DNA of 64,000 nt from Prochlorococcus marinus CUG1416. Its GTDB lineage: Bacteria > Cyanobacteriota > Cyanobacteriia > PCC-6307 > Cyanobiaceae. Below the pieces are notes generated by a model that was not told the DNA's origin, did not search any database, and worked only from the letters and a program-made list of their open reading frames with translations. Both the position numbers and the translations under genes were made by a program. This document shows positions 1 to 64,000 of this stretch, in pieces (position 1 is the first letter of the stretch; the number at the start of each line of letters is the position of its first letter). The stretch is from NCBI RefSeq assembly GCF_017695965.1, contig NZ_JAAORM010000005.1:186001-250000 (forward strand), written 5' to 3'.

Positions 1-749
1 AACTTAGTTAGTATCGCCCCTGAAATTCCTACTTTTTCATGAAAAGACTTTGTCAAATCAGCAGCTTCTTGCCCAATCATAGAATCAACAACAAGCAAAA
101 CTTCATCAGGATTAGAAACTTCCTTTATCCGAACCATTTCACTCATCATTGAATCATCAATTTGCAATCTTCCTGCAGTATCAATAATGATCGAGTTAAA
201 ATTATTTTCACTCGCATAATTCAATGCGTCCTTCGTTATCTCTTCTGGTTTGCTATTTTTCTCTTTTGCTGAAAAAACTTCTAAGTCGTATTGACTTCCT
301 AATGTTTTAAGTTGTTCTACAGCTGCTGGCCGATAAATATCTGCAGCCACCAAAAGAACTTTTTTTTCTTTTTCCTTCAAATAAAGGCCTAATTTTCCTG
401 TTGCAGTTGTTTTACCAGCTCCCTGAAGTCCAGCCATTAAAATAACAGTGGGACTATTTTTATTTTCGTTTAATGGAGAATTTTCATTCCCCATAATGTT
501 AATCAATTCTTTATTTACAACTTCTATAAATTTTTGACCTGGGTTTACACCCCTAACTACTTCTTCTCCGATAGCTTTATCTTTAACATCTGATATAAAA
601 TCTTTTACTACAGACAAACTAACATCGGCATCAAGAAGTGCTCTTTTTACCTGATTCAAGGCATCATTAATATTATTTTCACTAATTTTTGCTTCGCCTT
701 TTAAACCTTTTACTGCGTCTTCAAAGCGTGATGAGAGTTCATCAAACAT
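1..749 (-). CDS. ffh: Signal recognition particle GTPase Ffh, N-terminal part (cut by left edge)
   Basis: Ffh binds the SRP RNA and signal sequences of nascent membrane proteins and docks them on FtsY. Translating the minus strand from the ATG at 749 gives about 249 residues: the helical N domain (MFDELSSRFEDAVKG start, residues 1-95) and the first part of the GTPase G domain, with the P-loop GLQGAGKTT at 107-115 and a DTAGR motif near residue 190. The rest of the G domain and the RNA-binding M domain lie beyond base 1. The partner SRP RNA is in the same window (27342-27437, minus strand). Identification is secure; only completeness is unknown. Confidence 0.95.
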   Translation of the reverse strand, partial: MFDELSSRFEDAVKGLKGEAKISENNINDALNQVKRALLDADVSLSVVKDFISDVKDKAIGEEVVRGVNPGQKFIEVVNKELINIMGNENSPLNENKNSPTVILMAGLQGAGKTTATGKLGLYLKEKEKKVLLVAADIYRPAAVEQLKTLGSQYDLEVFSAKEKNSKPEEITKDALNYASENNFNSIIIDTAGRLQIDDSMMSEMVRIKEVSNPDEVLLVVDSMIGQEAADLTKSFHEKVGISGAILTK

Positions 750-796
750 TATTAAAAAGAAATTTTAATTATTATAGATGATCTCGAAGTTTATAC

Positions 797-2902
797 TTAC
801 AAGCCACTTACAAAATCAACCAATTTCCATGATTTATTAGAAAAACCCAAAATATATTTAACCTTTAGAGGATTCAATGATGTTTCGTTAACAAATTCCC
901 CAGAATCCTTTAATATTCCCTCTAAATAATTTAATTCAACTAAAACAACAATCCTAGAGGAAGTCTGCGATTTCAAATCTATATTAAGTATTTGGGAAGT
1001 AATTTGTTTATAAATTCCTTTCTTTATGTCATTTTGTCTTTCTTCAATTGTTCTATCAATCAAACCATTACTAACAATCGTAGAGAGATTAAGTTCACTC
1101 TTTCCAGCTAAGTAATTACTTTTTTTCAGAAGCCATATATTAATTAAATCTCTTACCTCTTCTAAAGAAGGCGATGCTGTAGTAAGTGCTTTGAATTTAG
1201 AGGAATTAATTGCAGTAGATTTCTCAGGGATTGAATTTAATTTATTTGAAGAATTTTTTTTTATTTCTTGAGTAATATCGTTATCACTAACCTTTTGATT
1301 TTTATCTAAAGCTATAAAAGGTTTATCCTCAACAGCATCATCCTGAATTGAATTTTTAAAATTATTTCTTAAAAATCCAATGCCAATACCAAATGTGAAT
1401 AAGATCAAAAAAGCATATAAATAAATTAAGTAAGGTGTGCGACTGGTAATATGTTTATCCTCAAGAAATTCTCCAAAAACAAACTTTAATTCAGCAATTT
1501 TTTCGATTAAGTACTTATAAAACTCTATTGGTTTATTCTTGAAGATTTCCTCATTGAATTTATTTTCTTGAATATCAAGCTTTTCATATGCTTGTTTTAT
1601 GCCACCTGGCAAAGGTAATCTACTTTCATCAATATTATCTAATGTACTATCAAAATCATCTGTGATTTTTGTAGAAGATTCTTTTTTGATCTGTTGGTTC
1701 TGAAAATTTGATTTAATTGTAGTTTTATTTGATTTCTTTTCTAATGTTTCAATAAATTCTTGAATTTCTCTATCTTCAAACCAAGAATCTAAATCCACTT
1801 CTTTTAAGTCAATATCTCTATAACCAACTAAAACATCATTCTCCAACCAATTTTTACAGAAAATACATATCGCCTCCAAGTTATTGCCTGGATAATTGTT
1901 AAGCCAATCTCGTAATTTTTCATCAGAACTGCTGGAGAACCTTGCAGAGGCCTTTTCAATATCTGCTAGTAGCAAGTCTAAACAACCAACAAGAGGCATT
2001 GAATCAAGACCTGATAAATTTAGTTTCTTTAATATCCTCCTCGCTTCAAATAATTTTTCCGGCTTTCTTCTTGAGAAACCAATTGCTGTCAAGGATAAAA
2101 AAGCTAAAAATCCTGCTTCTAATGATCCTCTTTTTTGTAATCCAAGAAACAAATCTATCTGTTCTTGAACAGTCAAATATGGCTTAATTTGTTGAAAAAA
2201 AGCTTCAAACTCTTGTTGATTTAAATAATTTCCATATTCAGATTTATTATTACCTTCTAAACCACCTCTTTTAACTATTAAATTTTCCAACATACTTAAA
2301 CCTTTTTTATGAGACTCCTGATCATTTAAATCCCTACTAAGGAGATCTAGAATCCTGAAAGGAAGCAGAGAAACCAAGTCTTCTTCAAGATCTTTCCTTA
2401 TTTCTCCAAGCTTTCCCATTCTTTGCAGAAGTTGAATACCTTCATGTAAAAAATCTGCAGCGTTTGAATAGGATCTAAGCTGTTGTTCTTGTATCGCAGA
2501 ATCTCTTGATGTTAAAGCAGCCAATAAAGTTAAATCAGCTTCTCGACTACTGCCTAAAGCTGGGGTTTGTGGAGGCTGCAAAGCTTTTCTTGTGATTTTA
2601 AAAGCTTCTTTAGGTGAACCTGATTCCCAAAGAAGTATTAACCCCGCTACTTCTCTATTTGAAGAAAACTCTAATCCAGAGGCTCCATTAAGTAACAAAT
2701 TTTCGTATTCTCTCCTACTTTCTGGATCTGTGAGCAAATCAGCAGTTAAACGAAGCAACTCTGATCTTTGGGTTAGAACTTCATAAGTAAAACCTTCATC
2801 AGGAGTTTTATCTAACCTTAACTGAAACGCCCTTAATATTTCCTCAGATGTTGCGGAGGGGCTTACGCCAATTAAACGAAAATGGTCTAAAGGAAGTTCC
2901 AA
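797..2902 (-). CDS. ftn2: Cell division protein Ftn2/ZipN (ARC6 family)
   Basis: Ftn2 (ZipN, chloroplast ARC6) tethers the FtsZ ring to the inner membrane in cyanobacteria. The 701-residue product starts with a J-like domain (residues 4-70, IGVSPSATSEEILRAF) that lacks the HPD motif needed to stimulate Hsp70, as is usual in this family. A long helical cytoplasmic region follows, then one membrane segment at about 487-507 and a C-terminal ARC6-like IMS domain at about 576-701. It lies directly downstream of ffh on the same strand, separated by 47 bases. Its partner ftsZ is in this window at 26210-27325. The overall architecture matches the family. Confidence 0.88.
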   Translation of the reverse strand: MELPLDHFRLIGVSPSATSEEILRAFQLRLDKTPDEGFTYEVLTQRSELLRLTADLLTDPESRREYENLLLNGASGLEFSSNREVAGLILLWESGSPKEAFKITRKALQPPQTPALGSSREADLTLLAALTSRDSAIQEQQLRSYSNAADFLHEGIQLLQRMGKLGEIRKDLEEDLVSLLPFRILDLLSRDLNDQESHKKGLSMLENLIVKRGGLEGNNKSEYGNYLNQQEFEAFFQQIKPYLTVQEQIDLFLGLQKRGSLEAGFLAFLSLTAIGFSRRKPEKLFEARRILKKLNLSGLDSMPLVGCLDLLLADIEKASARFSSSSDEKLRDWLNNYPGNNLEAICIFCKNWLENDVLVGYRDIDLKEVDLDSWFEDREIQEFIETLEKKSNKTTIKSNFQNQQIKKESSTKITDDFDSTLDNIDESRLPLPGGIKQAYEKLDIQENKFNEEIFKNKPIEFYKYLIEKIAELKFVFGEFLEDKHITSRTPYLIYLYAFLILFTFGIGIGFLRNNFKNSIQDDAVEDKPFIALDKNQKVSDNDITQEIKKNSSNKLNSIPEKSTAINSSKFKALTTASPSLEEVRDLINIWLLKKSNYLAGKSELNLSTIVSNGLIDRTIEERQNDIKKGIYKQITSQILNIDLKSQTSSRIVVLVELNYLEGILKDSGEFVNETSLNPLKVKYILGFSNKSWKLVDFVSGL

Positions 2903-3052
2903 ACAAATATCCTATTGAAAAATTCTTAGACAAATTTTATCAAGTTAAAAACTTTTTTTCATAAGGTCTTACAGAGTTATTAAAAAAAATCATGAAAATC
3001 GACCTTCACAGCTTAGAATGTTAACAAATCAAAACTTCAATAAGGTATTTTC

Positions 3053-4090
3053 TTGGAAACACACGTAGAGAGAATCTCAAATCTTCAAGACATAAAAAAA
3101 GCCCAATTAGATCGAGAAACAGGATTATTTCTTTATGAAGATATGACACTTGGTCGAAGATTCGAAGATAAGTGTGCAGAAATGTACTATAGGGGGAAAA
3201 TGTTTGGTTTCGTTCATTTATATAACGGTCAAGAGGCAATTAGCACTGGAGTAATTGGCGCCATGAAAAAGAAACATGATTGGTTTTGTAGCACCTACCG
3301 CGATCATGTTCATGCACTAAGTGCAGGTGTTCCCTCTTTTGAAGTTATGAGTGAACTTTTTGGTAAAGCTACAGGTTGTAGTAAAGGCCGAGGAGGGTCC
3401 ATGCACTTATTTTCACGAGAGCATCACTTATTGGGAGGATATGCATTTATTGGAGAAGGCATACCAGTGGCTTTAGGAGCAGCCTTTTCAAGCAAATATA
3501 AAAAGGAAGTTCTTGGGAATAATAATAGTGATGCAGTAACTGCGGCATTCTTTGGAGATGGAACTTGCAATAATGGACAGTTTTTTGAATGTTTAAATAT
3601 GGCCCAATTATGGAAATTACCTATAATTTTTGTTGTTGAGAATAATAAATGGGCTATTGGTATGGCTCACGATAGAGCAACCAGCAATCCCGAAATCTGG
3701 AGAAAAGCCTCTGCTTTTGGCATGCATGGTGAGGAAGTTGATGGGATGGATGTATTAGCAGTAAGAGGGGCAGCACAAAGAGCAATTAAACGAGCTAGGG
3801 CAGGAGAGGGGCCCACTCTTTTAGAATGCTTAACTTACAGATATAGAGGTCATTCTCTTGCAGATCCTGATGAATTAAGGGCAGAAAAAGAGAAGGAGTT
3901 TTGGGGCAAAAGAGATCCAATTAAGAAATTAGCCAAAGAAATTATTGAGGGTAAATTCGCAACCCAAGAAGAATTAAAAAATATTGAAAAGAAAATAGAT
4001 AAAGAGATAACTGATTCTGTTAAAGATGCTTTAGATTCACCTGAACCACCTTCAGAAGAATTAACTAAATATATTTGGGCTGAAGATTAG
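3053..4090 (+). CDS. pdhA: Pyruvate dehydrogenase E1 component alpha subunit
   Basis: With the beta subunit it decarboxylates pyruvate using thiamine diphosphate and passes the acetyl group to E2 lipoate. The 345-residue product has the TPP/Mg motif starting GDGTCNNG (residues 168-175) and ending at NN (197-198), plus the phosphate-binding loop [11 protein letters not shown] near residue 83. The start is a TTG: an in-frame TAA at 3041-3043 and no other ATG, GTG or TTG before it leave this as the only choice that keeps the conserved N terminus [11 protein letters not shown]. The stop is one base from the end of the convergent sigma gene. The E3 subunit lpdA is in the same window; beta and E2 are not. 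Confidence 0.95.
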
Positions 4091-4091
4091 A

Positions 4092-5033
4092 TTAAATAGT
4101 ACTAGGTAATTTTCTGGTTAAATTTCTTAATTTTCTTAATGCCTTCAATTCAACTTGTCTTACTCTCTCCCTAGAAACTTCTAATAATCTACCTATTTCT
4201 GCAAGTGTATGCCTCTCATTTCCATCTAGTCCAAACCTTAATTTAAGAACATGTTGTTCTTGCTCGCTTAGGTGACTTAACCACTTCCCAAGTTGCTCTT
4301 GATGCATTTTCTGTTCAACTTGATCTAAAGGCTCTTCATTATTACTATCTGCAATTAAATCACCTAAAAAGCTCCTCCCATCATCACCATTAACTGGAGC
4401 ATCTAAACTACTTGTTGATAAAGCTTGTCTTAAAACAGAATCTAATTCTTCCACATCAATTTCCATTGCTTCTGCAATTTCAATTCTGCTTGGCATAGCA
4501 CCAAGTTTATGTGCCAGATCCCTACTAACTTTTCTTATAGATGCTAATCTTTCGCTTAAATGCACTGGTAAACGGATTGTTCGTGATTGACAAGCTATTG
4601 CTCTTGTCATACTTTGTCGAATCCACCAAAAAGCATAAGTAGAAAACTTATATCCCCTTGTCGGATCAAACTTTTCCACAGCCCTCTCCAAACCAAGAGA
4701 ACCTTCTTGAACTAAATCAAGAAGTTCTAGACCTTTACCTTGGTATTTTTTTGCCACACTAACAACTAATCTTAAATTAGCTTTCATCATTCTCTCTTTA
4801 GCTCTTCTGCCAATTTTTATTGTTCTTTTTTGCTGCGTTGTAAATTCTTTAGTTTGTTCATTTAATTGACCATCTTCTGTGAGAATCATCATTTTCTGAA
4901 CTTGATTTCCCAATTCAATCTCTTCAGCAGGTGTTAACAAAGGAACTCGCCCGATGTTCTGCAAATACCAACTAATCGGATCATTACTTCTTCTTCTTGG
5001 GGGTTCTGCTTGTGCTGGTATTGAGGAAACCAT
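4092..5033 (-). CDS. RpoD-family group 2 sigma factor
   Basis: A non-essential sigma-70 relative that redirects RNA polymerase, typically in response to light or nutrients in cyanobacteria. The 313 residues contain region 1.2 (DPISWYLQNIGRVPLLT), region 2 (RMMKANLRLVVSVAKKY, DLVQEGSLGLERAVEKFDP, YAFWWIRQSMTRAI), region 3 and region 4 with the helix-turn-helix TLAEIGRLLEVSRERVRQVE near residues 277-296. The long acidic region 1.1 of the primary sigma is missing, which places it in group 2 rather than as rpoD itself. Which of the several picocyanobacterial sigma paralogues it is cannot be decided from the window. Confidence 0.88.
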   Translation of the reverse strand: MVSSIPAQAEPPRRRSNDPISWYLQNIGRVPLLTPAEEIELGNQVQKMMILTEDGQLNEQTKEFTTQQKRTIKIGRRAKERMMKANLRLVVSVAKKYQGKGLELLDLVQEGSLGLERAVEKFDPTRGYKFSTYAFWWIRQSMTRAIACQSRTIRLPVHLSERLASIRKVSRDLAHKLGAMPSRIEIAEAMEIDVEELDSVLRQALSTSSLDAPVNGDDGRSFLGDLIADSNNEEPLDQVEQKMHQEQLGKWLSHLSEQEQHVLKLRFGLDGNERHTLAEIGRLLEVSRERVRQVELKALRKLRNLTRKLPSTI

Positions 5034-5174
5034 TTTTTTGACCTAAATAAGGTACTAAGACTCTCCTACACTTTTAATGAAATAGCCGAATATTTAATGC
5101 GCGCTTCAGATTTCAAGTAATATTTGTATATTTATGTGTTTAAAACTATAAATAACTCTCTTAAATTGTTTCTT

Positions 5175-6740
5175 TCAAGATATTTGTCTCGTTTTCTTAT
5201 TTCTCATTAATTTCGATAATTCATCACCAATCGCATAAGCATTTGACCCAGTTTTACACTTTGATGCTGCGAATGAATGTAAAAGTACGTATTTAGCAAA
5301 AAAATCAGTCTTTATATTTCTACAAAACGTCAAATCAATCGCAGAACTGCCAGCTACAAATCCGGATAAAAGATCACCTAATCCAGCTCTAGCCGTCTGA
5401 GAATCAGTTCCAAAAAGTTGCCATGCTTTTTGATCATCAGCGACTATGCTATTAGCTCCCTTCAACAAAACACTTATATTAAATTCTTTGGCCGCTTTAA
5501 GAGCTAGTCCAACATTAGTCTCACCTTTTATATGAGGAAATAACCTTGAAAATTCTTTGGTATGAGGTGTAATCCATGTTTTAAATTTTCTCTCTAAAAA
5601 GAATTTTGATCCTAATTTAGATTCCGAAATCCTATTGAGTGCATCTGCATCCAAGATCAATAATCCTTCAAAACTTAAAAGATAGTCTTTTGATTTTTCC
5701 CAATCATCATAATCAATTCCTATGCCTGGGCCTAAAGCTAATGAATCAAATGCACTTAAATCAATATTTTTTAATACACTTGATAAGGATGCATTTCCAT
5801 TTTGATTAGATTGCATAGTTCCTTTTAAAACTATTTCTGGGGCAACTTGCCAAATAGATTCAGCAACTAACTCAGGCAAGACCGCAGAGATAAATCCTGC
5901 TCCACTTGATATGGCCCCTTTTAATGCTAAGTATGCTGCGCCAGGATATTTTTCACTTCCCGCGATTAATAATGTTCTTCCCCTTTTATATTTATTGGAA
6001 TTTTTTGGTAAAGAAGGTAAATCAATATTTTTTAAATCTTTGTAAGTAACCTTAAAAATCCTTCTATCAACTTTGGACAATTTACTAATAGGTACCCCTA
6101 CATCTATATGGTTCAATTCTCCAATAAAAGGCAAAGCAGAATCTTGTATTAACCCAATTTTATTAAGACCTATAGCTAAAGTGTAGTCTGCCTTTACTGC
6201 ATTATCTAAAAACGGCTTTCCTTTATTAGGACATAATCCTGTTGGAATATCAATACTTATTACCTTGCCATATTTATTATGAAATTTTTGATTAAATAGT
6301 TTGATTAATTTATTATCAACTATTCTTGTTTGATTATTACCAAAAACCGCATCAATCCATAGTTCTTTCCCATTTGCATTAGGGGGCTCTACTAATTTTG
6401 TAACACCAATAGATGTAAGATAATTAAGGTGGTTATTTGTTAATGTTTTTTTTATCGGGAATGGACACCATACCTGGACTAAAAAACCTTTCAAAAAAAG
6501 CTCTCTAGCTATTACGGCACCGTCCCCACCATTATGCCCAGGACCTATTAAAACAGTTATTCCATGCTTTAAAAGAGGTTTCCTTTTCAAGAGCCATCTA
6601 CTAATTTGGATTCCAGCTTTTTCCATCAATGCTTCTTGTGGCATGCCATCAGAAAACATTTCTTTCTCTAATATCAACATTTGCTTTGAATCAACAATTA
6701 AATGTTTAGAGTCAATTGTTGGCCATACAATTTCGTTCAT
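5175..6740 (-). CDS. nnr: Bifunctional NAD(P)H-hydrate epimerase / ADP-dependent dehydratase
   Basis: Repairs damaged NADH and NADPH hydrates: the N-terminal half epimerises R- to S-hydrate and the C-terminal half dehydrates the S form using ADP. The 521-residue protein carries the YjeF_N domain (about 18-225) with the loop GPGHNGGDG at 66-74, followed by the ribokinase-like CARKD domain (about 245-510) with ITPHTKEFSRLF and the GLGDLLSGF nucleotide-binding/catalytic loop near residue 452. It is a full fusion with both domains intact, oriented head to head with mnmA, 46 bases apart. Confidence 0.92.
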   Translation of the reverse strand: MNEIVWPTIDSKHLIVDSKQMLILEKEMFSDGMPQEALMEKAGIQISRWLLKRKPLLKHGITVLIGPGHNGGDGAVIARELFLKGFLVQVWCPFPIKKTLTNNHLNYLTSIGVTKLVEPPNANGKELWIDAVFGNNQTRIVDNKLIKLFNQKFHNKYGKVISIDIPTGLCPNKGKPFLDNAVKADYTLAIGLNKIGLIQDSALPFIGELNHIDVGVPISKLSKVDRRIFKVTYKDLKNIDLPSLPKNSNKYKRGRTLLIAGSEKYPGAAYLALKGAISSGAGFISAVLPELVAESIWQVAPEIVLKGTMQSNQNGNASLSSVLKNIDLSAFDSLALGPGIGIDYDDWEKSKDYLLSFEGLLILDADALNRISESKLGSKFFLERKFKTWITPHTKEFSRLFPHIKGETNVGLALKAAKEFNISVLLKGANSIVADDQKAWQLFGTDSQTARAGLGDLLSGFVAGSSAIDLTFCRNIKTDFFAKYVLLHSFAASKCKTGSNAYAIGDELSKLMRNKKTRQIS

Positions 6741-6786
6741 AATTAGTACAAAACAATTGAAGTACTGTTCAAAAAATTAAACTTCC

Positions 6787-7944
6787 ATGTTAAAGACACA
6801 AAAGGATAAAAAATTAGAGAACTATTTTTCTACTAATAATAAAACTAAAAAGGAGAAAAATATTATTGTAGGTCTTTCTGGTGGCGTAGATAGTTCCCTT
6901 TCAGCTGCTCTTCTTGTTGAAAGAGGCTGGAATGTTGAGGGACTAACTCTTTGGCTAATGAAAGGACAAGGGTCCTGTTGTTCTGAAGGATTAGTAGATG
7001 CTGCTGGCCTTTGTGAAGATTTAGGAATTAACCATAAAATAATAGATTCAAGAGAAATATTCGAAAGAGAGGTGATTAAAAAAACTACTGAAAGCTACGA
7101 GAAAGGTTTCACTCCACTTCCATGTTCGATGTGCAACAAAAATGTGAAATTTGAAGAGATGCTTAATTACGCAATAACCAAAAAAGACTTTACTTATATT
7201 GCAACCGGACATTACGCAAGGCTGAAAAAATCATCTTATGCTGAAAAACTTGATTGCAAGAGCTTTATATTTAAGGAATTTCTTCTTCTAAGAGGTGCTG
7301 ACGAGAACAAAGACCAAAGTTATTTTCTCTATTCTCTTTCACAAGAAGTACTGAGCAGATTAAAATTTCCTCTTGGTGAAATGAAAAAAGAAGAAACGAG
7401 GAAGGAAGCCCTGAGATTAGGCCTTAGAACTGCTCAAAAACCAGAAAGTCAAGATTTATGTTTAGTTGAGCATTATGGATCAATGCAGAGATTTATTGAC
7501 AAGCACATTGAGCCCAAAGAAGGAGAAATTATTCATGTCAACGGTAAAGTCCTTGGGACACACAATGGTATTCAGCACTTTACGGTAGGCCAAAGAAAAG
7601 GTTTGGGCATTGCTTGGCCTGAACCATTATATGTAAAAAGTCTAGACAGAAAAAAAAACGTAGTGTACGTAGCTGATAAAAGTGATCTTTTTAATAGGGA
7701 AGCAATAATTAATAAGGTTAACTGGGTTTCAATCGAAGAGCCTAAGCAAGAGATAGAAGTAGAAGCACAAATCAGATATAGAAGTCATCCAGTAAAAGGC
7801 ACTTTAATTCCTTTGAAAAATTCAGATAATCCAACTAAAACATTTAAATTAATTTTTGAAGAAAGTCAAAGTTCGGTAACGCCAGGACAAGCTGCAGTTT
7901 TTTATAAAGGAGAAATTTTATTAGGTGGTGGATTAATTAATTAA
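6787..7944 (+). CDS. mnmA: tRNA 2-thiouridine(34) synthase MnmA
   Basis: Adds sulfur to U34 of tRNA for Lys, Glu and Gln. The 385 residues show the ATP pyrophosphatase loop GLSGGVDSS (29-37), the Cys of [11 protein letters not shown] (C113, C116) and the second catalytic Cys in [10 protein letters not shown] (C225). The CxxC plus distant C arrangement is the pattern of MnmA enzymes proposed to hold a [4Fe-4S] cluster rather than a persulfide; that is an inference here. An extra SCCSEG segment sits at 63-68. The last 8 bases overlap the convergent lnt gene. Confidence 0.95.
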
Positions 7945-9424
7945 TTTTCCAAAAGATATTTAATCCCATAAAAAATATAAACAAAAACAAAATAGGTTTA
8001 TCTCCAAATTTTGTATAGAAAGTCTTTTCGGATGAAAAATTAGGGAACACTATTTCATTTTGCTCAACATTTAAATCAAGCATTTGAATTATTTTTCCAT
8101 CATCCTGAACTAAACCCGAAGGGCCTGTGTTTGATACGAGTAAATTATTTTTCTTATTTTCAATACTTCTTAATCTCGCCAAAGATAGGAATTGATTAGA
8201 CAGCTTAATTGGATAGGGATCTAAATTTGCTGCAGTTATTATTAGTGTTGCGCCACTATTAATAGCCTTTCTTATTTTCACTCCATCACTAATTTCGTAA
8301 CAGATAGCTACTGCTAATGGAGGTGTAAATTTAGGATCGAAAAATCTTGAATCAGAACCTGGTTGAATTCCTCCTAGTGCAGATAATCCTCTTGAAAAAC
8401 TATTTAGAAATCTAGGTATTTTTTCACCTAATGGAACAAGTCTATTTTTATCTATGAAAGAGGTAAAAGATTTATCTCCAATTTTAAATCCCAGTAAAGA
8501 GCTTCTTAACTCATTCTCGTAATTTCTGAAACCTCCTGCCAAAGTATTAACCTTAATGCCTTTAGGTAAATAAAAATTATTAGTTAGAGTTCCTTCAGGA
8601 GCAACAAGAAGTTTTGCTTGATTGGCTAAAGCATATTCTTGAGCGATAGATTGTTTTTCTTTAATAAACTCATTATCTATTTTTAATTTTTCTCTTGTTG
8701 GGATATTTGTTTGCCAAATAGCTACTGGATATTCATAATCTCTTTTTATTGGAGTTGTTAAACCTCCTAATAAATGTAAGAAAACAATAACCAAAAGTCC
8801 AAAAATAAATATTTTTTTAAAATGAAGTTTTCTTCTCCATTTTCCGTGACTAAAAAAAATCCAAAATCCAATCAATATTTGTACTACACATAAACCACTT
8901 GCACCAATCCATCTTGCCAAACCAGCAAGATAAATATCACCTGGGACTAGACTTTCACCTAAACCTATCCAGAAAAAAGGTGTTTGAGAAAGTATCAATT
9001 CACCAATCCCCCAAATCAAAGATAAAAAGAATACTTTTATGGTTAAAGGCATAATTTTCATTTTAAAAACATCCTCTTTCCAGAGAATCATTTCAACTAA
9101 CAGCCCCCATAAATAAACTAATAACCCACCCCAAAAAGCACAAAATAATAATATTGAAATGGCAATTATTAAACTTGCAAACCATGAAAAACCGAGCCAT
9201 GTCAATGGATGAAGATCATATAACCATGAATGACTTATCAAAACAAAGAAAAAGCCCCACCAAAAATTTGCTATTTTTCTTTCACTTCCCTCCCATAAAA
9301 TAAATAAAGATATCGGCATAAAAATCAGCCAAAAGTGAGTTGAGACTGAAATTCCTCCTAAAATCCCACCTAAACAAGGGTAAAAATATTGTCTTAAACT
9401 TTTAATTTGAGTCGGGATTAACAA
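7937..9424 (-). CDS. lnt: Apolipoprotein N-acyltransferase Lnt
   Basis: Adds the third acyl chain to the N-terminal Cys of lipoproteins in the inner membrane. The 495-residue protein has an N-terminal block of membrane segments (about residues 15-225) followed by a nitrilase-like domain. The catalytic triad is visible: E277 in VAPEGTL, K335 in PLGEKIP and C375 in AICYEIS. A final membrane segment closes the protein ([15 protein letters not shown]). Length and order match the family. It is convergent with mnmA, overlapping it by 8 bases. Confidence 0.92.
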
Positions 9425-9510
9425 TCTAAAATTACTAAATTAAATTTATAATCACGCTTTTATTGTACCTTTATTCTGTAAACTTAGTTTTAGTAACTTT
9501 CAAAATTTAA

Positions 9511-10083
9511 GTGAGAGAAGTCTTTATTAGTTTTGCAGTTTTTGTTTTTTGTGTTTCATTAACTCTTTTCAGTCAATTTAATTCACCCCAAGTTGTTAAT
9601 GCTGCCGAATCAGAAACTCAGTTAATTCAAAAAACACCTGTTGCAAAATCATCAAATGTTTCAAATAATAATTTATTTGAGCTAGACCCATCAGATCCAA
9701 ATCCTATACTTTTCGCTATGGCAGAAGAAACACAATCAGAAAGCAATTCAAGGACTACAGAAAGTGGTCTAATTATTTCGGATATCGTAAATGGGGAAGG
9801 AGATGAAGCTACTGCTGGGCAAACAGTGAGTGTAAATTATACAGGAACTCTAGAAGACGGTACACAATTTGACACCAGTATCGGCAGAGCTCCATTCAGC
9901 TTTCCCTTAGGTGCTGGACGAGTAATAAAAGGTTGGGACGAAGGTGTCGCCGGCATGAAAGTTGGAGGAAAAAGAAAATTAACAATACCTCCGGAACTTG
10001 GATACGGATCAAGAGGGGCAGGAAGTGTTATACCCGCCAATGCAACTTTGATATTTGAAGTTGAATTATTAAAAGTCAATTAA
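9511..10083 (+). CDS. FKBP-type peptidyl-prolyl cis-trans isomerase, exported
   Basis: Catalyses proline isomerisation in exported proteins. The GTG-started 190-residue product has an N-terminal hydrophobic segment (residues 4-22) ending in a plausible signal peptidase site after VNA (about residue 31), a linker rich in Ser, Asn and Glu, then a single FKBP domain at about 98-190 with [30 protein letters not shown] and [17 protein letters not shown]. It probably acts in the periplasm or thylakoid lumen. It precedes sodN by 78 bases on the same strand; a functional tie is not evident. Confidence 0.9.
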
Positions 10084-10161
10084 ATTAAGTAAGAAAAATA
10101 TCTAAGACTTTTCAATTTAGTTAATCTCCAAGTAATATATATACAACATCAAATATTTGAA

Positions 10162-10635
10162 ATGTTAAGTAAATTCATCAATTCTTTTCTAGATAAAAAA
10201 TCCCCAATGACAGTCCATGCTCACTGTGATGGTCCTTGTGGTGTTTATGATCCAGCATCTACCAGAGTTGCTGCTGAAGCAGTTTTATCAATGACAAAAA
10301 AACTTATTGCATTAGAAGCTCCTTCTAGCACTGATTCAGCAGAGTGGGCTACATACAGTAATACATTTTCTAGATATGTTGCAGTTAAAGAAGAGCAAGC
10401 AAAAGAAACAAAGAAAGAAATTCTAATTTTGTGGACAGATTACTTTAAACCAGTTCACTTAGAAACTTATCCAGACTTACATGAAACCATTTGGAAGGCG
10501 GCCAAATTATGCAGTGCATGCAAAGTTAATATTGATTTAGCTCAAGCTGAAGAACTCATGAGTTATGTAGAAAAGATTCATAATATTTTCTGGGCTTCAA
10601 AAGGAAGATCAGACGCTTTTGTAAAAGCTAGTTAA
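10162..10635 (+). CDS. sodN: Nickel-containing superoxide dismutase
   Basis: Dismutates superoxide using a nickel ion held by the N-terminal hook of the processed protein. The 157-residue precursor has a 20-residue leader ending in MTVHA, followed by the nickel hook HCDGPCGVY (residues 21-29), where the new N-terminal His and the two Cys bind the metal. A helical-bundle body follows. The leader must be removed by a dedicated peptidase, and a SodX candidate follows immediately, with a nickel permease gene converging on it. Marine picocyanobacteria use NiSOD widely, which avoids an iron requirement. Confidence 0.96.
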   Translation: MLSKFINSFLDKKSPMTVHAHCDGPCGVYDPASTRVAAEAVLSMTKKLIALEAPSSTDSAEWATYSNTFSRYVAVKEEQAKETKKEILILWTDYFKPVHLETYPDLHETIWKAAKLCSACKVNIDLAQAEELMSYVEKIHNIFWASKGRSDAFVKAS

Positions 10636-10667
10636 TCAGAATTATTTTCAAAAGTTTATTTGACTTA

Positions 10668-11012
10668 ATTTTATTTTTCTTAGGCTTAAGAAAAACCGCC
10701 ATTATTAGCGGTGATTCTATGTTGCCTTCCCTCAAAGAAGGAGATATTGTATTTTTTAAAAATTATAAGGAAGGCAAATCAGATCCAAAACCTGGTCAAA
10801 TAGTTATTTTTAATCATCCACTTAAGAACAAAAACCTCATCAAAAGAATAAATTTAGTGAATCAAAATACTATTGAAGTTTTTGGTGACAATATGGAATT
10901 TAGTGAAGATAGTAATAAATTTGGATTAGTAAATAACGAAAAAATCATTGGGATTGTAACCTCTAAACTAATCAGTTCTAAATTAAAAAGTTTTATTAAT
11001 TCAAAAAGATAG
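10668..11012 (+). CDS. sodX: NiSOD maturation peptidase (SodX-like, S26 family), start codon uncertain
   Basis: A small S24/S26-type peptidase expected to remove the SodN leader so that His1 can bind nickel. The catalytic Ser lies in SGDSM, followed by LPSLKEGDIV, and the second catalytic block is NKNLIKRI. The only canonical start in this frame is ATG 10719, which is the Met directly after the catalytic Ser and so would delete it. The frame is open back to a TAG at 10629-10631, with no ATG, GTG or TTG in between. I therefore place the start at an in-frame ATT (10668; ATT 10641 or 10644 would add a membrane anchor). The 3' end overlaps the convergent permease by 17 bases. Confidence 0.8.
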   Translation: MLFFLGLRKTAIISGDSMLPSLKEGDIVFFKNYKEGKSDPKPGQIVIFNHPLKNKNLIKRINLVNQNTIEVFGDNMEFSEDSNKFGLVNNEKIIGIVTSKLISSKLKSFINSKR

Positions 11013-11667
11013 AAGCACTTCTTTGAATCCAAAATAATCCCATGGAGAAGGAAAGCCCTCCTGCACCAGCTATTAATCTTTTAATAAATTTTTGACTTGC
11101 TTTAAAGGTCGTTAAAGATATTAAACAAGTAAAAAGATTCATACTTATTAATGAACCAATTAAATATGAAATCAAATAAAAGCAAGCACTTGTTAAAGGG
11201 AGAGCTAATGCAGGTAGAACTGCAAGAAAATGCGAACCTCCTGCTATACCATGGAGTAAGCCTAAACCTGTTAAAGCATGGGAGTGCTTATTAGTATTTT
11301 TTTGTTCCTTAACATGTAAATGAAAATGACGATGAGCAATCCCATTATCATGCTTGTGAGAGTGGGAATGCATACTTAATTGAAAAGAATTCTTAATAGC
11401 AAATACTCCAACAATTAGAAGAGAAATTCCAACTAGGAATTCAGCAATATTGGAGAATTTGTTTAATGGCGTAATGTCCTTTATAAAAATAGCGAGAAAA
11501 GCTAATAAGAGAACTCCAGAAGAGTGTCCTAAGCCCCATGAGAAACTATTTCCAAGAGCTTTTTTGGGATTATTAATAGCTACTGGCGCCATTGCTATTA
11601 GATGATCAGCACCACTAACTACATGCACAAATCCTGCAACGATACCGGTTAATATTACAGCCTGCAT
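10996..11667 (-). CDS. Putative nickel permease, His-rich, next to sodN/sodX
   Basis: A 223-residue membrane protein with about six membrane segments. It has the metal-permease signature HVVSGADH (H15, D21, H22) and a second block GLLHGIAGGSH, resembling the UreH/HupE/SodT-type secondary nickel transporters. A cytoplasmic or periplasmic loop at about 100-130 carries ten His residues (100, 102, 104, 106, 112, 114, 116, 118, 128, 130), consistent with metal capture. The position beside sodN and sodX points to nickel supply for NiSOD. Substrate choice between nickel and cobalt is inferred from context only. Confidence 0.8.
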   Translation of the reverse strand: MQAVILTGIVAGFVHVVSGADHLIAMAPVAINNPKKALGNSFSWGLGHSSGVLLLAFLAIFIKDITPLNKFSNIAEFLVGISLLIVGVFAIKNSFQLSMHSHSHKHDNGIAHRHFHLHVKEQKNTNKHSHALTGLGLLHGIAGGSHFLAVLPALALPLTSACFYLISYLIGSLISMNLFTCLISLTTFKASQKFIKRLIAGAGGLSFSMGLFWIQRSASIFLN

Positions 11668-11722
11668 ATATATTCAGTACATCTCAGTTTATTCAATTTT
11701 ATAGCACGATTTGGAGTCAAAA

Positions 11723-12610
11723 TTAATTTGAGTTAAATAATTTCTTGAAAGGTTTTTCAATATCACTTTCTCTCATAAAAGTTTCACCAATCAATACTCC
11801 CTTAATTCCAATAGATATAAGCGATTCTACGTCTTCTCTACAATTAATTCCGGATTCACTAATGGGAAGAATATTTTGTTTTAAAAATATATCTGAATAT
11901 GTATTCATCAATTCTATTGATGTTTTTAAATCTGTTTTAAAAGTTTTTAAGTCCCTATTATTTATTCCAATCAAATTAAAAGATTTTAACTTTAATATCC
12001 TTTCTAATTCATTCTTGTTATGGACTTCAACAAGAACGCTCATCCTTAAATTATCAGCAATTTTTTTTAGATAAATTAAATCATCATCGCTTAAAATCGC
12101 CGCGATTAATAATATTGCATCAGCACCAGATACCCTTGCTTTATAAATCTGATAAGCAGAAATAATAAAATCTTTGCAGAGTAGAGGGAGATTAGTTGAT
12201 TTCCTTACATTTTCAAGTATTTCGTAACTACCTTGAAAAAACCTTTTATCGGTTAATACTGAGATACATGATGCACCTAATCCTTGATAACAAGGCGCTA
12301 TCTCTTCAGGATTAAATTTTTCTCTGATAACACCTTTACTTGGACTAGCTTTTTTTATTTCAGCAATAACTCCTGGTTTTATTTTCGACTCCAAGATACT
12401 TTCATAAAAATCTTTAGGAGCAGGAAGTTTACTAATCTTCTTTATTAGATCTTCCAAAGAAACTATTTTTTTAAAATTCTTAATTTCAAGGTCCTTATGC
12501 CATACAATTTCTTCGAGAATATTTTTTGCTTGTGCCTCTCTGTGAGGTACAGCATATTCTAAATTTTCTACCCTAACTGTTGGATTTGGTGGCCTGCGTC
12601 TTATTTCCAT
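11723..12610 (-). CDS. trpC: Indole-3-glycerol-phosphate synthase
   Basis: Closes the indole ring in tryptophan synthesis. The 295-residue TIM-barrel protein carries the family landmarks: [16 protein letters not shown] (substrate phosphate and catalytic Lys), [40 protein letters not shown] and PISESGI. An N-terminal extension of about 30 residues ([18 protein letters not shown]) is typical of cyanobacterial versions. It is a stand-alone enzyme, not fused to TrpF. It is last in a minus-strand run trmH-lpdA-trpC, 12 bases after lpdA. Confidence 0.95.
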
Positions 12611-12622
12611 TAAGTATAAATT

Positions 12623-14062
12623 CTATTTTACTTGAGAAGCCGCTTGTTTATATGCGACCTCAACTACTTCACTAAGAGTGGGATGAGTATGTACTTCTGT
12701 AGATAATTCAATTACATCTTGATTCCTTGAAATGGCATTCGAAATTTCTTGAATCAAATCAGCTGCATGTAACCCAAAAATATGAGCACCTAATACTTTT
12801 CCATTATCTTTATTGAAAATCAACTTGAGCATTCCATCACTCTCCAATTCAGCCAATGCTTTTGAATTAGCCTTAAAGAAACTTTTGACAACTCCCAAAG
12901 TAAAATTTTCTTTTGCCGATATTTCTTTAGCTTCAGCTTCAGAGAGACCAACTGAACTTATCTCAGGATGAGTAAATGTTGCCGCAGGGATACTCTTATA
13001 ATTAATTTCGAAGTTACCACCGCAAATATTATCAACAGCAATAGTACCTTGCGCTGCGGCTGTGTGGGCAAGCATTAGTTTACCAGTTACATCTCCAACA
13101 GCCCAAATGTTAGGTATTATTTTCTCACCATTTTTAACCCTCATTTGATCATCTATAGGAATGAAGCCTTTTACTGTTTCAATCCCAACAGATTCAAGAT
13201 TTAAGTTATTACTATTAGGACTTCTACCAGTCGCAACTAGTACAGCGTCAACTTCTAAAGTTTCTATAACTTCTTTAGATTCTGCATCCGTCAGTTCTAT
13301 TTTAACAGGACATCCAGGTGTTATTTTTGTCGCAAAGACATTTGATTTTGTATCTATATCTCTTGATTGAATAAGGTTCTTCTTAGCAATTTTTGCAATG
13401 TCTGGATCAAATGTTGGCATAATATTCTCCAAAGCCTCGATCATGGTAACTTCACAACCTAGCGCGGTATAAACATCAGCAAATTCCAATCCTATATATC
13501 CGCTTCCAATAATAGCTATCCATCTTGGTAGCCACTCAAGTTTAACCGCATCATCACTAGTAAATACAGTCCTATTATCCAAAGAAATTCCACGAGGAAC
13601 AAAAGGAGAAGAACCAGTTGCTATAACAACATTCTTACAAGTGAAAATTTTATCAATTCCGTTTTTATCTCTCACACCCACTTTTTGATTTCCTTGAAGT
13701 CTTCCAATGCCCAAAATAATTTCAACTCCACTCCTTTTGAGAGTTTTTGTTAAATTTTCTCTAACATTTAAAACTAAATTATTTGCATGATCTGCAATTT
13801 TTGATCTCTCAAACCTTACTGGTGACGCATGAATACCAAATTTAGCTAAATGTTCATAATCAGCAATTTCTCTAACTTTTCCACTTGCAGCCAAAAGAGC
13901 TTTAGAGGGGACACAACCCTTGTTAACACAAGTGCCTCCCATATCAGAAGATTCTACTATTGCGACTTTTAGTCCCTTAGCAGCAGCATGTTTAGCCGCA
14001 TCAAAACCTCCATACCCTGCTCCTATTACGATTAAATCAAAATCAAAACTTGAATCAGTCAC
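12623..14062 (-). CDS. lpdA: Dihydrolipoyl dehydrogenase (E3)
   Basis: Reoxidises dihydrolipoamide of the pyruvate dehydrogenase E2 component and reduces NAD. The 479-residue flavoprotein shows the FAD loop GAGYGGFDAA, the redox disulfide GGTCVNKGC (C45, C50), an NAD-binding GSGYIGLEFADV and the C-terminal His-Glu pair in HTHPTLSEV (H460, E465). It starts with GTG; the GTGA overlaps the stop of trmH by four bases, so the two are translationally coupled. pdhA, the E1 alpha partner, is at 3053-4090. Confidence 0.95.
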   Translation of the reverse strand: MTDSSFDFDLIVIGAGYGGFDAAKHAAAKGLKVAIVESSDMGGTCVNKGCVPSKALLAASGKVREIADYEHLAKFGIHASPVRFERSKIADHANNLVLNVRENLTKTLKRSGVEIILGIGRLQGNQKVGVRDKNGIDKIFTCKNVVIATGSSPFVPRGISLDNRTVFTSDDAVKLEWLPRWIAIIGSGYIGLEFADVYTALGCEVTMIEALENIMPTFDPDIAKIAKKNLIQSRDIDTKSNVFATKITPGCPVKIELTDAESKEVIETLEVDAVLVATGRSPNSNNLNLESVGIETVKGFIPIDDQMRVKNGEKIIPNIWAVGDVTGKLMLAHTAAAQGTIAVDNICGGNFEINYKSIPAATFTHPEISSVGLSEAEAKEISAKENFTLGVVKSFFKANSKALAELESDGMLKLIFNKDNGKVLGAHIFGLHAADLIQEISNAISRNQDVIELSTEVHTHPTLSEVVEVAYKQAASQVK

Positions 14063-14933
14063 TTTTTATCTCTGTATTTAGAAGTGTATGCGACTCTTTT
14101 TCGTTCTAATAATAATGGAACTGCAACACAAGCCACATTCAATGATTCTACAAGCTCACTATGCGGAATTGAAATTGTTTCATTAAAAGCTTCTTGAATT
14201 TTTTTATGAATTCCTTCACCTTCATTACCCAAAATCAATGCTGTACGTTTAGTCCAATCAATTTCCCAGTAGGGCTTTGAAGATTTTTTCTTGTGACTAC
14301 TAGTAGAAAATATCTTAAACCCAACATTTGACAATTCACATAAAGAATTTAATAAAGAATTTATTATTTCTTCTTCATTACCCTCAAATCTTAGAAATGG
14401 GAGGTGAAAGACGGCACCAGATGATGCTCTTAATACCTTTTGATTTAATGGGTGCGCGCCTCCAGCTAAAAAAATTGAATTGACCCCAGCAGCTAGAGCC
14501 GTTCTAAAAAGATTTCCCATATTTCCAGGATCTTGAATCCTATCAAGAACAAGAACCAAATCATCTTTACTATTAAATTGATAATTAGGTATTGATGAGA
14601 TTTCGACTAATGCTGCGATGCCATCTGGATTAATTGTTGAAATTGCAGAAGCCAAAACCTCATCTGAGACAATAGTTATTAATGATTGATCAAATTTTTT
14701 GCTAAGACTTTGATTCTTTTTAAGCCATTTATCAGTAACTAAAAGTTTGGAGGGAGCATTTCCAGAATTCAACAATTCTTCTATGAGATGAGTACCCTCT
14801 ATGCAAAAAAAGTTTTTATCTTTGCGAGAAGATCCGCTTTTAAATGATCTAAATCTTTTAACTAGATTATTGTTTTTACTAGTTATTTTTAAAAAAGTAT
14901 TTTCTATGAGGAATTTTAAAATTTTTTTATCAT
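14059..14933 (-). CDS. TrmH/SpoU-family RNA 2'-O-methyltransferase, frame-shifted or non-canonical start
   Basis: Methylates ribose 2'-OH in rRNA or tRNA; the exact target is unknown. The SPOUT domain shows LDRIQDPGNMGNLFRTALAA, ALILGNEGEGI and IPHSELVESLNVACV. The first canonical start in this frame is TTG 14775, but the frame is open and clearly coding for about 50 residues upstream, including CIEGTHLIEELL, the substrate-binding-domain signature. No ATG, GTG or TTG occurs there. The ATG at 14933-14931 is one frame off: it reads M-I-K-K across seven A (14928-14922), and a -1 slip or one extra A joins it to ILKFLIEN in frame. I give 14933 as the likely full start. See findings. Confidence 0.82.
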
Positions 14934-15095
14934 TTACATTTTAATTTCCATTAAAGTATTGAACAATATTTTTTAAATTTTAATTTCCCAAAAATTGAAT
15001 AATACATTTTTACTTTTAATTAATATTCAGGACGTTACATAGGGTGGACTTAAGAATATTAGTTTGTCATTATAAATCTAATAAATTAAATCTTA

Positions 15096-16466
15096 ATGAT
15101 TTGCGTAAGCAAAAAGAAGTCATATCTTAAATCGCAAAATTTAAAGATTTTTGGCCAAGGTAAATTAAATGGAAGAGTTAAAATAAGTGGTGCGAAAAAT
15201 TCAGCCTTGGTTTTGCTGGCGGCATCATTACTAACTAATGAAAGAATAATTCTTGAGAATGTTCCCCGTCTTACTGATATTGAAAAAATGGGAAATATTC
15301 TTAAGAATTTAGGAGTTAATTTGGTAGATAAAAACAATAAAATAGAGATAGATTCAAAAAATATTTCCGTTAAAGAACTTCCTTATGAACTTGTTAATGG
15401 ACTAAGAGCTAGTTTCTTTTGTATTGGAGCTCTATTAAGTAAATTTGGAGAGGCTAAAGTCCCCTTACCTGGAGGTTGCAATATTGGTTCAAGGCCAATT
15501 GATGAGCACATTAATGGACTTAAAGCATTAGGTGCAGAAATTCTCATTGAAGAAGAAATTGTCAAGGCAAAAATAAAAGGAAAGAAAAATAAACTTTATG
15601 GTACTGATATCAAATTAAAGTGTCCAAGCGTAGGGGCAACTGAAACTTTAATAATGGCTGCATCTCTAGCCGAGGGACGGACTACTATTGAGAATGCTGC
15701 AAGAGAGCCCGAAATTCAGGATTTATGTCAAATGCTTAATAAAATGGGAGCAAAAATTTACGACGCTGGTAAAGAAAAAATAATTATTGATGGTGTTAAT
15801 AAACTTGGTGGTTGTACGCATAAAGTAATTCCAGACAGAATAGAAGCTGGAACTTTTCTAATAGCTGCTGCTGCAACTTCCTCCTCCATTACAATTTCTC
15901 CTGTTATTCCTATACATCTTGAAGCTGTTACGAATAAGCTTCAAGAGAGTGGGAGTAAAATTACTATTAAAGGTAATTCAATTAAAATCAAGGGTAAAGA
16001 GATTAAAGGAGTAGACATTGATACAGCCCCCTACCCAGGATTTCCTACTGATTTGCAGGCACCATTTACAGCTCTAATGACGATCGCCAATGGTGAATCC
16101 AGGATAACTGAAACAATTTTCGAAAACAGAATGAATCATATTCATTTACTAAAGAAAATGGGTGCAAGTATAAAATTAAATAAAAATGTAGCTTATATCA
16201 AAGGTGTTAAAACAATTAAGGGGATGGATCTAGTTGGCTCAGATCTAAGGTCATCAGCCGCATTAATAATTGCTGGTATTATCGCTAAAGGTATTAGTAA
16301 GGTCTATGGTTTAGAGCATTTGGATAGAGGTTATGAAAATTTTGAATCAAAGCTAAAAATGTTGGGTATTAAAATAGCGAGAGAGTTTAATAAAAGAACT
16401 CTTACTCGGAGTGAATGTAAAATTGATTCTGAACCTAAAGAAATTATAGATTTAAGAGTTGCTTAG
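15096..16466 (+). CDS. murA: UDP-N-acetylglucosamine 1-carboxyvinyltransferase MurA
   Basis: First committed step of peptidoglycan synthesis: transfers enolpyruvate from PEP to UDP-GlcNAc. The 456-residue protein has the substrate Lys-Asn in ISGAKNSAL (K35, N36), the catalytic Cys in LPGGCNIGSRPID (C128), and the loops GATETLIMAASL and YPGFPTDLQAP. A C-terminal tail of about 30 residues extends past the usual end. It is the only gene of its pathway step here; ddl lies 7 kb downstream. Confidence 0.95.
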   Translation: MICVSKKKSYLKSQNLKIFGQGKLNGRVKISGAKNSALVLLAASLLTNERIILENVPRLTDIEKMGNILKNLGVNLVDKNNKIEIDSKNISVKELPYELVNGLRASFFCIGALLSKFGEAKVPLPGGCNIGSRPIDEHINGLKALGAEILIEEEIVKAKIKGKKNKLYGTDIKLKCPSVGATETLIMAASLAEGRTTIENAAREPEIQDLCQMLNKMGAKIYDAGKEKIIIDGVNKLGGCTHKVIPDRIEAGTFLIAAAATSSSITISPVIPIHLEAVTNKLQESGSKITIKGNSIKIKGKEIKGVDIDTAPYPGFPTDLQAPFTALMTIANGESRITETIFENRMNHIHLLKKMGASIKLNKNVAYIKGVKTIKGMDLVGSDLRSSAALIIAGIIAKGISKVYGLEHLDRGYENFESKLKMLGIKIAREFNKRTLTRSECKIDSEPKEIIDLRVA

Positions 16467-16504
16467 TATACGAATAGAAATTTTTCAATTCTTAGGAAAT
16501 TAAT

Positions 16505-16615
16505 TTATACGTAAGCGATATTAATTAATGAAATAGAACCTAAAAATAGTAGAAACAACACTAAAAAGCGATTAGACCAAGTTTTATTTAAACCACTAAG
16601 TTTCAAATAATTCAT
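16505..16615 (-). CDS. Small single-span membrane protein, unidentified (second of an overlapping pair)
   Basis: A 36-residue ORF starting ATG 16615 and ending TAA at 16505-16507. The N terminus is polar and basic (MNYLKLSGLNKTWSNR), followed by one hydrophobic segment (FLVLFLLFLGSISLINIAYV). Its ATG overlaps the TGA of the upstream ORF in an ATGA junction, a typical sign of translational coupling. I do not recognise the family; the size is like that of photosystem or NDH small subunits, but no known one matches. Supported by the paired arrangement and membrane-like composition only. Confidence 0.45.
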   Translation of the reverse strand: MNYLKLSGLNKTWSNRFLVLFLLFLGSISLINIAYV

Positions 16616-16719
16616 ACCCAAGTTCCACCATTAGAACCAAATGCTGTAAGAATAGTTACTGCAACAAAAAGGTAAGGGACAAATTTTAAAGATAATTTTT
16701 TAGCTTTAGTTTTAGACAT
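16612..16719 (-). CDS. Small single-span membrane protein, unidentified (first of an overlapping pair)
   Basis: A 35-residue ORF starting ATG 16719 and stopping at TGA 16612-16614, which overlaps the next ATG by four bases. A Lys-rich N terminus (MSKTKAKKLSLK) is followed by one membrane segment (FVPYLFVAVTILTAFG) and a short polar tail ending NGGTWV. The positive-inside pattern predicts an N-in, C-out single-span protein. Function unknown. Together with the next ORF it fills an otherwise empty 540-base stretch between murA and tRNA-Leu. Confidence 0.45.
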   Translation of the reverse strand: MSKTKAKKLSLKFVPYLFVAVTILTAFGSNGGTWV

Positions 16720-16971
16720 TTAAAATTTTTCTTTTTAATATAACATAATGTTACTAAACATGAAGCTATCTCCTAAGAAAAAAGGCTTTTACTAGCTATT
16801 AGATACAAAGCTGTGCCATAAATGTTAAAAAATTCATTTTTATCTTACTTCTTGTCAGCAAATCCAAGAAATATGACTCTATGTTTTTATTAAAAAGATT
16901 TTAACTAATAAAAAATGTGATCTTGATCGCTTTTCCTTAACTACCAAACTCATAGTCAATAAGATGATTTT

Positions 16972-16980
16972 TGTTATAAT
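16972..16980 (+). promoter_or_regulatory. Extended -10 promoter element for tRNA-Leu (and probably argD)
   Basis: The sequence TGTTATAAT gives a perfect TATAAT at 16975-16980 preceded by TG one base upstream, an extended -10. It sits 29 bases before the tRNA-Leu 5' end, leaving a short precursor leader. No convincing -35 hexamer is visible at 16-18 bases upstream, which is common for extended -10 promoters. The rest of 16720-16971 shows no gene I can support. Confidence 0.5.
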
Positions 16981-17009
16981 AAAAAAGTTCATTATTTTTC
17001 AAAAGCCTT

Positions 17010-17091
17010 GGGAGCGTGGTGGAATTGGTAGACGCACCGCACTCAAAATGCGGCACCTTCGGGTATGTCGGTTCAAGTCCGACCGCTCCCA
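17010..17091 (+). tRNA. tRNA-Leu (anticodon CAA)
   Basis: An 82-base class II tRNA. The acceptor stem GGGAGCG pairs with CGCTCCC (17084-17090), with A as discriminator. The anticodon stem CCGCA/TGCGG holds the loop CTCAAAA, so the anticodon is CAA, reading UUG. A variable arm (CACCTTCGGGTATG) and the T loop GTTCAAGTC follow. CCA is not encoded. The argD ATG begins five bases after the discriminator. Confidence 0.95.
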
Positions 17092-17096
17092 CTTTG

Positions 17097-18272
17097 ATGA
17101 ATACTTATAGTCGATTCGATATATCTTTCAAAAAAGGGAAAGGTTGTTGGCTATGGGACAAAACAGGTAAAAAGTATCTTGATGCAGTTGCTGGTATAGC
17201 GACTTGTAGTCTTGGCCATAGCGATAGAGTTTTAAGAAGAAGGCTATCGACTCAACTAAAAAAGATTCAACATATTTCAAATCTCTACAACATTGAAGAA
17301 CAAGAACAATTAAGCAGAACTTTAACGAATATGAGTTGTGCTGAAAGCGTTTTTTTCTGCAATAGTGGCGCAGAAGCAAATGAATCAGCTATTAAATTAA
17401 TAAAGAAATTTGGAAATACAAGAAATGAAGGGAAAGAATCAATTATTCTCGCAGCAGAATCCAGCTTTCATGGCAGAACATTGGCAGCCTTAAGTGCGAC
17501 TGGTCAGCCCAAATATCAAAAAGGTTTCGAACCTATGATTAAAGGATTTAAGTTTTTTGAATTTAACAATTTTGATTCAGTAAAAAAATTATTTGAAGAT
17601 TGTGAAAATAATGATCAAAAGATTTCTGGTGTATTAGTTGAACCAATACAAGGAGAAGGTGGCGTAATTCCTGGAAGTAAAATATTTTTTAAAAGCCTAA
17701 GAGATATATGTGATAAATATAATTCTCTTCTCATTTTAGATGAGGTTCAAAGTGGAGTAGGTCGAACTGGGAAAATGTGGGGTTATGAAAATTTAGGAAT
17801 TGAACCTGATGGATTCACCCTTGCTAAAGGATTAGGAGGAGGTCATGCAATTGGAGCATTATTGGTAAAAGAAAAAGCTAACATTTTTTCTCCAGGAGAT
17901 CATGCAAGCACTTTTGGAGGGAACCCATTCGCCTGCAAGGCTGCCTTAACTGTATTAGAAGAAATAAATAGAAGAAATCTTATCAATAATGTTTATCTAA
18001 GAGGGGAACAATTAAGTGCTGGTTTTGAAAAATTGTCAAAAAAATTTCCAAATATTATTAGCGGGAAAAGAGGTTTAGGTTTAATACAAGGTCTTCTTAT
18101 AAATGATGATTATGCTGATGCAAAAAAAATTACATTAAAAGCTTTTGATAAAGGATTACTTGTAGTTCCTGCAGGAGGAAATGTTGTAAGGATTGTCCCA
18201 CCATTAGTTATATCTCGAAGAGAAATTAATATTCTTTTGGATAAGCTAAATTCAATTTTTGAAGAGTTATAG
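17097..18272 (+). CDS. argD: Acetylornithine aminotransferase
   Basis: PLP enzyme that makes N-acetylornithine in arginine synthesis. From ATG 17097 the product has 391 residues, with the PLP lysine in TLAKGLGGGH (K244), the pyridoxal-ring Asp in ILDEVQSGVGRTG (D215) and the phosphate loop CNSGAEANESAIK (89-100). The frame stays open upstream into the tRNA-Leu gene, but that part is RNA, so the start must be 17097. With only five bases between tRNA and ATG, any co-transcript would be left almost leaderless after tRNA 3' processing. Confidence 0.95.
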   Translation: MNTYSRFDISFKKGKGCWLWDKTGKKYLDAVAGIATCSLGHSDRVLRRRLSTQLKKIQHISNLYNIEEQEQLSRTLTNMSCAESVFFCNSGAEANESAIKLIKKFGNTRNEGKESIILAAESSFHGRTLAALSATGQPKYQKGFEPMIKGFKFFEFNNFDSVKKLFEDCENNDQKISGVLVEPIQGEGGVIPGSKIFFKSLRDICDKYNSLLILDEVQSGVGRTGKMWGYENLGIEPDGFTLAKGLGGGHAIGALLVKEKANIFSPGDHASTFGGNPFACKAALTVLEEINRRNLINNVYLRGEQLSAGFEKLSKKFPNIISGKRGLGLIQGLLINDDYADAKKITLKAFDKGLLVVPAGGNVVRIVPPLVISRREINILLDKLNSIFEEL

Positions 18273-18283
18273 TAATTTAAATT

Positions 18284-19516
18284 TTGAAAAATGCAAATTT
18301 AAAAATTTTTGAATTATTATCACCCAAATATGAAAGGGATAATATGAAGTTAGGTTTATCAAGAATTAAAAAAGCACTTCAAGAACTTGATAATCCTTGC
18401 AAGAATATCCCTGCAATACAAATTATTGGAACCAATGGGAAAGGATCAATCGCGGCATATTTAGAAAGTATACTTTTTGAAGCTAACAAAAATTTTGGCG
18501 TAACTACATCTCCTCATCTTTTTGATGTATGTGAGAGGATTAGAGTTAATAAGAAAAATATTAACAAAATTGAATTTGAAAAAATCTATAGCTTAATAGA
18601 AAAAAATCTTTCAATATATGAATTAACTCCTTTTGAAAAAATCATTTGCTGCGCACTAAATTTTTTTGACAATGAAAAAGTTGAATTACTCATTCTTGAA
18701 GCTGGCTTAGGGGGACGATTAGACGCGACAACCGCCCATAAATCTAGACCAATAATTGCTATTGGGAATATTGGCTTAGACCATAAAGAATTTCTTGGAG
18801 ATACGATTCAAAAAATTACCAAGGAAAAATTAGCAGTTATTGAAAAAAATTCAATTGTCATCTCGTGCGCCCAAAACAGTCAAGTTGAAAATTTAATAAC
18901 CAAAAAAGTTGAAGAAGTTGGAGCAGAAATTATCTGGAAAGATTCAATTTCAAACAGCTATGAGCTTGGATTAAAAGGAATTTTCCAAAAGCAAAATGCT
19001 TCAGTCGCCGTTGGTGCAATTGAAGCACTTAATAATTTGGGATTTAATATTAAAGAAAAATATATATCTGAAGGTCTTAAAAAGACAACTTGGAACGGAA
19101 GGCTAGAAATAATAAATTATTTAAACAAAAAAATTCTTGTAGATTGTGCGCATAATTATCCTGCTGCAAAAGCACTCTCTAATGAGCGAAGCAATTGGGA
19201 GAATGAAGATAAAGGAATTTATTGGATTTTAGGTGTCCAAAGACAAAAAGATATTTACGCAATATTAAAAATACTTCTAAAGAAAAATGATCACTTATTA
19301 CTTGTGCCAGTTCCAAACCAACCTAGTTGGAAATTAAACGATCTCTCTCAAATTAAAGAGATTGACTTTCAAAACATAATTGAGTTTGAGAAATTTGAAT
19401 TTGCCATTGAGTATTTATTTACCCTTAAAAACTGGCCCCCCAATCATCCTGTTTTAACAGGTTCTATTTTTTTAGTAGCTGAATTTATTAAATTTGCAAA
19501 TAAACAGAAATGTTAA
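18284..19516 (+). CDS. folC: Folylpolyglutamate synthase / dihydrofolate synthase
   Basis: Adds glutamate to dihydropteroate and to reduced folates. The 410-residue protein starts at TTG 18284, 11 bases after argD; the next ATG at 18344 would remove the conserved first helix. Mur-ligase-type ATP loop IIGTNGKGS (48-55), TSPHLFDVCERIRVN folate-binding stretch, LEAGLGGRLDATTA and NIGLDHKEFLG are all present, as is the C-terminal domain with VDCAHNYPAA. The 3' end overlaps the convergent oxidase gene by four bases. Confidence 0.92.
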   Translation: MKNANLKIFELLSPKYERDNMKLGLSRIKKALQELDNPCKNIPAIQIIGTNGKGSIAAYLESILFEANKNFGVTTSPHLFDVCERIRVNKKNINKIEFEKIYSLIEKNLSIYELTPFEKIICCALNFFDNEKVELLILEAGLGGRLDATTAHKSRPIIAIGNIGLDHKEFLGDTIQKITKEKLAVIEKNSIVISCAQNSQVENLITKKVEEVGAEIIWKDSISNSYELGLKGIFQKQNASVAVGAIEALNNLGFNIKEKYISEGLKKTTWNGRLEIINYLNKKILVDCAHNYPAAKALSNERSNWENEDKGIYWILGVQRQKDIYAILKILLKKNDHLLLVPVPNQPSWKLNDLSQIKEIDFQNIIEFEKFEFAIEYLFTLKNWPPNHPVLTGSIFLVAEFIKFANKQKC

Positions 19517-20868
19517 ATATTAAATTGTTCCTTTACTTCCCAACCTTCCAATTTTCCTGGATTTAATAGACCTTTAGGATCAAATTTTAATTTCGCTTTT
19601 ACTTGATCTGCGTCAACCACTCCTAGGCCTCCGCCTTCGACAGTTAAAACATGGGGATTAAAAATAAACGCACCAAGTTTCTTACAATCTTCCATTATTT
19701 CATTTAATTCATCTATCCCATTCCACTTTAATACAGGCAAAGCCGCTAATCGTGGTGATCCTTGTTGAGAAACTGCCTCTAAATGCCAAAGAACTTTTCT
19801 ACCCCATTTTTTTCTCAAAAAATTAATCAATTCTAGTTCATTATTAAGTGGCAAAAGCATCTGTAAATACGTCCAATTTTTATCCCTAGACCTCATATGA
19901 AGAGTTGTATGATTCCATACGAGTTCAGAAATTCCATTGACGAGTTTTTCTTCTTCCCCAAGGAGGGTAGATTCAACTTTGAATTTTTTACAAATAAGCT
20001 CGATGGTTTTTGTTCCTCCAAGAGTAGATTGAATTAATATCTTGTGACTTCTAGAATTACTTTTAAACCATCTTGGCATTTGATCTACAATTTCTTCTTC
20101 AAGAATTGCTCCTAATTTCAGATCAATTGCTGCGCTCGTAAGATTTTTTAATATTTCTATTGTTTTTTCAAATTCAATACAGTCGATAACTATTGAATAC
20201 CACTTACGTTTGATATCAGTAGCAAGGAATAAAGAAGTAATAATTCCATTAGTCCCATAAGCATGATTTAGAGGTTCGGATTCTTCAGCATCAAATTTTA
20301 ATAATGCAGATTTTTCATTCATAGTTACTGCCTCTAAACCAATAAGATTTCCTGGATCTCTTAAAAATCCCCACCTAATGGACCCAATACCTCCTGATCC
20401 ACCTGCAATAAAACCTCCAATTGTTGCAGTTTTCCAAGTACTAGGAAGTAACCTCAATTCCCTCCCATATTTCTCTAATTGTTTATTCAAATCTCCCATA
20501 ACACATCCAGACTGTACTTTTACAAAACCTGTATCTGGATCAAATTCTTCTAACTTATTAAAGTGACTCATCTGCATTACAACTCCTTTAAACAATGGGA
20601 CAGCTTGTCCGTAATTACCTGTACCTGAACCCCTTAGAGTAAGTGGGATAGAAAATTCCCAACAAATTTCTGCCACTTCCTTTACCGCTTTATGATCGCT
20701 AGGTCTTACCACCAAATCAGCAATACATTCGTCTAATTTTTCAGTCAGAATTGGAGAGTAATTATAAAAATCTTTTGAAAGTCTTTTTACGTCGGATTGG
20801 CTTTCAATAATCTCTAAGTTGTTAACTTCCCTAAATTTGTCTATAAAGTTAAATCTATTTGATGTCAT
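19513..20868 (-). CDS. FAD-binding oxidase (GlcD/FAD_binding_4 family)
   Basis: A 451-residue flavoprotein of the vanillyl-alcohol oxidase/glycolate oxidase GlcD type. The PP-loop FAD domain is at about 45-215, with LTLRGSGTGNYGQAV and IGGFIAGGSGGIGSIRWG; the C-terminal half ends in the family signature DPKGLLNPGKL. The substrate cannot be deduced. A glycolate oxidase subunit is possible, but no GlcE or GlcF gene is nearby. It is followed on the same strand, upstream, by a CodA-like amidohydrolase 37 bases away, so the two may be co-transcribed. Confidence 0.82.
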   Translation of the reverse strand: MTSNRFNFIDKFREVNNLEIIESQSDVKRLSKDFYNYSPILTEKLDECIADLVVRPSDHKAVKEVAEICWEFSIPLTLRGSGTGNYGQAVPLFKGVVMQMSHFNKLEEFDPDTGFVKVQSGCVMGDLNKQLEKYGRELRLLPSTWKTATIGGFIAGGSGGIGSIRWGFLRDPGNLIGLEAVTMNEKSALLKFDAEESEPLNHAYGTNGIITSLFLATDIKRKWYSIVIDCIEFEKTIEILKNLTSAAIDLKLGAILEEEIVDQMPRWFKSNSRSHKILIQSTLGGTKTIELICKKFKVESTLLGEEEKLVNGISELVWNHTTLHMRSRDKNWTYLQMLLPLNNELELINFLRKKWGRKVLWHLEAVSQQGSPRLAALPVLKWNGIDELNEIMEDCKKLGAFIFNPHVLTVEGGGLGVVDADQVKAKLKFDPKGLLNPGKLEGWEVKEQFNI

Positions 20869-20905
20869 TAATAATTTTTTTTTGTTTTGTATATAAATTA
20901 GCCGA

Positions 20906-22141
20906 TTAGCAATATAAATCGCCTTTTATAAACACTTTTCTCTTTAAGGTACTAGAAAAAACATCCGCCCATCTTTGTGCATCTAAAATTACAAAGTCAG
21001 CAGGGCAACCCTTTTTAATTAAACCATCCCATTTTAAGTTTAATAATCTGCTTGGAGCTAAAAAAACAGAAGATAGAGTCATTCTCTCCCAGGGATTTAG
21101 TTGAAGCATAGGTATCGAGCAAGACAACATATAAAAAGGATCGAAATTACCAAATGGGTACCAGGGATCTTGAACATTATCACTCCCTATAGATACATCA
21201 ACGTGTGATTTTTGTAATTGCTTTATTGGCGCAACTGGTCTTTTTAATGAGGTAGTTTTATTACTTCGATTGAGCAGCCAAAAATTTGTTAGGGGTAAAG
21301 CAATAACTTTAATATTTTTCTCAGCCATTTTTTCTCCTAAATTTAAAATCTCTCTATGACTTAGAGAAATAAGACTACTCAAATGACTACAAGTAATTGG
21401 AATATTATTAATATTTAAATTTTCGATTGTCTCTAATAAAACTTTTATACCTGCTCCAGGCTCAATGATCGATTCATCTATATGCAAATCAATTTCTAAT
21501 TTATATTTACTCGCAAGAAGAAGCATCTTTGCGAGAAATTTGCTTGTATCTTTTTTATTGAAAGGGGGCACAATAACACCTCCTAAAATGCCTCCATAAG
21601 ATGAAAATATTTTTGCCAACTCTTCTCCATTAGAAGTATCCCAAAATTCCAATGGGGCTAGAGCAACGAATTGTAAAGTCAACTCAGATGCAAACTTTTT
21701 TTGTAATTTGAAAAGTTCAATCCAAATATTAATTGATTGACTTTTGTATGTATCAATATGACTTCTAATAGCTCGGTATCCATTTTTTATAGCAAGTTTT
21801 AATGATTTCTCAACTCTCTCTAGAACCTTATCTGTAGTTCTAGTTTTATGTTCTTCAAGATTTATTGATAATGCTCCTCCATAGTTTGATTCCAGGTTAG
21901 GAAAATCTGCCCATGTAAAAGATTTATCAAAATGCGAATGCGTTTCAACAAATCTTGGGAATAAAATATTTTTTGGTTTTGTAACTCTATTTTTTAGAGG
22001 CTTTAACTCAGAGACAAATCCATCCTCCCAACTAATGGAAACTGAACATAAATCCTCTATATCAATAATGAGGTTATCAATATCTTCTATTAAACAAAGG
22101 CTTCTGGGAATAAGAACCTCAGCTTTGCCGGAATTACTCAA
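20906..22141 (-). CDS. CodA-like cytosine deaminase / amidohydrolase
   Basis: A metal-dependent amidohydrolase of the cytosine deaminase subgroup (411 residues, TTG start). The metal and catalytic residues are in place: ETHSHFDKSF (H68, H70), SHIDTYKS (H128), DLHIDES (H220, E223), CSHLSSL (H253) and GSDNVQDPWYPFGNFD (D321). The last block strongly resembles E. coli CodA. It probably deaminates cytosine or a related pyrimidine, isoguanine or creatinine-like ring; the substrate is inferred from family only. tRNA-His lies 128 bases upstream on the other strand. Confidence 0.8.
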   Translation of the reverse strand: MSNSGKAEVLIPRSLCLIEDIDNLIIDIEDLCSVSISWEDGFVSELKPLKNRVTKPKNILFPRFVETHSHFDKSFTWADFPNLESNYGGALSINLEEHKTRTTDKVLERVEKSLKLAIKNGYRAIRSHIDTYKSQSINIWIELFKLQKKFASELTLQFVALAPLEFWDTSNGEELAKIFSSYGGILGGVIVPPFNKKDTSKFLAKMLLLASKYKLEIDLHIDESIIEPGAGIKVLLETIENLNINNIPITCSHLSSLISLSHREILNLGEKMAEKNIKVIALPLTNFWLLNRSNKTTSLKRPVAPIKQLQKSHVDVSIGSDNVQDPWYPFGNFDPFYMLSCSIPMLQLNPWERMTLSSVFLAPSRLLNLKWDGLIKKGCPADFVILDAQRWADVFSSTLKRKVFIKGDLYC

Positions 22142-22270
22142 ATTTTTAAATTTTCTTTTATTTTAAATCATAAGAAAACTTACCTGAATTAGAAAATAAT
22201 TCAAATTTCGCTAAAAGATAAAAATAACTATGAAAAATTACCCTTGAGTTGTTAAATTTATAAATGTGAG

Positions 22271-22343
22271 GCGGGCGTCGCCAAGTGGTTAAGGCAGCGG
22301 CTTGTGGCGCCGCTATTCGGGGGTTCGAATCCCCTCGCTCGCC
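22271..22343 (+). tRNA. tRNA-His (anticodon GTG)
   Basis: A 73-base cloverleaf. The acceptor GCGGGCG (22271-22277) pairs with CGCTCGC (22336-22342), including one G-U pair. The anticodon stem GCGGC/GCCGC encloses TTGTGGC, giving anticodon GTG. The base before the acceptor is G (22270) and the discriminator is C (22343), so the G-1:C73 identity pair of bacterial tRNA-His is genomically encoded; the mature RNA probably starts at 22270. The T loop is TTCGAAT. Confidence 0.95.
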
Positions 22344-22413
22344 CTCAAAAAATTGCAGCAAAATTTTTTAAATTGTAATTTTGAATTAAAGAATCATAAA
22401 AATTTTTAGTAAA

Positions 22414-23808
22414 GTGCTGACAAAAACAAAACCAGACGAAAAAAATTTTCAAACGAATTCAACTACTGGCAGTTATTGGATAACCACATTTGGATGCCAA
22501 ATGAACAAGGCTGATTCTGAGAGAATGGCTGGGACATTAGAGAAAATGGGATATACCAGAGCAGATAATGAATTAAATGCAGATTTGGTCTTGTATAATA
22601 CATGCACAATCAGAGATAATGCGGAGCAAAAAGTTTATAGTTTTCTAGGAAGACAAGCAAAAAGGAAGCACAAAACACCTAGCTTAAAACTTGTAGTTAC
22701 AGGTTGCCTTGCTCAGCAAGAGGGAGAGTCCTTACTAAGAAGAGTCCCAGAACTTGATCTGGTTATGGGGCCTCAACACGTAAATAATCTTGAGAATCTT
22801 CTGGGGAAAGTTGATTTAGGCAATCAAGTTGCTGCCACAGAAGAAACCTTCATTTCTGAAGACATAACAAGTGCCAGAAGAGAAAGCTCTATTTGTGGCT
22901 GGGTTAATATCATTTATGGATGTAATGAAAAATGTTCATATTGTGTAGTTCCTTCTGTCAGAGGGAAAGAGCAATCTAGATATCCAAATGCAATAAAAAG
23001 TGAGATCCAAAAATTAGCTGATGATAATTTTAAAGAAGTTACTCTTTTGGGGCAGAATATTGATGCTTATGGTAGAGATCTTCCAGGGACTACAAAAGAA
23101 GGGAGAAAAGAAAATACTTTAACTGATCTTTTATATTATGTTCACGATGTTAAAGGAATTCACAGAATAAGATTTGCGACTAGTCATCCAAGATATTTTT
23201 CAAAAAGATTAATTCAAGCTTGTTATGAACTTGATAAAGTCTGTGAACATTTCCATATTCCCTTCCAAAGTGGAAATGATGAAATCTTAAAGCAAATGTC
23301 CAGAGGATACACTATCAAAAAGTATAAAAACATTATTGAGAATATAAGATCATTAATGCCAGATGCATCAATCACAGCTGATGCCATAGTTGCTTTCCCA
23401 GGAGAAAGCGAACAACAATATCAAGATACATTAAAGCTAATATCAGAAATTGGTTTTGATCAAGTGAATACAGCAGCATACTCTCCAAGACCAAACACGC
23501 CTGCAGCAGTTTGGTCGAATCAACTTTCGGAAGAGGTAAAAAAAGCCAGATTACAGGAAATTAATGATTTAGTCGAGAAAACTGCTAGGAGTAGAAATCA
23601 AAGATATATCAATAATATCGAAAGCATTTTAATTGAGGGTTTAAATCCAAAAAATTCCTCGCAAATTATGGGTAGAACTAGAACAAATAGATTAACTTTC
23701 GTAGAGATTCCCAAAAACATTAACTTTAATTTTTCATTGGGAGATGAGATAGATGTCAGAATAAATGAAGCAAGACCTTTTTCTTTAACAGGCGAACTTT
23801 ATTTATGA
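22414..23808 (+). CDS. miaB: tRNA-2-methylthio-N6-dimethylallyladenosine synthase MiaB
   Basis: Radical SAM enzyme that adds the methylthio group to i6A37 of tRNAs reading UNN codons. In the 464-residue product (GTG start) the N-terminal methylthiotransferase domain has the auxiliary-cluster Cys C28 ([11 protein letters not shown]), C64 (NTCTIR) and C98 (GCLAQ). The radical SAM cluster is GCNEKCSYC (C170, C174, C177). A TRAM domain ends the protein ([12 protein letters not shown]). It precedes ddl by 11 bases. Confidence 0.95.
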
Positions 23809-23819
23809 TTTTTTTCTAA

Positions 23820-24887
23820 ATGATCGGGGGTAAGAAAAAATGTATTGGGTTAATATTTGGCGGGAATTCCAATGAACATGAAGTATCGATATCCTCTGCG
23901 AAAACAGTTTATCAAGCATTTAATTCAGAAATAAACAAAGAACGCTTTACAGTTAAAGCCTTTTACATAAACAAATATGGAGATTGGCTTGATAGTGATA
24001 GTTCAGAAAAAATCCTAATTGGTGAAATTGAAAACAATAAAACAATAAAACAAGAAATCTTTAATCAAGAAAAATTTAACTTCCTTGACGGAATTGAATT
24101 TCAAAATGTTGATGTTTGGTTTCCTCTTTTACATGGATTTAATGGTGAAGACGGATCAATTCATGGCTTACTTAGATTTACAAAGAAGCCTTTAGTAGGG
24201 TGTGGAATTATTGGCTCTGCACTTGGAATGGATAAAATATTGATGAAAACAATTTTCTCAAATCTTAAACTTCCACAAGTTAATTATCTAGTTTTTCGAA
24301 ATGAAGATCTCAACGATAAGGAAGTAAAACAAAAGTTAATTAATCAAATTTTAAAAAAATTAAATTTTCCTCTTTTTGTTAAACCCTCTAACTCTGGATC
24401 TTCTCTTGGCATATCTAAAGTTAAAAATAAATCAGAAATATTACAAGCATTGAACAAGGCTTGGGAAATAGATCCAAGAATCTTAGTAGAGGAAGGTTTA
24501 GATGTAAGAGAGATTGAATGCGGAATAATTGGCAAGTCAAAACTCCTAACCTCTGAGATAGGAGAAGTAACCTACGAAAGTGATTGGTATGATTACGATT
24601 CAAAATACAACTTAAATAACAAGATAACTATCCCAGCAGAAATAGATTCTAAAACTGCCAAACACATTAAAGAAATTGCTATTCAAAGTTGTAGGGCACT
24701 AAATATTTTTGGTTTTGCAAGGGTAGATTTCTTTTTAGAAAAATCTTCAAATAAAATCTTATTAAATGAAATAAATACAATTCCTGGTTTTACAAAAAAC
24801 AGTATGTTTCCAATGCTTTGGAAAGCTTCAGGTTTAAATATTGAACAACTTGTGGCTAAACTAGTAGAGACATCTCTTGATTTATAA
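23820..24887 (+). CDS. ddl: D-alanine--D-alanine ligase
   Basis: ATP-grasp ligase that makes the D-Ala-D-Ala end of the peptidoglycan stem. The 355 residues show the N-terminal IFGGNSNEHEVSISSA, the GFNGEDGSIHGLL loop, the ATP-grasp KPSNSGSSLGISKV and the C-terminal metal site LLNEINTIPGFT. It heads a cell-wall/division run ddl, small membrane protein, ftsQ, ftsZ on the plus strand, an order common in cyanobacteria. Confidence 0.95.
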   Translation: MIGGKKKCIGLIFGGNSNEHEVSISSAKTVYQAFNSEINKERFTVKAFYINKYGDWLDSDSSEKILIGEIENNKTIKQEIFNQEKFNFLDGIEFQNVDVWFPLLHGFNGEDGSIHGLLRFTKKPLVGCGIIGSALGMDKILMKTIFSNLKLPQVNYLVFRNEDLNDKEVKQKLINQILKKLNFPLFVKPSNSGSSLGISKVKNKSEILQALNKAWEIDPRILVEEGLDVREIECGIIGKSKLLTSEIGEVTYESDWYDYDSKYNLNNKITIPAEIDSKTAKHIKEIAIQSCRALNIFGFARVDFFLEKSSNKILLNEINTIPGFTKNSMFPMLWKASGLNIEQLVAKLVETSLDL

Positions 24888-24897
24888 GTCAAATCAA

Positions 24898-25308
24898 ATG
24901 CTGCATGGACTTCTTTGGTTACCATTACTTTTGATCTTCGTTTTACTAACTGCTTTAGGATGGTTAGAAAGAAGAAGGCAAAATCTTTTTAGGGGCTGGG
25001 CGAATGGTTCTGAACTTTGCAAATTAGATAGTTCAGGTGCAGCGTCCTTAAAAGATGGGGAATTAAAATGGAGTGCATTTGAAGCTGGTAAATTTGAAGA
25101 AAAAGATAGTTTTATAATCAAGAAACTAGAATTAGTTGAATTAATGGCACTCACTTCAGGAGAAGCTCCTCTAACAAGTGAATCTCAAGGAAAGTGCAGG
25201 TTGAGACTAGTAGGCGATGGGAAAGAGATGGATGTACCATTTTCAGATGCAGAGCAGGCGAGAAAATGGATGGACCAATTGATGGAAAAAGCTCGATGTG
25301 ATTTGTGA
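24898..25308 (+). CDS. Small membrane-anchored protein between ddl and ftsQ, function unknown
   Basis: A 136-residue protein from ATG 24898, 10 bases after ddl; an in-frame upstream extension would overlap ddl and is not needed. It has one N-terminal membrane anchor (LLWLPLLLIFVLLTALGWLE, residues 4-23), a basic stretch ERRRQN, then a soluble domain rich in charged residues ending at KARCDL. Its stop overlaps the ftsQ GTG as GTGA. The conserved position between ddl and ftsQ suggests an envelope or division role, but no family is recognised. Confidence 0.78.
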   Translation: MLHGLLWLPLLLIFVLLTALGWLERRRQNLFRGWANGSELCKLDSSGAASLKDGELKWSAFEAGKFEEKDSFIIKKLELVELMALTSGEAPLTSESQGKCRLRLVGDGKEMDVPFSDAEQARKWMDQLMEKARCDL

Positions 25309-26030
25309 CAACCAAGAAACAAGTTAACAAGAGAAGTCTTTTATTTCTAATTTTATTTTTATTTTCAACAAGCTTCTTAAGCCTCAAAACCTTAAAGAAG
25401 GTGAATATTCAAGACATTAGGATTTCCGGTAGTGAATTATTCTCGCAGAATGATGTTGTAAATAATTCATCTTTAAAATTTCCAATCCGATTAATTTTTG
25501 TTAAAACTAACTTTTTAGAAAAAGAGTTAAAACAAAATTTATCGCTAAAGAATATTTCAGTAAGTAGACAAATATTTCCTTTTGGTTTAAAAGTTCATGT
25601 TGATACAAGAACTCCAATTGCTTACGGTGAAAGAATATTGAATAACGAAAAAATATTAGGTTTTATTGATAAAGATGGAAGTTTTATTAATAAACAAAAT
25701 GTGGACGAAACAAATTTGAGCAAATTAACTTTACAAGTTTTTGGTTGGGAAAAAAAATTTAAAAAAAGATTATCTGAAATTATAATTGCCCAAGAGAATT
25801 ATGAATTTGAGCTGGTTAAAATAACTTTTTCATCAAATGGATTTCTAACTATTGATGAAAAAGATTTAAAAACAATATTCCTAGGATTTAATCCAACTTT
25901 AATTAACTATCAATTACAAATAATCAATAACCTGAAAAATGAATTTAAAAAAAATAACTTTCTTAAAAAAATAGATAATATTGATCTTACTGATCCAAAT
26001 AGACCTAAAATAAAAGTGTTCAAACCCTAA
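25305..26030 (+). CDS. ftsQ: FtsQ/DivIB-type cell division protein
   Basis: A bitopic divisome protein linking early and late division proteins. The 241-residue product (GTG start, coupled to the gene before it by a 4-base overlap) has a short basic N terminus, one membrane segment (SLLFLILFLFSTSFLSL, about 10-26) and a POTRA domain (about 33-105, VNIQDIRISGSELFSQNDVV), followed by a beta domain with TPIAYGERI. Sequence is weakly conserved as in all FtsQ; position directly upstream of ftsZ supports the call. Confidence 0.85.
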   Translation: MTTKKQVNKRSLLFLILFLFSTSFLSLKTLKKVNIQDIRISGSELFSQNDVVNNSSLKFPIRLIFVKTNFLEKELKQNLSLKNISVSRQIFPFGLKVHVDTRTPIAYGERILNNEKILGFIDKDGSFINKQNVDETNLSKLTLQVFGWEKKFKKRLSEIIIAQENYEFELVKITFSSNGFLTIDEKDLKTIFLGFNPTLINYQLQIINNLKNEFKKNNFLKKIDNIDLTDPNRPKIKVFKP

Positions 26031-26209
26031 TATTTGGGGGTTAATTTTAAATAATTTTTTTTAATTATTGTAGTGTTGACTAGGGTTTAGCATTTAAATC
26101 AAAATATTTATTAAATAAATATTTAAGGAGTTTCCTCAACAAATTCCTACAGATGGGCTTAGTGAGTTCATAATGCACCCAATACTAGTATTAGATCCCT
26201 AATTAAGAG

Positions 26210-27325
26210 ATGAGCTTCGGTAACAATCCAAACTTTGATCAATCGAGAGAAATCCTTCCAAGCCAAAACGCCAAAATAGAAGTTATTGGCGTTGGTGGTG
26301 GTGGAAGTAACGCAGTTAACAGAATGATAAATAGTGATTTAGAGGGTGTATCATTTCGAGTCCTTAACACTGATGCACAAGCGCTACTACAGTCTTCTGC
26401 AGAGAGTAGAGTCCAACTAGGGCAAAACCTTACCAGAGGGCTAGGCGCAGGAGGAAATCCAAGTATTGGCCAAAAAGCTGCGGAAGAATCTAAAGATGAG
26501 CTTCAACAAGCTTTAGAGGGGTCCGATCTAGTTTTCATAGCCGCTGGAATGGGCGGTGGAACTGGGACAGGGGCGGCTCCAGTAGTCGCAGAAGTAGCAA
26601 AACAAAGTGGTGCTTTAACAGTAGGAATAGTTACTAAACCATTTTCTTTTGAAGGTAAAAGAAGAATGCGTCAAGCAGAAGAAGGCATTGCAAGACTAGC
26701 TGAAAATGTAGATACTCTTATAGTAATCCCAAATGACCGATTAAAAGACGTTATAGCAGGAGCTCCGCTTCAAGAAGCATTTAGGAATGCCGATGATGTT
26801 TTAAGAATGGGCGTCAAAGGTATCAGTGACATAATTACTCGTCCAGGATTAGTTAATGTTGATTTCGCAGATGTAAGATCGGTTATGACAGAAGCAGGCA
26901 CGGCTCTTCTTGGAATAGGTATTGGTTCAGGAAGATCGAGAGCATTAGAGGCAGCACAGGCAGCGATGAATAGTCCATTACTAGAAGCAGCTAGAATTGA
27001 TGGTGCAAAAGGCTGCGTTATAAATATCACTGGTGGCAAAGATATGACTTTAGAAGACATGACCTCCGCATCTGAAATTATTTATGATGTCGTTGACCAA
27101 GAGGCAAATATTATCGTTGGTGCAGTTGTTGATGAGGCAATGGAAGGAGAAATACAAGTTACTGTAATTGCTACCGGATTTGAAACGAATCAACCTTTAA
27201 AACAACAACGAATAAAAAACAGATTGTCAAATCAAACCCTATATAATATGTCTGATAATAAAGAATCAGGAGCTAGTATTCCTGAGTTTTTGAGACTAAG
27301 ACAAAATAAAAAAGATATAGATTAA
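26210..27325 (+). CDS. ftsZ: Cell division protein FtsZ
   Basis: Tubulin-like GTPase that forms the division ring. The 371-residue protein has the T1 loop [13 protein letters not shown] (27-39), the tubulin signature [11 protein letters not shown] (115-125) and the catalytic T7 loop [13 protein letters not shown]. The C-terminal peptide IPEFLRLRQ is the cyanobacterial anchor-binding tail. A 179-base leader separates it from ftsQ, so it probably has its own promoter; a TTGACT at 26076-26081 is a possible -35 but no convincing -10 follows at the right spacing. Its membrane tether Ftn2 is at 797-2902. Confidence 0.97.
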
Positions 27326-27341
27326 AATATGTAAAATAGAG

Positions 27342-27437
27342 TGACTCGGTTATCTCGCCTGCCTCAAGCATCCCTTGTGGCTGCTACCTTCCGGTCCTGA
27401 CCAGGTTTAGGCGTTAAAACCGCGAAAGGCCGAGTCA
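27342..27437 (-). ncRNA. ffs: Signal recognition particle RNA (4.5S type)
   Basis: Read on the minus strand, the 96-base region closes with TGACTCGG at one end and CCGAGTCA at the other. Its apical part contains GGTCAGGACCGGAAGGTAGC, the universal SRP Alu-less domain IV with the GGAA tetraloop and the asymmetric internal loop that bind Ffh. It is a short bacterial type without an Alu domain. It sits antisense between ftsZ and panB, both on the plus strand. Confidence 0.93.
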
Positions 27438-27482
27438 TTAGTATATTAGCAATTCTTGATTAAAAAAGATACATAAATTCTT

Positions 27483-28256
27483 ATGTTACCTTCAGACCTC
27501 GTTAAGTATAAAGAAAAATCTCAAAAAATTGTTGCATTAACTGCATGGGACTCTATATCAGGATCCATTGCAGAACAAGCTAATGTAGATCTCGTCTTAG
27601 TAGGAGATTCCTTAGCAATGGTCTGTCTAGGATACAAATCCACATTGCCATTAACTTTAGAAAACATAATTTATCATACTAATGCTGTGTCAAGAGGGTT
27701 TAAAAAGAAAATGGAAGAACAACCTTTGGTCGTTTCCGACATGCCTTTTCTGACTTACCAATGTGGAGAGGATAAAGCTGTGGAGTATGCAGGTAAAATC
27801 ATTCAAAGCACTTATGCAAAAGCGGTAAAAGTAGAGGGGGCTGAACCAGAAATACAACAAGTTATTTCTAGATTAGTAAGAATGGGAATTCCTGTTATGG
27901 GACATATAGGACTCACACCACAAAGCTATTTAAATCTAGGATTAAAGAAACAAGGAGAAAGCTTAGCAAGCCAAGAAAAAATCAAGAAAGAAGCTTATAT
28001 TCTCGAGAAATTAGGATGTTTTTCAATAGTTCTTGAACATATTCCTGAGTTGCTTGCTAAAGAAATACAAAATAACTTATCAATTCCTACGATAGGCATT
28101 GGTGCAGGTAATTTTTGCGATGGGCAAGTAAGAGTCACTGCCGATTTGTTAGGCCTTAATGATGATCAACCACCATTTTGCCAGCCGATTATTCAGGGGA
28201 AAAAATTATTTAAAGATAAATTAAAAGAATGGGTAGCCTCTGAGAGAATTAATTAA
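27483..28256 (+). CDS. panB: 3-methyl-2-oxobutanoate hydroxymethyltransferase
   Basis: First step of pantothenate synthesis: adds a hydroxymethyl group from methylene-THF to 2-oxoisovalerate. The 257-residue TIM barrel shows LTAWDSISGSIAEQA, LVGDSLAMVCLGY, VVSDMPFLTYQ, VKVEGAEPEIQ, PVMGHIGLTPQ, the catalytic Glu in IVLEHIPELLA and GIGAGNFCDGQVRVT. Its last 8 bases overlap the convergent hemW gene. Confidence 0.95.
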   Translation: MLPSDLVKYKEKSQKIVALTAWDSISGSIAEQANVDLVLVGDSLAMVCLGYKSTLPLTLENIIYHTNAVSRGFKKKMEEQPLVVSDMPFLTYQCGEDKAVEYAGKIIQSTYAKAVKVEGAEPEIQQVISRLVRMGIPVMGHIGLTPQSYLNLGLKKQGESLASQEKIKKEAYILEKLGCFSIVLEHIPELLAKEIQNNLSIPTIGIGAGNFCDGQVRVTADLLGLNDDQPPFCQPIIQGKKLFKDKLKEWVASERIN

Positions 28257-29472
28257 TCTTATCCCACCATTTAAACATCGAAATAAGAATTTGATTGCTT
28301 AGCTCCATACCTTTTGGATTACTTAAAAAGAACCTATTACCCTTTCTTACTAATAATCCACTTTCAAGAAATTCTTTCCATTCTTCAAGCAATTTACTTA
28401 AGTTACTTTCAAATTTTTTGTTTTCCCAGTTTTGTTCTTTAAACACTTTTTGGATATCTATACCCTCTTTAAGTCTCAATCCCAACATGATTTTCTCATC
28501 AATTTCTTTATAGACAAAGTCCTTATTAATGAGTGATGAATCCAAATTAAATTCGTATTGACTAATTACCCATTCTTTATATTCTTTACTGACTCTTGGT
28601 CTAGTCAACTTTCCCCCCCAAGGTGAACTAGTAGAACCTTGACCAAAACTCCACCACCCCAAACCACTCCAATAAACTCGATTATGTCTAGATTGATGCC
28701 TCGGTAAACAATAGTTTGAGATTTCATATCTTGAGTACCCTGAGTTTTTTAAAATTAAATGAGTTGATTCACTATTTCTAAAAGCCTCTTCATCACTTGG
28801 TAGTTTTAATTTTCCTAAATTAACTAATTTTTTAAAAACAGTTCCATTTTCAATATTTAAATCGTAAATGGATATATGGGGTGGTGAAAACGTCATTGTT
28901 TTGTTTAAGTCATCTTGCCATTCTTTAAATCCACTAAGTGGTAAGTTTTGAATTAAATCTAAACTCCAGCTTTTTATTAACCTTGAATCATATACTCTCT
29001 TCAACCATAAACAAGATTTTTCAGCATCTTCTCTCAAATGCCGCCTTCCCGACTTTTGCAGTATTTGATTATTAAAACTTTGTACACCAAGACTAAATCT
29101 ATTTATCCCAGCATTTATGAATCCATAAAGATCATCTTGATTAAAACTAGCTGGGTCAACCTCCATAGTGATTTCAGCACCATAGTCAATTCCATAATTT
29201 TCTTTAAAAAGATCAATTATCTCTTTGATTTGTTTAGGATCCAAAATTGATGGTGTACCACCACCTATGTAAATTGTTGAAAGAGGTAATTTATGCTTAA
29301 TTGACAATATTTCTCTGTATAAATAGTGCAAATATTCTTTAACAGTTTTACTTCCATAACCTTGTAAAGGTTCAACTTTATTTCCTAGTGGAATAACTGC
29401 AAAATCACAATAAAAGCACCTTCTATGACAAAAAGGGATGTGTACATAAGCACTTCTTGGGAACTTATTCAT
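28249..29472 (-). CDS. hemW: HemW/HemN-like radical SAM protein (heme chaperone)
   Basis: Radical SAM protein of the coproporphyrinogen dehydrogenase family; most short forms like this are HemW heme chaperones rather than HemN. The 407-residue product has the cluster motif CHRRCFYC (C15, C19, C22) directly at the N terminus (AYVHIPF), without the N-terminal HemN extension, then IYIGGGTPSIL, EVDPASF, GINRFSLGVQSFN and YEISNYCLP. HemN activity is improbable because the N-terminal trip-wire region is absent. Confidence 0.88.
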   Translation of the reverse strand: MNKFPRSAYVHIPFCHRRCFYCDFAVIPLGNKVEPLQGYGSKTVKEYLHYLYREILSIKHKLPLSTIYIGGGTPSILDPKQIKEIIDLFKENYGIDYGAEITMEVDPASFNQDDLYGFINAGINRFSLGVQSFNNQILQKSGRRHLREDAEKSCLWLKRVYDSRLIKSWSLDLIQNLPLSGFKEWQDDLNKTMTFSPPHISIYDLNIENGTVFKKLVNLGKLKLPSDEEAFRNSESTHLILKNSGYSRYEISNYCLPRHQSRHNRVYWSGLGWWSFGQGSTSSPWGGKLTRPRVSKEYKEWVISQYEFNLDSSLINKDFVYKEIDEKIMLGLRLKEGIDIQKVFKEQNWENKKFESNLSKLLEEWKEFLESGLLVRKGNRFFLSNPKGMELSNQILISMFKWWDKIN

Positions 29473-29568
29473 AATCTAAATACATTTTTAAGCTCCAAAA
29501 AAGTATTAAGGATAGAAAAAAACAAAATCCTTATTTACTCAATTAATAAATCCTAGTAGATTATAGAT

Positions 29569-30678
29569 ATGACAGATATCTTAGTATTAATTTTATTTGT
29601 AATGTCTGGGGCTGCCTCAGGATGGCTGGGGGTTGATTTATTGCCAGTAGACATACTCAAACAGGTGTCTAATGTAGAAGGTTTTAGAATTGTTTTAGCA
29701 ATAATAGGTTTTTTTATAGGATTAGCAGCTGGTTTTGTATTCCTTCAACTTAGAAAAACATTTCTTAATCAAATAAGGACAATGCCTACGGATTTATTAA
29801 TAAGTAGGTCAGTTGGCTTAATTGTAGGATTACTTGTTGCTAATCTCCTGCTTGCTCCAATACTATTAATTCCCTTCCCAAGAGAAGTCTTTTTTGCGAA
29901 ACCTTTAGCAGCTATATTAAGCAATATTTTCTTTGGTGTGCTTGGTTATAAGTTAGCGGATACTCACGGTAGAACATTATTGAGATTATTCAATCCAAAT
30001 AATACTGATGCATATCTAGTTAATGAAGGAATCCTTCCTGCTGCAAGTCCAAAAATTCTAGATACTAGTGTAATTATTGATGGCAGAATCAATGGCCTAT
30101 TAAGTTGCGGCTTGTTGGAAGGGCAATTAATTGTGGCTCAAAGTGTAATTGATGAATTACAAACTTTAGCCGACTCAAGCAGTAATGAAAAAAGGTCTAA
30201 GGGCAGAAGAGGTCTGAAATTATTAAAAGAATTAAGAGATTTATACGGGAGAAGACTTGTAATAAACCCAACTAAATATGAAGGTAATGGAGTCGATGAA
30301 AAACTCTTGAAAATCACAGAGGATATGTCAGGAACTTTAATTACGGCTGATTACAATCTCTCTCAGATTGCAGAAGTTAAAGAATTAAAAGTTATGAATT
30401 TGAGTGATTTGGTTATTGCTTTAAGACCAGAAGTACAGCCAGGCGAATCACTTAATATAAAAATCGTAAGAGAGGGCAAAGAAAAAATGCAAGGTATTGG
30501 ATATTTAGATGACGGAACAATGGTTGTAATTGATGAAGCAAAGAATTTTGTTGGAAGCAGGTTAGATATTGTCATCACAGGAGCACTACAAACTCCAACT
30601 GGAAGAATGGTCTTTGGAAAACTGACAAATAATCCTGAGTCAAACAAATCTTTTAAATCTCCAGCGACACAGGGCTAA
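29569..30678 (+). CDS. PIN and TRAM domain membrane protein (YacL-like)
   Basis: A 369-residue protein with about four membrane segments in the first 130 residues, a PIN nuclease domain at about 160-290 (ILDTSVIIDGRI, VIDELQTLADSS, GTLITADYNLSQIA) and a C-terminal TRAM domain at about 300-360 (GYLDDGTMVVIDEAK, VTGALQTPTGRMVF-like). The acidic residues for metal binding are present, so it may be a membrane-bound ribonuclease or RNA-binding factor. This is the conserved Bacillus YacL architecture; the biological role is not established. clpR follows 31 bases downstream. Confidence 0.85.
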   Translation: MTDILVLILFVMSGAASGWLGVDLLPVDILKQVSNVEGFRIVLAIIGFFIGLAAGFVFLQLRKTFLNQIRTMPTDLLISRSVGLIVGLLVANLLLAPILLIPFPREVFFAKPLAAILSNIFFGVLGYKLADTHGRTLLRLFNPNNTDAYLVNEGILPAASPKILDTSVIIDGRINGLLSCGLLEGQLIVAQSVIDELQTLADSSSNEKRSKGRRGLKLLKELRDLYGRRLVINPTKYEGNGVDEKLLKITEDMSGTLITADYNLSQIAEVKELKVMNLSDLVIALRPEVQPGESLNIKIVREGKEKMQGIGYLDDGTMVVIDEAKNFVGSRLDIVITGALQTPTGRMVFGKLTNNPESNKSFKSPATQG

Positions 30679-30709
30679 ATCTAGCTAGAATCAGATCAAT
30701 CTTATTTTT

Positions 30710-31381
30710 GTGATACAAATGACTGTATCTGCTCCTTATTACGGCGAAAACACCGTTATGAGGACCCCGCCCCCTGATCTACCTTCTCTTTTACTTAAAG
30801 AGAGAATTGTCTATCTTGGTTTGCCATTATTTTCAGATGATGATGCGAAAAGACAATTAGGAATGGATGTTACTGAGCTAATCATTGCTCAGCTTCTTTA
30901 TCTAGAGTTTGAAGATCCAGAAAAACCTATCTATTTTTATATAAATTCAACAGGGACAAGCTGGTACACAGGTGATGCAGTTGGCTTCGAAACAGAAGCT
31001 TTCGCTATCTGCGATACAATAAGCTACATTAAGCCCCCAGTACATACAATCTGTATCGGACAAGCAATGGGGACTGCTGCAGTCATCCTTTCATCTGGCA
31101 CGAAGGGGCAAAGAGCAGCTCTCCCACATGCTTCTATTGTTTTACATCAACCTATAAGCGGGGCAAGAGGCCAAGCAACTGATATCCAAATAAGAGCTGA
31201 GGAAGTTTTGAAAAATAAAAAATCGATGCTGGAGATTCTATCTCGTAATACTGGAAAGACTATTGAAGAACTCTCTAAAGACTCAGACAGGATGAGTTAT
31301 CTCAACCCGCAAGAAGCCTTAAATTATGGAGTTATCGATAGAATACTCACAAGTCAAAAAGATTTACCAAATAAAATTTAA
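30710..31381 (+). CDS. clpR: ClpR, inactive ClpP-like subunit
   Basis: Structural subunit of the mixed ClpP3/ClpR ring of cyanobacteria. The fold is ClpP, but the active site is lost: the nucleophile Ser of GLAASMGA is Gly here ([11 protein letters not shown]121), and the catalytic Asp region reads SDRMSYL with Met where ClpP has Asp. Only the His (VLHQP, H146) remains. GTG 30710 or ATG 30719 are both possible starts (224 or 220 codons). clpP follows after 26 bases, so both are probably co-transcribed and assembled together. Confidence 0.92.
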
Positions 31382-31407
31382 CCCTCACAAAAAACTACTT
31401 TAAAATC

Positions 31408-32019
31408 ATGCCAATAGGAACTCCAAGCGTGCCTTATAGACTTCCCGGAAGTCAATACGAAAGATGGGTTGACATATATACAAGACTAGGTGTTGAAAGA
31501 ATTCTTTTTCTTGGACAAGAAGTTAATGATGGAATTGCTAATAGCCTTGTTGCACAAATGCTTTATCTTGATTCTGATGACAATTCCAAACCTATCTATC
31601 TGTATATAAATAGCCCAGGAGGATCAGTAACTGCTGGTTTGGCAATATACGACACTATTAAATATGTAAAGAGTGATGTTGTAACCATATGCGTAGGCCT
31701 CGCAGCCTCCATGGGAGCTTTTCTATTGGCCGCTGGCACCAAAGGTAAAAGAGTTGCTTTACCTCACAGCAGAATAATGATTCATCAACCCCTGGGAGGA
31801 ACATCTCAACGTCAAGCAAGTGATATTGAAATAGAGGCTAAAGAAATTTTAAGAATTAAAGATATGTTAAACATGTCTATGGCAGATATGACAGGGCAAT
31901 CATTTGAAAAAATAGAAAAAGATACTGATAGAGATTATTTTCTAAGCGCAGAAGAAGCAAAAAACTATGGCCTGATTGATAGAGTAATCACACATCCAAG
32001 CGAAGCGAATCAGTCTTGA
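31408..32019 (+). CDS. clpP: ATP-dependent Clp protease proteolytic subunit (ClpP3-type)
   Basis: Serine protease subunit that with ClpR forms the mixed core driven by ClpC. The 203-residue protein keeps the triad: S101 in [12 protein letters not shown]126 in [10 protein letters not shown]176 in DTDRDYFLS. The N-terminal [15 protein letters not shown] is typical of the cyanobacterial ClpP3 class. There is no long propeptide. It lies 26 bases after clpR. The assignment as ClpP3 rather than other ClpP paralogues rests on pairing with clpR. Confidence 0.95.
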
Positions 32020-32129
32020 ATTTTCTAAATAAATATTTTAATTTTCATTTTTAAATTAATAATTTATTGGTTTATTTACACGTTTAATGTCTAGAATATT
32101 AATTATCAAATGCAAAGAAGCTACAACTA

Positions 32130-33119
32130 ATGACCCAACTCTTTTACGATACTGACGCAGATCTAAGTCTTTTAAATAATAAAAAAATAGCAATAATAGG
32201 ATATGGGTCACAAGGACATGCACATGCCTTAAATCTTAAGGATAGTGGTATGGATGTAATTGTAGGATTATATAAAGGAAGTAAGTCTGAAAGCAAAGCT
32301 ATTAGCGATGGTTTAGAAGTTTTTAGTGTTTCTGAAGCTTGCGAAAAAGCAGACTGGATTATGATTCTCCTTCCAGATGAGTTTCAGAAAGATGTTTACC
32401 TGAAAGAAATAGAACCAAACTTAAAAGAAGGAAAGATATTAAGTTTTGCTCATGGCTTCAATATAAGATTCGGACTTATCAAACCTCCTAGTTTTGTGGA
32501 TGTTGTAATGATTGCCCCAAAAGGACCTGGACACACTGTTCGTTGGGAATATCAAAATGGTCAAGGAGTTCCAGCATTGTTTGCTGTAGAGCAGGATTCT
32601 TCCGGGAGTGCAAGATCATTGGCGATGGCTTACGCTAAAGGGATTGGCGGAACAAGAGCTGGAATTCTTGAAACAAACTTCAAAGAAGAAACAGAAACTG
32701 ATTTATTTGGCGAACAAGCGGTTTTGTGTGGAGGATTATCAGAACTTGTCAAATCAGGCTTCGAAACTCTTGTAGAGGCAGGATATCAGCCCGAACTTGC
32801 TTACTTCGAATGCTTACATGAAGTTAAACTTATTGTTGATTTAATGGTGAAGGGAGGCTTATCTCAAATGAGAGATTCCATTTCAAATACTGCAGAATAT
32901 GGAGATTATGTAAGTGGTAAAAGACTTATCAATAGTGATACAAAGAAAGAAATGCAGAAAATTCTAAAAGATATTCAAGATGGAACTTTCGCTAAGAATT
33001 TTGTAGAAGAATGCGATAAAAACAAACCCCTAATGACAAAATTAAGAGAAGAGAACTCAAAACATGAAATTGAGAAAGTAGGTAAAGGTCTGCGCTCGAT
33101 GTTCAGTTGGCTGAAATAA
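32130..33119 (+). CDS. ilvC: Ketol-acid reductoisomerase (class I)
   Basis: Converts acetolactate or acetohydroxybutyrate to dihydroxy acids in valine, leucine and isoleucine synthesis using NADPH. The 329-residue length is the short class I form. Visible motifs: [19 protein letters not shown] (NADPH loop), [23 protein letters not shown] and the metal-binding [17 protein letters not shown] and [13 protein letters not shown]. The 3' end overlaps the cobD/cbiB start by 13 bases, so the two are coupled. Confidence 0.96.
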
Positions 33120-34132
33120 ATTTATTTTTAATATTTCTTGGATCGATTGGTTTTGATTTATTGATCGGCGATCCAAGATTCTTAATCCACCCAGTTCAAA
33201 TAATTGGCTTTTACATAAAAAAAATATGTGATTACCTCATAAATAATTTTGGAGAAAATAAAGAAATATTGTTTTGGGGCGGTTTCATTGTCTCTATATC
33301 CACTATTGGAATAAGTTTTAGTTTAGGAAAATTGATAGAACTTAGTTTTGTGCAATCAAGAACTCATTTTTTTGGTGGATTGTTAATTTTTTTTGGACTT
33401 TCTAGTTGTATTGCGACTAAGGGACTTATTTCAAGTGTGAAGGAGATTGCAGAGCTAGTAGAACGCAAGGAAATTAATGACCAAAATAAGAGGAAAATCA
33501 AAGCGAAAGTTCAAAGAATAGTAAGTAGGGATGTAAGTTCATCTTCTATAAAACATCTCTTGAGATCGAGTACCGAGAGCCTTACCGAAAATTCTGTTGA
33601 TGGTATATTTGGGCCATTATTTTGGATTTTTATTGGAATAGTTTTTATGAAGTTTTCAATGTTTCTGCCAGGGCCTTTATCACTTGGTTTGTCTTATAAA
33701 GCAATAAGTACTTTAGATTCAATGATAGGTTACAAATATGATTATTTTAGATATTTGGGTTTTTTCAGTGCAAAAATCGAAGATATTTTTACGTTTGTTC
33801 CTTCAAGATTAGTTTTAATCACATTACCTTTAGTTGGTTCCAAAGTTAATGAGTACATACCAATCATAAAAAAAAGTTATCTTGATGGTAAAAAATATGA
33901 TTCGCCTAATGCTGGGATTTCAGAAGCTATATTTGCTTATATTTCCGGTATTAAATTGGGAGGAAAAAGTAAATATAAAAATGAAATTATTGAAAAGCCA
34001 ATAATCAATGCGACTGGAGATAATTGCAGTGGAGAGAAAATTAAATTAATTTGTCAATTAATTTTGAGATTACAATTTTTATGGATAATAATTTTTATCT
34101 TAATTTTTTTTATGATTTCGAGTTTAATTTAA
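33107..34132 (+). CDS. cobD: Adenosylcobinamide-phosphate synthase
   Basis: Attaches aminopropanol to adenosylcobyric acid late in cobalamin synthesis (also called CbiB). The 341-residue membrane protein has several hydrophobic segments, starting with [21 protein letters not shown] (substrate region), then [28 protein letters not shown] and a central [21 protein letters not shown] block that are family landmarks. Its start lies inside the end of ilvC. Prochlorococcus makes its own pseudo-cobalamin-type cofactor, in line with this gene. The gene is the only cobalamin-pathway gene in the window. Confidence 0.88.
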
Positions 34133-34177
34133 TAATAAATTAATTTAAAAATTATTAATATAAACAAAAAAGACTCT

Positions 34178-34423
34178 ATGCAAGAAAAAGACTCTCCAAT
34201 GGAAAATCAAAATGATGATTTTACTAATAATTCATCAACTGATAATGAATACTCAAAATGGGTAGACAATCAGGGGGATGAAGTAAAGAATGTTTTTGGA
34301 TTTAATAGCAGCGCTGAGCTTGTGAATGGTAGAGCAGCTATGATCGGATTCTTAATGCTAATATTAACCGAGTTGGTTTTTAGCGGCAGACCTGTGACTT
34401 CTTCAATTTTTGGCATCAATTAA
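34178..34423 (+). CDS. hli: High-light-inducible (Hli/Scp) one-helix chlorophyll-binding protein
   Basis: Single-helix relative of plant LHC/ELIP proteins that binds chlorophyll and carotenoid and protects photosystems under excess light. The 81-residue product has a polar N-terminal tail, then the chlorophyll-binding motif AELVNGRAAMIGFLML (residues 46-61, E47 to R52) within a membrane helix to about residue 68, ending GRPVTSSIFGIN. ATG 34178 and ATG 34199 are both feasible starts. Three bases separate it from the next small membrane gene. Confidence 0.92.
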   Translation: MQEKDSPMENQNDDFTNNSSTDNEYSKWVDNQGDEVKNVFGFNSSAELVNGRAAMIGFLMLILTELVFSGRPVTSSIFGIN

Positions 34424-34425
34424 AA

Positions 34426-34638
34426 ATGGAAGAAAAAAAATCTAATCCAATAAAAGTATTCTTATACATATCTGTATGGGTAATAATATGGGGAACATTA
34501 GGTTCTTTCATAGATTATCCTCTTTATAAAAATAAAATTTACTTAGAAGGAAGCATATATCAGTATCTTACCTTCACAATTACAGGGATAATTTCCATAA
34601 TATGTGCAAAGTTTTTTTATAAAAAATTTGAATTATAA
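34426..34638 (+). CDS. Small two-span membrane protein after hli, function unknown
   Basis: A 70-residue protein with two hydrophobic segments (VFLYISVWVIIWGTLGSF near 10-27 and YLTFTITGIISIICAKFF near 47-64) separated by a polar loop with IDYPLYKNKIYLEGSIYQ. It follows hli by two bases and ends six bases inside the opposing gene. No family recognised. Co-transcription with hli suggests a membrane or light-stress setting, but that is inferred. Confidence 0.75.
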   Translation: MEEKKSNPIKVFLYISVWVIIWGTLGSFIDYPLYKNKIYLEGSIYQYLTFTITGIISIICAKFFYKKFEL

Positions 34639-34890
34639 AAATTTGTACCTAAATTTCTTAATAATTTTAGCTGGTTCTTTGTTGTCATTTGACTCGTAAA
34701 GTATCCACTGATGTGTTTCAGTATCATGATCACACTCATAATTACCAGATAAGTTATCGTAACTTGAGAGATCTGAATGACAATACTGATCTGCCTCAAA
34801 AGCAGAGTCAATACCTGTTAAATAATATATAAATAATAAAAAAAGTGCTAACAAAAAAAATATTTGTAAAACTAAATTAACGACCTTCAT
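34633..34890 (-). CDS. Small membrane-anchored or exported protein, function unknown
   Basis: An 85-residue product. Residues 5-26 form a hydrophobic anchor or signal (LVLQIFFLLALFLLFIYYLTG) and the remaining 55 residues are acidic with two Cys (YCHSDL, YECDHD) that could pair in an oxidising compartment. The C terminus turns basic (KIIKKFRYKFL). No family recognised. It converges on the hli downstream gene with a 6-base overlap, and belongs to a cluster of four small unidentified proteins. Confidence 0.6.
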   Translation of the reverse strand: MKVVNLVLQIFFLLALFLLFIYYLTGIDSAFEADQYCHSDLSSYDNLSGNYECDHDTETHQWILYESNDNKEPAKIIKKFRYKFL

Positions 34891-34948
34891 AAAATTTTCT
34901 AAAATTTAAATATATCATCTAAAAAAAATTTTCGATCTAAAAATATAG

Positions 34949-35194
34949 TTAACGTCCAATATTTACAACAAAGTCATGGAATTTTTGATTATTTAGATAC
35001 AAGATAACTAAGAGTAATAAAATCCCATTCAAGCCAATTACTATTGATGCAAGAGTATTTTGTTGTTTTTTACTTGGCAAAGTATAAGTAATTTTCTTGT
35101 CTTTAAGAATAGAAGCTAATCCTTTTTTTTCATTTTTTGAATCTTGATTTTGATCTTCATTCTTAACTTCTTTATCAGAGAAACCTTTTACCAT
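34949..35194 (-). CDS. Small single-span membrane protein, function unknown
   Basis: An 81-residue protein with a long charged N-terminal half rich in Lys, Asp, Glu, Asn and Gln (MVKGFSDKEVKNEDQNQDSK), a short block KKITYTLPSKKQQ, and one membrane segment near 48-67 (LASIVIGLNGILLLLVILYL), ending NIGR. The topology and size resemble many picocyanobacterial small proteins of unknown role. No family recognised. Confidence 0.62.
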   Translation of the reverse strand: MVKGFSDKEVKNEDQNQDSKNEKKGLASILKDKKITYTLPSKKQQNTLASIVIGLNGILLLLVILYLNNQKFHDFVVNIGR

Positions 35195-35248
35195 ACCAAC
35201 TTAAATAACAAATTTATAATATTCCAAAAAAAGAAATTATTTTAATAA

Positions 35249-35563
35249 TTAACAATTTTTAATCACATATGGGATCATAAATGACATTTTTTCATTGTAG
35301 GATTCTTTTAAAAAATAAGCTTCAATAAGTTCCGACTGCAACCCCAATAAACTAGATTGACATTTGAATCTATTTTGATCAAATTCTACTAATTGCAGTT
35401 TTTCTATTTGAGAAACTAATTCTCTACATATTTGGTTTTGAGAATCTTTAATACATTCACTGGATTGTTTTAAAATCTTGGACTTTGTTGGTATTGTTTC
35501 TGCCATAAGGCAATTAGATAATAATAAAAATTTCAAAAGTAAAATAGTTAAAATTTTCATCAC
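35249..35563 (-). CDS. Small exported protein, function unknown
   Basis: A 104-residue product with a clear signal peptide (MMKILTILLLKFLLLSNCLMA, cleavage after CLMA near residue 21). The mature part is helical and contains four Cys (SECIKD, QICREL, FKCQSS and the final NC), suggesting two disulfides in the periplasm or lumen. No family recognised. Ninety bases downstream of the next gene lies the hup terminator, so hup read-through is unlikely to express it. Confidence 0.65.
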   Translation of the reverse strand: MMKILTILLLKFLLLSNCLMAETIPTKSKILKQSSECIKDSQNQICRELVSQIEKLQLVEFDQNRFKCQSSLLGLQSELIEAYFLKESYNEKMSFMIPYVIKNC

Positions 35564-35639
35564 TTCTTAAGATATAAAACTTGGAATAAGTTTCTAAAAA
35601 TTTCAGGAGTAAATATAATAATATTTTATTGCCATTCAT

Positions 35640-35664
35640 AAAAAAGATGCTCTTAAGGAGCATC
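35640..35664 (-). terminator. Rho-independent terminator after hup
   Basis: The inverted repeat GATGCTC / GAGCATC (35646-35652 and 35658-35664) forms a 7-base-pair stem with a five-base loop. On the minus strand it is followed by six U (A run at 35640-35645). It lies 34 bases after the hup stop codon and is one of the few classic terminators in the window. Confidence 0.8.
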
Positions 35665-35698
35665 TAAGTATTAATGGAAGAATCAGATTTTAAAAAGA

Positions 35699-35974
35699 TT
35701 ACCCTTGAACTCTATCCTTAAAAAGTTTACCAGCTGAGAATGTAGGAACTCTTTTAGCAGGTATTGCTATTTTTTCGCCTGTCTTAGGGTTTAATCCCTG
35801 TCTTGCAGAACGATCTCTTGGCTCAAAAGAACCAAATCCTAGTATGGAGACTTTTTTGCCTTCCACTACTGAATCAACAATAGTTTCAATAGCTGCATCA
35901 ACAACTAAAGAAACATCCGTTTTTGTTAGCTCGGTACGAGCAGCAACAAGATTTACTAAATCAGCTTTGTTCAT
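35699..35974 (-). CDS. hup: HU-family DNA-binding protein
   Basis: Small dimeric nucleoid protein that bends DNA. From the Met of MNKADLVNLVAA the product has 91 residues, the standard HU length; the frame continues nine residues upstream (to 36001) but HU proteins start at MNKADL. The beta-arm signature GFGSFEPRDRSARQGLNPKT is present. A strong hairpin terminator lies 34 bases downstream. Confidence 0.95.
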   Translation of the reverse strand: MNKADLVNLVAARTELTKTDVSLVVDAAIETIVDSVVEGKKVSILGFGSFEPRDRSARQGLNPKTGEKIAIPAKRVPTFSAGKLFKDRVQG

Positions 35975-36049
35975 TGAATTTTTTGTAAAGCAGAGATTCA
36001 AAAGACAAGAGTATTAATCAAATCTAAAAACCTCGATCTTGCATATCAT

Positions 36050-36187
36050 ATGGAGCAAATACGAATACGGCAACCGAAAATGCTAGCGGTGCAAAGCTTT
36101 ATACAAATCTTAGGGATATTTTTAGCTATATTTTTTAATATTATAACCGCACATTTTTCTTATATAAAGAATAAACTCTGTATCTAG
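36050..36187 (+). CDS. Possible 45-residue membrane protein
   Basis: An ORF from ATG 36050 to TAG 36185-36187, divergent from hup and in an otherwise empty region. It reads as a basic N terminus (MEQIRIRQPKM) followed by a hydrophobic helix (QSFIQILGIFLAIFFNIITA) and a short tail. The positive-inside membrane pattern is suggestive, but length and composition are not enough to exclude chance in AT-rich DNA. No family recognised. Confidence 0.28.
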   Translation: MEQIRIRQPKMLAVQSFIQILGIFLAIFFNIITAHFSYIKNKLCI

Positions 36188-36601
36188 ACAACCGCTAAAA
36201 CGATTGGCAATACTGGATTTAGCCTTAAAGAATCTAACTTCATTTATCAACGAAAAAAATGTCTAAAGGTTATGAAGTTAAGAATTTGAGTTATTTATTA
36301 TATTTTATTAATTTTCAGATATATTTCCTTCTCATCACATGAAACAGCATAATTTGTATTTTGGAATCAAGAAAAATCGGGTTTTCTCATGATTCAACTT
36401 TCTCTATAAATCGTTTCATTCACTGAGCAGATGGATGGATAAATTGAAAAAAGTTAGAAAATTAATATTCTCTAGGATTCAATAAAGTTGATTAGTGAAA
36501 CCTTAAATTTGAGTTTTTTTTTAAATTTTGCATCTATTATTCAAATATCAGTAATTTGAATAAATTATCTAAATATTTAATTAATCAATGATAAAGAGAC
36601 A
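36188..36601. other. Gene-poor 414-base stretch upstream of glgX
   Basis: No ORF of convincing length or composition on either strand, no tRNA-like cloverleaf, and no clear terminator. It is AT-rich with several short T and A runs. Since glgX starts with GTG at 36602, this stretch could hold its promoter and perhaps a small RNA, but nothing specific can be pointed to. Confidence 0.5.
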
Positions 36602-38635
36602 GTGAATCATATCAATAAAGGTAAACCATTCCCTTTAGGAAGTTCTCTAACTTCACAAGGAGTTAATTTTTCCCTAATTGCCACAAATGCAGAATATGTA
36701 GAAATATTATTGTTTGAAAAAGAGGACTCTATTTCCCCAAAAAGTATATTGAAACTAGATCATAATAATAATACTGGACCTTACTGGCATGCTGAAATAA
36801 AAAATTTAAATAAAGGTTGTATTTATGCTTTTAGAATAAAACAGAAAAATAATGGGGTTAATAATAACTACGAAAAAAAAGTTTTACTTGATCCTTGTTC
36901 AAGGGGTATTACTGGATGGGGAATTTATAAAAGAAAAAATGCATTGAAAACGCAAGAAAATACCAATTCTTGTCTTAAAAGCGTTGTTTGCGATAGAAAA
37001 CCATTTAATTTTAAAGATTATCCAAGACCGAAACATTCTTGGGAAGAAACAATTATTTATGAACTACACATCAAAGCCTTCACTGAATCAACGGATAAAG
37101 ATGAAAGTTGTTTTAAGAAGTTTTTAAAAAAAATTCCGTATCTCAAAGAACTAGGTATTACAGCAATTGAATTACTTCCAATTTTTTGTTTTGATCCAAC
37201 TGATGCACCAAATGGTTTAAAAAATTTTTGGGGTTATAGTCCAATTAATTGGTTTACTCCGCATTTTGAATATCTTACGAATGAATCCGCCGAAAAGAAT
37301 AGAGAGGAATTTAGAAGATTAGTAGAGGAATGTCATAAAGCAGACATTGAAGTCATCTTAGATGTTGTATACAATCACACTTCTGAGGGGGATTCTCAAG
37401 GGCCCGTAATATCTTGGAAAGGTATAGATGAAAATCTTTATTACTTCATTGGAAAAGATAAAAATTATCAGGACGTCTCTGGGTGTGGGAATACTATTGC
37501 AGCGAACAGAGGATTAGTTAGAAAAATAATAATTGAATCATTAAAATGTTGGGCAAGTGAATTAGGAGTTGATGGTTTTAGATTTGATTTAGGAATTGCA
37601 CTATCCAGAGGAGAAAATCTTTCGCCACTAGATAATCCTCCAATTTTTGAAGATATAGAATGTGAACCAGAACTTATTGATATTAAGTTGATAAGTGAAC
37701 CATGGGATTGTGGTGGTTTATATAAATTAGGTGATTTCCCATCTAAGAATACTTTCACTTGGAATGGTCATTTTAGAGATGACTTGCGGAGATTTTGGAA
37801 GGGAGATAAAGATACAGCTTGGAATATAAGCGATAAAATAAAAGGTAGTCCATCTATTTATAAAGAAGATAATATTTTCCCAAAATCAATAAATTTTATT
37901 ACTTCACATGATGGCTTCACCCTAAAAGATTTATTAACATTCAATAGAAAACATAATTTTGCTAATAAAGAACATAATAAAGATGGGGATAACCATAACA
38001 ATTCTTGGAATCATGGGATAGAGGGGCCAACTACAAACTTATTAATCAATGATTTAAGAAAAAGACAACAGAAAAATCTTATTCTTAGTTTACTTATCTC
38101 TAAAGGTGTTCCAATGCTATTAATGGGCGATGAAATAGGAAGGTCCCAAGGAGGTAACAATAATTCTTGGTGCCAAAATAATTTATTGGGTTGGATGAAT
38201 TGGGATCATAGTCAACAAGATTTGGAATTATTAGAATATTTTAAATACGTTATAAAAATTCGAAAAAAACTTATAAAGATTTTTAATCCATCATTATTAC
38301 CTCACAAGCAGAACGATGAAAACACTCCAAGATATCATTGGCATGGAACAAAGTTAAATAGCCCCGATTGGAGTAGTTGGTCTCACACAGTTGCTTTTAG
38401 CATTAATAAAGGCAAAACTAATCCTTTAGTCTGGATAGGTTTAAATGCATATTCAAAAAGTATCGATTTTCCCTTACCAAAATGTAACTATAATTGGCTA
38501 AACGTTATTGATACTAGCAAGTCTGAGATTTTTGAACCCTCAACTGTTAATGAAGAAACTGTTTCAATAAAGAGTAGAAGCTCTCTATTAATTATTTCAG
38601 AAGAAGTATTTGGAGCAAAAAATAATATATTCTAA
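36602..38635 (+). CDS. glgX: Glycogen debranching enzyme (GH13 isoamylase, GlgX type)
   Basis: Cleaves alpha-1,6 branches of glycogen. The 677-residue GTG-started protein has an N-terminal CBM48 domain (about 1-110, GKPFPLGSSLTSQGVNFSL) and a GH13 catalytic barrel with DVVYNHTSEGD, the nucleophile in GFRFDLG (D329), the acid/base in SEPWDCGG (E366) and the stabiliser in TSHDGFTL (D437), followed by a C-terminal beta domain. Size and order match GlgX/isoamylase. It points to glycogen storage and its night-time mobilisation. Confidence 0.92.
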   Translation: MNHINKGKPFPLGSSLTSQGVNFSLIATNAEYVEILLFEKEDSISPKSILKLDHNNNTGPYWHAEIKNLNKGCIYAFRIKQKNNGVNNNYEKKVLLDPCSRGITGWGIYKRKNALKTQENTNSCLKSVVCDRKPFNFKDYPRPKHSWEETIIYELHIKAFTESTDKDESCFKKFLKKIPYLKELGITAIELLPIFCFDPTDAPNGLKNFWGYSPINWFTPHFEYLTNESAEKNREEFRRLVEECHKADIEVILDVVYNHTSEGDSQGPVISWKGIDENLYYFIGKDKNYQDVSGCGNTIAANRGLVRKIIIESLKCWASELGVDGFRFDLGIALSRGENLSPLDNPPIFEDIECEPELIDIKLISEPWDCGGLYKLGDFPSKNTFTWNGHFRDDLRRFWKGDKDTAWNISDKIKGSPSIYKEDNIFPKSINFITSHDGFTLKDLLTFNRKHNFANKEHNKDGDNHNNSWNHGIEGPTTNLLINDLRKRQQKNLILSLLISKGVPMLLMGDEIGRSQGGNNNSWCQNNLLGWMNWDHSQQDLELLEYFKYVIKIRKKLIKIFNPSLLPHKQNDENTPRYHWHGTKLNSPDWSSWSHTVAFSINKGKTNPLVWIGLNAYSKSIDFPLPKCNYNWLNVIDTSKSEIFEPSTVNEETVSIKSRSSLLIISEEVFGAKNNIF

Positions 38636-38636
38636 A

Positions 38637-38707
38637 AGCGGGCGGCGGGAATCGAACCCGCATCTTCAGCTTGGAAGGCTGAGGTTTTACCACTAAACCA
38701 CGCCCGC
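38637..38707 (-). tRNA. tRNA-Gly (anticodon TCC)
   Basis: A 71-base tRNA on the minus strand. The acceptor GCGGGCG pairs with CGCCCGC, with T as discriminator. The anticodon stem TCAGC/GCTGA encloses CTTCCAA, so the anticodon is TCC. The D arm has TTTAGTGGTAAAAC and the T loop TTCGATT. CCA is not encoded. The 3' end lies one base from the glgX stop, so glgX and the tRNA are convergent. Confidence 0.95.
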
Positions 38708-38768
38708 AAAAAGTATTAGAATTACCATTGCAATAATACATTATCAAACAATCAACAACTTAAAAAGA

Positions 38769-40142
38769 TTGGAAAATTCACACTCAAAAAATATATCAGG
38801 ATCAAGAACAAGATTAATGCTTTCCTACGGGCTTGGAGATGCTGGGACAGGGCTTGCTAATGCTCAATTTGGTTTTTACCTATTCCCATTCTTTACTTGT
38901 GCGGCTGGATTACCCCCTTGGATAGCGAGTTCTATCTTGATGATAATCAAGCTTTGGGATGCAATTAATGATCCTTTGATTGGCTGGATGAGCGACCATA
39001 CCCAATCAAGATGGGGGCCAAGACTACCTTGGATGATTGGAGCATCACTTCCTTTGGGAATTTTTTTAGCTGCAATGTGGTGGATACCCAATAATTACAG
39101 CATCAGAGAAAAGACTTTTTATTACATATGCACATCAATTTTGTATATGACAGCCTATACATCTGTAAATCTTCCTTATGGAGCATTATCCACAGAAATT
39201 AGTGAAGATGAAAATATAAGAACTAGACTTAACGCCGCCAGATTTACAGGCTCAATATTAGCTTCTCTAACAGGATTAACTGTAGGTGCAATATTTCTAA
39301 CAAAGGGAGATACTGGTTACCTAACTATGGGAAGAATATCTGGCACGATCGTTACACTAATAACTTTACTTTCTACTTGGGGCCTAGCTCCATATGCAAA
39401 GATCGCAAGAAAGCCTATCAATAAAATACAGCCAATAAAAAATCAATTCAAGCGTATTTTAAAAAATAAAATTTTTATAAAAGTGATATATCTTTATTTA
39501 CTTCTCTGGTGTGGACTTCAGTTAATGCAAACAGTTTCATTAATATATTTGCAACAAGTAATGAATGTACCAAGAGGGATATCCTTTTGGATTATCATTC
39601 CTTTCCAAATAAGTGCTCTGTTAGGATTGCAAGTCTGGAGCTTTTATTCTAATAAATATGGAAGAATTAAAGCATTAAAAATAGGTGGACTTATATGGAT
39701 TGGTGGTTGCTTGATTGCAATGATATTACCTCCATTGTCAAATAATTTTGAAATTACTAATTTCAATATTGATTCTATAAAAATGTTAGCTTTATTTCTC
39801 ACAATATTATTTGTTGGTTTTGGTGCATCAACAGCATATTTAATACCTTGGTCTTTATTGCCAGACGCTATTGATCATGACCCGGAGAAGGCCGCAGGAA
39901 TTTATACTGCTTGGATGGTTTTATGCCAAAAATTAGGTATTGCTTTAAGCGTAGGATTATTTGGTTATCTTCTTACTCTTACTGGGTTCAAGCAAGCAGC
40001 CTGTCAGGGAATTATTGATATCACTCAACCAGATTCTGCATTAATAACAGTAAGGATTTGCATGGGTTTAATACCTTCTATACTTGTCTACTGGGGTCTA
40101 TTAATTATGCGAAAATGGGATCAAGAATTAATTACGAACTAA
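38769..40142 (+). CDS. GPH-family cation symporter (MFS sugar transporter)
   Basis: A 457-residue, 12-span transporter of the glycoside-pentoside-hexuronide (melibiose carrier) type. It has the family loop KLWDAINDPLIGWMSDHTQS near residues 62-81, RWGPRLPWM, and the mid-protein TRLNAARF and DAIDHD blocks. The start is TTG 38769. Substrate unknown; in this family it is a sugar or sugar acid carried with Na+ or H+. It lies beside glgX but divergent tRNA-Gly sits between them, so a link is only positional. Confidence 0.85.
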   Translation: MENSHSKNISGSRTRLMLSYGLGDAGTGLANAQFGFYLFPFFTCAAGLPPWIASSILMIIKLWDAINDPLIGWMSDHTQSRWGPRLPWMIGASLPLGIFLAAMWWIPNNYSIREKTFYYICTSILYMTAYTSVNLPYGALSTEISEDENIRTRLNAARFTGSILASLTGLTVGAIFLTKGDTGYLTMGRISGTIVTLITLLSTWGLAPYAKIARKPINKIQPIKNQFKRILKNKIFIKVIYLYLLLWCGLQLMQTVSLIYLQQVMNVPRGISFWIIIPFQISALLGLQVWSFYSNKYGRIKALKIGGLIWIGGCLIAMILPPLSNNFEITNFNIDSIKMLALFLTILFVGFGASTAYLIPWSLLPDAIDHDPEKAAGIYTAWMVLCQKLGIALSVGLFGYLLTLTGFKQAACQGIIDITQPDSALITVRICMGLIPSILVYWGLLIMRKWDQELITN

Positions 40143-40151
40143 TATAGAAAT

Positions 40152-40907
40152 ATGTATTATCCTAGGTTTTTCAAAAGACTCCTAAGCAGCCTAATCATTG
40201 GTGGGCAAGCAATTAATTTTATCTTTAAAGGTAAAATTTCAAAGAATGATCTCTTTGATCAACTAATGGAGTCAGGTCCGGGAAGTTTGTTAATTGTATT
40301 AATTACAGGAATTGCTGCAGGTACAGTATTTAATATTCAAGTTGCATCACAACTGACAAGTATGGGAGTTTCAAGTGAAATAGGAGGTTTATTAGCAGTA
40401 GGAATGGCAAGAGAAATGGCACCTCTTCTAACTGCTACCTTAATGACTGGGAAGGTTGCCACAGCTTATGCTGCTCAACTAGGTACTATGAAAGTTACAG
40501 AACAAATTGAAGCCATAACAATGTTAAGAACAGAACCAGTCCAATATTTGGTAGTTCCAAGGTTGCTATCAATGGTAATAATGTCTCCGATACAGTGTCT
40601 TTTATTTTTATCTGTGTCTTTGTGGAGTGGACAAATTTGGAGCACAATTTTTTATAAAGTTCCTCCAATAGTTTTTTGGACATCTGTAAGATCAGGTAAT
40701 GTAAGCTTAACCAGTACAGACTTAACTTCAATGTTGATAAAATCTGTAGTGTTTGGGTTACTTATTTCAATTATTGCTTGTGGATATGGACTCACCACTA
40801 AAGGTGGTCCAAAAGAAGTTGGAACAAGTACAACAGGAGCGGTTGTAATGACTCTTGTTACTGTATCTTTAATGGATGTGTTCCTAACACAAATTTTATT
40901 TGGATGA
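40152..40907 (+). CDS. MlaE-family ABC transporter permease
   Basis: Membrane subunit of a lipid-trafficking ABC system that moves phospholipid between membranes. The 251-residue product has about five spans and the MlaE signatures GMAREMAPLLTATLMTGKV, EQIEAITMLRTEPVQYLVVPR and CGYGLTTKGGPKEVGTSTT. The ATPase and substrate-binding MCE subunits are not adjacent. It is 9 bases after the transporter gene and overlaps or abuts DUF3119. Confidence 0.9.
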   Translation: MYYPRFFKRLLSSLIIGGQAINFIFKGKISKNDLFDQLMESGPGSLLIVLITGIAAGTVFNIQVASQLTSMGVSSEIGGLLAVGMAREMAPLLTATLMTGKVATAYAAQLGTMKVTEQIEAITMLRTEPVQYLVVPRLLSMVIMSPIQCLLFLSVSLWSGQIWSTIFYKVPPIVFWTSVRSGNVSLTSTDLTSMLIKSVVFGLLISIIACGYGLTTKGGPKEVGTSTTGAVVMTLVTVSLMDVFLTQILFG

Positions 40908-40911
40908 GTCT

Positions 40912-41316
40912 ATGTTTAACCCTAAATCAGAAAAGGAAGAATCTGTAATAATATCACCATCATTTCAATTGCCAATCATCGTAATAGTTTTAAGTTTTAT
41001 GCTTTTATTTCTAAATATTGGTTCTTGGCCTACAATAGTTTCTGCATCTTTTAGCTTTTTTTTATTACTTCAAGCATTTACATTAAGAATAAAAATAACA
41101 AGTGATGATTTTATCGTTTTACAATTAGGGAAAGAGATTAGAACTTTTCCCTTCAAGAACTGGATATCTTGGAAATTCTTTTTTCCTATAATCCCCGGTA
41201 TTTTTTATTTCAGAGAAAAGTCAAGTCCTCATTTATTACCAATATTATTTAATCCAAAACAATTAAAAGATGAACTTTTAAAAAAAGTTGACTCCCTGGA
41301 AATTAAAAAATCCTAA
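40912..41316 (+). CDS. DUF3119 membrane protein
   Basis: A 134-residue protein from ATG 40912 (TTG 40900 would overlap mlaE by eight bases). Two hydrophobic stretches near the middle of the first half (LPIIVIVLSFMLLFLNIG and TIVSASFSFFLLLQAFTL) are followed by a PH-like soluble part (ITSDDFIVLQLGKEIRTFPFKNWISW). The pattern is the cyanobacterial DUF3119 family, role unknown. Tight coupling with the MlaE-type permease suggests a link to lipid transport, which is inference. Confidence 0.8.
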   Translation: MFNPKSEKEESVIISPSFQLPIIVIVLSFMLLFLNIGSWPTIVSASFSFFLLLQAFTLRIKITSDDFIVLQLGKEIRTFPFKNWISWKFFFPIIPGIFYFREKSSPHLLPILFNPKQLKDELLKKVDSLEIKKS

Positions 41317-41353
41317 AATTTAGTTTTTGCTTAATCTTCAAAAAATTATTTAA

Positions 41354-42361
41354 ATGACCAATAAAGAAATTTCAAACAGTCATCCTCAGAAGGAATTAAT
41401 AATAGATAAGTCGATTTCAGATGATAAAACCAAACCAATTAGCAAGAAAAATACCACGCAAAATAAAAAAACTGCTTCAAAAAACGAGAAAGCAAACAAA
41501 CCTTTTGATGAAATTTCTAATGAGATTTTTAGCGATCTCCTTTCAAAAAAAGACTCTTTAGTAAAAGAAATAAAAGTGCTAGAAACAAAAAAAACTGAAT
41601 TAGAAAAAGATATTGAGGCAAACTTTAAAGGACATTCAGATAATATTGCTAAAAGAGTTAAAGGCTTTCAAGAGTACTTAACTGGGGCTTTACAGAATCT
41701 TTCACAAAACGTTGAGAAACTTGAATTAGTCTCTCAACCAATAATCGTAAAGCCATCACCACTTGATGAAACAAAGAAAGACAGTACAAATAATGTGGTT
41801 AATGTTCCTGCTCTTTCTGAAACATTCAAGCCAGATGAGCAGATCATAAGAAACTGCTTTTCAACTTTCACAGGACAACCTGATTTTTATGCTGAACCTT
41901 GGAAATTAAGACGAAGTCTTGATTCATCAGATATAGAAACCATTGATGATTGGTTCTTTAATATGGGTGGCAGAGGTTCTTTAGAAAGTCGAGGATCTCG
42001 ACAAAAAAATGCCTTATTATCAGCTGGTTTAATATCTATTCTTGGCGAATTGTATGGAGATCAGTTTCAGACTCTTATCTTAGCCTCGCAGCCTGAAAGA
42101 TTAGGAGAATGGAGAAGAATTCTTCAAGATTCACTTGGTCTTACAAGAGATGACTTTGGACCTAATAGTGGGATTGTTCTTTTTGAAAGGCCTGAAGGTG
42201 TCATCGAAAGAGCTGATAGATTAGAAGCCAATGAAGAATTGCCATTTATTATAATTGATGCGGCAGAAACCTCTGTTGAAATTCCAATACTTCAATTCCC
42301 ATTATGGGTCGCATTTGCCGGATCAGATAAAGAAATTTACGATGATCTTGAACTAAACTAA
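41354..42361 (+). CDS. DUF3086 protein
   Basis: A 335-residue cytoplasmic protein. The N terminus (about 1-60) is Lys-, Ser- and Asn-rich and probably disordered; residues 60-120 look like a coiled coil ([19 protein letters not shown]). The C-terminal domain (about 160-330) carries the family's conserved blocks [40 protein letters not shown] and [20 protein letters not shown]. The family is cyanobacteria-specific with no known function. It sits between DUF3119 and plsY in what looks like a lipid-related operon. Confidence 0.82.
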
Positions 42362-42366
42362 TCTTT

Positions 42367-42957
42367 ATGAATATCTTAATAATCTTTACAAGTTATGTTT
42401 TAGGATCACTTCCGACAGGTTTTTTAATTGGGAAATATATCAAAAATATAGATCTAAGAACTATAGGTTCTGGATCTACAGGTGCCACAAATGTCTTAAG
42501 AAATGTTGGAAAATGGCCAGCACTTTTTGTCTTTATCATTGACGTTGGGAAAGGCCTTATTGCAGTAAAAATTGCTCAATATTACACCGATCAAGGATTA
42601 ATAGAAGTTTTAGCAGGCATATCCGCTATCTCAGGACATATTTGGCCAATATGGCTTAGAGGTAAAGGAGGGAAAGCTGTTGCGACTGGATTAGGCATGT
42701 TTTTGGCTCTTTCTTGGAAAGTTGGACTAGCATCTCTTGGCATTTTTTTAATAGTCCTAACAAAAACTAAATTTGTTTCTTTATCAAGTATTTCAGCTGC
42801 AATCTTACTTCCTATTTTTATGTTTTTTTACCTCGGTAATTTTATGCACTCATACTTTTTTATAAGTTTAATTGTGGCATTTTTAGTAATCTGGAAACAT
42901 AGAACAAACATAACAAGATTGTTAAAGGGAGAAGAATCCAAAATTAACCAGAATTAA
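42367..42957 (+). CDS. plsY: Glycerol-3-phosphate acyltransferase PlsY
   Basis: Membrane acyltransferase that makes lysophosphatidic acid from acyl-phosphate. The 196-residue product has the three conserved loops: [16 protein letters not shown] with [27 protein letters not shown]-like [13 protein letters not shown], and [21 protein letters not shown]. About five membrane segments. It ends with a 14-base overlap with the convergent pyrF. Confidence 0.95.
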
Positions 42958-43675
42958 TAGATTTAAATATTTCTATTAGAACTTTATTAGGATCTATAGA
43001 TTTTGATATTGATCTGCCAATAACTAATTTAGAAGCGCCATTATCTATAGCTTCATGCGGAGTCATAATTCTATTTTGATCATCTTTATTATCAATCTTT
43101 AACCTTATACCTGGTGTAATTAGTTCAAAATTATCCTTATAAATAGATCTCAACATTTTTACCTCCCAAGGGGAGCATACACATCCATCTAATCCAGCAT
43201 CAAAAGACAACTTTGCAAGTCTCAATACATTTTCTTCAATTGAATTATTTCTATCAAGATCAGTTTGAAAATCTTTAAGTGAGAAACTGGTTAATACAGT
43301 TATGCCAACAACAACTGGAGGTTTTACACTGACTGAGAGAGCTCCTTCTAGAGATGCTTTTTTCGAAGCCTTAAGAGCTTTTAGACCTGCTGAAGCATGA
43401 ATAGAAATCATATCAACCCCTAATTTTGAAACTTGGAAACATGCTGCAAGCATGGTATTTGGAATATCATGAAATTTTAAGTCTAAAAAAATTTTTTTAT
43501 TTAAACTTTTTAATATTTCAATAACTTTTGGACCTTCCCTAACAAAAAGCTCTAAACCAACTTTCACCCACTTAATATTAGGACATTTTTCTAGAAGTAA
43601 TTTTGCTTGACTTAGATCTAGTCCATCAATTGCCAATATTATTTTATCTTCTGAATTAAATCTGTTATTCATCAA
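42944..43675 (-). CDS. pyrF: Orotidine 5'-phosphate decarboxylase
   Basis: Last step of UMP synthesis. The 243-residue barrel has the catalytic [11 protein letters not shown] loop (K-x-D-x-x-x-N pattern with the second Asp contributed by the partner), an N-terminal [13 protein letters not shown], and GITVLTS and LITPGIRL. A single-domain enzyme of group I. It converges on plsY with a 14-base overlap and follows tyrS by 3 bases. Confidence 0.95.
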
Positions 43676-43678
43676 TTT

Positions 43679-44917
43679 TCAGTTTTCAAACCTCTTAATT
43701 ATTTTTTTTCCAATTTGCAAAATCTTCCCTTCCAAATCATTTTTTGAATCAAACACTAACTCAGGATTTATTACTTTCTGGCTATCAATTTTTACGCCTC
43801 CACCTTTGATAGATCTTTTGGATTCACTGCTAGATTTGAAAAGTTTTAGAGCACTTAACAAGTAAAAAAACTTAACTGGAAAAACTATTTCTTTTAATGA
43901 AATCTCTGGAATATCTCCAACTTCTTCTTTGTTTCCAAGGAATATTTTTTCGCAGTTCGATTGCGCCTTTAATGCTTCTTCAGCCCCATGGAATAAAGTC
44001 GTAACTTCTAAAGCCATTTTTCTCTGTAATTCACGAGGATTTGAGTTTTCAAGAAAACTCAAATCTAATTCAGTAAGTAATTCAAAATAGGTAGGTATTA
44101 TATTGTCGGGTACTTTTTCTAACTTTGAAAACATTGTAAGAGAATCATCAGTCAAACCTACAGTGTTAAATTCAGATTTACTCATCTTCTTAATTCCATC
44201 TAAACCTGTCAAAATTGGCAACAGAACACCAAATTGAGGTTCTTGTTTAAAATACCTTTGAAGATCTCTTCCTATTGCAATATTAAATTTCTGATCTGTA
44301 CCTCCAAGCTCAATATCTGATTGAACAACTACCGAATCGTAACCTTGTAATAGTGGATATAAAAATTCATGCAAAGCAATTGGAACTTGTGAAGTGTACC
44401 TTTTATTAAATTCCTCCTTAGCTAGCATTTGACTAACTGTTGCACTCCCCATTAATTCAATTATCGAATTAAGATTTAAATCTTTTAACCATTCACTGTT
44501 ATATCTAATTTCTATTCTATCTTTTGAATCAAAATCTAAAATAGATTCATTAGCTGGCTTCCCCATTCCTAGTTGGGACAAGTATGTTTTTGCATTATCC
44601 TTAACTTGTTTCTCCGATAACTGCACTCTTGTTTTATTTTTTCCAGTTGGGTCTCCTATTTGAGCAGTAAAATCACCAATAATTAAAACTGCAATATGTC
44701 CATTATCTTGGAATGCCCTAAGTTTTTTAAACAATATGCTATGCCCGAGGTGGATATCGGTTCCAGTTGGATCGATTCCGAGTTTAACCCTTAATTTTTT
44801 ATTATTTTTTTTCGCATTATCAATTATCTCCGAAAAAGTATTATCAGTACCCTTAATTGGAAAGTATTCTTCTATTCCTCTTGTCAGCCATGATGGCAAT
44901 ATTAATTGATCAGACAT
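43679..44917 (-). CDS. tyrS: Tyrosyl-tRNA synthetase
   Basis: Charges tRNA-Tyr. The 412-residue class I synthetase has the HIGH motif as HLGH (in [12 protein letters not shown]), the tyrosine pocket in [20 protein letters not shown], and the KMSKS loop KMSKSEFN. An S4-like C-terminal domain completes it. It is of the longer TyrZ-like type. It is part of a minus-strand run DUF1825-tyrS-pyrF. Confidence 0.95.
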
Positions 44918-44936
44918 GTAGCTTTAACTGTTAAAT

Positions 44937-45260
44937 TTAAGAAGTTTTATCAAGTTCATCCTTCATTCTTATTAAGGTTTTATTCATTTGATCAAACATT
45001 TGATCAGGAGTAATACCAAATTGGCTTAATTGTGTTTTTAATTGTTCTACTGTCATTTTTGCTTGAAAATCCTCAGACAATTCAAATCTCTTCATAAAAA
45101 CCTTATAACGGTCCATTAGAGATTCCATTTTTTTTATAAACATTTTTTTACCTTCTCTGTCAAATTTTCCATAATCAGAGCCAAGTTTCATAAGTTCTTG
45201 GTAATCAGTAAAAAGCTTTTTAGCTTCTTCTTGAACGATGTCTGACTCAAAGAATCCCAT
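44937..45260 (-). CDS. DUF1825 protein
   Basis: A small, soluble cyanobacterial protein of unknown function. From the Met of MGFFESDIVQEEAKKLFTDY the product has 107 residues; eight extra upstream residues (to 45284) are possible but the family starts at MGFF or MAFF. It is almost wholly helical, charged (FDREGKKMFIKKMESLM) and has no membrane segment. Nearly all cyanobacteria have it, so an information or regulatory role is likely, but none is established. Confidence 0.82.
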   Translation of the reverse strand: MGFFESDIVQEEAKKLFTDYQELMKLGSDYGKFDREGKKMFIKKMESLMDRYKVFMKRFELSEDFQAKMTVEQLKTQLSQFGITPDQMFDQMNKTLIRMKDELDKTS

Positions 45261-45465
45261 ACTAGTAAACTCCTTTATTTGCAATGCTTCTGATTGATTT
45301 CATATAGTTCAAAGTTTGAACTTCTAAATTTTGAACTGTGATGATTACTGACATTTTAAAAAAAGTTCAAAGAAAGTTCAAATTAAAACTTGAATTTTTA
45401 ATATAATCTATTTTACATCAAAAAAATGATTGTTTGATTCATTAATTTTTTCAGCATACACAATA

Positions 45466-45800
45466 TCAACATTTAAAGATTCTGAAATTATCTCGAGCTC
45501 CCTCATCACCAAGTTTTTTAGCAACCTTCGAATCACTACAAGCTTTCTTCCACTTATTATTCATAAAATTATATACGTCACCTCTGGCTCTATAAACATC
45601 AGCAGGGCTTATCAGATCGAGATCCCTATCTAATTCCAAATTTTCAACCTCTTCTTGTTAAGGAGCTATAGAAATTGCTTTTGAATAATGATCTAATGCT
45701 TCTTTTAGATATTGTTTTGCTTTTGATCTTTCGTTTATATCTTTATATAAAAAATATAATTCATATTTAAAAATATTCAAAAACTCAAGCTTATGAAAAG
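45466..45800 (-). pseudogene. Decayed TPR-repeat gene
   Basis: Reading the minus strand in one frame gives a TPR-like stretch (NERSKAKQYLKEALDHYSKA, then ISIAP), interrupted by an in-frame TAA at 45658-45660. It continues in the same frame for 64 codons with DVYRARGDVYNF, KKACSDSKVAKKLGDEGARD to a TGA at 45466-45468. The second block resembles the C-terminal end of picocyanobacterial TPR proteins (Ala-Cys-x-Asp, Lys-Ala, Leu-Gly-Asp). No start codon is clear at the 5' side. The most economical reading is a dead gene remnant; a readthrough protein is less likely. Confidence 0.5.
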
Positions 45801-46025
45801 TTTTTCATGGGCTCTTTAAAACTAAAAAATAAAAATATCTTTTCTTGCATTTTTTCCTGCTCAAAAAATCCCATTTCTATTTTTTTACTTCGCAAGATTA
45901 AAGCTCAATTACAAAATGACAAGAATCTTTTAAATTGATTAGAACATTAATAAATTTTAGTTTATAAATAATTCTTTGATTTATATTTTTTCAGAATTAA
46001 ATTTAGTAGACATATTTCATAAATA
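45801..46025. other. Short spacer before the GIY-YIG-like gene
   Basis: No supported gene. Only a 28-codon minus-strand ORF is present near 45860-45780, probably chance. Together with the flanking pseudogene (45466-45800) and the spacer 45261-45465, this makes a 765-base low-density patch consistent with local gene decay. Confidence 0.4.
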
Positions 46026-46637
46026 TTGGAAAAATTCAACATAAATAATATTCCAAAACAAAATAGACAATTTGAATTATTTGGTGCAAATGTAAATACA
46101 TCAATTAATTTTCAAAACTCAAATAATCTAAAAATCAAAGGCGAAATCTTAACTGAATGGAGAGATAGAATCCATAATCACCAATTCAAGATTTCAAAAG
46201 ATACTCACAATAAAACTTTGCACCAAACAAGTCTTCCTATAAATACAATTTCCAATGAAAGAAAAATTGATCCTTTTTCGCTGCAGCCATTATCATTGAA
46301 CTTTTGGAGAACCAATCAATATATACACAATGGTCCAGCAATGTATTTTGTAATTGACTCGATGGATAGTTCTAAAATAATCCTTTATATAGGTGAAACA
46401 AATTCAGCAAATAAAAGATGGAAGGGAGAACATGACTGTAAAAATTACCTCATGAACTATAAAGAAGCCTTAGCTTATAACAATCTCTCAAGTGACCAAG
46501 ATATTCGTTTCTTCTTAGATGTGCCGAAAGAAGTAAAATTAAGACGTAAATTAGAACAGCAACTGATATATTTATGGTTACCACCTTTTAATAAAGAAAC
46601 CCGAGATAGGTGGGCAACTACTTTCACAAACAACTAA
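46026..46637 (+). CDS. GIY-YIG-like nuclease domain protein, unusual
   Basis: A 203-residue protein (TTG start). The N-terminal 95 residues are polar and low in recognisable motifs. From about residue 105 it shows a GIY-YIG-type core: YFVIDSMDSSKIILYIGETNSANKRW, with the YIG at the second strand and an Arg in RW, then a His-Asp pair (GEHDCKNYL) and a later Glu in RRKLEQQLIYLWLPPFN, the positions expected for the active site. The first tyrosine of GIY appears replaced (YFV). It could be a DNA-acting enzyme, but the target is unknown; it stands alone between a decayed gene and pepA. Confidence 0.65.
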   Translation: MEKFNINNIPKQNRQFELFGANVNTSINFQNSNNLKIKGEILTEWRDRIHNHQFKISKDTHNKTLHQTSLPINTISNERKIDPFSLQPLSLNFWRTNQYIHNGPAMYFVIDSMDSSKIILYIGETNSANKRWKGEHDCKNYLMNYKEALAYNNLSSDQDIRFFLDVPKEVKLRRKLEQQLIYLWLPPFNKETRDRWATTFTNN

Positions 46638-46661
46638 AAGTTAATTAAATCCATTTTACAA

Positions 46662-48134
46662 ATGCAATTTTCCACATTTCAAAAAAATCTAGATAACTGG
46701 CAAGGTGCTTCATTAATTTTTGGAGTTTTAGAGGAAGAAATTGCAAGCCAACTTGAAAACATAAAATTTGTTGTTGAACCAAAATTATTACTAAAAAAAG
46801 TTACTCAGAAAAAATTCAAAGGAGAAAAAGGAAAAACTTTAAGCTTTGAATTTTTAGATCAAAAATTAGAAACTTTAATCATAGTTGGTCTTGGCAAATC
46901 AAAAAACCTAAATAAAAGTGATATAGAAAACTCCATTGGAAATCTAATTAGAAAAACAGTTGATAAAAATGAAAAAATCAGCATCTTTCTACCTTGGGAA
47001 TTAATAAATTCACAACTAGAAATAAATCAATTAGCAGAGTCAGTCAGATTATCTGCTTATAAGGATAATAGATTCAATAAGAAAAAAGATGAAAATAAAG
47101 TGCTTAAAGAAATAGAGTTTTTGAATTTAAAAGAATTTGAGAATATTAGCTTTGAAGAGACCGAAAAAATATGTGAAGGTGTAGAACTAGCCAGGAGACT
47201 TGTAGCCGCACCTCCAAACAGTCTTACGCCCCACGAAATGTCTATGCAAGCCTCTCAAATAGCTCAAGATCATGGATTGGGAGTAAAAATTTTAGAGGCA
47301 AAAGAATGTGAAGATTTAGGGATGGGTGCATATTTAGCTGTAGCAAAAGGTTCTGATCTAGATCCTAAATTTATACATCTTACTTTGAAGTCAGAGGGGC
47401 CTATAAAAGAAAAGATTGCGCTTGTTGGGAAGGGTTTAACCTTTGATTCTGGAGGATACAACCTGAAAGTAGGAGCCTCTCAAATTGAAATGATGAAATA
47501 TGATATGGGGGGAAGCGCTGCAGTTTTAGGAGCAGCAAAAGCACTTGGAGCAATAAAACCAAAGGGATTAGAAATACATTTTATTGTGGCAGCTTGCGAA
47601 AACATGATAAATGGATCTGCAGTACATCCTGGAGATGTAGTTGAGGCATCTAATGGTAAGACAATTGAAATTAATAACACTGATGCAGAGGGTAGGCTCA
47701 CATTAGCTGATGCTTTAACTTACGCATCCAATTTAAAACCAGATTCAATAATAGATCTCGCCACTTTAACAGGAGCTATTGTTGTTGCATTAGGGAATGA
47801 TGTAGCTGGATTCTGGAGCAATAATAATGATCTAGCAAATGATATAAAAGCTGCATCAGTACAGGCTGGAGAAGAATTATGGCAAATGCCTTTACAAAAA
47901 TCTTATAAAGAAGGGTTAAAGTCTCATATAGCTGATATGAAAAATACAGGTCCTAGAGCGGGTGGGTCAATAACTGCTGCTTTGTTTTTAGAGGAATTCT
48001 TTGATAAACATATTAAATGGGCTCATATCGATATAGCTGGGACTTGTTGGACAGATAAGAATAAGGGGATTAATCCATCAGGTGCAACCGGTTTTGGAGT
48101 TAAAACTCTTGTTCAATGGATTAAAAATAAATAA
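46662..48134 (+). CDS. pepA: Leucyl aminopeptidase (M17)
   Basis: Cytosolic zinc/manganese aminopeptidase that trims peptides and turns over glutathione-type substrates. The 490-residue protein has an N-terminal macro-like domain and a C-terminal peptidase domain with [29 protein letters not shown] and the signature [14 protein letters not shown], all carrying metal ligands. Its gene is convergent with msrA, separated by 12 bases. Confidence 0.96.
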
Positions 48135-48146
48135 TTATATTTAAAA

Positions 48147-48749
48147 TCATTCAGTCCAAAGATTTGTTGATCTAGCGTTATCCCCCCATAACTTATCCAA
48201 CCTCTGATCTCTGCCACATGAGAATCTATAGAACTTATATTTTAATTCATTTCTCTCAGCAAAATTTTGATGATATTCTTCAGCTAACCAAAATTGACCT
48301 TTTGATTTTAGTTCTACAGATATTTTTTCTAATGGCACTCGCAATTCACTAGAAGCCGAAATAATTGCATTTTTTGCATAACTTTCCTCGGTTGTATCTT
48401 TGTAAAAAATCACAGGCCTGTAAGAATCTCCACGATCACAAAATTGACCATTACCGTCAAGAGGATCAATATTTCTCAAATAAAGCCTAAGTATCTCAGG
48501 TAAACTTACTAAGTTAGAGTCATATTCAACTAAAACCACTTCCTGATGGCCATCATGATTTTCGTAGGTAGGATTTTGTAAATCCCCTCCTGAATAGCCA
48601 CTTTTTACAAAATTTATCCCATTTAGGGACTCTAAATCATGCTCTAAACACCAAAAACAACCCCCGGCAAGAATCAATTCTTCTGCAAAAGTATTTAAAG
48701 GGTTAATTAATATTGAAAAAACAATTATTAAAGGTAAAAAATATTTCAT
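48147..48749 (-). CDS. msrA: Peptide-methionine (S)-S-oxide reductase MsrA, exported form
   Basis: Repairs methionine sulfoxide. The 200-residue product has a signal-like hydrophobic N terminus (YFLPLIIVFSILINPLNTFA, cleavage near residue 22), so it probably acts in the periplasm or lumen. The catalytic Cys lies in LAGGCFWCLEHD, with GYSGGDLQNPTYENHDGHQEVVLVEY and DPLDGNGQFCDRGDSYRPVI. The usual recycling Cys at the C terminus is present (FSCGRDQRLD). It follows lpxB by 16 bases and may be in the same operon. Confidence 0.93.
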   Translation of the reverse strand: MKYFLPLIIVFSILINPLNTFAEELILAGGCFWCLEHDLESLNGINFVKSGYSGGDLQNPTYENHDGHQEVVLVEYDSNLVSLPEILRLYLRNIDPLDGNGQFCDRGDSYRPVIFYKDTTEESYAKNAIISASSELRVPLEKISVELKSKGQFWLAEEYHQNFAERNELKYKFYRFSCGRDQRLDKLWGDNARSTNLWTE

Positions 48750-48765
48750 TTTTTTATTATAAAGT

Positions 48766-49944
48766 TCAAATTATGGAATTAATAATTTCTTTGGCTGCTC
48801 TTTCAACTACTCCTTCATCCCCTAATTCTTTTTTCAAAAGAGTATAACCTTTTTTGATTTTTGCTTTTTCTGATTTCAGATCGATAATCCTGCAAGCTTT
48901 ATAAAAAATTTTCTTTTCATTAAAATTTTTCTGGACAAACTCTGGTATTACTAATTTCTTAACTAAAAGATTCACAGGAGAAATAAACCTCACCTTAAAA
49001 TTGAGAATTTTTTTTGCAATAAAAGCGGTAACTCTACTCACTCTATATCCAACAATCTGTGGTATTCCATATAAAGCCAATTCCATATTAACTGTGCCAG
49101 ATTTACATAATGCTAGTTTTGTTAATGCATAAATATAAAGCATCAATTCGGAATTATCTTTTTGAGAAATAACCTTTCCTTTGATTTTATATTTATCCAA
49201 ACCATTTCTAAATCTTTTATCAAAAACTCTCCTACAGGATGGTATGTATACAACAAGGGTTGGATATCTTAATTGTAATTGTTTTGCAGTTTTCAAGAAG
49301 GTAGGTAATATATATCTCAACTCTTGGGGTCTTGATGCAGGCATTAAAAGTAAGATATTCTGATTTGGTCGAAGTTCCAAAATTGTTCTCGAATCTTTCT
49401 TCGAAGGTAGTTTTTTCGTCAAATCAATCATTGGATGTCCAACCCAAAAAACATTTCCTCCCCGCCTCTTATAAAAGTTTGCTTCCTGCTTAAAAATCGC
49501 AAAAATTTTATCTGAAAAATTAATTAAATTTGTAGTGCTATTGTTACCAAATCTCCATGCCCATTCTTGAGGAGCAATATAATAGTAAATAGGAAAATTA
49601 TTTCTCGATCTTTTTAATTTTGACCCAATTTTAATATTAGGTCCCATATAGTCGATCAATATTAAACAATTTGGACGTAACTTCTTTATGGATTTATAAA
49701 ATTTTTTCTGAACTTTCATCATAGGAAGAATTAGAGGTAAAATCTCCCATATTCCTATCGCACTTATTGATGTAGTATCTTGAATAATTTGAACTCCTTC
49801 ATTCTTCATCTTTTCGCCGCCTAGTCCATAGATCTCTAAGTTAATTGCATATTTTCTAGCTTCATCAAATAATGCTTTTGACAATAAACTGCCATGTAAA
49901 TCTCCAGAGACTTCCCCGGTACTGATAAATATCTTTTTATTCAT
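48766..49944 (-). CDS. lpxB: Lipid-A-disaccharide synthase
   Basis: Joins UDP-diacylglucosamine to lipid X in lipid A synthesis. The 392-residue GT-B enzyme has the N-terminal ISTGEVSGDLHGSLL, YYIAPQEWAWRFG, VGHPMID, LLMPASRPQELRY and CKSGTVNMELALYGIPQIVGY. Its start abuts the lpxA stop. It closes the minus-strand series bamA-lpxC-fabZ-lpxA-lpxB. Confidence 0.95.
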   Translation of the reverse strand: MNKKIFISTGEVSGDLHGSLLSKALFDEARKYAINLEIYGLGGEKMKNEGVQIIQDTTSISAIGIWEILPLILPMMKVQKKFYKSIKKLRPNCLILIDYMGPNIKIGSKLKRSRNNFPIYYYIAPQEWAWRFGNNSTTNLINFSDKIFAIFKQEANFYKRRGGNVFWVGHPMIDLTKKLPSKKDSRTILELRPNQNILLLMPASRPQELRYILPTFLKTAKQLQLRYPTLVVYIPSCRRVFDKRFRNGLDKYKIKGKVISQKDNSELMLYIYALTKLALCKSGTVNMELALYGIPQIVGYRVSRVTAFIAKKILNFKVRFISPVNLLVKKLVIPEFVQKNFNEKKIFYKACRIIDLKSEKAKIKKGYTLLKKELGDEGVVERAAKEIINSII

Positions 49945-50783
49945 TAATTTATAAAAGGCATTGGCCCGCGTCTTTCTTTTGATATTGAATCTTTTAAAAA
50001 ATCACATAATTTTGTTGAAGAAAGATCTAATTTGCATTTTATTGCCATATCCAATGCGTCAGCAATTACGTTATTGGACTTAAAAAGTAAATTCCAAGTA
50101 CTTTGCAAAAGTTTTAAATCGAAGTCCTTATTTTCCATCAAACCACTTCTTTTAATTCCAATCCTATTCAAACCTCTCAATCTTCCTGGATGTCCTTCGG
50201 CTAAACAAAAAGGCGGTACGTCTCTATCAACTCTCGTCATCCCTCCAATCATTGCTAAATATCCAATATGTACAAATTGATGAATACCTAAACAACCACC
50301 AATAATAGCTTTGTCTTCAACCTTTACATGGCCTGCAACTTGAACACTATTTGATAAAACTATCCTATTCCCAAGTTCACAATTATGGCCTATGTGAGTG
50401 TATGCCATTAACAAATTATTATTGCCAATAATAGTTTTTTCTCCTTCATCGGTCGCCTTATTAATAGTTACGCATTCTCTAAAAGTATTATTATCTCCAA
50501 TAATTACTTCAGTAGGAGCCCCTTTATATTTAAGATCTTGAGGATCCAGACCTATGCACACATTTGGGAAAACTTTATTTTTAATACCAAGTTGAGTTCT
50601 TCCAGTAATAACAGCATTTGGTCCTATTTCTGTTCCTTTCCCAATTATCACATTAGGACCGACAATAGCTCCTTGAGAGATAATAACTCCATCATGTAAT
50701 TCGGCACTTGGATCAACAAAAGCATTAGGGTGAACTTTTACACCACTAAAGCTTGACTGTAATTCAGTATTTTGATTCTCCAT
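49944..50783 (-). CDS. lpxA: UDP-N-acetylglucosamine O-acyltransferase
   Basis: First step of lipid A synthesis. From ATG 50783 the product has 279 residues; TTG 50795 is possible but would overlap fabZ. It is a left-handed beta-helix of hexapeptide repeats (VHPNAFVDPSAELHDGVIIS and many I-G-x-N steps) with the catalytic His in YTHIGHNCELGN and a C-terminal helical part. The ATG lies 4 bases after the fabZ stop, a tight operon join. Confidence 0.95.
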   Translation of the reverse strand: MENQNTELQSSFSGVKVHPNAFVDPSAELHDGVIISQGAIVGPNVIIGKGTEIGPNAVITGRTQLGIKNKVFPNVCIGLDPQDLKYKGAPTEVIIGDNNTFRECVTINKATDEGEKTIIGNNNLLMAYTHIGHNCELGNRIVLSNSVQVAGHVKVEDKAIIGGCLGIHQFVHIGYLAMIGGMTRVDRDVPPFCLAEGHPGRLRGLNRIGIKRSGLMENKDFDLKLLQSTWNLLFKSNNVIADALDMAIKCKLDLSSTKLCDFLKDSISKERRGPMPFIN

Positions 50784-50787
50784 ATAA

Positions 50788-51246
50788 CTAATCAACTAAT
50801 GAGAACATTAATTCACCAGCGCAAACCAACTTCCCATCTACGTTGGCCTCACCTTTAATCTTTCCAAATCTTTGTCTTTTAATACTCAGTAATTCACAAG
50901 TAATTATCAATTGATCTCCAGGCACAACAGGTTTTCTGAATTTAACATTATTTATTCCCGCAAAGACGAAAAGTCCTTTAGGGAGATCGGCCATTTGCGT
51001 TACTATTATTCCTCCAACTTGAGCCATTGATTCAACAATAAGAACACCTGGCATTATAGGCCTTTCAGGAAAATGTCCTTGAAATTGAGGCTCATTTATA
51101 GTTACATTTTTTACTGCAACAGCCCTCTCCCCAGGAATATGCTCTATTACTTTATCCACAAGAGCAAAAGGATACCTATGAGGTAATAAACCTAGTATTT
51201 TCTCAGAGGAAAGTTGATTATTTTCACTGGATAATTTCTTTTCCAA
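50788..51246 (-). CDS. fabZ: 3-hydroxyacyl-ACP dehydratase FabZ
   Basis: Dehydrates hydroxyacyl-ACP in fatty acid synthesis and balances the lipid A pool. The 152-residue hot-dog protein has [16 protein letters not shown], the catalytic His in [15 protein letters not shown] and the Glu in [11 protein letters not shown]. Its clustering between lpxC and lpxA is the well-known gamma-proteobacterial and cyanobacterial arrangement. Confidence 0.96.
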
Positions 51247-51263
51247 AACAATTAAAGATAAAG

Positions 51264-52100
51264 TTAATTTTTTAGCGATGAGGCCAATAAAGCATTTAAA
51301 GAATGTGATCCTTTATAAACTAAAATTTGTGCCTTAGGTAACCCTACCAAAGCCAAGTCCCCAATAAGGTCTAAAATTTTATGTCTTATTGGTTCATTAT
51401 CAAATCTTAATGGTGGATTAACCCATTCATCACCATTACAAACAAGAGCATTTTCTAAACTTCCTCCTTTTATCAATCCAAGTTCACTTAATTCTTGGAA
51501 TTGATCTTTAAAACCAAATGTTCTTGCTGGAGCAATCATTTCAACGAAACTTTTTGGATTTAAATCAATCACATAAGTTTGATTTCCAATTGCTTTATAG
51601 GGAAAACTGATAGTAGATATAATTGTAGTTTTTTCAGAGGGTGTAGCAGCTATAACTGAGCCTTCTCTATTTAAAATTATTGATTTATTAATCTCTAGAA
51701 AAAAATTATCTGGTTTAGGTACCTTTTTTATTCCTACTTCTTCAAAAGCTCTAACCCACTGTATTGCGGATCCATCTAAAAGCGGGATCTCTTTGCCATC
51801 AACCTCAATATGAATATAACTTAAACCACATCCAGCCAATGAAGCTAATAAATGTTCGACAGTATATAAATTTCTACTTCCTAATTTAATTGCCGTACAA
51901 AGCATCGTACTTCCAATTAAATCTTGTGTTAGCTTAAAAATCTTTTTAGGCTTGTCCCTAAAAGAGATATGAAATCCTTCTTTTTCATAAGAAGAAATTG
52001 TAACGCTTGTTTTCTCTCCACTATGAAGGCCTACACCTTCCCTGGAGATAACACCAGCCAGGGTATAGCAATAATCATAATTAGTTGACCAAGAAAACAC
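51264..52100 (-). CDS. lpxC: UDP-3-O-acyl-N-acetylglucosamine deacetylase
   Basis: Zinc deacetylase, the committed step of lipid A synthesis. The 278-residue product starts with GTG directly after the bamA stop (TAA then GTG). Zinc and catalytic residues: [11 protein letters not shown] (His), [15 protein letters not shown] (His and Asp), with [10 protein letters not shown] and [12 protein letters not shown] at the substrate site. Translational coupling with bamA ties outer-membrane assembly to lipid A synthesis. Confidence 0.95.
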
Positions 52101-54233
52101 TTAAAACTTCCATCCAACTCCAAGTGTATATCTCCAATCTCCACTTAGGTCCTTACTGGCAACATCTAATCTTAATGGACCAATTGGGGTTTTTATTCCG
52201 ACTCCCCCACCTACTGAATAACCAGAACCAGATTTCTGCAATAACTTACCAGGTTTTCCTGGGACATCCTCTTGAGAGCCTAAATCACTTCCTGCATCAA
52301 CGAATAAAGCTCCTGATAGCATTCGCCAAACAGGGAATCTATATTCTGCTGTGCCCTCAACAAAACTTTTACTTACAGCCAAATCACAAGATCCCCAACC
52401 CCTTACAGATGATGTTCCTCCCATACAAAATGCTTCATAAGGAGGTAGTTCTCCAATAATAGTTCCAGCCTTAAATTGAAAACCTATAGCTTGTGGACAA
52501 TCTTCACTAGTCGCATTACTAGACCTACATCCTTTGGTTAAATTTATCAATTTTGTTGGTATAAAATGTGAAAATGAGGCTCTCATTCTATTGAAAGTTG
52601 GAGAGTTTTCACCCATTGAAACAAACTGTTCAGTGCCAAAGCTTAATTTATTTCCTGAAGTTGGGTTTATAGAATTATTCAAATTGTTTCTAGATGTGCT
52701 TGCGATAAAACTTACTAATGTGTTTTCCGCAGGGCATGAACCATCATTTGGGTTAAATCCGATGCAGATAATATCGCTTACATTACCTGTAGTTGGGGTT
52801 AAATCACCATAAGGTTTTTTATTCCCACTGCCATCAATCATCTTTACTTTCTTAAAATTCATACCAGCAAGAACTCTCCATTTAGCCGCCTTGAATGGAT
52901 CTCCACCATTAAGAGGTCTTGAGAAAGAAAATCCACCCCCAGTTTTTTCCAAAACTATTGATGAAAAAGTATCAGAAGTTGAAGTATTTGTATCATCTAC
53001 AGCGTATATACGCCCATTATTTTCACTTTTAAATTCTTGTGGATAATCTCTACTTAGAAAAACATTTGTTCTAAAAGAAGTTTTATGTTTATCTCCTTTA
53101 ATCCATGGATCAGATAAAGAAAAATTATAGGTTGTTGAATATTCTCCAAAATTTAGGTTGATATTTGTAGACCATGCTCTACCTAGTGTATTAGTCTCCT
53201 GCAAACCAATTGAGGCAAAGATACCTGAACTATTACTATAACCAAGGCCACCTGTTAATGATCCTGTTCTTTGCTCGCTTAAATCTAAAAAAATCATGAC
53301 TTGGCCAGGATTGAGATTATCTGGACCAAGAGATACCTTGACATCATCAAATAATGATGTGGCATATAGCCTTTTGATATCTGCTTCCAAAGTTTTTCTA
53401 TTAAATATAGTGCCTGGTTGCGTTTTTAACTCTCTTTTTATCACCCAGTCTTTTGTTTTCCCTTTTCTAGGTTTTCCATCGATAATAGATTCACCATCAG
53501 ATCCTGGAAATCTTAATTTTATATCAGATATAATACCCTCAGAAACATTTAATGTTACTATCCCGTTTTCAGAGATTCTATCTGGGCCATTTATTCTAGC
53601 TAAAGAATAACCTTCACTTTCATAACGCTTTTTTATTATTTCTATCTTATTTTGTAATTCATTTAGGTTAAGAGTTGTGCCATAAAAATTACTAAAAATC
53701 TCATCTACGTATGAATTAGGTATTACAGAATTTATTGGATTAAGTTGAACTTTCGTCAAAATTGGATTTGGCACTACATTTACAATTAGCATCACTCCTA
53801 ATGGTCCATCTTGAGACTTTATTTTGACTCCTGAAAACCAACCACTAGCATATATTGAATTTAGGTCTTTTTTTAAGATTTGATTATCAACAATACTTCC
53901 TGGTTTGATACTCATAGAATCATATGCAGCCAATTCAAGTTTTCTACCCTCAGGATGATTTTCCCAACCTTCGATAATTATTTCTGAGATAAGAACTCTT
54001 TCTTGATTAATGTTTTTTTGATTTTCTGCAACAAAGAAATTTTTCTCTTGTTTAATATCAAATCCTTGAAATAAAACATTGTTAATATTGTTTATTTCCA
54101 ATATTGATATCGATTGTTCATCTTCATTTTGCGAATACTTGGCAGCTAGTTCTGAATTATTTGATAACAAAATTAAGGGTGAACAAGCAATATTTGTAAA
54201 AACCTTTCTAAATTTTAAAAAATGTTTTGGCAT
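52101..54233 (-). CDS. bamA: BamA/Omp85 outer-membrane assembly protein
   Basis: Beta-barrel insertase of the outer membrane, related to chloroplast Toc75. The 710-residue protein has an N-terminal export signal region (about 1-35), then about three POTRA domains (visible as LISEIIIEGWENHPEGRKLE, PILTKVQLNPINSVIP and GIISDIKLRFPGSDG) and a C-terminal 16-strand barrel with the RGW lid motif as VRGWGSC and a final aromatic YTLGVGWKF. It lies between purC and lpxC. Confidence 0.93.
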   Translation of the reverse strand: MPKHFLKFRKVFTNIACSPLILLSNNSELAAKYSQNEDEQSISILEINNINNVLFQGFDIKQEKNFFVAENQKNINQERVLISEIIIEGWENHPEGRKLELAAYDSMSIKPGSIVDNQILKKDLNSIYASGWFSGVKIKSQDGPLGVMLIVNVVPNPILTKVQLNPINSVIPNSYVDEIFSNFYGTTLNLNELQNKIEIIKKRYESEGYSLARINGPDRISENGIVTLNVSEGIISDIKLRFPGSDGESIIDGKPRKGKTKDWVIKRELKTQPGTIFNRKTLEADIKRLYATSLFDDVKVSLGPDNLNPGQVMIFLDLSEQRTGSLTGGLGYSNSSGIFASIGLQETNTLGRAWSTNINLNFGEYSTTYNFSLSDPWIKGDKHKTSFRTNVFLSRDYPQEFKSENNGRIYAVDDTNTSTSDTFSSIVLEKTGGGFSFSRPLNGGDPFKAAKWRVLAGMNFKKVKMIDGSGNKKPYGDLTPTTGNVSDIICIGFNPNDGSCPAENTLVSFIASTSRNNLNNSINPTSGNKLSFGTEQFVSMGENSPTFNRMRASFSHFIPTKLINLTKGCRSSNATSEDCPQAIGFQFKAGTIIGELPPYEAFCMGGTSSVRGWGSCDLAVSKSFVEGTAEYRFPVWRMLSGALFVDAGSDLGSQEDVPGKPGKLLQKSGSGYSVGGGVGIKTPIGPLRLDVASKDLSGDWRYTLGVGWKF

Positions 54234-54278
54234 AGAATTTTTGATTAAAGTAAATAAAACATTATTAATTGAATTGAG

Positions 54279-55007
54279 TTAAATGAAATCATTTATTCTT
54301 CTGTTAATTTCACTATAAGCTTCAATTAGACCACCTAAATCATTCCTAAATATGTCTTTGTCTAGACTTACAATTATATCATTTTTCTGATTGAGATCCC
54401 ACAATCTACAATTATCGGGGCTTATTTCGTCCCCAAGAAGAATATTTTTTTTAAAATCATAACCAAACTCCAACTTAAAATCTACAAGTTGAAGCTGAAT
54501 ATTTTTAAAAAAACTTTTCAGGATCCCATTAATTTTTAAAGTTAATTCTATTATTAAATCCAAATCGTTGGAGCTTAGTATGTTCATTAATTCAATTCTA
54601 TCTTTTGTAATTAGCGGATCATTAAGTTCATCATTTTTAAGGTAAATATCAATTAATGGTTTTTCAAGGGCAGTCCCGGATTTAATAGTCGTTTGTTTAC
54701 ACAAAGAACCATAGGCAGTATTTCTAAGAACAATTTCTAAGGGAATTACTTTTATTTTTTGTGCAATCATTGTATTTTGATTTTTAAGTTCAAGAAAATG
54801 AGTTGGAATATTATTATTCACAAGTAGTTCAAAAATTCTTGCACTTATTTGGCAATTCAGTTTACCCTTCCCTTCAAATTTAGCTTTTTTCATCGCATTA
54901 AAAGCCGTAGCATCATCTTTAAATTCAATTATTACTTTATCTGCATCATCATGAGAAAATACTTTTTTTGCTTTCCCTTCGTAAAGCAATTCATATTTAT
55001 TATTCAT
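54279..55007 (-). CDS. purC: Phosphoribosylaminoimidazole-succinocarboxamide synthase
   Basis: Purine pathway step joining aspartate to CAIR. The 242-residue protein has LLYEGKAKKVFSHDD, EFKDDATAFNAMKKA, IPTHFLELKN, IPLEIVLRNTAYGSL and the conserved LVDFKLEFGYDF and LGDEISPDNCRLWD. It is divergent from purD, 136 bases apart, so a shared regulatory region at 55008-55143 serves two purine genes. Confidence 0.95.
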   Translation of the reverse strand: MNNKYELLYEGKAKKVFSHDDADKVIIEFKDDATAFNAMKKAKFEGKGKLNCQISARIFELLVNNNIPTHFLELKNQNTMIAQKIKVIPLEIVLRNTAYGSLCKQTTIKSGTALEKPLIDIYLKNDELNDPLITKDRIELMNILSSNDLDLIIELTLKINGILKSFFKNIQLQLVDFKLEFGYDFKKNILLGDEISPDNCRLWDLNQKNDIIVSLDKDIFRNDLGGLIEAYSEINRRINDFI

Positions 55008-55143
55008 TAATTTAAGACCTCATTTGATCACTAAAAGTACGATTTTTAATTAACATATTTATTGGAGATACATTTTTAAAAAACAGTTTAATTTATTTTA
55101 ACTGATTATTTATCGAAACCTCATAACCTTCAAAAACAAACTT

Positions 55144-56475
55144 ATGAGTATTAATTCAAAAAGTTCTAAGACCATCAGTAGGTTAAAAAATATTTTAATA
55201 ATTGGCAATGGTGGGAGAGAAAATTCTTTGGCTTGGGCTATTCAAAAAAATGAATCAGTCAGAAAAGTTTATTTAATACCTGGTAACGCTGGATCAGAAA
55301 GAATAAAAAAATGTGAAAGAATAAAAATTGACATAAACAATAAAACTGAATTGGTTAAAAAGCTTGCTTTTTTAAAAATAGATTTAATTGTAATAGGACC
55401 AGAAATACCTTTAGCGAATGGATTAGCTGACTTTCTTCGCAAAAAAGACTTTAAAGTGTTTGGCCCTGGTAAAGATGGAGCAAAATTAGAATATAGCAAA
55501 TCTTGGGCAAAGGAATTTATGCAAAACGCAAATATTCCAACCGCAAACTTTTGGAAAGTCAATTCTCTAGAAGAAGCAAAAAAAATTATCCATTCATCAC
55601 CTTTTCCTCTAGTAGTGAAAGCGGATGGTCTGGCTTCAGGTAAAGGTGTTTTTATTCCCCATTCAAAAGATGAATGTTTTAAAGCAGCAGAATCAATCTT
55701 CAATGGTAAGTTTGGAAACTCTGGTAACGTGGTTGTTTTAGAAGAAAAAATTCAGGGTCCAGAAGTTTCAGTTTTTGCTCTTTGTGATGGACAGAGATAC
55801 ATATTACTTCCAACTGCACAAGATCATAAACGCCTCAATGAGAAAGATAAAGGTCCAAATACTGGAGGGATGGGAGCTTACTCTCCTGCCCCACTATTAA
55901 CAGAAGATTCCCTTAACAGAATCATCAAAGAGATCATTGAACCCACAATAAATGAACTAAATAAAAGAAATATTGATTATAAAGGCGTAATTTATTTTGG
56001 ATTGATGCTCACAACTTCTGGACCCAAAGTTATAGAATATAATTGCAGATTTGGTGATCCAGAATGCCAAACAATCATGCCTTTGATGGATCAAGATTTT
56101 TTATTTCTTTTAGAAAAATGCTCGATGGGAAATTTAACTGGGCAAGAAAAAATTGATCGTCATGATAAGGTTAGTGGTTGTGTAATAGCGACCTCAAAGG
56201 GTTACCCTAACGAATATAAAATTGGCTTTCCAATAAAAATAGGAAAAATTGACTCAACTGATTGTCAGATTTTCGACTCAGGTACTTCTCTAAGTAAAAA
56301 TGGGGAATTACTAACTGATGGAGGAAGAGTCTTAAGTATTGTCTGTCAAGATAAAGATTTTGATATGGTTTTTAATAAAGCATACAAGAATTTAAAAGAA
56401 ATAAATTTTGATGGTATTTACTTTAGAAAAGATATAGGTCATCAAGTAAGAAAAAACTTTTCTAAGGAGAATTAA
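55144..56475 (+). CDS. purD: Phosphoribosylamine--glycine ligase
   Basis: ATP-grasp enzyme of purine synthesis. The 443-residue product has LIIGNGGRENSLAWAIQ, LIVIGPEIPLANGLAD, FPLVVKADGLASGKGVFIP, the ATP-grasp KGPNTGGMGAYSPAP and YNCRFGDPECQTIMP. nblS follows 4 bases downstream, so the two are probably one transcript, and purC lies divergent upstream. Confidence 0.95.
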   Translation: MSINSKSSKTISRLKNILIIGNGGRENSLAWAIQKNESVRKVYLIPGNAGSERIKKCERIKIDINNKTELVKKLAFLKIDLIVIGPEIPLANGLADFLRKKDFKVFGPGKDGAKLEYSKSWAKEFMQNANIPTANFWKVNSLEEAKKIIHSSPFPLVVKADGLASGKGVFIPHSKDECFKAAESIFNGKFGNSGNVVVLEEKIQGPEVSVFALCDGQRYILLPTAQDHKRLNEKDKGPNTGGMGAYSPAPLLTEDSLNRIIKEIIEPTINELNKRNIDYKGVIYFGLMLTTSGPKVIEYNCRFGDPECQTIMPLMDQDFLFLLEKCSMGNLTGQEKIDRHDKVSGCVIATSKGYPNEYKIGFPIKIGKIDSTDCQIFDSGTSLSKNGELLTDGGRVLSIVCQDKDFDMVFNKAYKNLKEINFDGIYFRKDIGHQVRKNFSKEN

Positions 56476-56479
56476 GCTT

Positions 56480-58546
56480 GTGGTAGATACCAATAATCGA
56501 GAAAGTAGACAATATAACAACGCCGATAATGAAGATATTAATAATAACGATTGGATTAATAGCCTTTTTTCTTGGTGGAGTGGGTTTAGTTTAAGAACTA
56601 AATTGTTAGCAATAGCAACTCTCGTGGTAAGCCTACTAATGACAGGAATAACTTTTTTTGCACTAAATAGCATTCAAAGAGATGCTGGAATGAATGATAC
56701 TAGATATGCTCGAGATCTTGGATTATTGTTATCCGGAAATATCACAGAATTAGTTGCTAATAACCAAAAAAAAGAGATTTCAAATGTAGCTGAAAAGTTT
56801 TGGAGATCAAGTCGAAATCTACGTTACATATTTTTTACTGATGCTGAAGACATAGTTCAACTTGGAATACCGATTAGTGCCACTCCAACAAGCTCAGAAA
56901 GTCAGTTTCAGCTCACTAGAAGATTAAAACTACCATCAGAATTAAAGAAAAGACCACAATTCCCACTAGTTAGGCAGCATGTTACACCTCAGGGTCAAGT
57001 AACAGATGTATTTGTTCCAATGCTTTGGAAAGGGAAATATCTTGGAACTTTAGCTTTAGGAGTTACACCTAATAAAAAAGCCCTAGCCAGTGCCGCACTA
57101 ACAAGAGAGGTGACAATAGCAGTTTTTATCTCTATTTGGGTTTTAGTAATACTTGGAGCTGTATTCAATGCACTGACAATTACAAGACCAGTAAGGGAAT
57201 TAGTAAGAGGTGTTAGGGAAATTTCAAAAGGGAATTTCAAATCCAGAATTTCTATACCTATGACAGGAGATTTAGGAGAACTTTTAAATGGATTTAACCG
57301 AATGGCCACTCAGTTAGAAAATTATGACGAAGCAAACATTGAAGAACTTAAAGCCGCTCAAATAAAGCAGCAATCACTAATAGCCACTATGGCTGATGGG
57401 GCAATATTACTTGATGCCAAAGGGAAGATAGTACTTACTAATCCAACAGCAAAAAGACTATTCCGTTGGGAAGGAAGATTCTTAGAAGGGAAATATTTTT
57501 TAAATGAGATCCCCGAAATTTTATCTAATGACCTACACACAAATATAGAATCTATCCTAAACAGAGAAAAGGAGAATGATGATTTAAGGTTTAGCTTAGG
57601 AGAACCGGCTAGAACTTTAAGAATTGTCTTACAATCAGTATTAGATACAAACAAAGTTGAATTAAAAGGCATTGCCGTCACAATTCAAGATTTAACAAGA
57701 GAGGTAGAACTAAATGCGGCACAAAACAGATTTATTAGTAATGTTTCGCATGAACTAAGGACACCACTTTTTAACATTAAGAGTTACGTAGAGACCTTAT
57801 ATGATTTAAAAGATCAGCTATCTAATGAAGAACAACTCGAATTTCTGGGTATTGCCAATTCAGAGACTGATAGATTAACAAGACTTGTGAATGATGTATT
57901 AGATTTATCAAGATTGGAGTCAGGGAAAATAATTAAACTGGAGGAAATGGATATAAAGTCAGCAATAGAACAGACTCTCAGAAACTATAGACTTAATGCT
58001 ACAGAAAAAAATGTTTCATTGGCACATGATATAGAAGAAACTATCCCTTCAATACTTGGGAATTTTGATTTACTTTTACAAGTTTTTGATAATTTGCTGG
58101 GTAATGGATTGAAATTTAGTCCAAAAAACAGCAACCTAATGATAAGAGCATATACTTGGCCAGATTCCTGTCCTGCCTTACCCCCAAATAAAAGAGATAA
58201 TGGAGCTCCACAATGTGAGTTAGTTTCACCATTACCAAAAGTAAGAATTGAAATTGCTGATACAGGATCAGGAATATCTCAAGCTGATCAAGAAAAGATA
58301 TTTGATCGTTTTTATAGGGTCGAGAATTCCGTTCATACTGAGCAAGGAACTGGTTTAGGTTTATCTATAGTGAGAGGGATAATTGAAAAACATGGCGGAG
58401 AAATTCGTATGGCTAGTGAAATAGGAGTTGGAACAACCTTTTGGTTTGACTTATCCTTGGCACAATCTGATAAAGATGAATTGTTGACTCAAACTATTAA
58501 CAATACAGATAACTTTTCAAGCTCTGAAATCAGCGAAATTATCTAA
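56480..58546 (+). CDS. nblS: Sensor histidine kinase NblS (Hik33/DspA)
   Basis: Membrane sensor kinase of the cyanobacterial high-light and stress network, regulating hli and photosynthesis genes through RpaB/SrrA-type regulators. The 688 residues comprise two membrane segments flanking an extracytoplasmic domain (about 45-70 and 207-230), a HAMP domain (about 232-285), a PAS domain (about 295-415), HisKA with the phosphoacceptor in VSHELRTPLFNI (H424), and HATPase_c with NLLGNGLKFSP, DTGSGIS and GTGLGLSIVRG. A ribosome-binding site AAGGAG lies near 56464, upstream of the GTG. The gene ends 4 bases inside kaiC. Confidence 0.92.
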   Translation: MVDTNNRESRQYNNADNEDINNNDWINSLFSWWSGFSLRTKLLAIATLVVSLLMTGITFFALNSIQRDAGMNDTRYARDLGLLLSGNITELVANNQKKEISNVAEKFWRSSRNLRYIFFTDAEDIVQLGIPISATPTSSESQFQLTRRLKLPSELKKRPQFPLVRQHVTPQGQVTDVFVPMLWKGKYLGTLALGVTPNKKALASAALTREVTIAVFISIWVLVILGAVFNALTITRPVRELVRGVREISKGNFKSRISIPMTGDLGELLNGFNRMATQLENYDEANIEELKAAQIKQQSLIATMADGAILLDAKGKIVLTNPTAKRLFRWEGRFLEGKYFLNEIPEILSNDLHTNIESILNREKENDDLRFSLGEPARTLRIVLQSVLDTNKVELKGIAVTIQDLTREVELNAAQNRFISNVSHELRTPLFNIKSYVETLYDLKDQLSNEEQLEFLGIANSETDRLTRLVNDVLDLSRLESGKIIKLEEMDIKSAIEQTLRNYRLNATEKNVSLAHDIEETIPSILGNFDLLLQVFDNLLGNGLKFSPKNSNLMIRAYTWPDSCPALPPNKRDNGAPQCELVSPLPKVRIEIADTGSGISQADQEKIFDRFYRVENSVHTEQGTGLGLSIVRGIIEKHGGEIRMASEIGVGTTFWFDLSLAQSDKDELLTQTINNTDNFSSSEISEII

Positions 58547-60072
58547 TTATTATCTAACCCTTTAAAAACATTTTGAATATTTTGATCAGGCACAATTCTA
58601 TGAGGGGCACCACTAAATATCTGTTCAAAGTTAGAGAAAGAATCTTTTATTTCAGGTCCTCGATTTGTAATAATAAATTCTCTTATTCGTTTATCATGCC
58701 ATGATCCCCGCATTTTAAAAACATTTAAAGCTCTAGCCATCTCTCCTTTTATTTCCACATATTGAAGTAACAAGATAGTATCTGTAATGGTTGATATGTG
58801 AGAATCAGTAATAGAATGACTTCCCATAAATTCTTCTGCAGTATTAGTAAAAAAACCAGCTATCTCTTCTTGTTTTGTATAACCAGTTACTGCAATTACA
58901 AACTGTCTAAATGCGTTCAAACTTACACCTCTGGCCAATGCGGATAGAGAATCTATTGCCATTCTCTTTGGTTTAAATTGATTAATTTGCGTTTTTATAA
59001 TTTGCAAGTGATCTTCCAAACCAGTTGATTCAGGATATGCACAAATGATTTTTAATAACCCATCACTTTCCATCTTTTCAAAGTCTATGCCCCAACTAGT
59101 TGCATTCCTAAGCAATTGAGCCCTAGATTCTTCATATGCGAAAAGTATTGCTCTTTCATTGTTGTCATAAGCATCTTCTACAAACTTTGATACAAGCATT
59201 GTCTTACCAGTACCAGTAGCTCCTGTGGCGAGGATAATGGAATCTTGAAAATAACCTCCTCCACACATATCATCAAGATCTTTAACTCCAGAACTAATTC
59301 TAATATTTGAAGATCTTTGCGTAAGTCTCATTGCCCCAAGAGCAAACACACTTATCCCATCTATACCCATAGTGAATGGGAATTCCCCTTTCATATGTAC
59401 AGTCCCTCTTAACTTCAAAACTTCTAAAGTTCTTCTTCTCTTCTCTGACTCTAGAACATTCCTTAATAAGACAACATTATCAGAAACAAATTCTTCTACT
59501 CCATATCTAGCAATAGGGCCGTAATCATCAACCCTTTCTGTAGTCATAACTGTTGTAACTCCTATTTCTTTTAATCTTGCTATTAGTCTGAAGATTTCTC
59601 TTCTCACAACGTAAATGGCATCATATTGTTGAAAAACTGCAGTTATTGAATCTATCGCAACTCTTTTTGCTTTATATTTTCTTATTGCGTAGCTAATTCT
59701 CTCAATAAGACCAGACAAGTCAAAATTACCCGCAACATCTTGGCCGTCAGGATCTGGAGAGGCATCCAATATAAATAATTTATTTTGATCAATTAATTCT
59801 TGTAAATCCCATCCGAAGCTAGCAGCGTTTCTTATTATGTCTAAAGGTGATTCTTCGAATGTAACGAATATCCCAGGCTCATCAAAATTGCAAATTCCAT
59901 GGTGTAAGTATTGAAGCGAAAAAACAGTTTTACCAGTCCCTGATGTGCCGCTAATGAGAGTACTTCTAGATACAGGCAGGCCACCTCTACAAACATCATC
60001 AAAGCCTTCAATACCGGTAGGTAATTTTTGTACCTGCATTTTATTTGATTTACCAAATTTCTTATTTTTCAT
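58543..60072 (-). CDS. kaiC: Circadian clock protein KaiC
   Basis: Dual-domain ATPase and autokinase at the centre of the cyanobacterial clock. The 509-residue protein has Walker A loops GTSGTGKT (42-49) and GATGTGKT (about 285) and catalytic Glu pairs (FEESPLD and YEESRAQ). The phosphosites are conserved in ITDSHISTITDT: S427 and T428, the equivalents of S431 and T432 of Synechococcus elongatus, plus T422. The C-terminal A-loop region (RGPEIKDSFSNFE) is kept although no kaiA is present. It converges on nblS with a 4-base overlap. Confidence 0.97.
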   Translation of the reverse strand: MKNKKFGKSNKMQVQKLPTGIEGFDDVCRGGLPVSRSTLISGTSGTGKTVFSLQYLHHGICNFDEPGIFVTFEESPLDIIRNAASFGWDLQELIDQNKLFILDASPDPDGQDVAGNFDLSGLIERISYAIRKYKAKRVAIDSITAVFQQYDAIYVVRREIFRLIARLKEIGVTTVMTTERVDDYGPIARYGVEEFVSDNVVLLRNVLESEKRRRTLEVLKLRGTVHMKGEFPFTMGIDGISVFALGAMRLTQRSSNIRISSGVKDLDDMCGGGYFQDSIILATGATGTGKTMLVSKFVEDAYDNNERAILFAYEESRAQLLRNATSWGIDFEKMESDGLLKIICAYPESTGLEDHLQIIKTQINQFKPKRMAIDSLSALARGVSLNAFRQFVIAVTGYTKQEEIAGFFTNTAEEFMGSHSITDSHISTITDTILLLQYVEIKGEMARALNVFKMRGSWHDKRIREFIITNRGPEIKDSFSNFEQIFSGAPHRIVPDQNIQNVFKGLDNN

Positions 60073-60143
60073 GGTTTTTTCAGAAAATTTTCAATAAAAA
60101 ATAAAAATTAAATTTATTTTTAATTAAAAAAGGTTTCTATATA

Positions 60144-60461
60144 TTATTTATCTCCACTATATTCAGTTTCTGTTAATTCATCAAAAAGTAGATCTAAACC
60201 AATTAAAACTTTCTCTCTATCAGAGAGGTCACCAATTATTTTTCGAACTGGTGGAGGTAAAATTTTAGATAAGGTTGGGGTAGCTAAAATCTTATCTTCC
60301 TCTGCAAGTTGGGGTTCTTTAAGTACATCGATAACCTTCAAAGCATAAACCCCTTTAAATTCATTTTCTAAAATTCCTCTTAAAGTATTCAAAGCTCTCA
60401 TTGAATTAGGAGTATTTCCAGCAACATAGAGTTTTAAAATATATGTTTTTCTTACTGCCAT
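60144..60461 (-). CDS. kaiB: Circadian clock protein KaiB
   Basis: Thioredoxin-like, fold-switching protein that binds KaiC and SasA/CikA. The 105-residue product has [19 protein letters not shown] and the conserved [19 protein letters not shown] core, with [15 protein letters not shown] at the C terminus. It precedes kaiC by 71 bases. No kaiA lies upstream: the 145 bases to rplU contain no coding frame for it. Confidence 0.97.
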
Positions 60462-60606
60462 TGTTTTGATTCCTGAAATTGATACAAAAGATTTAAAACA
60501 ACCCTTGACTTATTACACTACAAAATAAGAAAATAAACAAACTATATATGATTGCTTATTTGGCTTAATCAAATTAAAAATTTGAGCCTAATAGCGTCTT
60601 TAAGAT

Positions 60607-61047
60607 ATGACAAATTCTAAAAACTCTTCAAACAATTCTTCTAAAAGAAATGAGTTGTATGCAATAGCAGAAACTTCAGGACAACAATTTTGGTTCGAAG
60701 TTAACAGATACTATGACATAGACAGGTTAAATGCAAAAGAAAAAGAAAAGATAACATTAGATAAAGTTTTACTTTTAAAGGATAAAAACTCGATCACTAT
60801 TGGTAAACCTTATATTGAAAATGCAAAAATTGAATTAGAAGTCGTTTCACACAAGAGAGATAAAAAAATTCTTGTATACAAGATGCGTCCTAAAAAAAAG
60901 ACAAGAAGAAAGATGGGTCATAGACAAGAACTTACAAGAGTTATGGTAAAATCTATATCAACAGGTAAAAGTGCTCCTAAGTCTTCTTCAAAGAAGGAAA
61001 CTGTTCAAAAGGAATCTAAACCAAAATCTGAAAAATCTACAAATTAA
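60607..61047 (+). CDS. rplU: 50S ribosomal protein L21, with C-terminal extension
   Basis: Large-subunit protein that binds 23S rRNA. The 146-residue product has the L21 core (about 15-112: LYAIAETSGQQFWFEVNRYYD, EVVSHKRDKKILVYKMRPKK, GHRQELTRVMV) and a lysine-, serine-rich tail of about 35 residues (KSAPKSSSKKETVQKESKP) not present in most bacteria. rpmA follows after 9 bases. Confidence 0.95.
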   Translation: MTNSKNSSNNSSKRNELYAIAETSGQQFWFEVNRYYDIDRLNAKEKEKITLDKVLLLKDKNSITIGKPYIENAKIELEVVSHKRDKKILVYKMRPKKKTRRKMGHRQELTRVMVKSISTGKSAPKSSSKKETVQKESKPKSEKSTN

Positions 61048-61056
61048 AATTTTCTA

Positions 61057-61317
61057 ATGGCACATAAAAAAGGAACAGGTTCTACAAGGAACGGTAGAGA
61101 TTCAAATTCCAAAAGACTTGGCGTAAAAGCTTATGGTGGAGAAAAAGTAACTGCTGGATCAATTTTAATCCGCCAAAGAGGTACATCCTTTTTGCCTGGA
61201 ATCAATGTTGGCAAAGGCAAAGATGACACTCTTTTTGCACTAAAAGAAGGTACTGTAAGTTTCGAAAGTATTAAAAGAAATTTAAGGAATAGAAAAAGAG
61301 TTAATATAGTTATCTAA
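61057..61317 (+). CDS. rpmA: 50S ribosomal protein L27
   Basis: Ribosomal protein whose N terminus reaches the peptidyl transferase centre. The 86-residue product begins [20 protein letters not shown], the standard bacterial start with no leader peptide to cleave, and contains [20 protein letters not shown]. The end overlaps a convergent methyltransferase by 4 bases. Confidence 0.97.
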
Positions 61318-62051
61318 TTTTTTTTATAAGCTCTTGTTGTTATAAGAATAGGATGAAAAACTTCTAAAAACATTGATTGAAGAGTCTTAAAAAACTTTTC
61401 AACTATTTCAACATCGTCGATATGGAAAGGATATTCATTTTTTTCTCCTTTATAGAAATACCAATTAAATAAAGCAATAGAATTAGAATCCATAAACTCA
61501 TTAAAAATCTCAATTTGAGAAGCTGGATCGGCAAGATGTTCCAAAACATCAAGGCAAACTATCGTATCAAATTTCGATATTTGGGTATCTTTAATTGTCT
61601 TGCAAAAAGTAAGCTTCTTTTCGACTCCTAATTCCTTAGCCCTATATTCAACAAAGTTTCTATTTGTTTCATTAATATCTACAAAAAAAACATGCTCAAC
61701 TTTTGAAGACATAGCATTAGCTAAGGCATGCGTTCCAATCCCTCCTCCAAAATCTAAAACTAAATCTCTAGAAAAACTCTGCTGAAGTTTTAAAGTATCC
61801 GAGATATAATCCTTACTTGCAATATGCCAAGCGGCTAAATCAGCTACATGCCGATCTCCAACAATCTCAGTATAAAAATCTGAAACATCATTTAAAGAAT
61901 CTCCAGGATGTGAATTTGCCAAATTCATCTTTGCATTTGCAAGGAATCCATCTAAATCACATTCTTTCATTGAAAAGAATTGCATTAAATGTGATTTCAA
62001 ATAAAAAGCATTATCTAAAAACTCTTTTAAGATAAAACTATTGTTTTTCAA
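61314..62051 (-). CDS. Class I SAM-dependent methyltransferase, substrate unknown
   Basis: A 245-residue Rossmann methyltransferase with motif I as [15 protein letters not shown] (about 103-117), an acidic ribose contact [10 protein letters not shown], and motif IV-like [14 protein letters not shown]. An N-terminal helical part (about 1-75) precedes the domain. No substrate-specific feature is visible, so the target could be a lipid, quinone or protein. It is convergent with rpmA. Confidence 0.82.
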
Positions 62052-62133
62052 TTTCTTACTTTAAATTTCCAATACAAAAATAATAGAATGGTTATAAATC
62101 TTTCTCAAAGTATTCTTAATATTAAAATTAAAA

Positions 62134-63057
62134 ATGGAAACTAAAGATGGATTCTTAGTAATTAATAAAGATAAAGGCTGTACCTCACATGATTGCGTGA
62201 AACAAATAAGGAAGTTACTAAAGATAAAAAAAGTTGGGCACACAGGAACTCTTGATCCAGAGGTTATAGGAACATTACCAATAGCAATAGGCAGTGCGAC
62301 AAGATTTATTCAATATCTTCCTCAGGGTAAAACTTACATAGGACAAATTAAATTAGGGATAAGAACTAACACTGATGATATTCATGGAGAAATAATTAAT
62401 CAAAAAAATTGGCCTAAAATCAGTGCTGAGAAATTAGATCAATATTTAAATAAATTCAGAGGAATAATTAAACAAATTCCTCCGAAAGTATCTAGTGTCC
62501 ACGTCAATGGTGAGAGGGCTTATAAAAAATCTTTTAAGAATGAAAATTTCGAGTTAGCAGCAAGAGAAGTAAAAATAGAAGAACTTATTTTAATGAAATG
62601 GGACCAAATAAATGGAATCATAGAGATAAATATCAAATGTTCAGCTGGCACATATATAAGATCAATTGCAAGAGATTTAGGAGAAATGCTTAATTCCGAG
62701 GGTTGCCTTCTACAACTAAAAAGAACTTCAGCTTGTGGCTTTGATGAACAAAACTCTATAAAAATATCTGATATAGAAAAAGAAAAGGGGGGTGGCAAAG
62801 CTTCACATTTTATTATTCCAACAATTTCTGCTCTTAATCACATTCCATCATTTGTCTTAACTAAAGAAGAACAAATCAATTTTTGGCAAACTGGAAGAGC
62901 AATTGAAGTTCATATTAATTACTTTAAGGAAAGCAAAGCTTTTGATTATAAAAAACCCATCAAAGTAATAGATAAAAGAAAAATACTACTTGGGATAGGC
63001 TTCTTAAATAAAGAGCAAACTAATATAAATCCAAAATTAGTCCTTAATGCAAAATGA
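62134..63057 (+). CDS. truB: tRNA pseudouridine(55) synthase TruB
   Basis: Makes the pseudouridine of the T loop in tRNA. The 307-residue enzyme shows [20 protein letters not shown], the catalytic Asp in [17 protein letters not shown] (D42), [19 protein letters not shown] and [19 protein letters not shown]-terminal PUA-like part ends at [11 protein letters not shown]. The stop lies 3 bases from the convergent gene at its right. Confidence 0.95.
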
Positions 63058-63060
63058 TTT

Positions 63061-64000
63061 TTATAGATAATCTTTTTTAAAAGGTTTAATCTGCACACCC
63101 CTATAGAAATGCTTTAATATTTTTTCCGCTTTTTGACCTTTAGAAGCCATATATTTTGCACCCCATTGACTCATTCCAACGCCATGACCAGATCCCTGTC
63201 CAAAAACCACTAAACCTTTTTCTATGGGAAATTGTTTACTTTGTTCTTCAATTAATTTAAATCTAACGAAAGTACTATGAAGTCCTAATTTTTTTCTTAA
63301 ATCTACCCCGGAAATTTGATCAGAACCATATGCACCATAAAGCTTTACATTTTTTACTCTCCCAGTATCAGTAATATTTAAAATTTCTATATTTTTTAAT
63401 CCTCCAATTTTGGGGAATAAATTTAATAATTCCTTATTAGAAAAATTTTTCTGCCATCTAAATTTTGGATTTTTCTTATCAAAATCTTTAACACTAGATA
63501 AATATGGATATTTATTTTTCCAAACATCCTGACTATTTTCTGTCATCCCTCCTGAACTACTATGAAATAAAGCATTAATTAATTTTTTTTTATACGTCAA
63601 AACTAAAGATCTTGTACTTTTAACGGCTCGGATAGTTTTATAAGTTCTTGACTCTAAGCCATTATAGACTTGATTTCTCTGGGTAGAATCGATATCAAAT
63701 AGACTATTTCCCTTTTGCTTTAAAGCATAAGTTCTTGAGGCAATTGCTTGTGCTTTTAATGCTTCCATTGGCCATTTTGTTGGCATCTCTGAACCAACCA
63801 CACTACTTAGGTATTTTTCAATTCCTAAAACATTCACTACTAATATTTCAGAATCAAGTACAAAGAGATTAATTTTACCTGAGAATCTTTTCTGACCTAC
63901 CCAAATACCTCTGCCATCAGGAGATCTAACTTGAAATTTTTGATTACCTTTTAACTCATATTTTTTTTGTTTATTCTTATCAAAATATAAAATTTTTCTA
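63061..64000 (-). CDS. SpoIID/LytB-domain protein, N terminus cut by right edge
   Basis: The SpoIID domain is a peptidoglycan lytic or amidase-binding module; in cyanobacteria it is linked to cell-wall turnover. The frame stays open to base 64000, so the gene starts beyond the window. Visible are INLFVLDSEILVVNVLGIEK, EMPTKWPMEALKAQAIASRT (the SpoIID core), TYALKQKGNSLFDIDST, FHSSSGGMTENSQDVW and GHGVGMSQWGAKYMASKG at the C terminus. The GTG at 63837 is only an internal codon. Cell-wall role is from family knowledge. Confidence 0.85.
   Translation of the reverse strand, partial: RKILYFDKNKQKKYELKGNQKFQVRSPDGRGIWVGQKRFSGKINLFVLDSEILVVNVLGIEKYLSSVVGSEMPTKWPMEALKAQAIASRTYALKQKGNSLFDIDSTQRNQVYNGLESRTYKTIRAVKSTRSLVLTYKKKLINALFHSSSGGMTENSQDVWKNKYPYLSSVKDFDKKNPKFRWQKNFSNKELLNLFPKIGGLKNIEILNITDTGRVKNVKLYGAYGSDQISGVDLRKKLGLHSTFVRFKLIEEQSKQFPIEKGLVVFGQGSGHGVGMSQWGAKYMASKGQKAEKILKHFYRGVQIKPFKKDYL

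Follow-up and report, generated by a model that had tools for sequence, protein, structure and literature searches.

The window, a stretch of 64,000 nucleotides from Prochlorococcus marinus CUG1416, carries on its minus strand a TrmH/SpoU-family reading frame (14940–14059) that stays open for 293 codons after a TAA at 14943–14941. The earliest ATG, GTG, or TTG in this frame is TTG 14775–14773, which is reached only after 55 codons. An ATG at 14933–14931 lies one frame off and reads ATG ATA AAA AAA TTT TAA; this mini-frame (MIKKF*; 14916–14933, minus strand) sits close to the predicted transcription start and is not conserved in the genus comparison described below. Within it is a run of seven A (A7; 14928–14922, minus strand), whose A_AAA_AAA is so phased that a −1 slip would lead into the TrmH frame. 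An earlier note on this DNA had reported the absence of an ordinary start before TTG 14775 and had placed the ATG and the A7 run at these positions, all of which we confirmed.

The surroundings of the gene can be summarized briefly. A putative murA-like ORF (15096–16466) lies on the opposite strand and is divergently oriented, so there is no same-strand upstream gene at hand for coupling. At the other end, the next ORF is listed from a GTG that shares bases with the TGA stop of the TrmH gene (GTGA, window 14059–14062), an arrangement that suggests coupling between the two. We also observed that a tRNA-Leu(CAA) gene (17010–17092) overlaps the 5' end of an ORF listed from GTG 17016 (putative aminotransferase-like), and this ORF therefore probably starts further downstream.

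The product has three Pfam domains (PF00588, PF22435, and PF08032; MRM3/YsgA-like domains), and the SpoU_methylase domain PF00588 scored 112.1 bits against a cut-off of 29.7, placing the protein in the SpoU/TrmH family. A narrower assignment did not follow: the RlmB equivalog TIGR00186 was not reached (110.9 versus 160.15 bits), and neither was the TrmH equivalog cut-off. Relatives in the PDB were 7qiu, 1ipa, and 5kzk, with mitochondrial rRNA methyltransferase 3 among the matches. RlmP/YsgA and MRM3 are Gm2553 methyltransferases that act on 23S rRNA G2553; they have PF22435 and PF00588 in common with this protein, a likeness that concerns domains only. In the 292-residue reading of the frame, the PF22435 substrate-binding match begins at residue 23 and the alignment with the solved homologue 1ipa at residue 17, whereas TTG 14775 is residue 55. 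Since both begin before the TTG and cover the codons in question, these codons are, judged by domain and structure alignment, real coding sequence, as the earlier note had held.

To place this in context, we surveyed start offsets across 464 of the 1,672 kb of this genome (the window and a further 400-kb sample), taking the 350 greedy ORFs that were 150 codons or longer. The first canonical start usually lay near the beginning of the frame, at a median offset of four codons, so that the long offset of the TrmH gene is more than chance would give. Only five of the 350 had an offset of at least 50 codons, the TrmH gene among them; the other four, to which we return below, were a methylpurine-DNA glycosylase, a PgeF/YfiH-type gene, CrtR, and CobS.

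We compared the 5' region of the gene across loci gathered by whole-genome and contig searches, in which some genomes are represented more than once. The gene was recovered from 280 of 282 loci, the other two (L031 and L032) being paralogues. The genus set comprised 156 loci at ≥60% identity (named single-cell contigs were assigned by similarity) and contained 127 distinct 5' regions, in which codon conservation sets in at ATA 14907 and continues downstream; the sequence upstream is not conserved. The codon aligned with ATA 14907–14905 was ATA in 125, ATT in one, and ACA in one of the 127, so that 126 of 127 carry AUU, AUC, or AUA (collectively AUH) at this place. The exception, L070, has CTG ACA where others have CTC ATA. 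This column held three codon types, against seven to 17 in each of the 12 preceding columns. In-frame stops occurred in nine of these 12 columns, including two codons before ATA in seven sequences. Past the ATA, codons vary partly by synonymous change (TTT/TTC in column 4, TTA/CTA/TTG in column 5); 123 of the 127 sequences retain the ATA of the ITS motif, and several codons further on do not vary at all. The near-invariance of the first ATA thus proves little by itself, because the ITS ATA and later codons are equally kept. The argument for an AUA start, as drawn from these alignments, is the onset of conservation and not the invariance of the codon.

No canonical in-frame codon was present upstream of the ATA in 120 of the 127 sequences, the isolates MIT 9201 and MIT 9302 (L061 and L099) among them; the remaining seven did have one. 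We found no Shine-Dalgarno match before the ATA in any of the 127 genus sequences, and predicted RNA folding of the start region was no better than that of shuffled sequences (z = −0.23).

The segment upstream of the ATA looks like a promoter and leader and not like coding sequence, given its codon variety, in-frame stops, frame-breaking lengths, and promoter-like boxes. On the minus strand, a −10-like hexamer (TAAAAT; 14938–14943) follows, at a spacer of 17, a −35-like hexamer (TTGTTC, TTGATC in most relatives; 14961–14966), both recognized by consensus match. Such a −35/−10-like pair was present in 125 of 127 sequences, compared with a mean of three and a maximum of nine of 127 in a base-shuffled control; a generic promoter scan missed the pair that conservation reveals. 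The predicted leader between the −10 hexamer and the AUA (14908–14937, minus strand) undergoes frame-breaking length changes among relatives: the distance from −10 to ATA is 30 nt in most sequences (99 of 125), and in 25 of 125 it departs from 30 by a non-multiple of 3. An Rfam scan of 13800–15300 returned a single match, far below its gathering score.

Related genera showed where starts of this kind occur and where they do not. In the outgroup, an ATG, GTG, or TTG stood two codons or less from the LTS motif in 20 of 20 loci (the best 20 of about 100 matches). The sister genus g83 has ATT (28) or ATC (1) eight codons before ITS in 29 of 29 loci, every time behind a Shine-Dalgarno sequence (GAGG). 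Of these 29, 27 also have a TTG directly before ITS, and four have one two codons upstream of the ATT; codon −3 is Ser in all 29, encoded by four different codons, which argues that translation begins before the TTG adjoining ITS and that the stretch after the ATT is coding. The sister genus g38 has AUH at the matching place in 10 of 11 loci (ATT in five, ATC in four, ATA in one; the remaining locus has GTG), with a Shine-Dalgarno sequence before all 10. Three of the 11 also have an upstream TTG with a Shine-Dalgarno sequence, and eight have a TTG before ITS. In both sister genera, the AUH codon lies one codon further from the ITS motif than the ATA of the window's genus.

Across 23 other loci representing 22 genera (including one from g83, one from g32, and g79 twice), AUH occupied position −8 in 11, of which 10 had a Shine-Dalgarno sequence, in contrast to the 0 of 127 in the window's genus. 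With one g38 locus added (24 loci, 23 family genera), AUH at −8 was seen in 12 of 24 loci against 2.9 expected at random positions (P = 5e-5; none of 20,000 draws reached 12), a position that was picked post hoc among 14 possible ones. In the more distant genera g32 and g33, AUH at −8 was found in 0 of 30 and one of 30 loci, respectively, and, on the sequences compared, the AUH rule is not family-wide. A canonical start with a Shine-Dalgarno sequence was present in five of 30 g32 and 10 of 30 g33 loci; 26 of the 60 (L212–L241 and L253–L282) had neither a canonical start nor a Shine-Dalgarno sequence, and others had canonical starts. The 5' ends of the g32 and g33 orthologues seem to overlap the upstream gene.

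We then turned to the four other ORFs with long offsets, in all of which the match to the protein family starts upstream of any canonical codon. In crtR (beta-carotene hydroxylase; L338:10534–11559, minus strand; NF045688 at 469 bits, just under the cut-off of 475), the first canonical codon is codon 100, and the first ATG of this genome falls after the HDACH motif, which we take to be catalytic. Among the best 30 loci from 54 genomes, a single column held ATT in 29 and ATC in one, preceded in 26 of 30 by an in-frame stop two or five codons upstream. In the same 30, a canonical codon occurred upstream in one (L359) and the first one downstream came 59–98 codons later; no Shine-Dalgarno sequence preceded the AUH in 29. 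We found a single crtR match in this genome. For strain PCC 9511, zeaxanthin is reported as a major carotenoid and crtR as expressed (PMC3441193); combined with the single match here, this implies that the long form of CrtR should be made.

The pgeF/yfiH gene (L350:14108–14899, minus strand; TIGR00726 above cut-off) has its first canonical codon at 107, and its start region in this genome reads GGAGGGAGCT-ATT. The best 30 loci from 51 genomes had ATT in 28, ATC in one, and ATA in one, with a Shine-Dalgarno match before the AUH in all 30; an in-frame upstream TTG was present in three of them (L397, L400, and L413), and the first canonical codon downstream came 28–104 codons later. The crtR and pgeF sets represent the less divergent members of the genus. 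The remaining two genes were considered in this genome only. Methylpurine-DNA glycosylase (mpg; L338:9477–10064, minus strand; PF02245, with TIGR00567 above cut-off) contains not a single ATG, GTG, or TTG in its 195-codon frame, and its opening, TGA AAA ATA GAA AAA, resembles the ATA GAA AAT of the TrmH gene. In cobS (L340:2273–3076, minus strand; PF02654, under the TIGR00317 cut-off), the first canonical codon is codon 86, the CobS match runs from residue 27, before that codon, and ATT and ATC are start candidates. Judged from their alignments, AUU, AUC, or AUA also appears to be the start codon of crtR and pgeF in this genus, and the best reading of the comparison is that AUH starts are common to a small set of genes.

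These observations can be weighed against several other ways of supplying the missing start. Programmed −1 frameshifting is known from dnaX-type sites, and the earlier note had put forward a slip of this kind at the A7 run; more generally, translation would enter from an upstream ATG or TTG in another frame through an A/T-rich heptamer. In this genome A_AAA_AAA is indeed correctly phased, 85 of the 127 relatives have a canonical leader start in the −1 frame, and in 63 of those 85 an X_XXY_YYZ heptamer stands in phase, 55 times as AAATTTT, a raw count in A/T-rich DNA. We regard these −1 routes as a partial result for a slip within the closer relatives. In the other sequences, however, there is no leader start in 25, a +1 route in 11, and an in-frame start in six of the 127, and among 12 divergent members (63%–77% identity), 11 have no leader start and one has it in frame, so that none needs a −1 shift. 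The combination of ATG and A7 is found in this genome alone (one of 127); when the A run was counted across homologues, as the earlier note had proposed, the longest run here was two to five in 126 of 127 sequences and seven only in this genome. Leader lengths differ by amounts that are not whole codons, whereas the frame from the ATA on remains open, and two sister genera have a Shine-Dalgarno sequence and AUH in place of the slip arrangement. Although dnaX-type sites and this locus both have an in-phase slippery heptamer, the TrmH relatives have no common upstream start or frame, and the 127 sequences lack the hallmark of programmed −1 frameshifting, namely a start, an overlap, and a slippery site that are all conserved in a single phase. 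A slip as the ordinary route to this protein is quite improbable, and the claim in the earlier note is not borne out, with frames of leader starts that drift or starts that are missing altogether. The earlier note had also named an artefact in the homopolymer. There is a homopolymer at the site, seven A long as assembled here, but 120 of the 127 sequences, from isolates and single cells alike, lack a start in the same way while the frame is kept open, so sequence error does not account for the missing start; we consider the probability of an error or a decayed gene to be close to negligible.

A shorter protein starting at TTG 14775 would dispense with unusual initiation, and this is the first canonical codon in the frame of this genome. 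In 112 of the 127 relatives a canonical codon stands at this place (107 TTG and five ATG), and in 102 it is the earliest one downstream of the ATA. A start there would, on the other hand, yield a product shorter than its homologues by dropping 44 codons (the ATA included) that are conserved as protein and lie in the substrate-binding domain, and in 11 sequences the place is TTA, a plain Leu codon. The same cut applied to crtR or mpg would discard much of the match to the family or leave the gene with no start, and we judge this reading highly improbable. More room is left, though it too is unlikely, for a non-canonical start at a neighboring codon, either the ATA within the ITS motif or the CTC or ACT that precedes the proposed start. 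L070, with its CTG ACA, and the retention of the ITS ATA would fit such a start; against it, the codon preceding the ATA takes seven forms, and the codons leading from ATA to ITS show conservation, in part through synonymous changes. The earlier note had offered a non-canonical ATT start as a fourth option, and of this the kind of start agrees with the reading we favor; the codon does not, since the conserved one is ATA 14907–14905.

We therefore favor translation of the TrmH gene from AUA 14907–14905 with no frameshift, a case similar in kind to infC, and assign this reading a probability of roughly 0.77 on comparative sequence evidence. The proposed start codon (14905–14907, minus strand) is suggested by column conservation in the genus and by AUH with a Shine-Dalgarno sequence in the sister genera. 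The putative RNA 2'-O-methyltransferase would then span 282 residues from AUA to TGA (14059–14907, minus strand), in agreement with its Pfam domains, its PDB relatives, and codon conservation from 14907. With AUH-type starts in close relatives and in at least two other conserved genes, a ribosome slip is probably not needed.

Under AUA initiation, transcription would start from the promoter just upstream and the AUA would lie ∼23 nt into the message. The fMet-tRNA would pair with the first two bases of AUA and be mismatched at the third, as it is at the AUU of E. coli infC. The window's genus would keep AUA with no Shine-Dalgarno sequence, and its sister genera AUU, AUC, or AUA behind one. AUH starts are normally weak, and the likely outcome would thus be a low, initiation-factor-sensitive output of an RNA-modifying enzyme. 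The lack of a Shine-Dalgarno sequence in the genus, for the TrmH gene as for 29 of 30 crtR loci, suggests that these particular starts would be weak.

Two candidate explanations for the AUH habit itself were set aside. A special initiator tRNA seems not to be involved: the anticodon stem of candidate L446 is the ordinary GGG/CCC (this covers 30 of 37 tRNA matches, apart from L451, a third possible CAU tRNA). Autoregulation by IF3, considered by analogy, met with a canonical infC start in all 33 loci examined (ATG in 28 and TTG in two of 30 family loci; ATG in three of three genus loci). With an ordinary-looking initiator tRNA candidate and a canonical infC, neither explains the habit. A tentative and rather doubtful extension is that the TrmH methyltransferase, crtR, pgeF, and probably mpg and cobS form a regulon, co-set by initiation fidelity, for example the IF3-to-ribosome ratio, with no transcription factor.

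AUH starts have been textbook curiosities tied to E. coli infC (IF3) and pcnB, both of which start at AUU. The TrmH gene resembles these two in having an AUH codon as the proposed natural start of a conserved gene; it differs in encoding an RNA methyltransferase, in using AUA and not AUU, in lacking a Shine-Dalgarno sequence in the genus, and in that control by IF3 is hypothetical here. AUU, CUG, and AUC are reported to serve as start codons across prokaryotes with varying frequency (PMC9845219). AUH starts are known in kind; among the openly licensed papers listed by our searches, no title or abstract opening described them in Prochlorococcus, and neither a genus-wide case in this enzyme family nor several in one genome came to light, which is weak evidence for novelty.

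If true, the genus-wide AUA reading, taken together with AUH in sister genera and in crtR (zeaxanthin synthesis) and pgeF, means that gene callers limited to ATG, GTG, and TTG truncate or miss real genes in an organism that ranks among the most abundant in the ocean. What looks like a frameshift may then turn out to be a start assigned to the wrong codon. More broadly, the AUH genes would offer a natural set with which to study how weak start codons are tolerated or exploited by bacteria.
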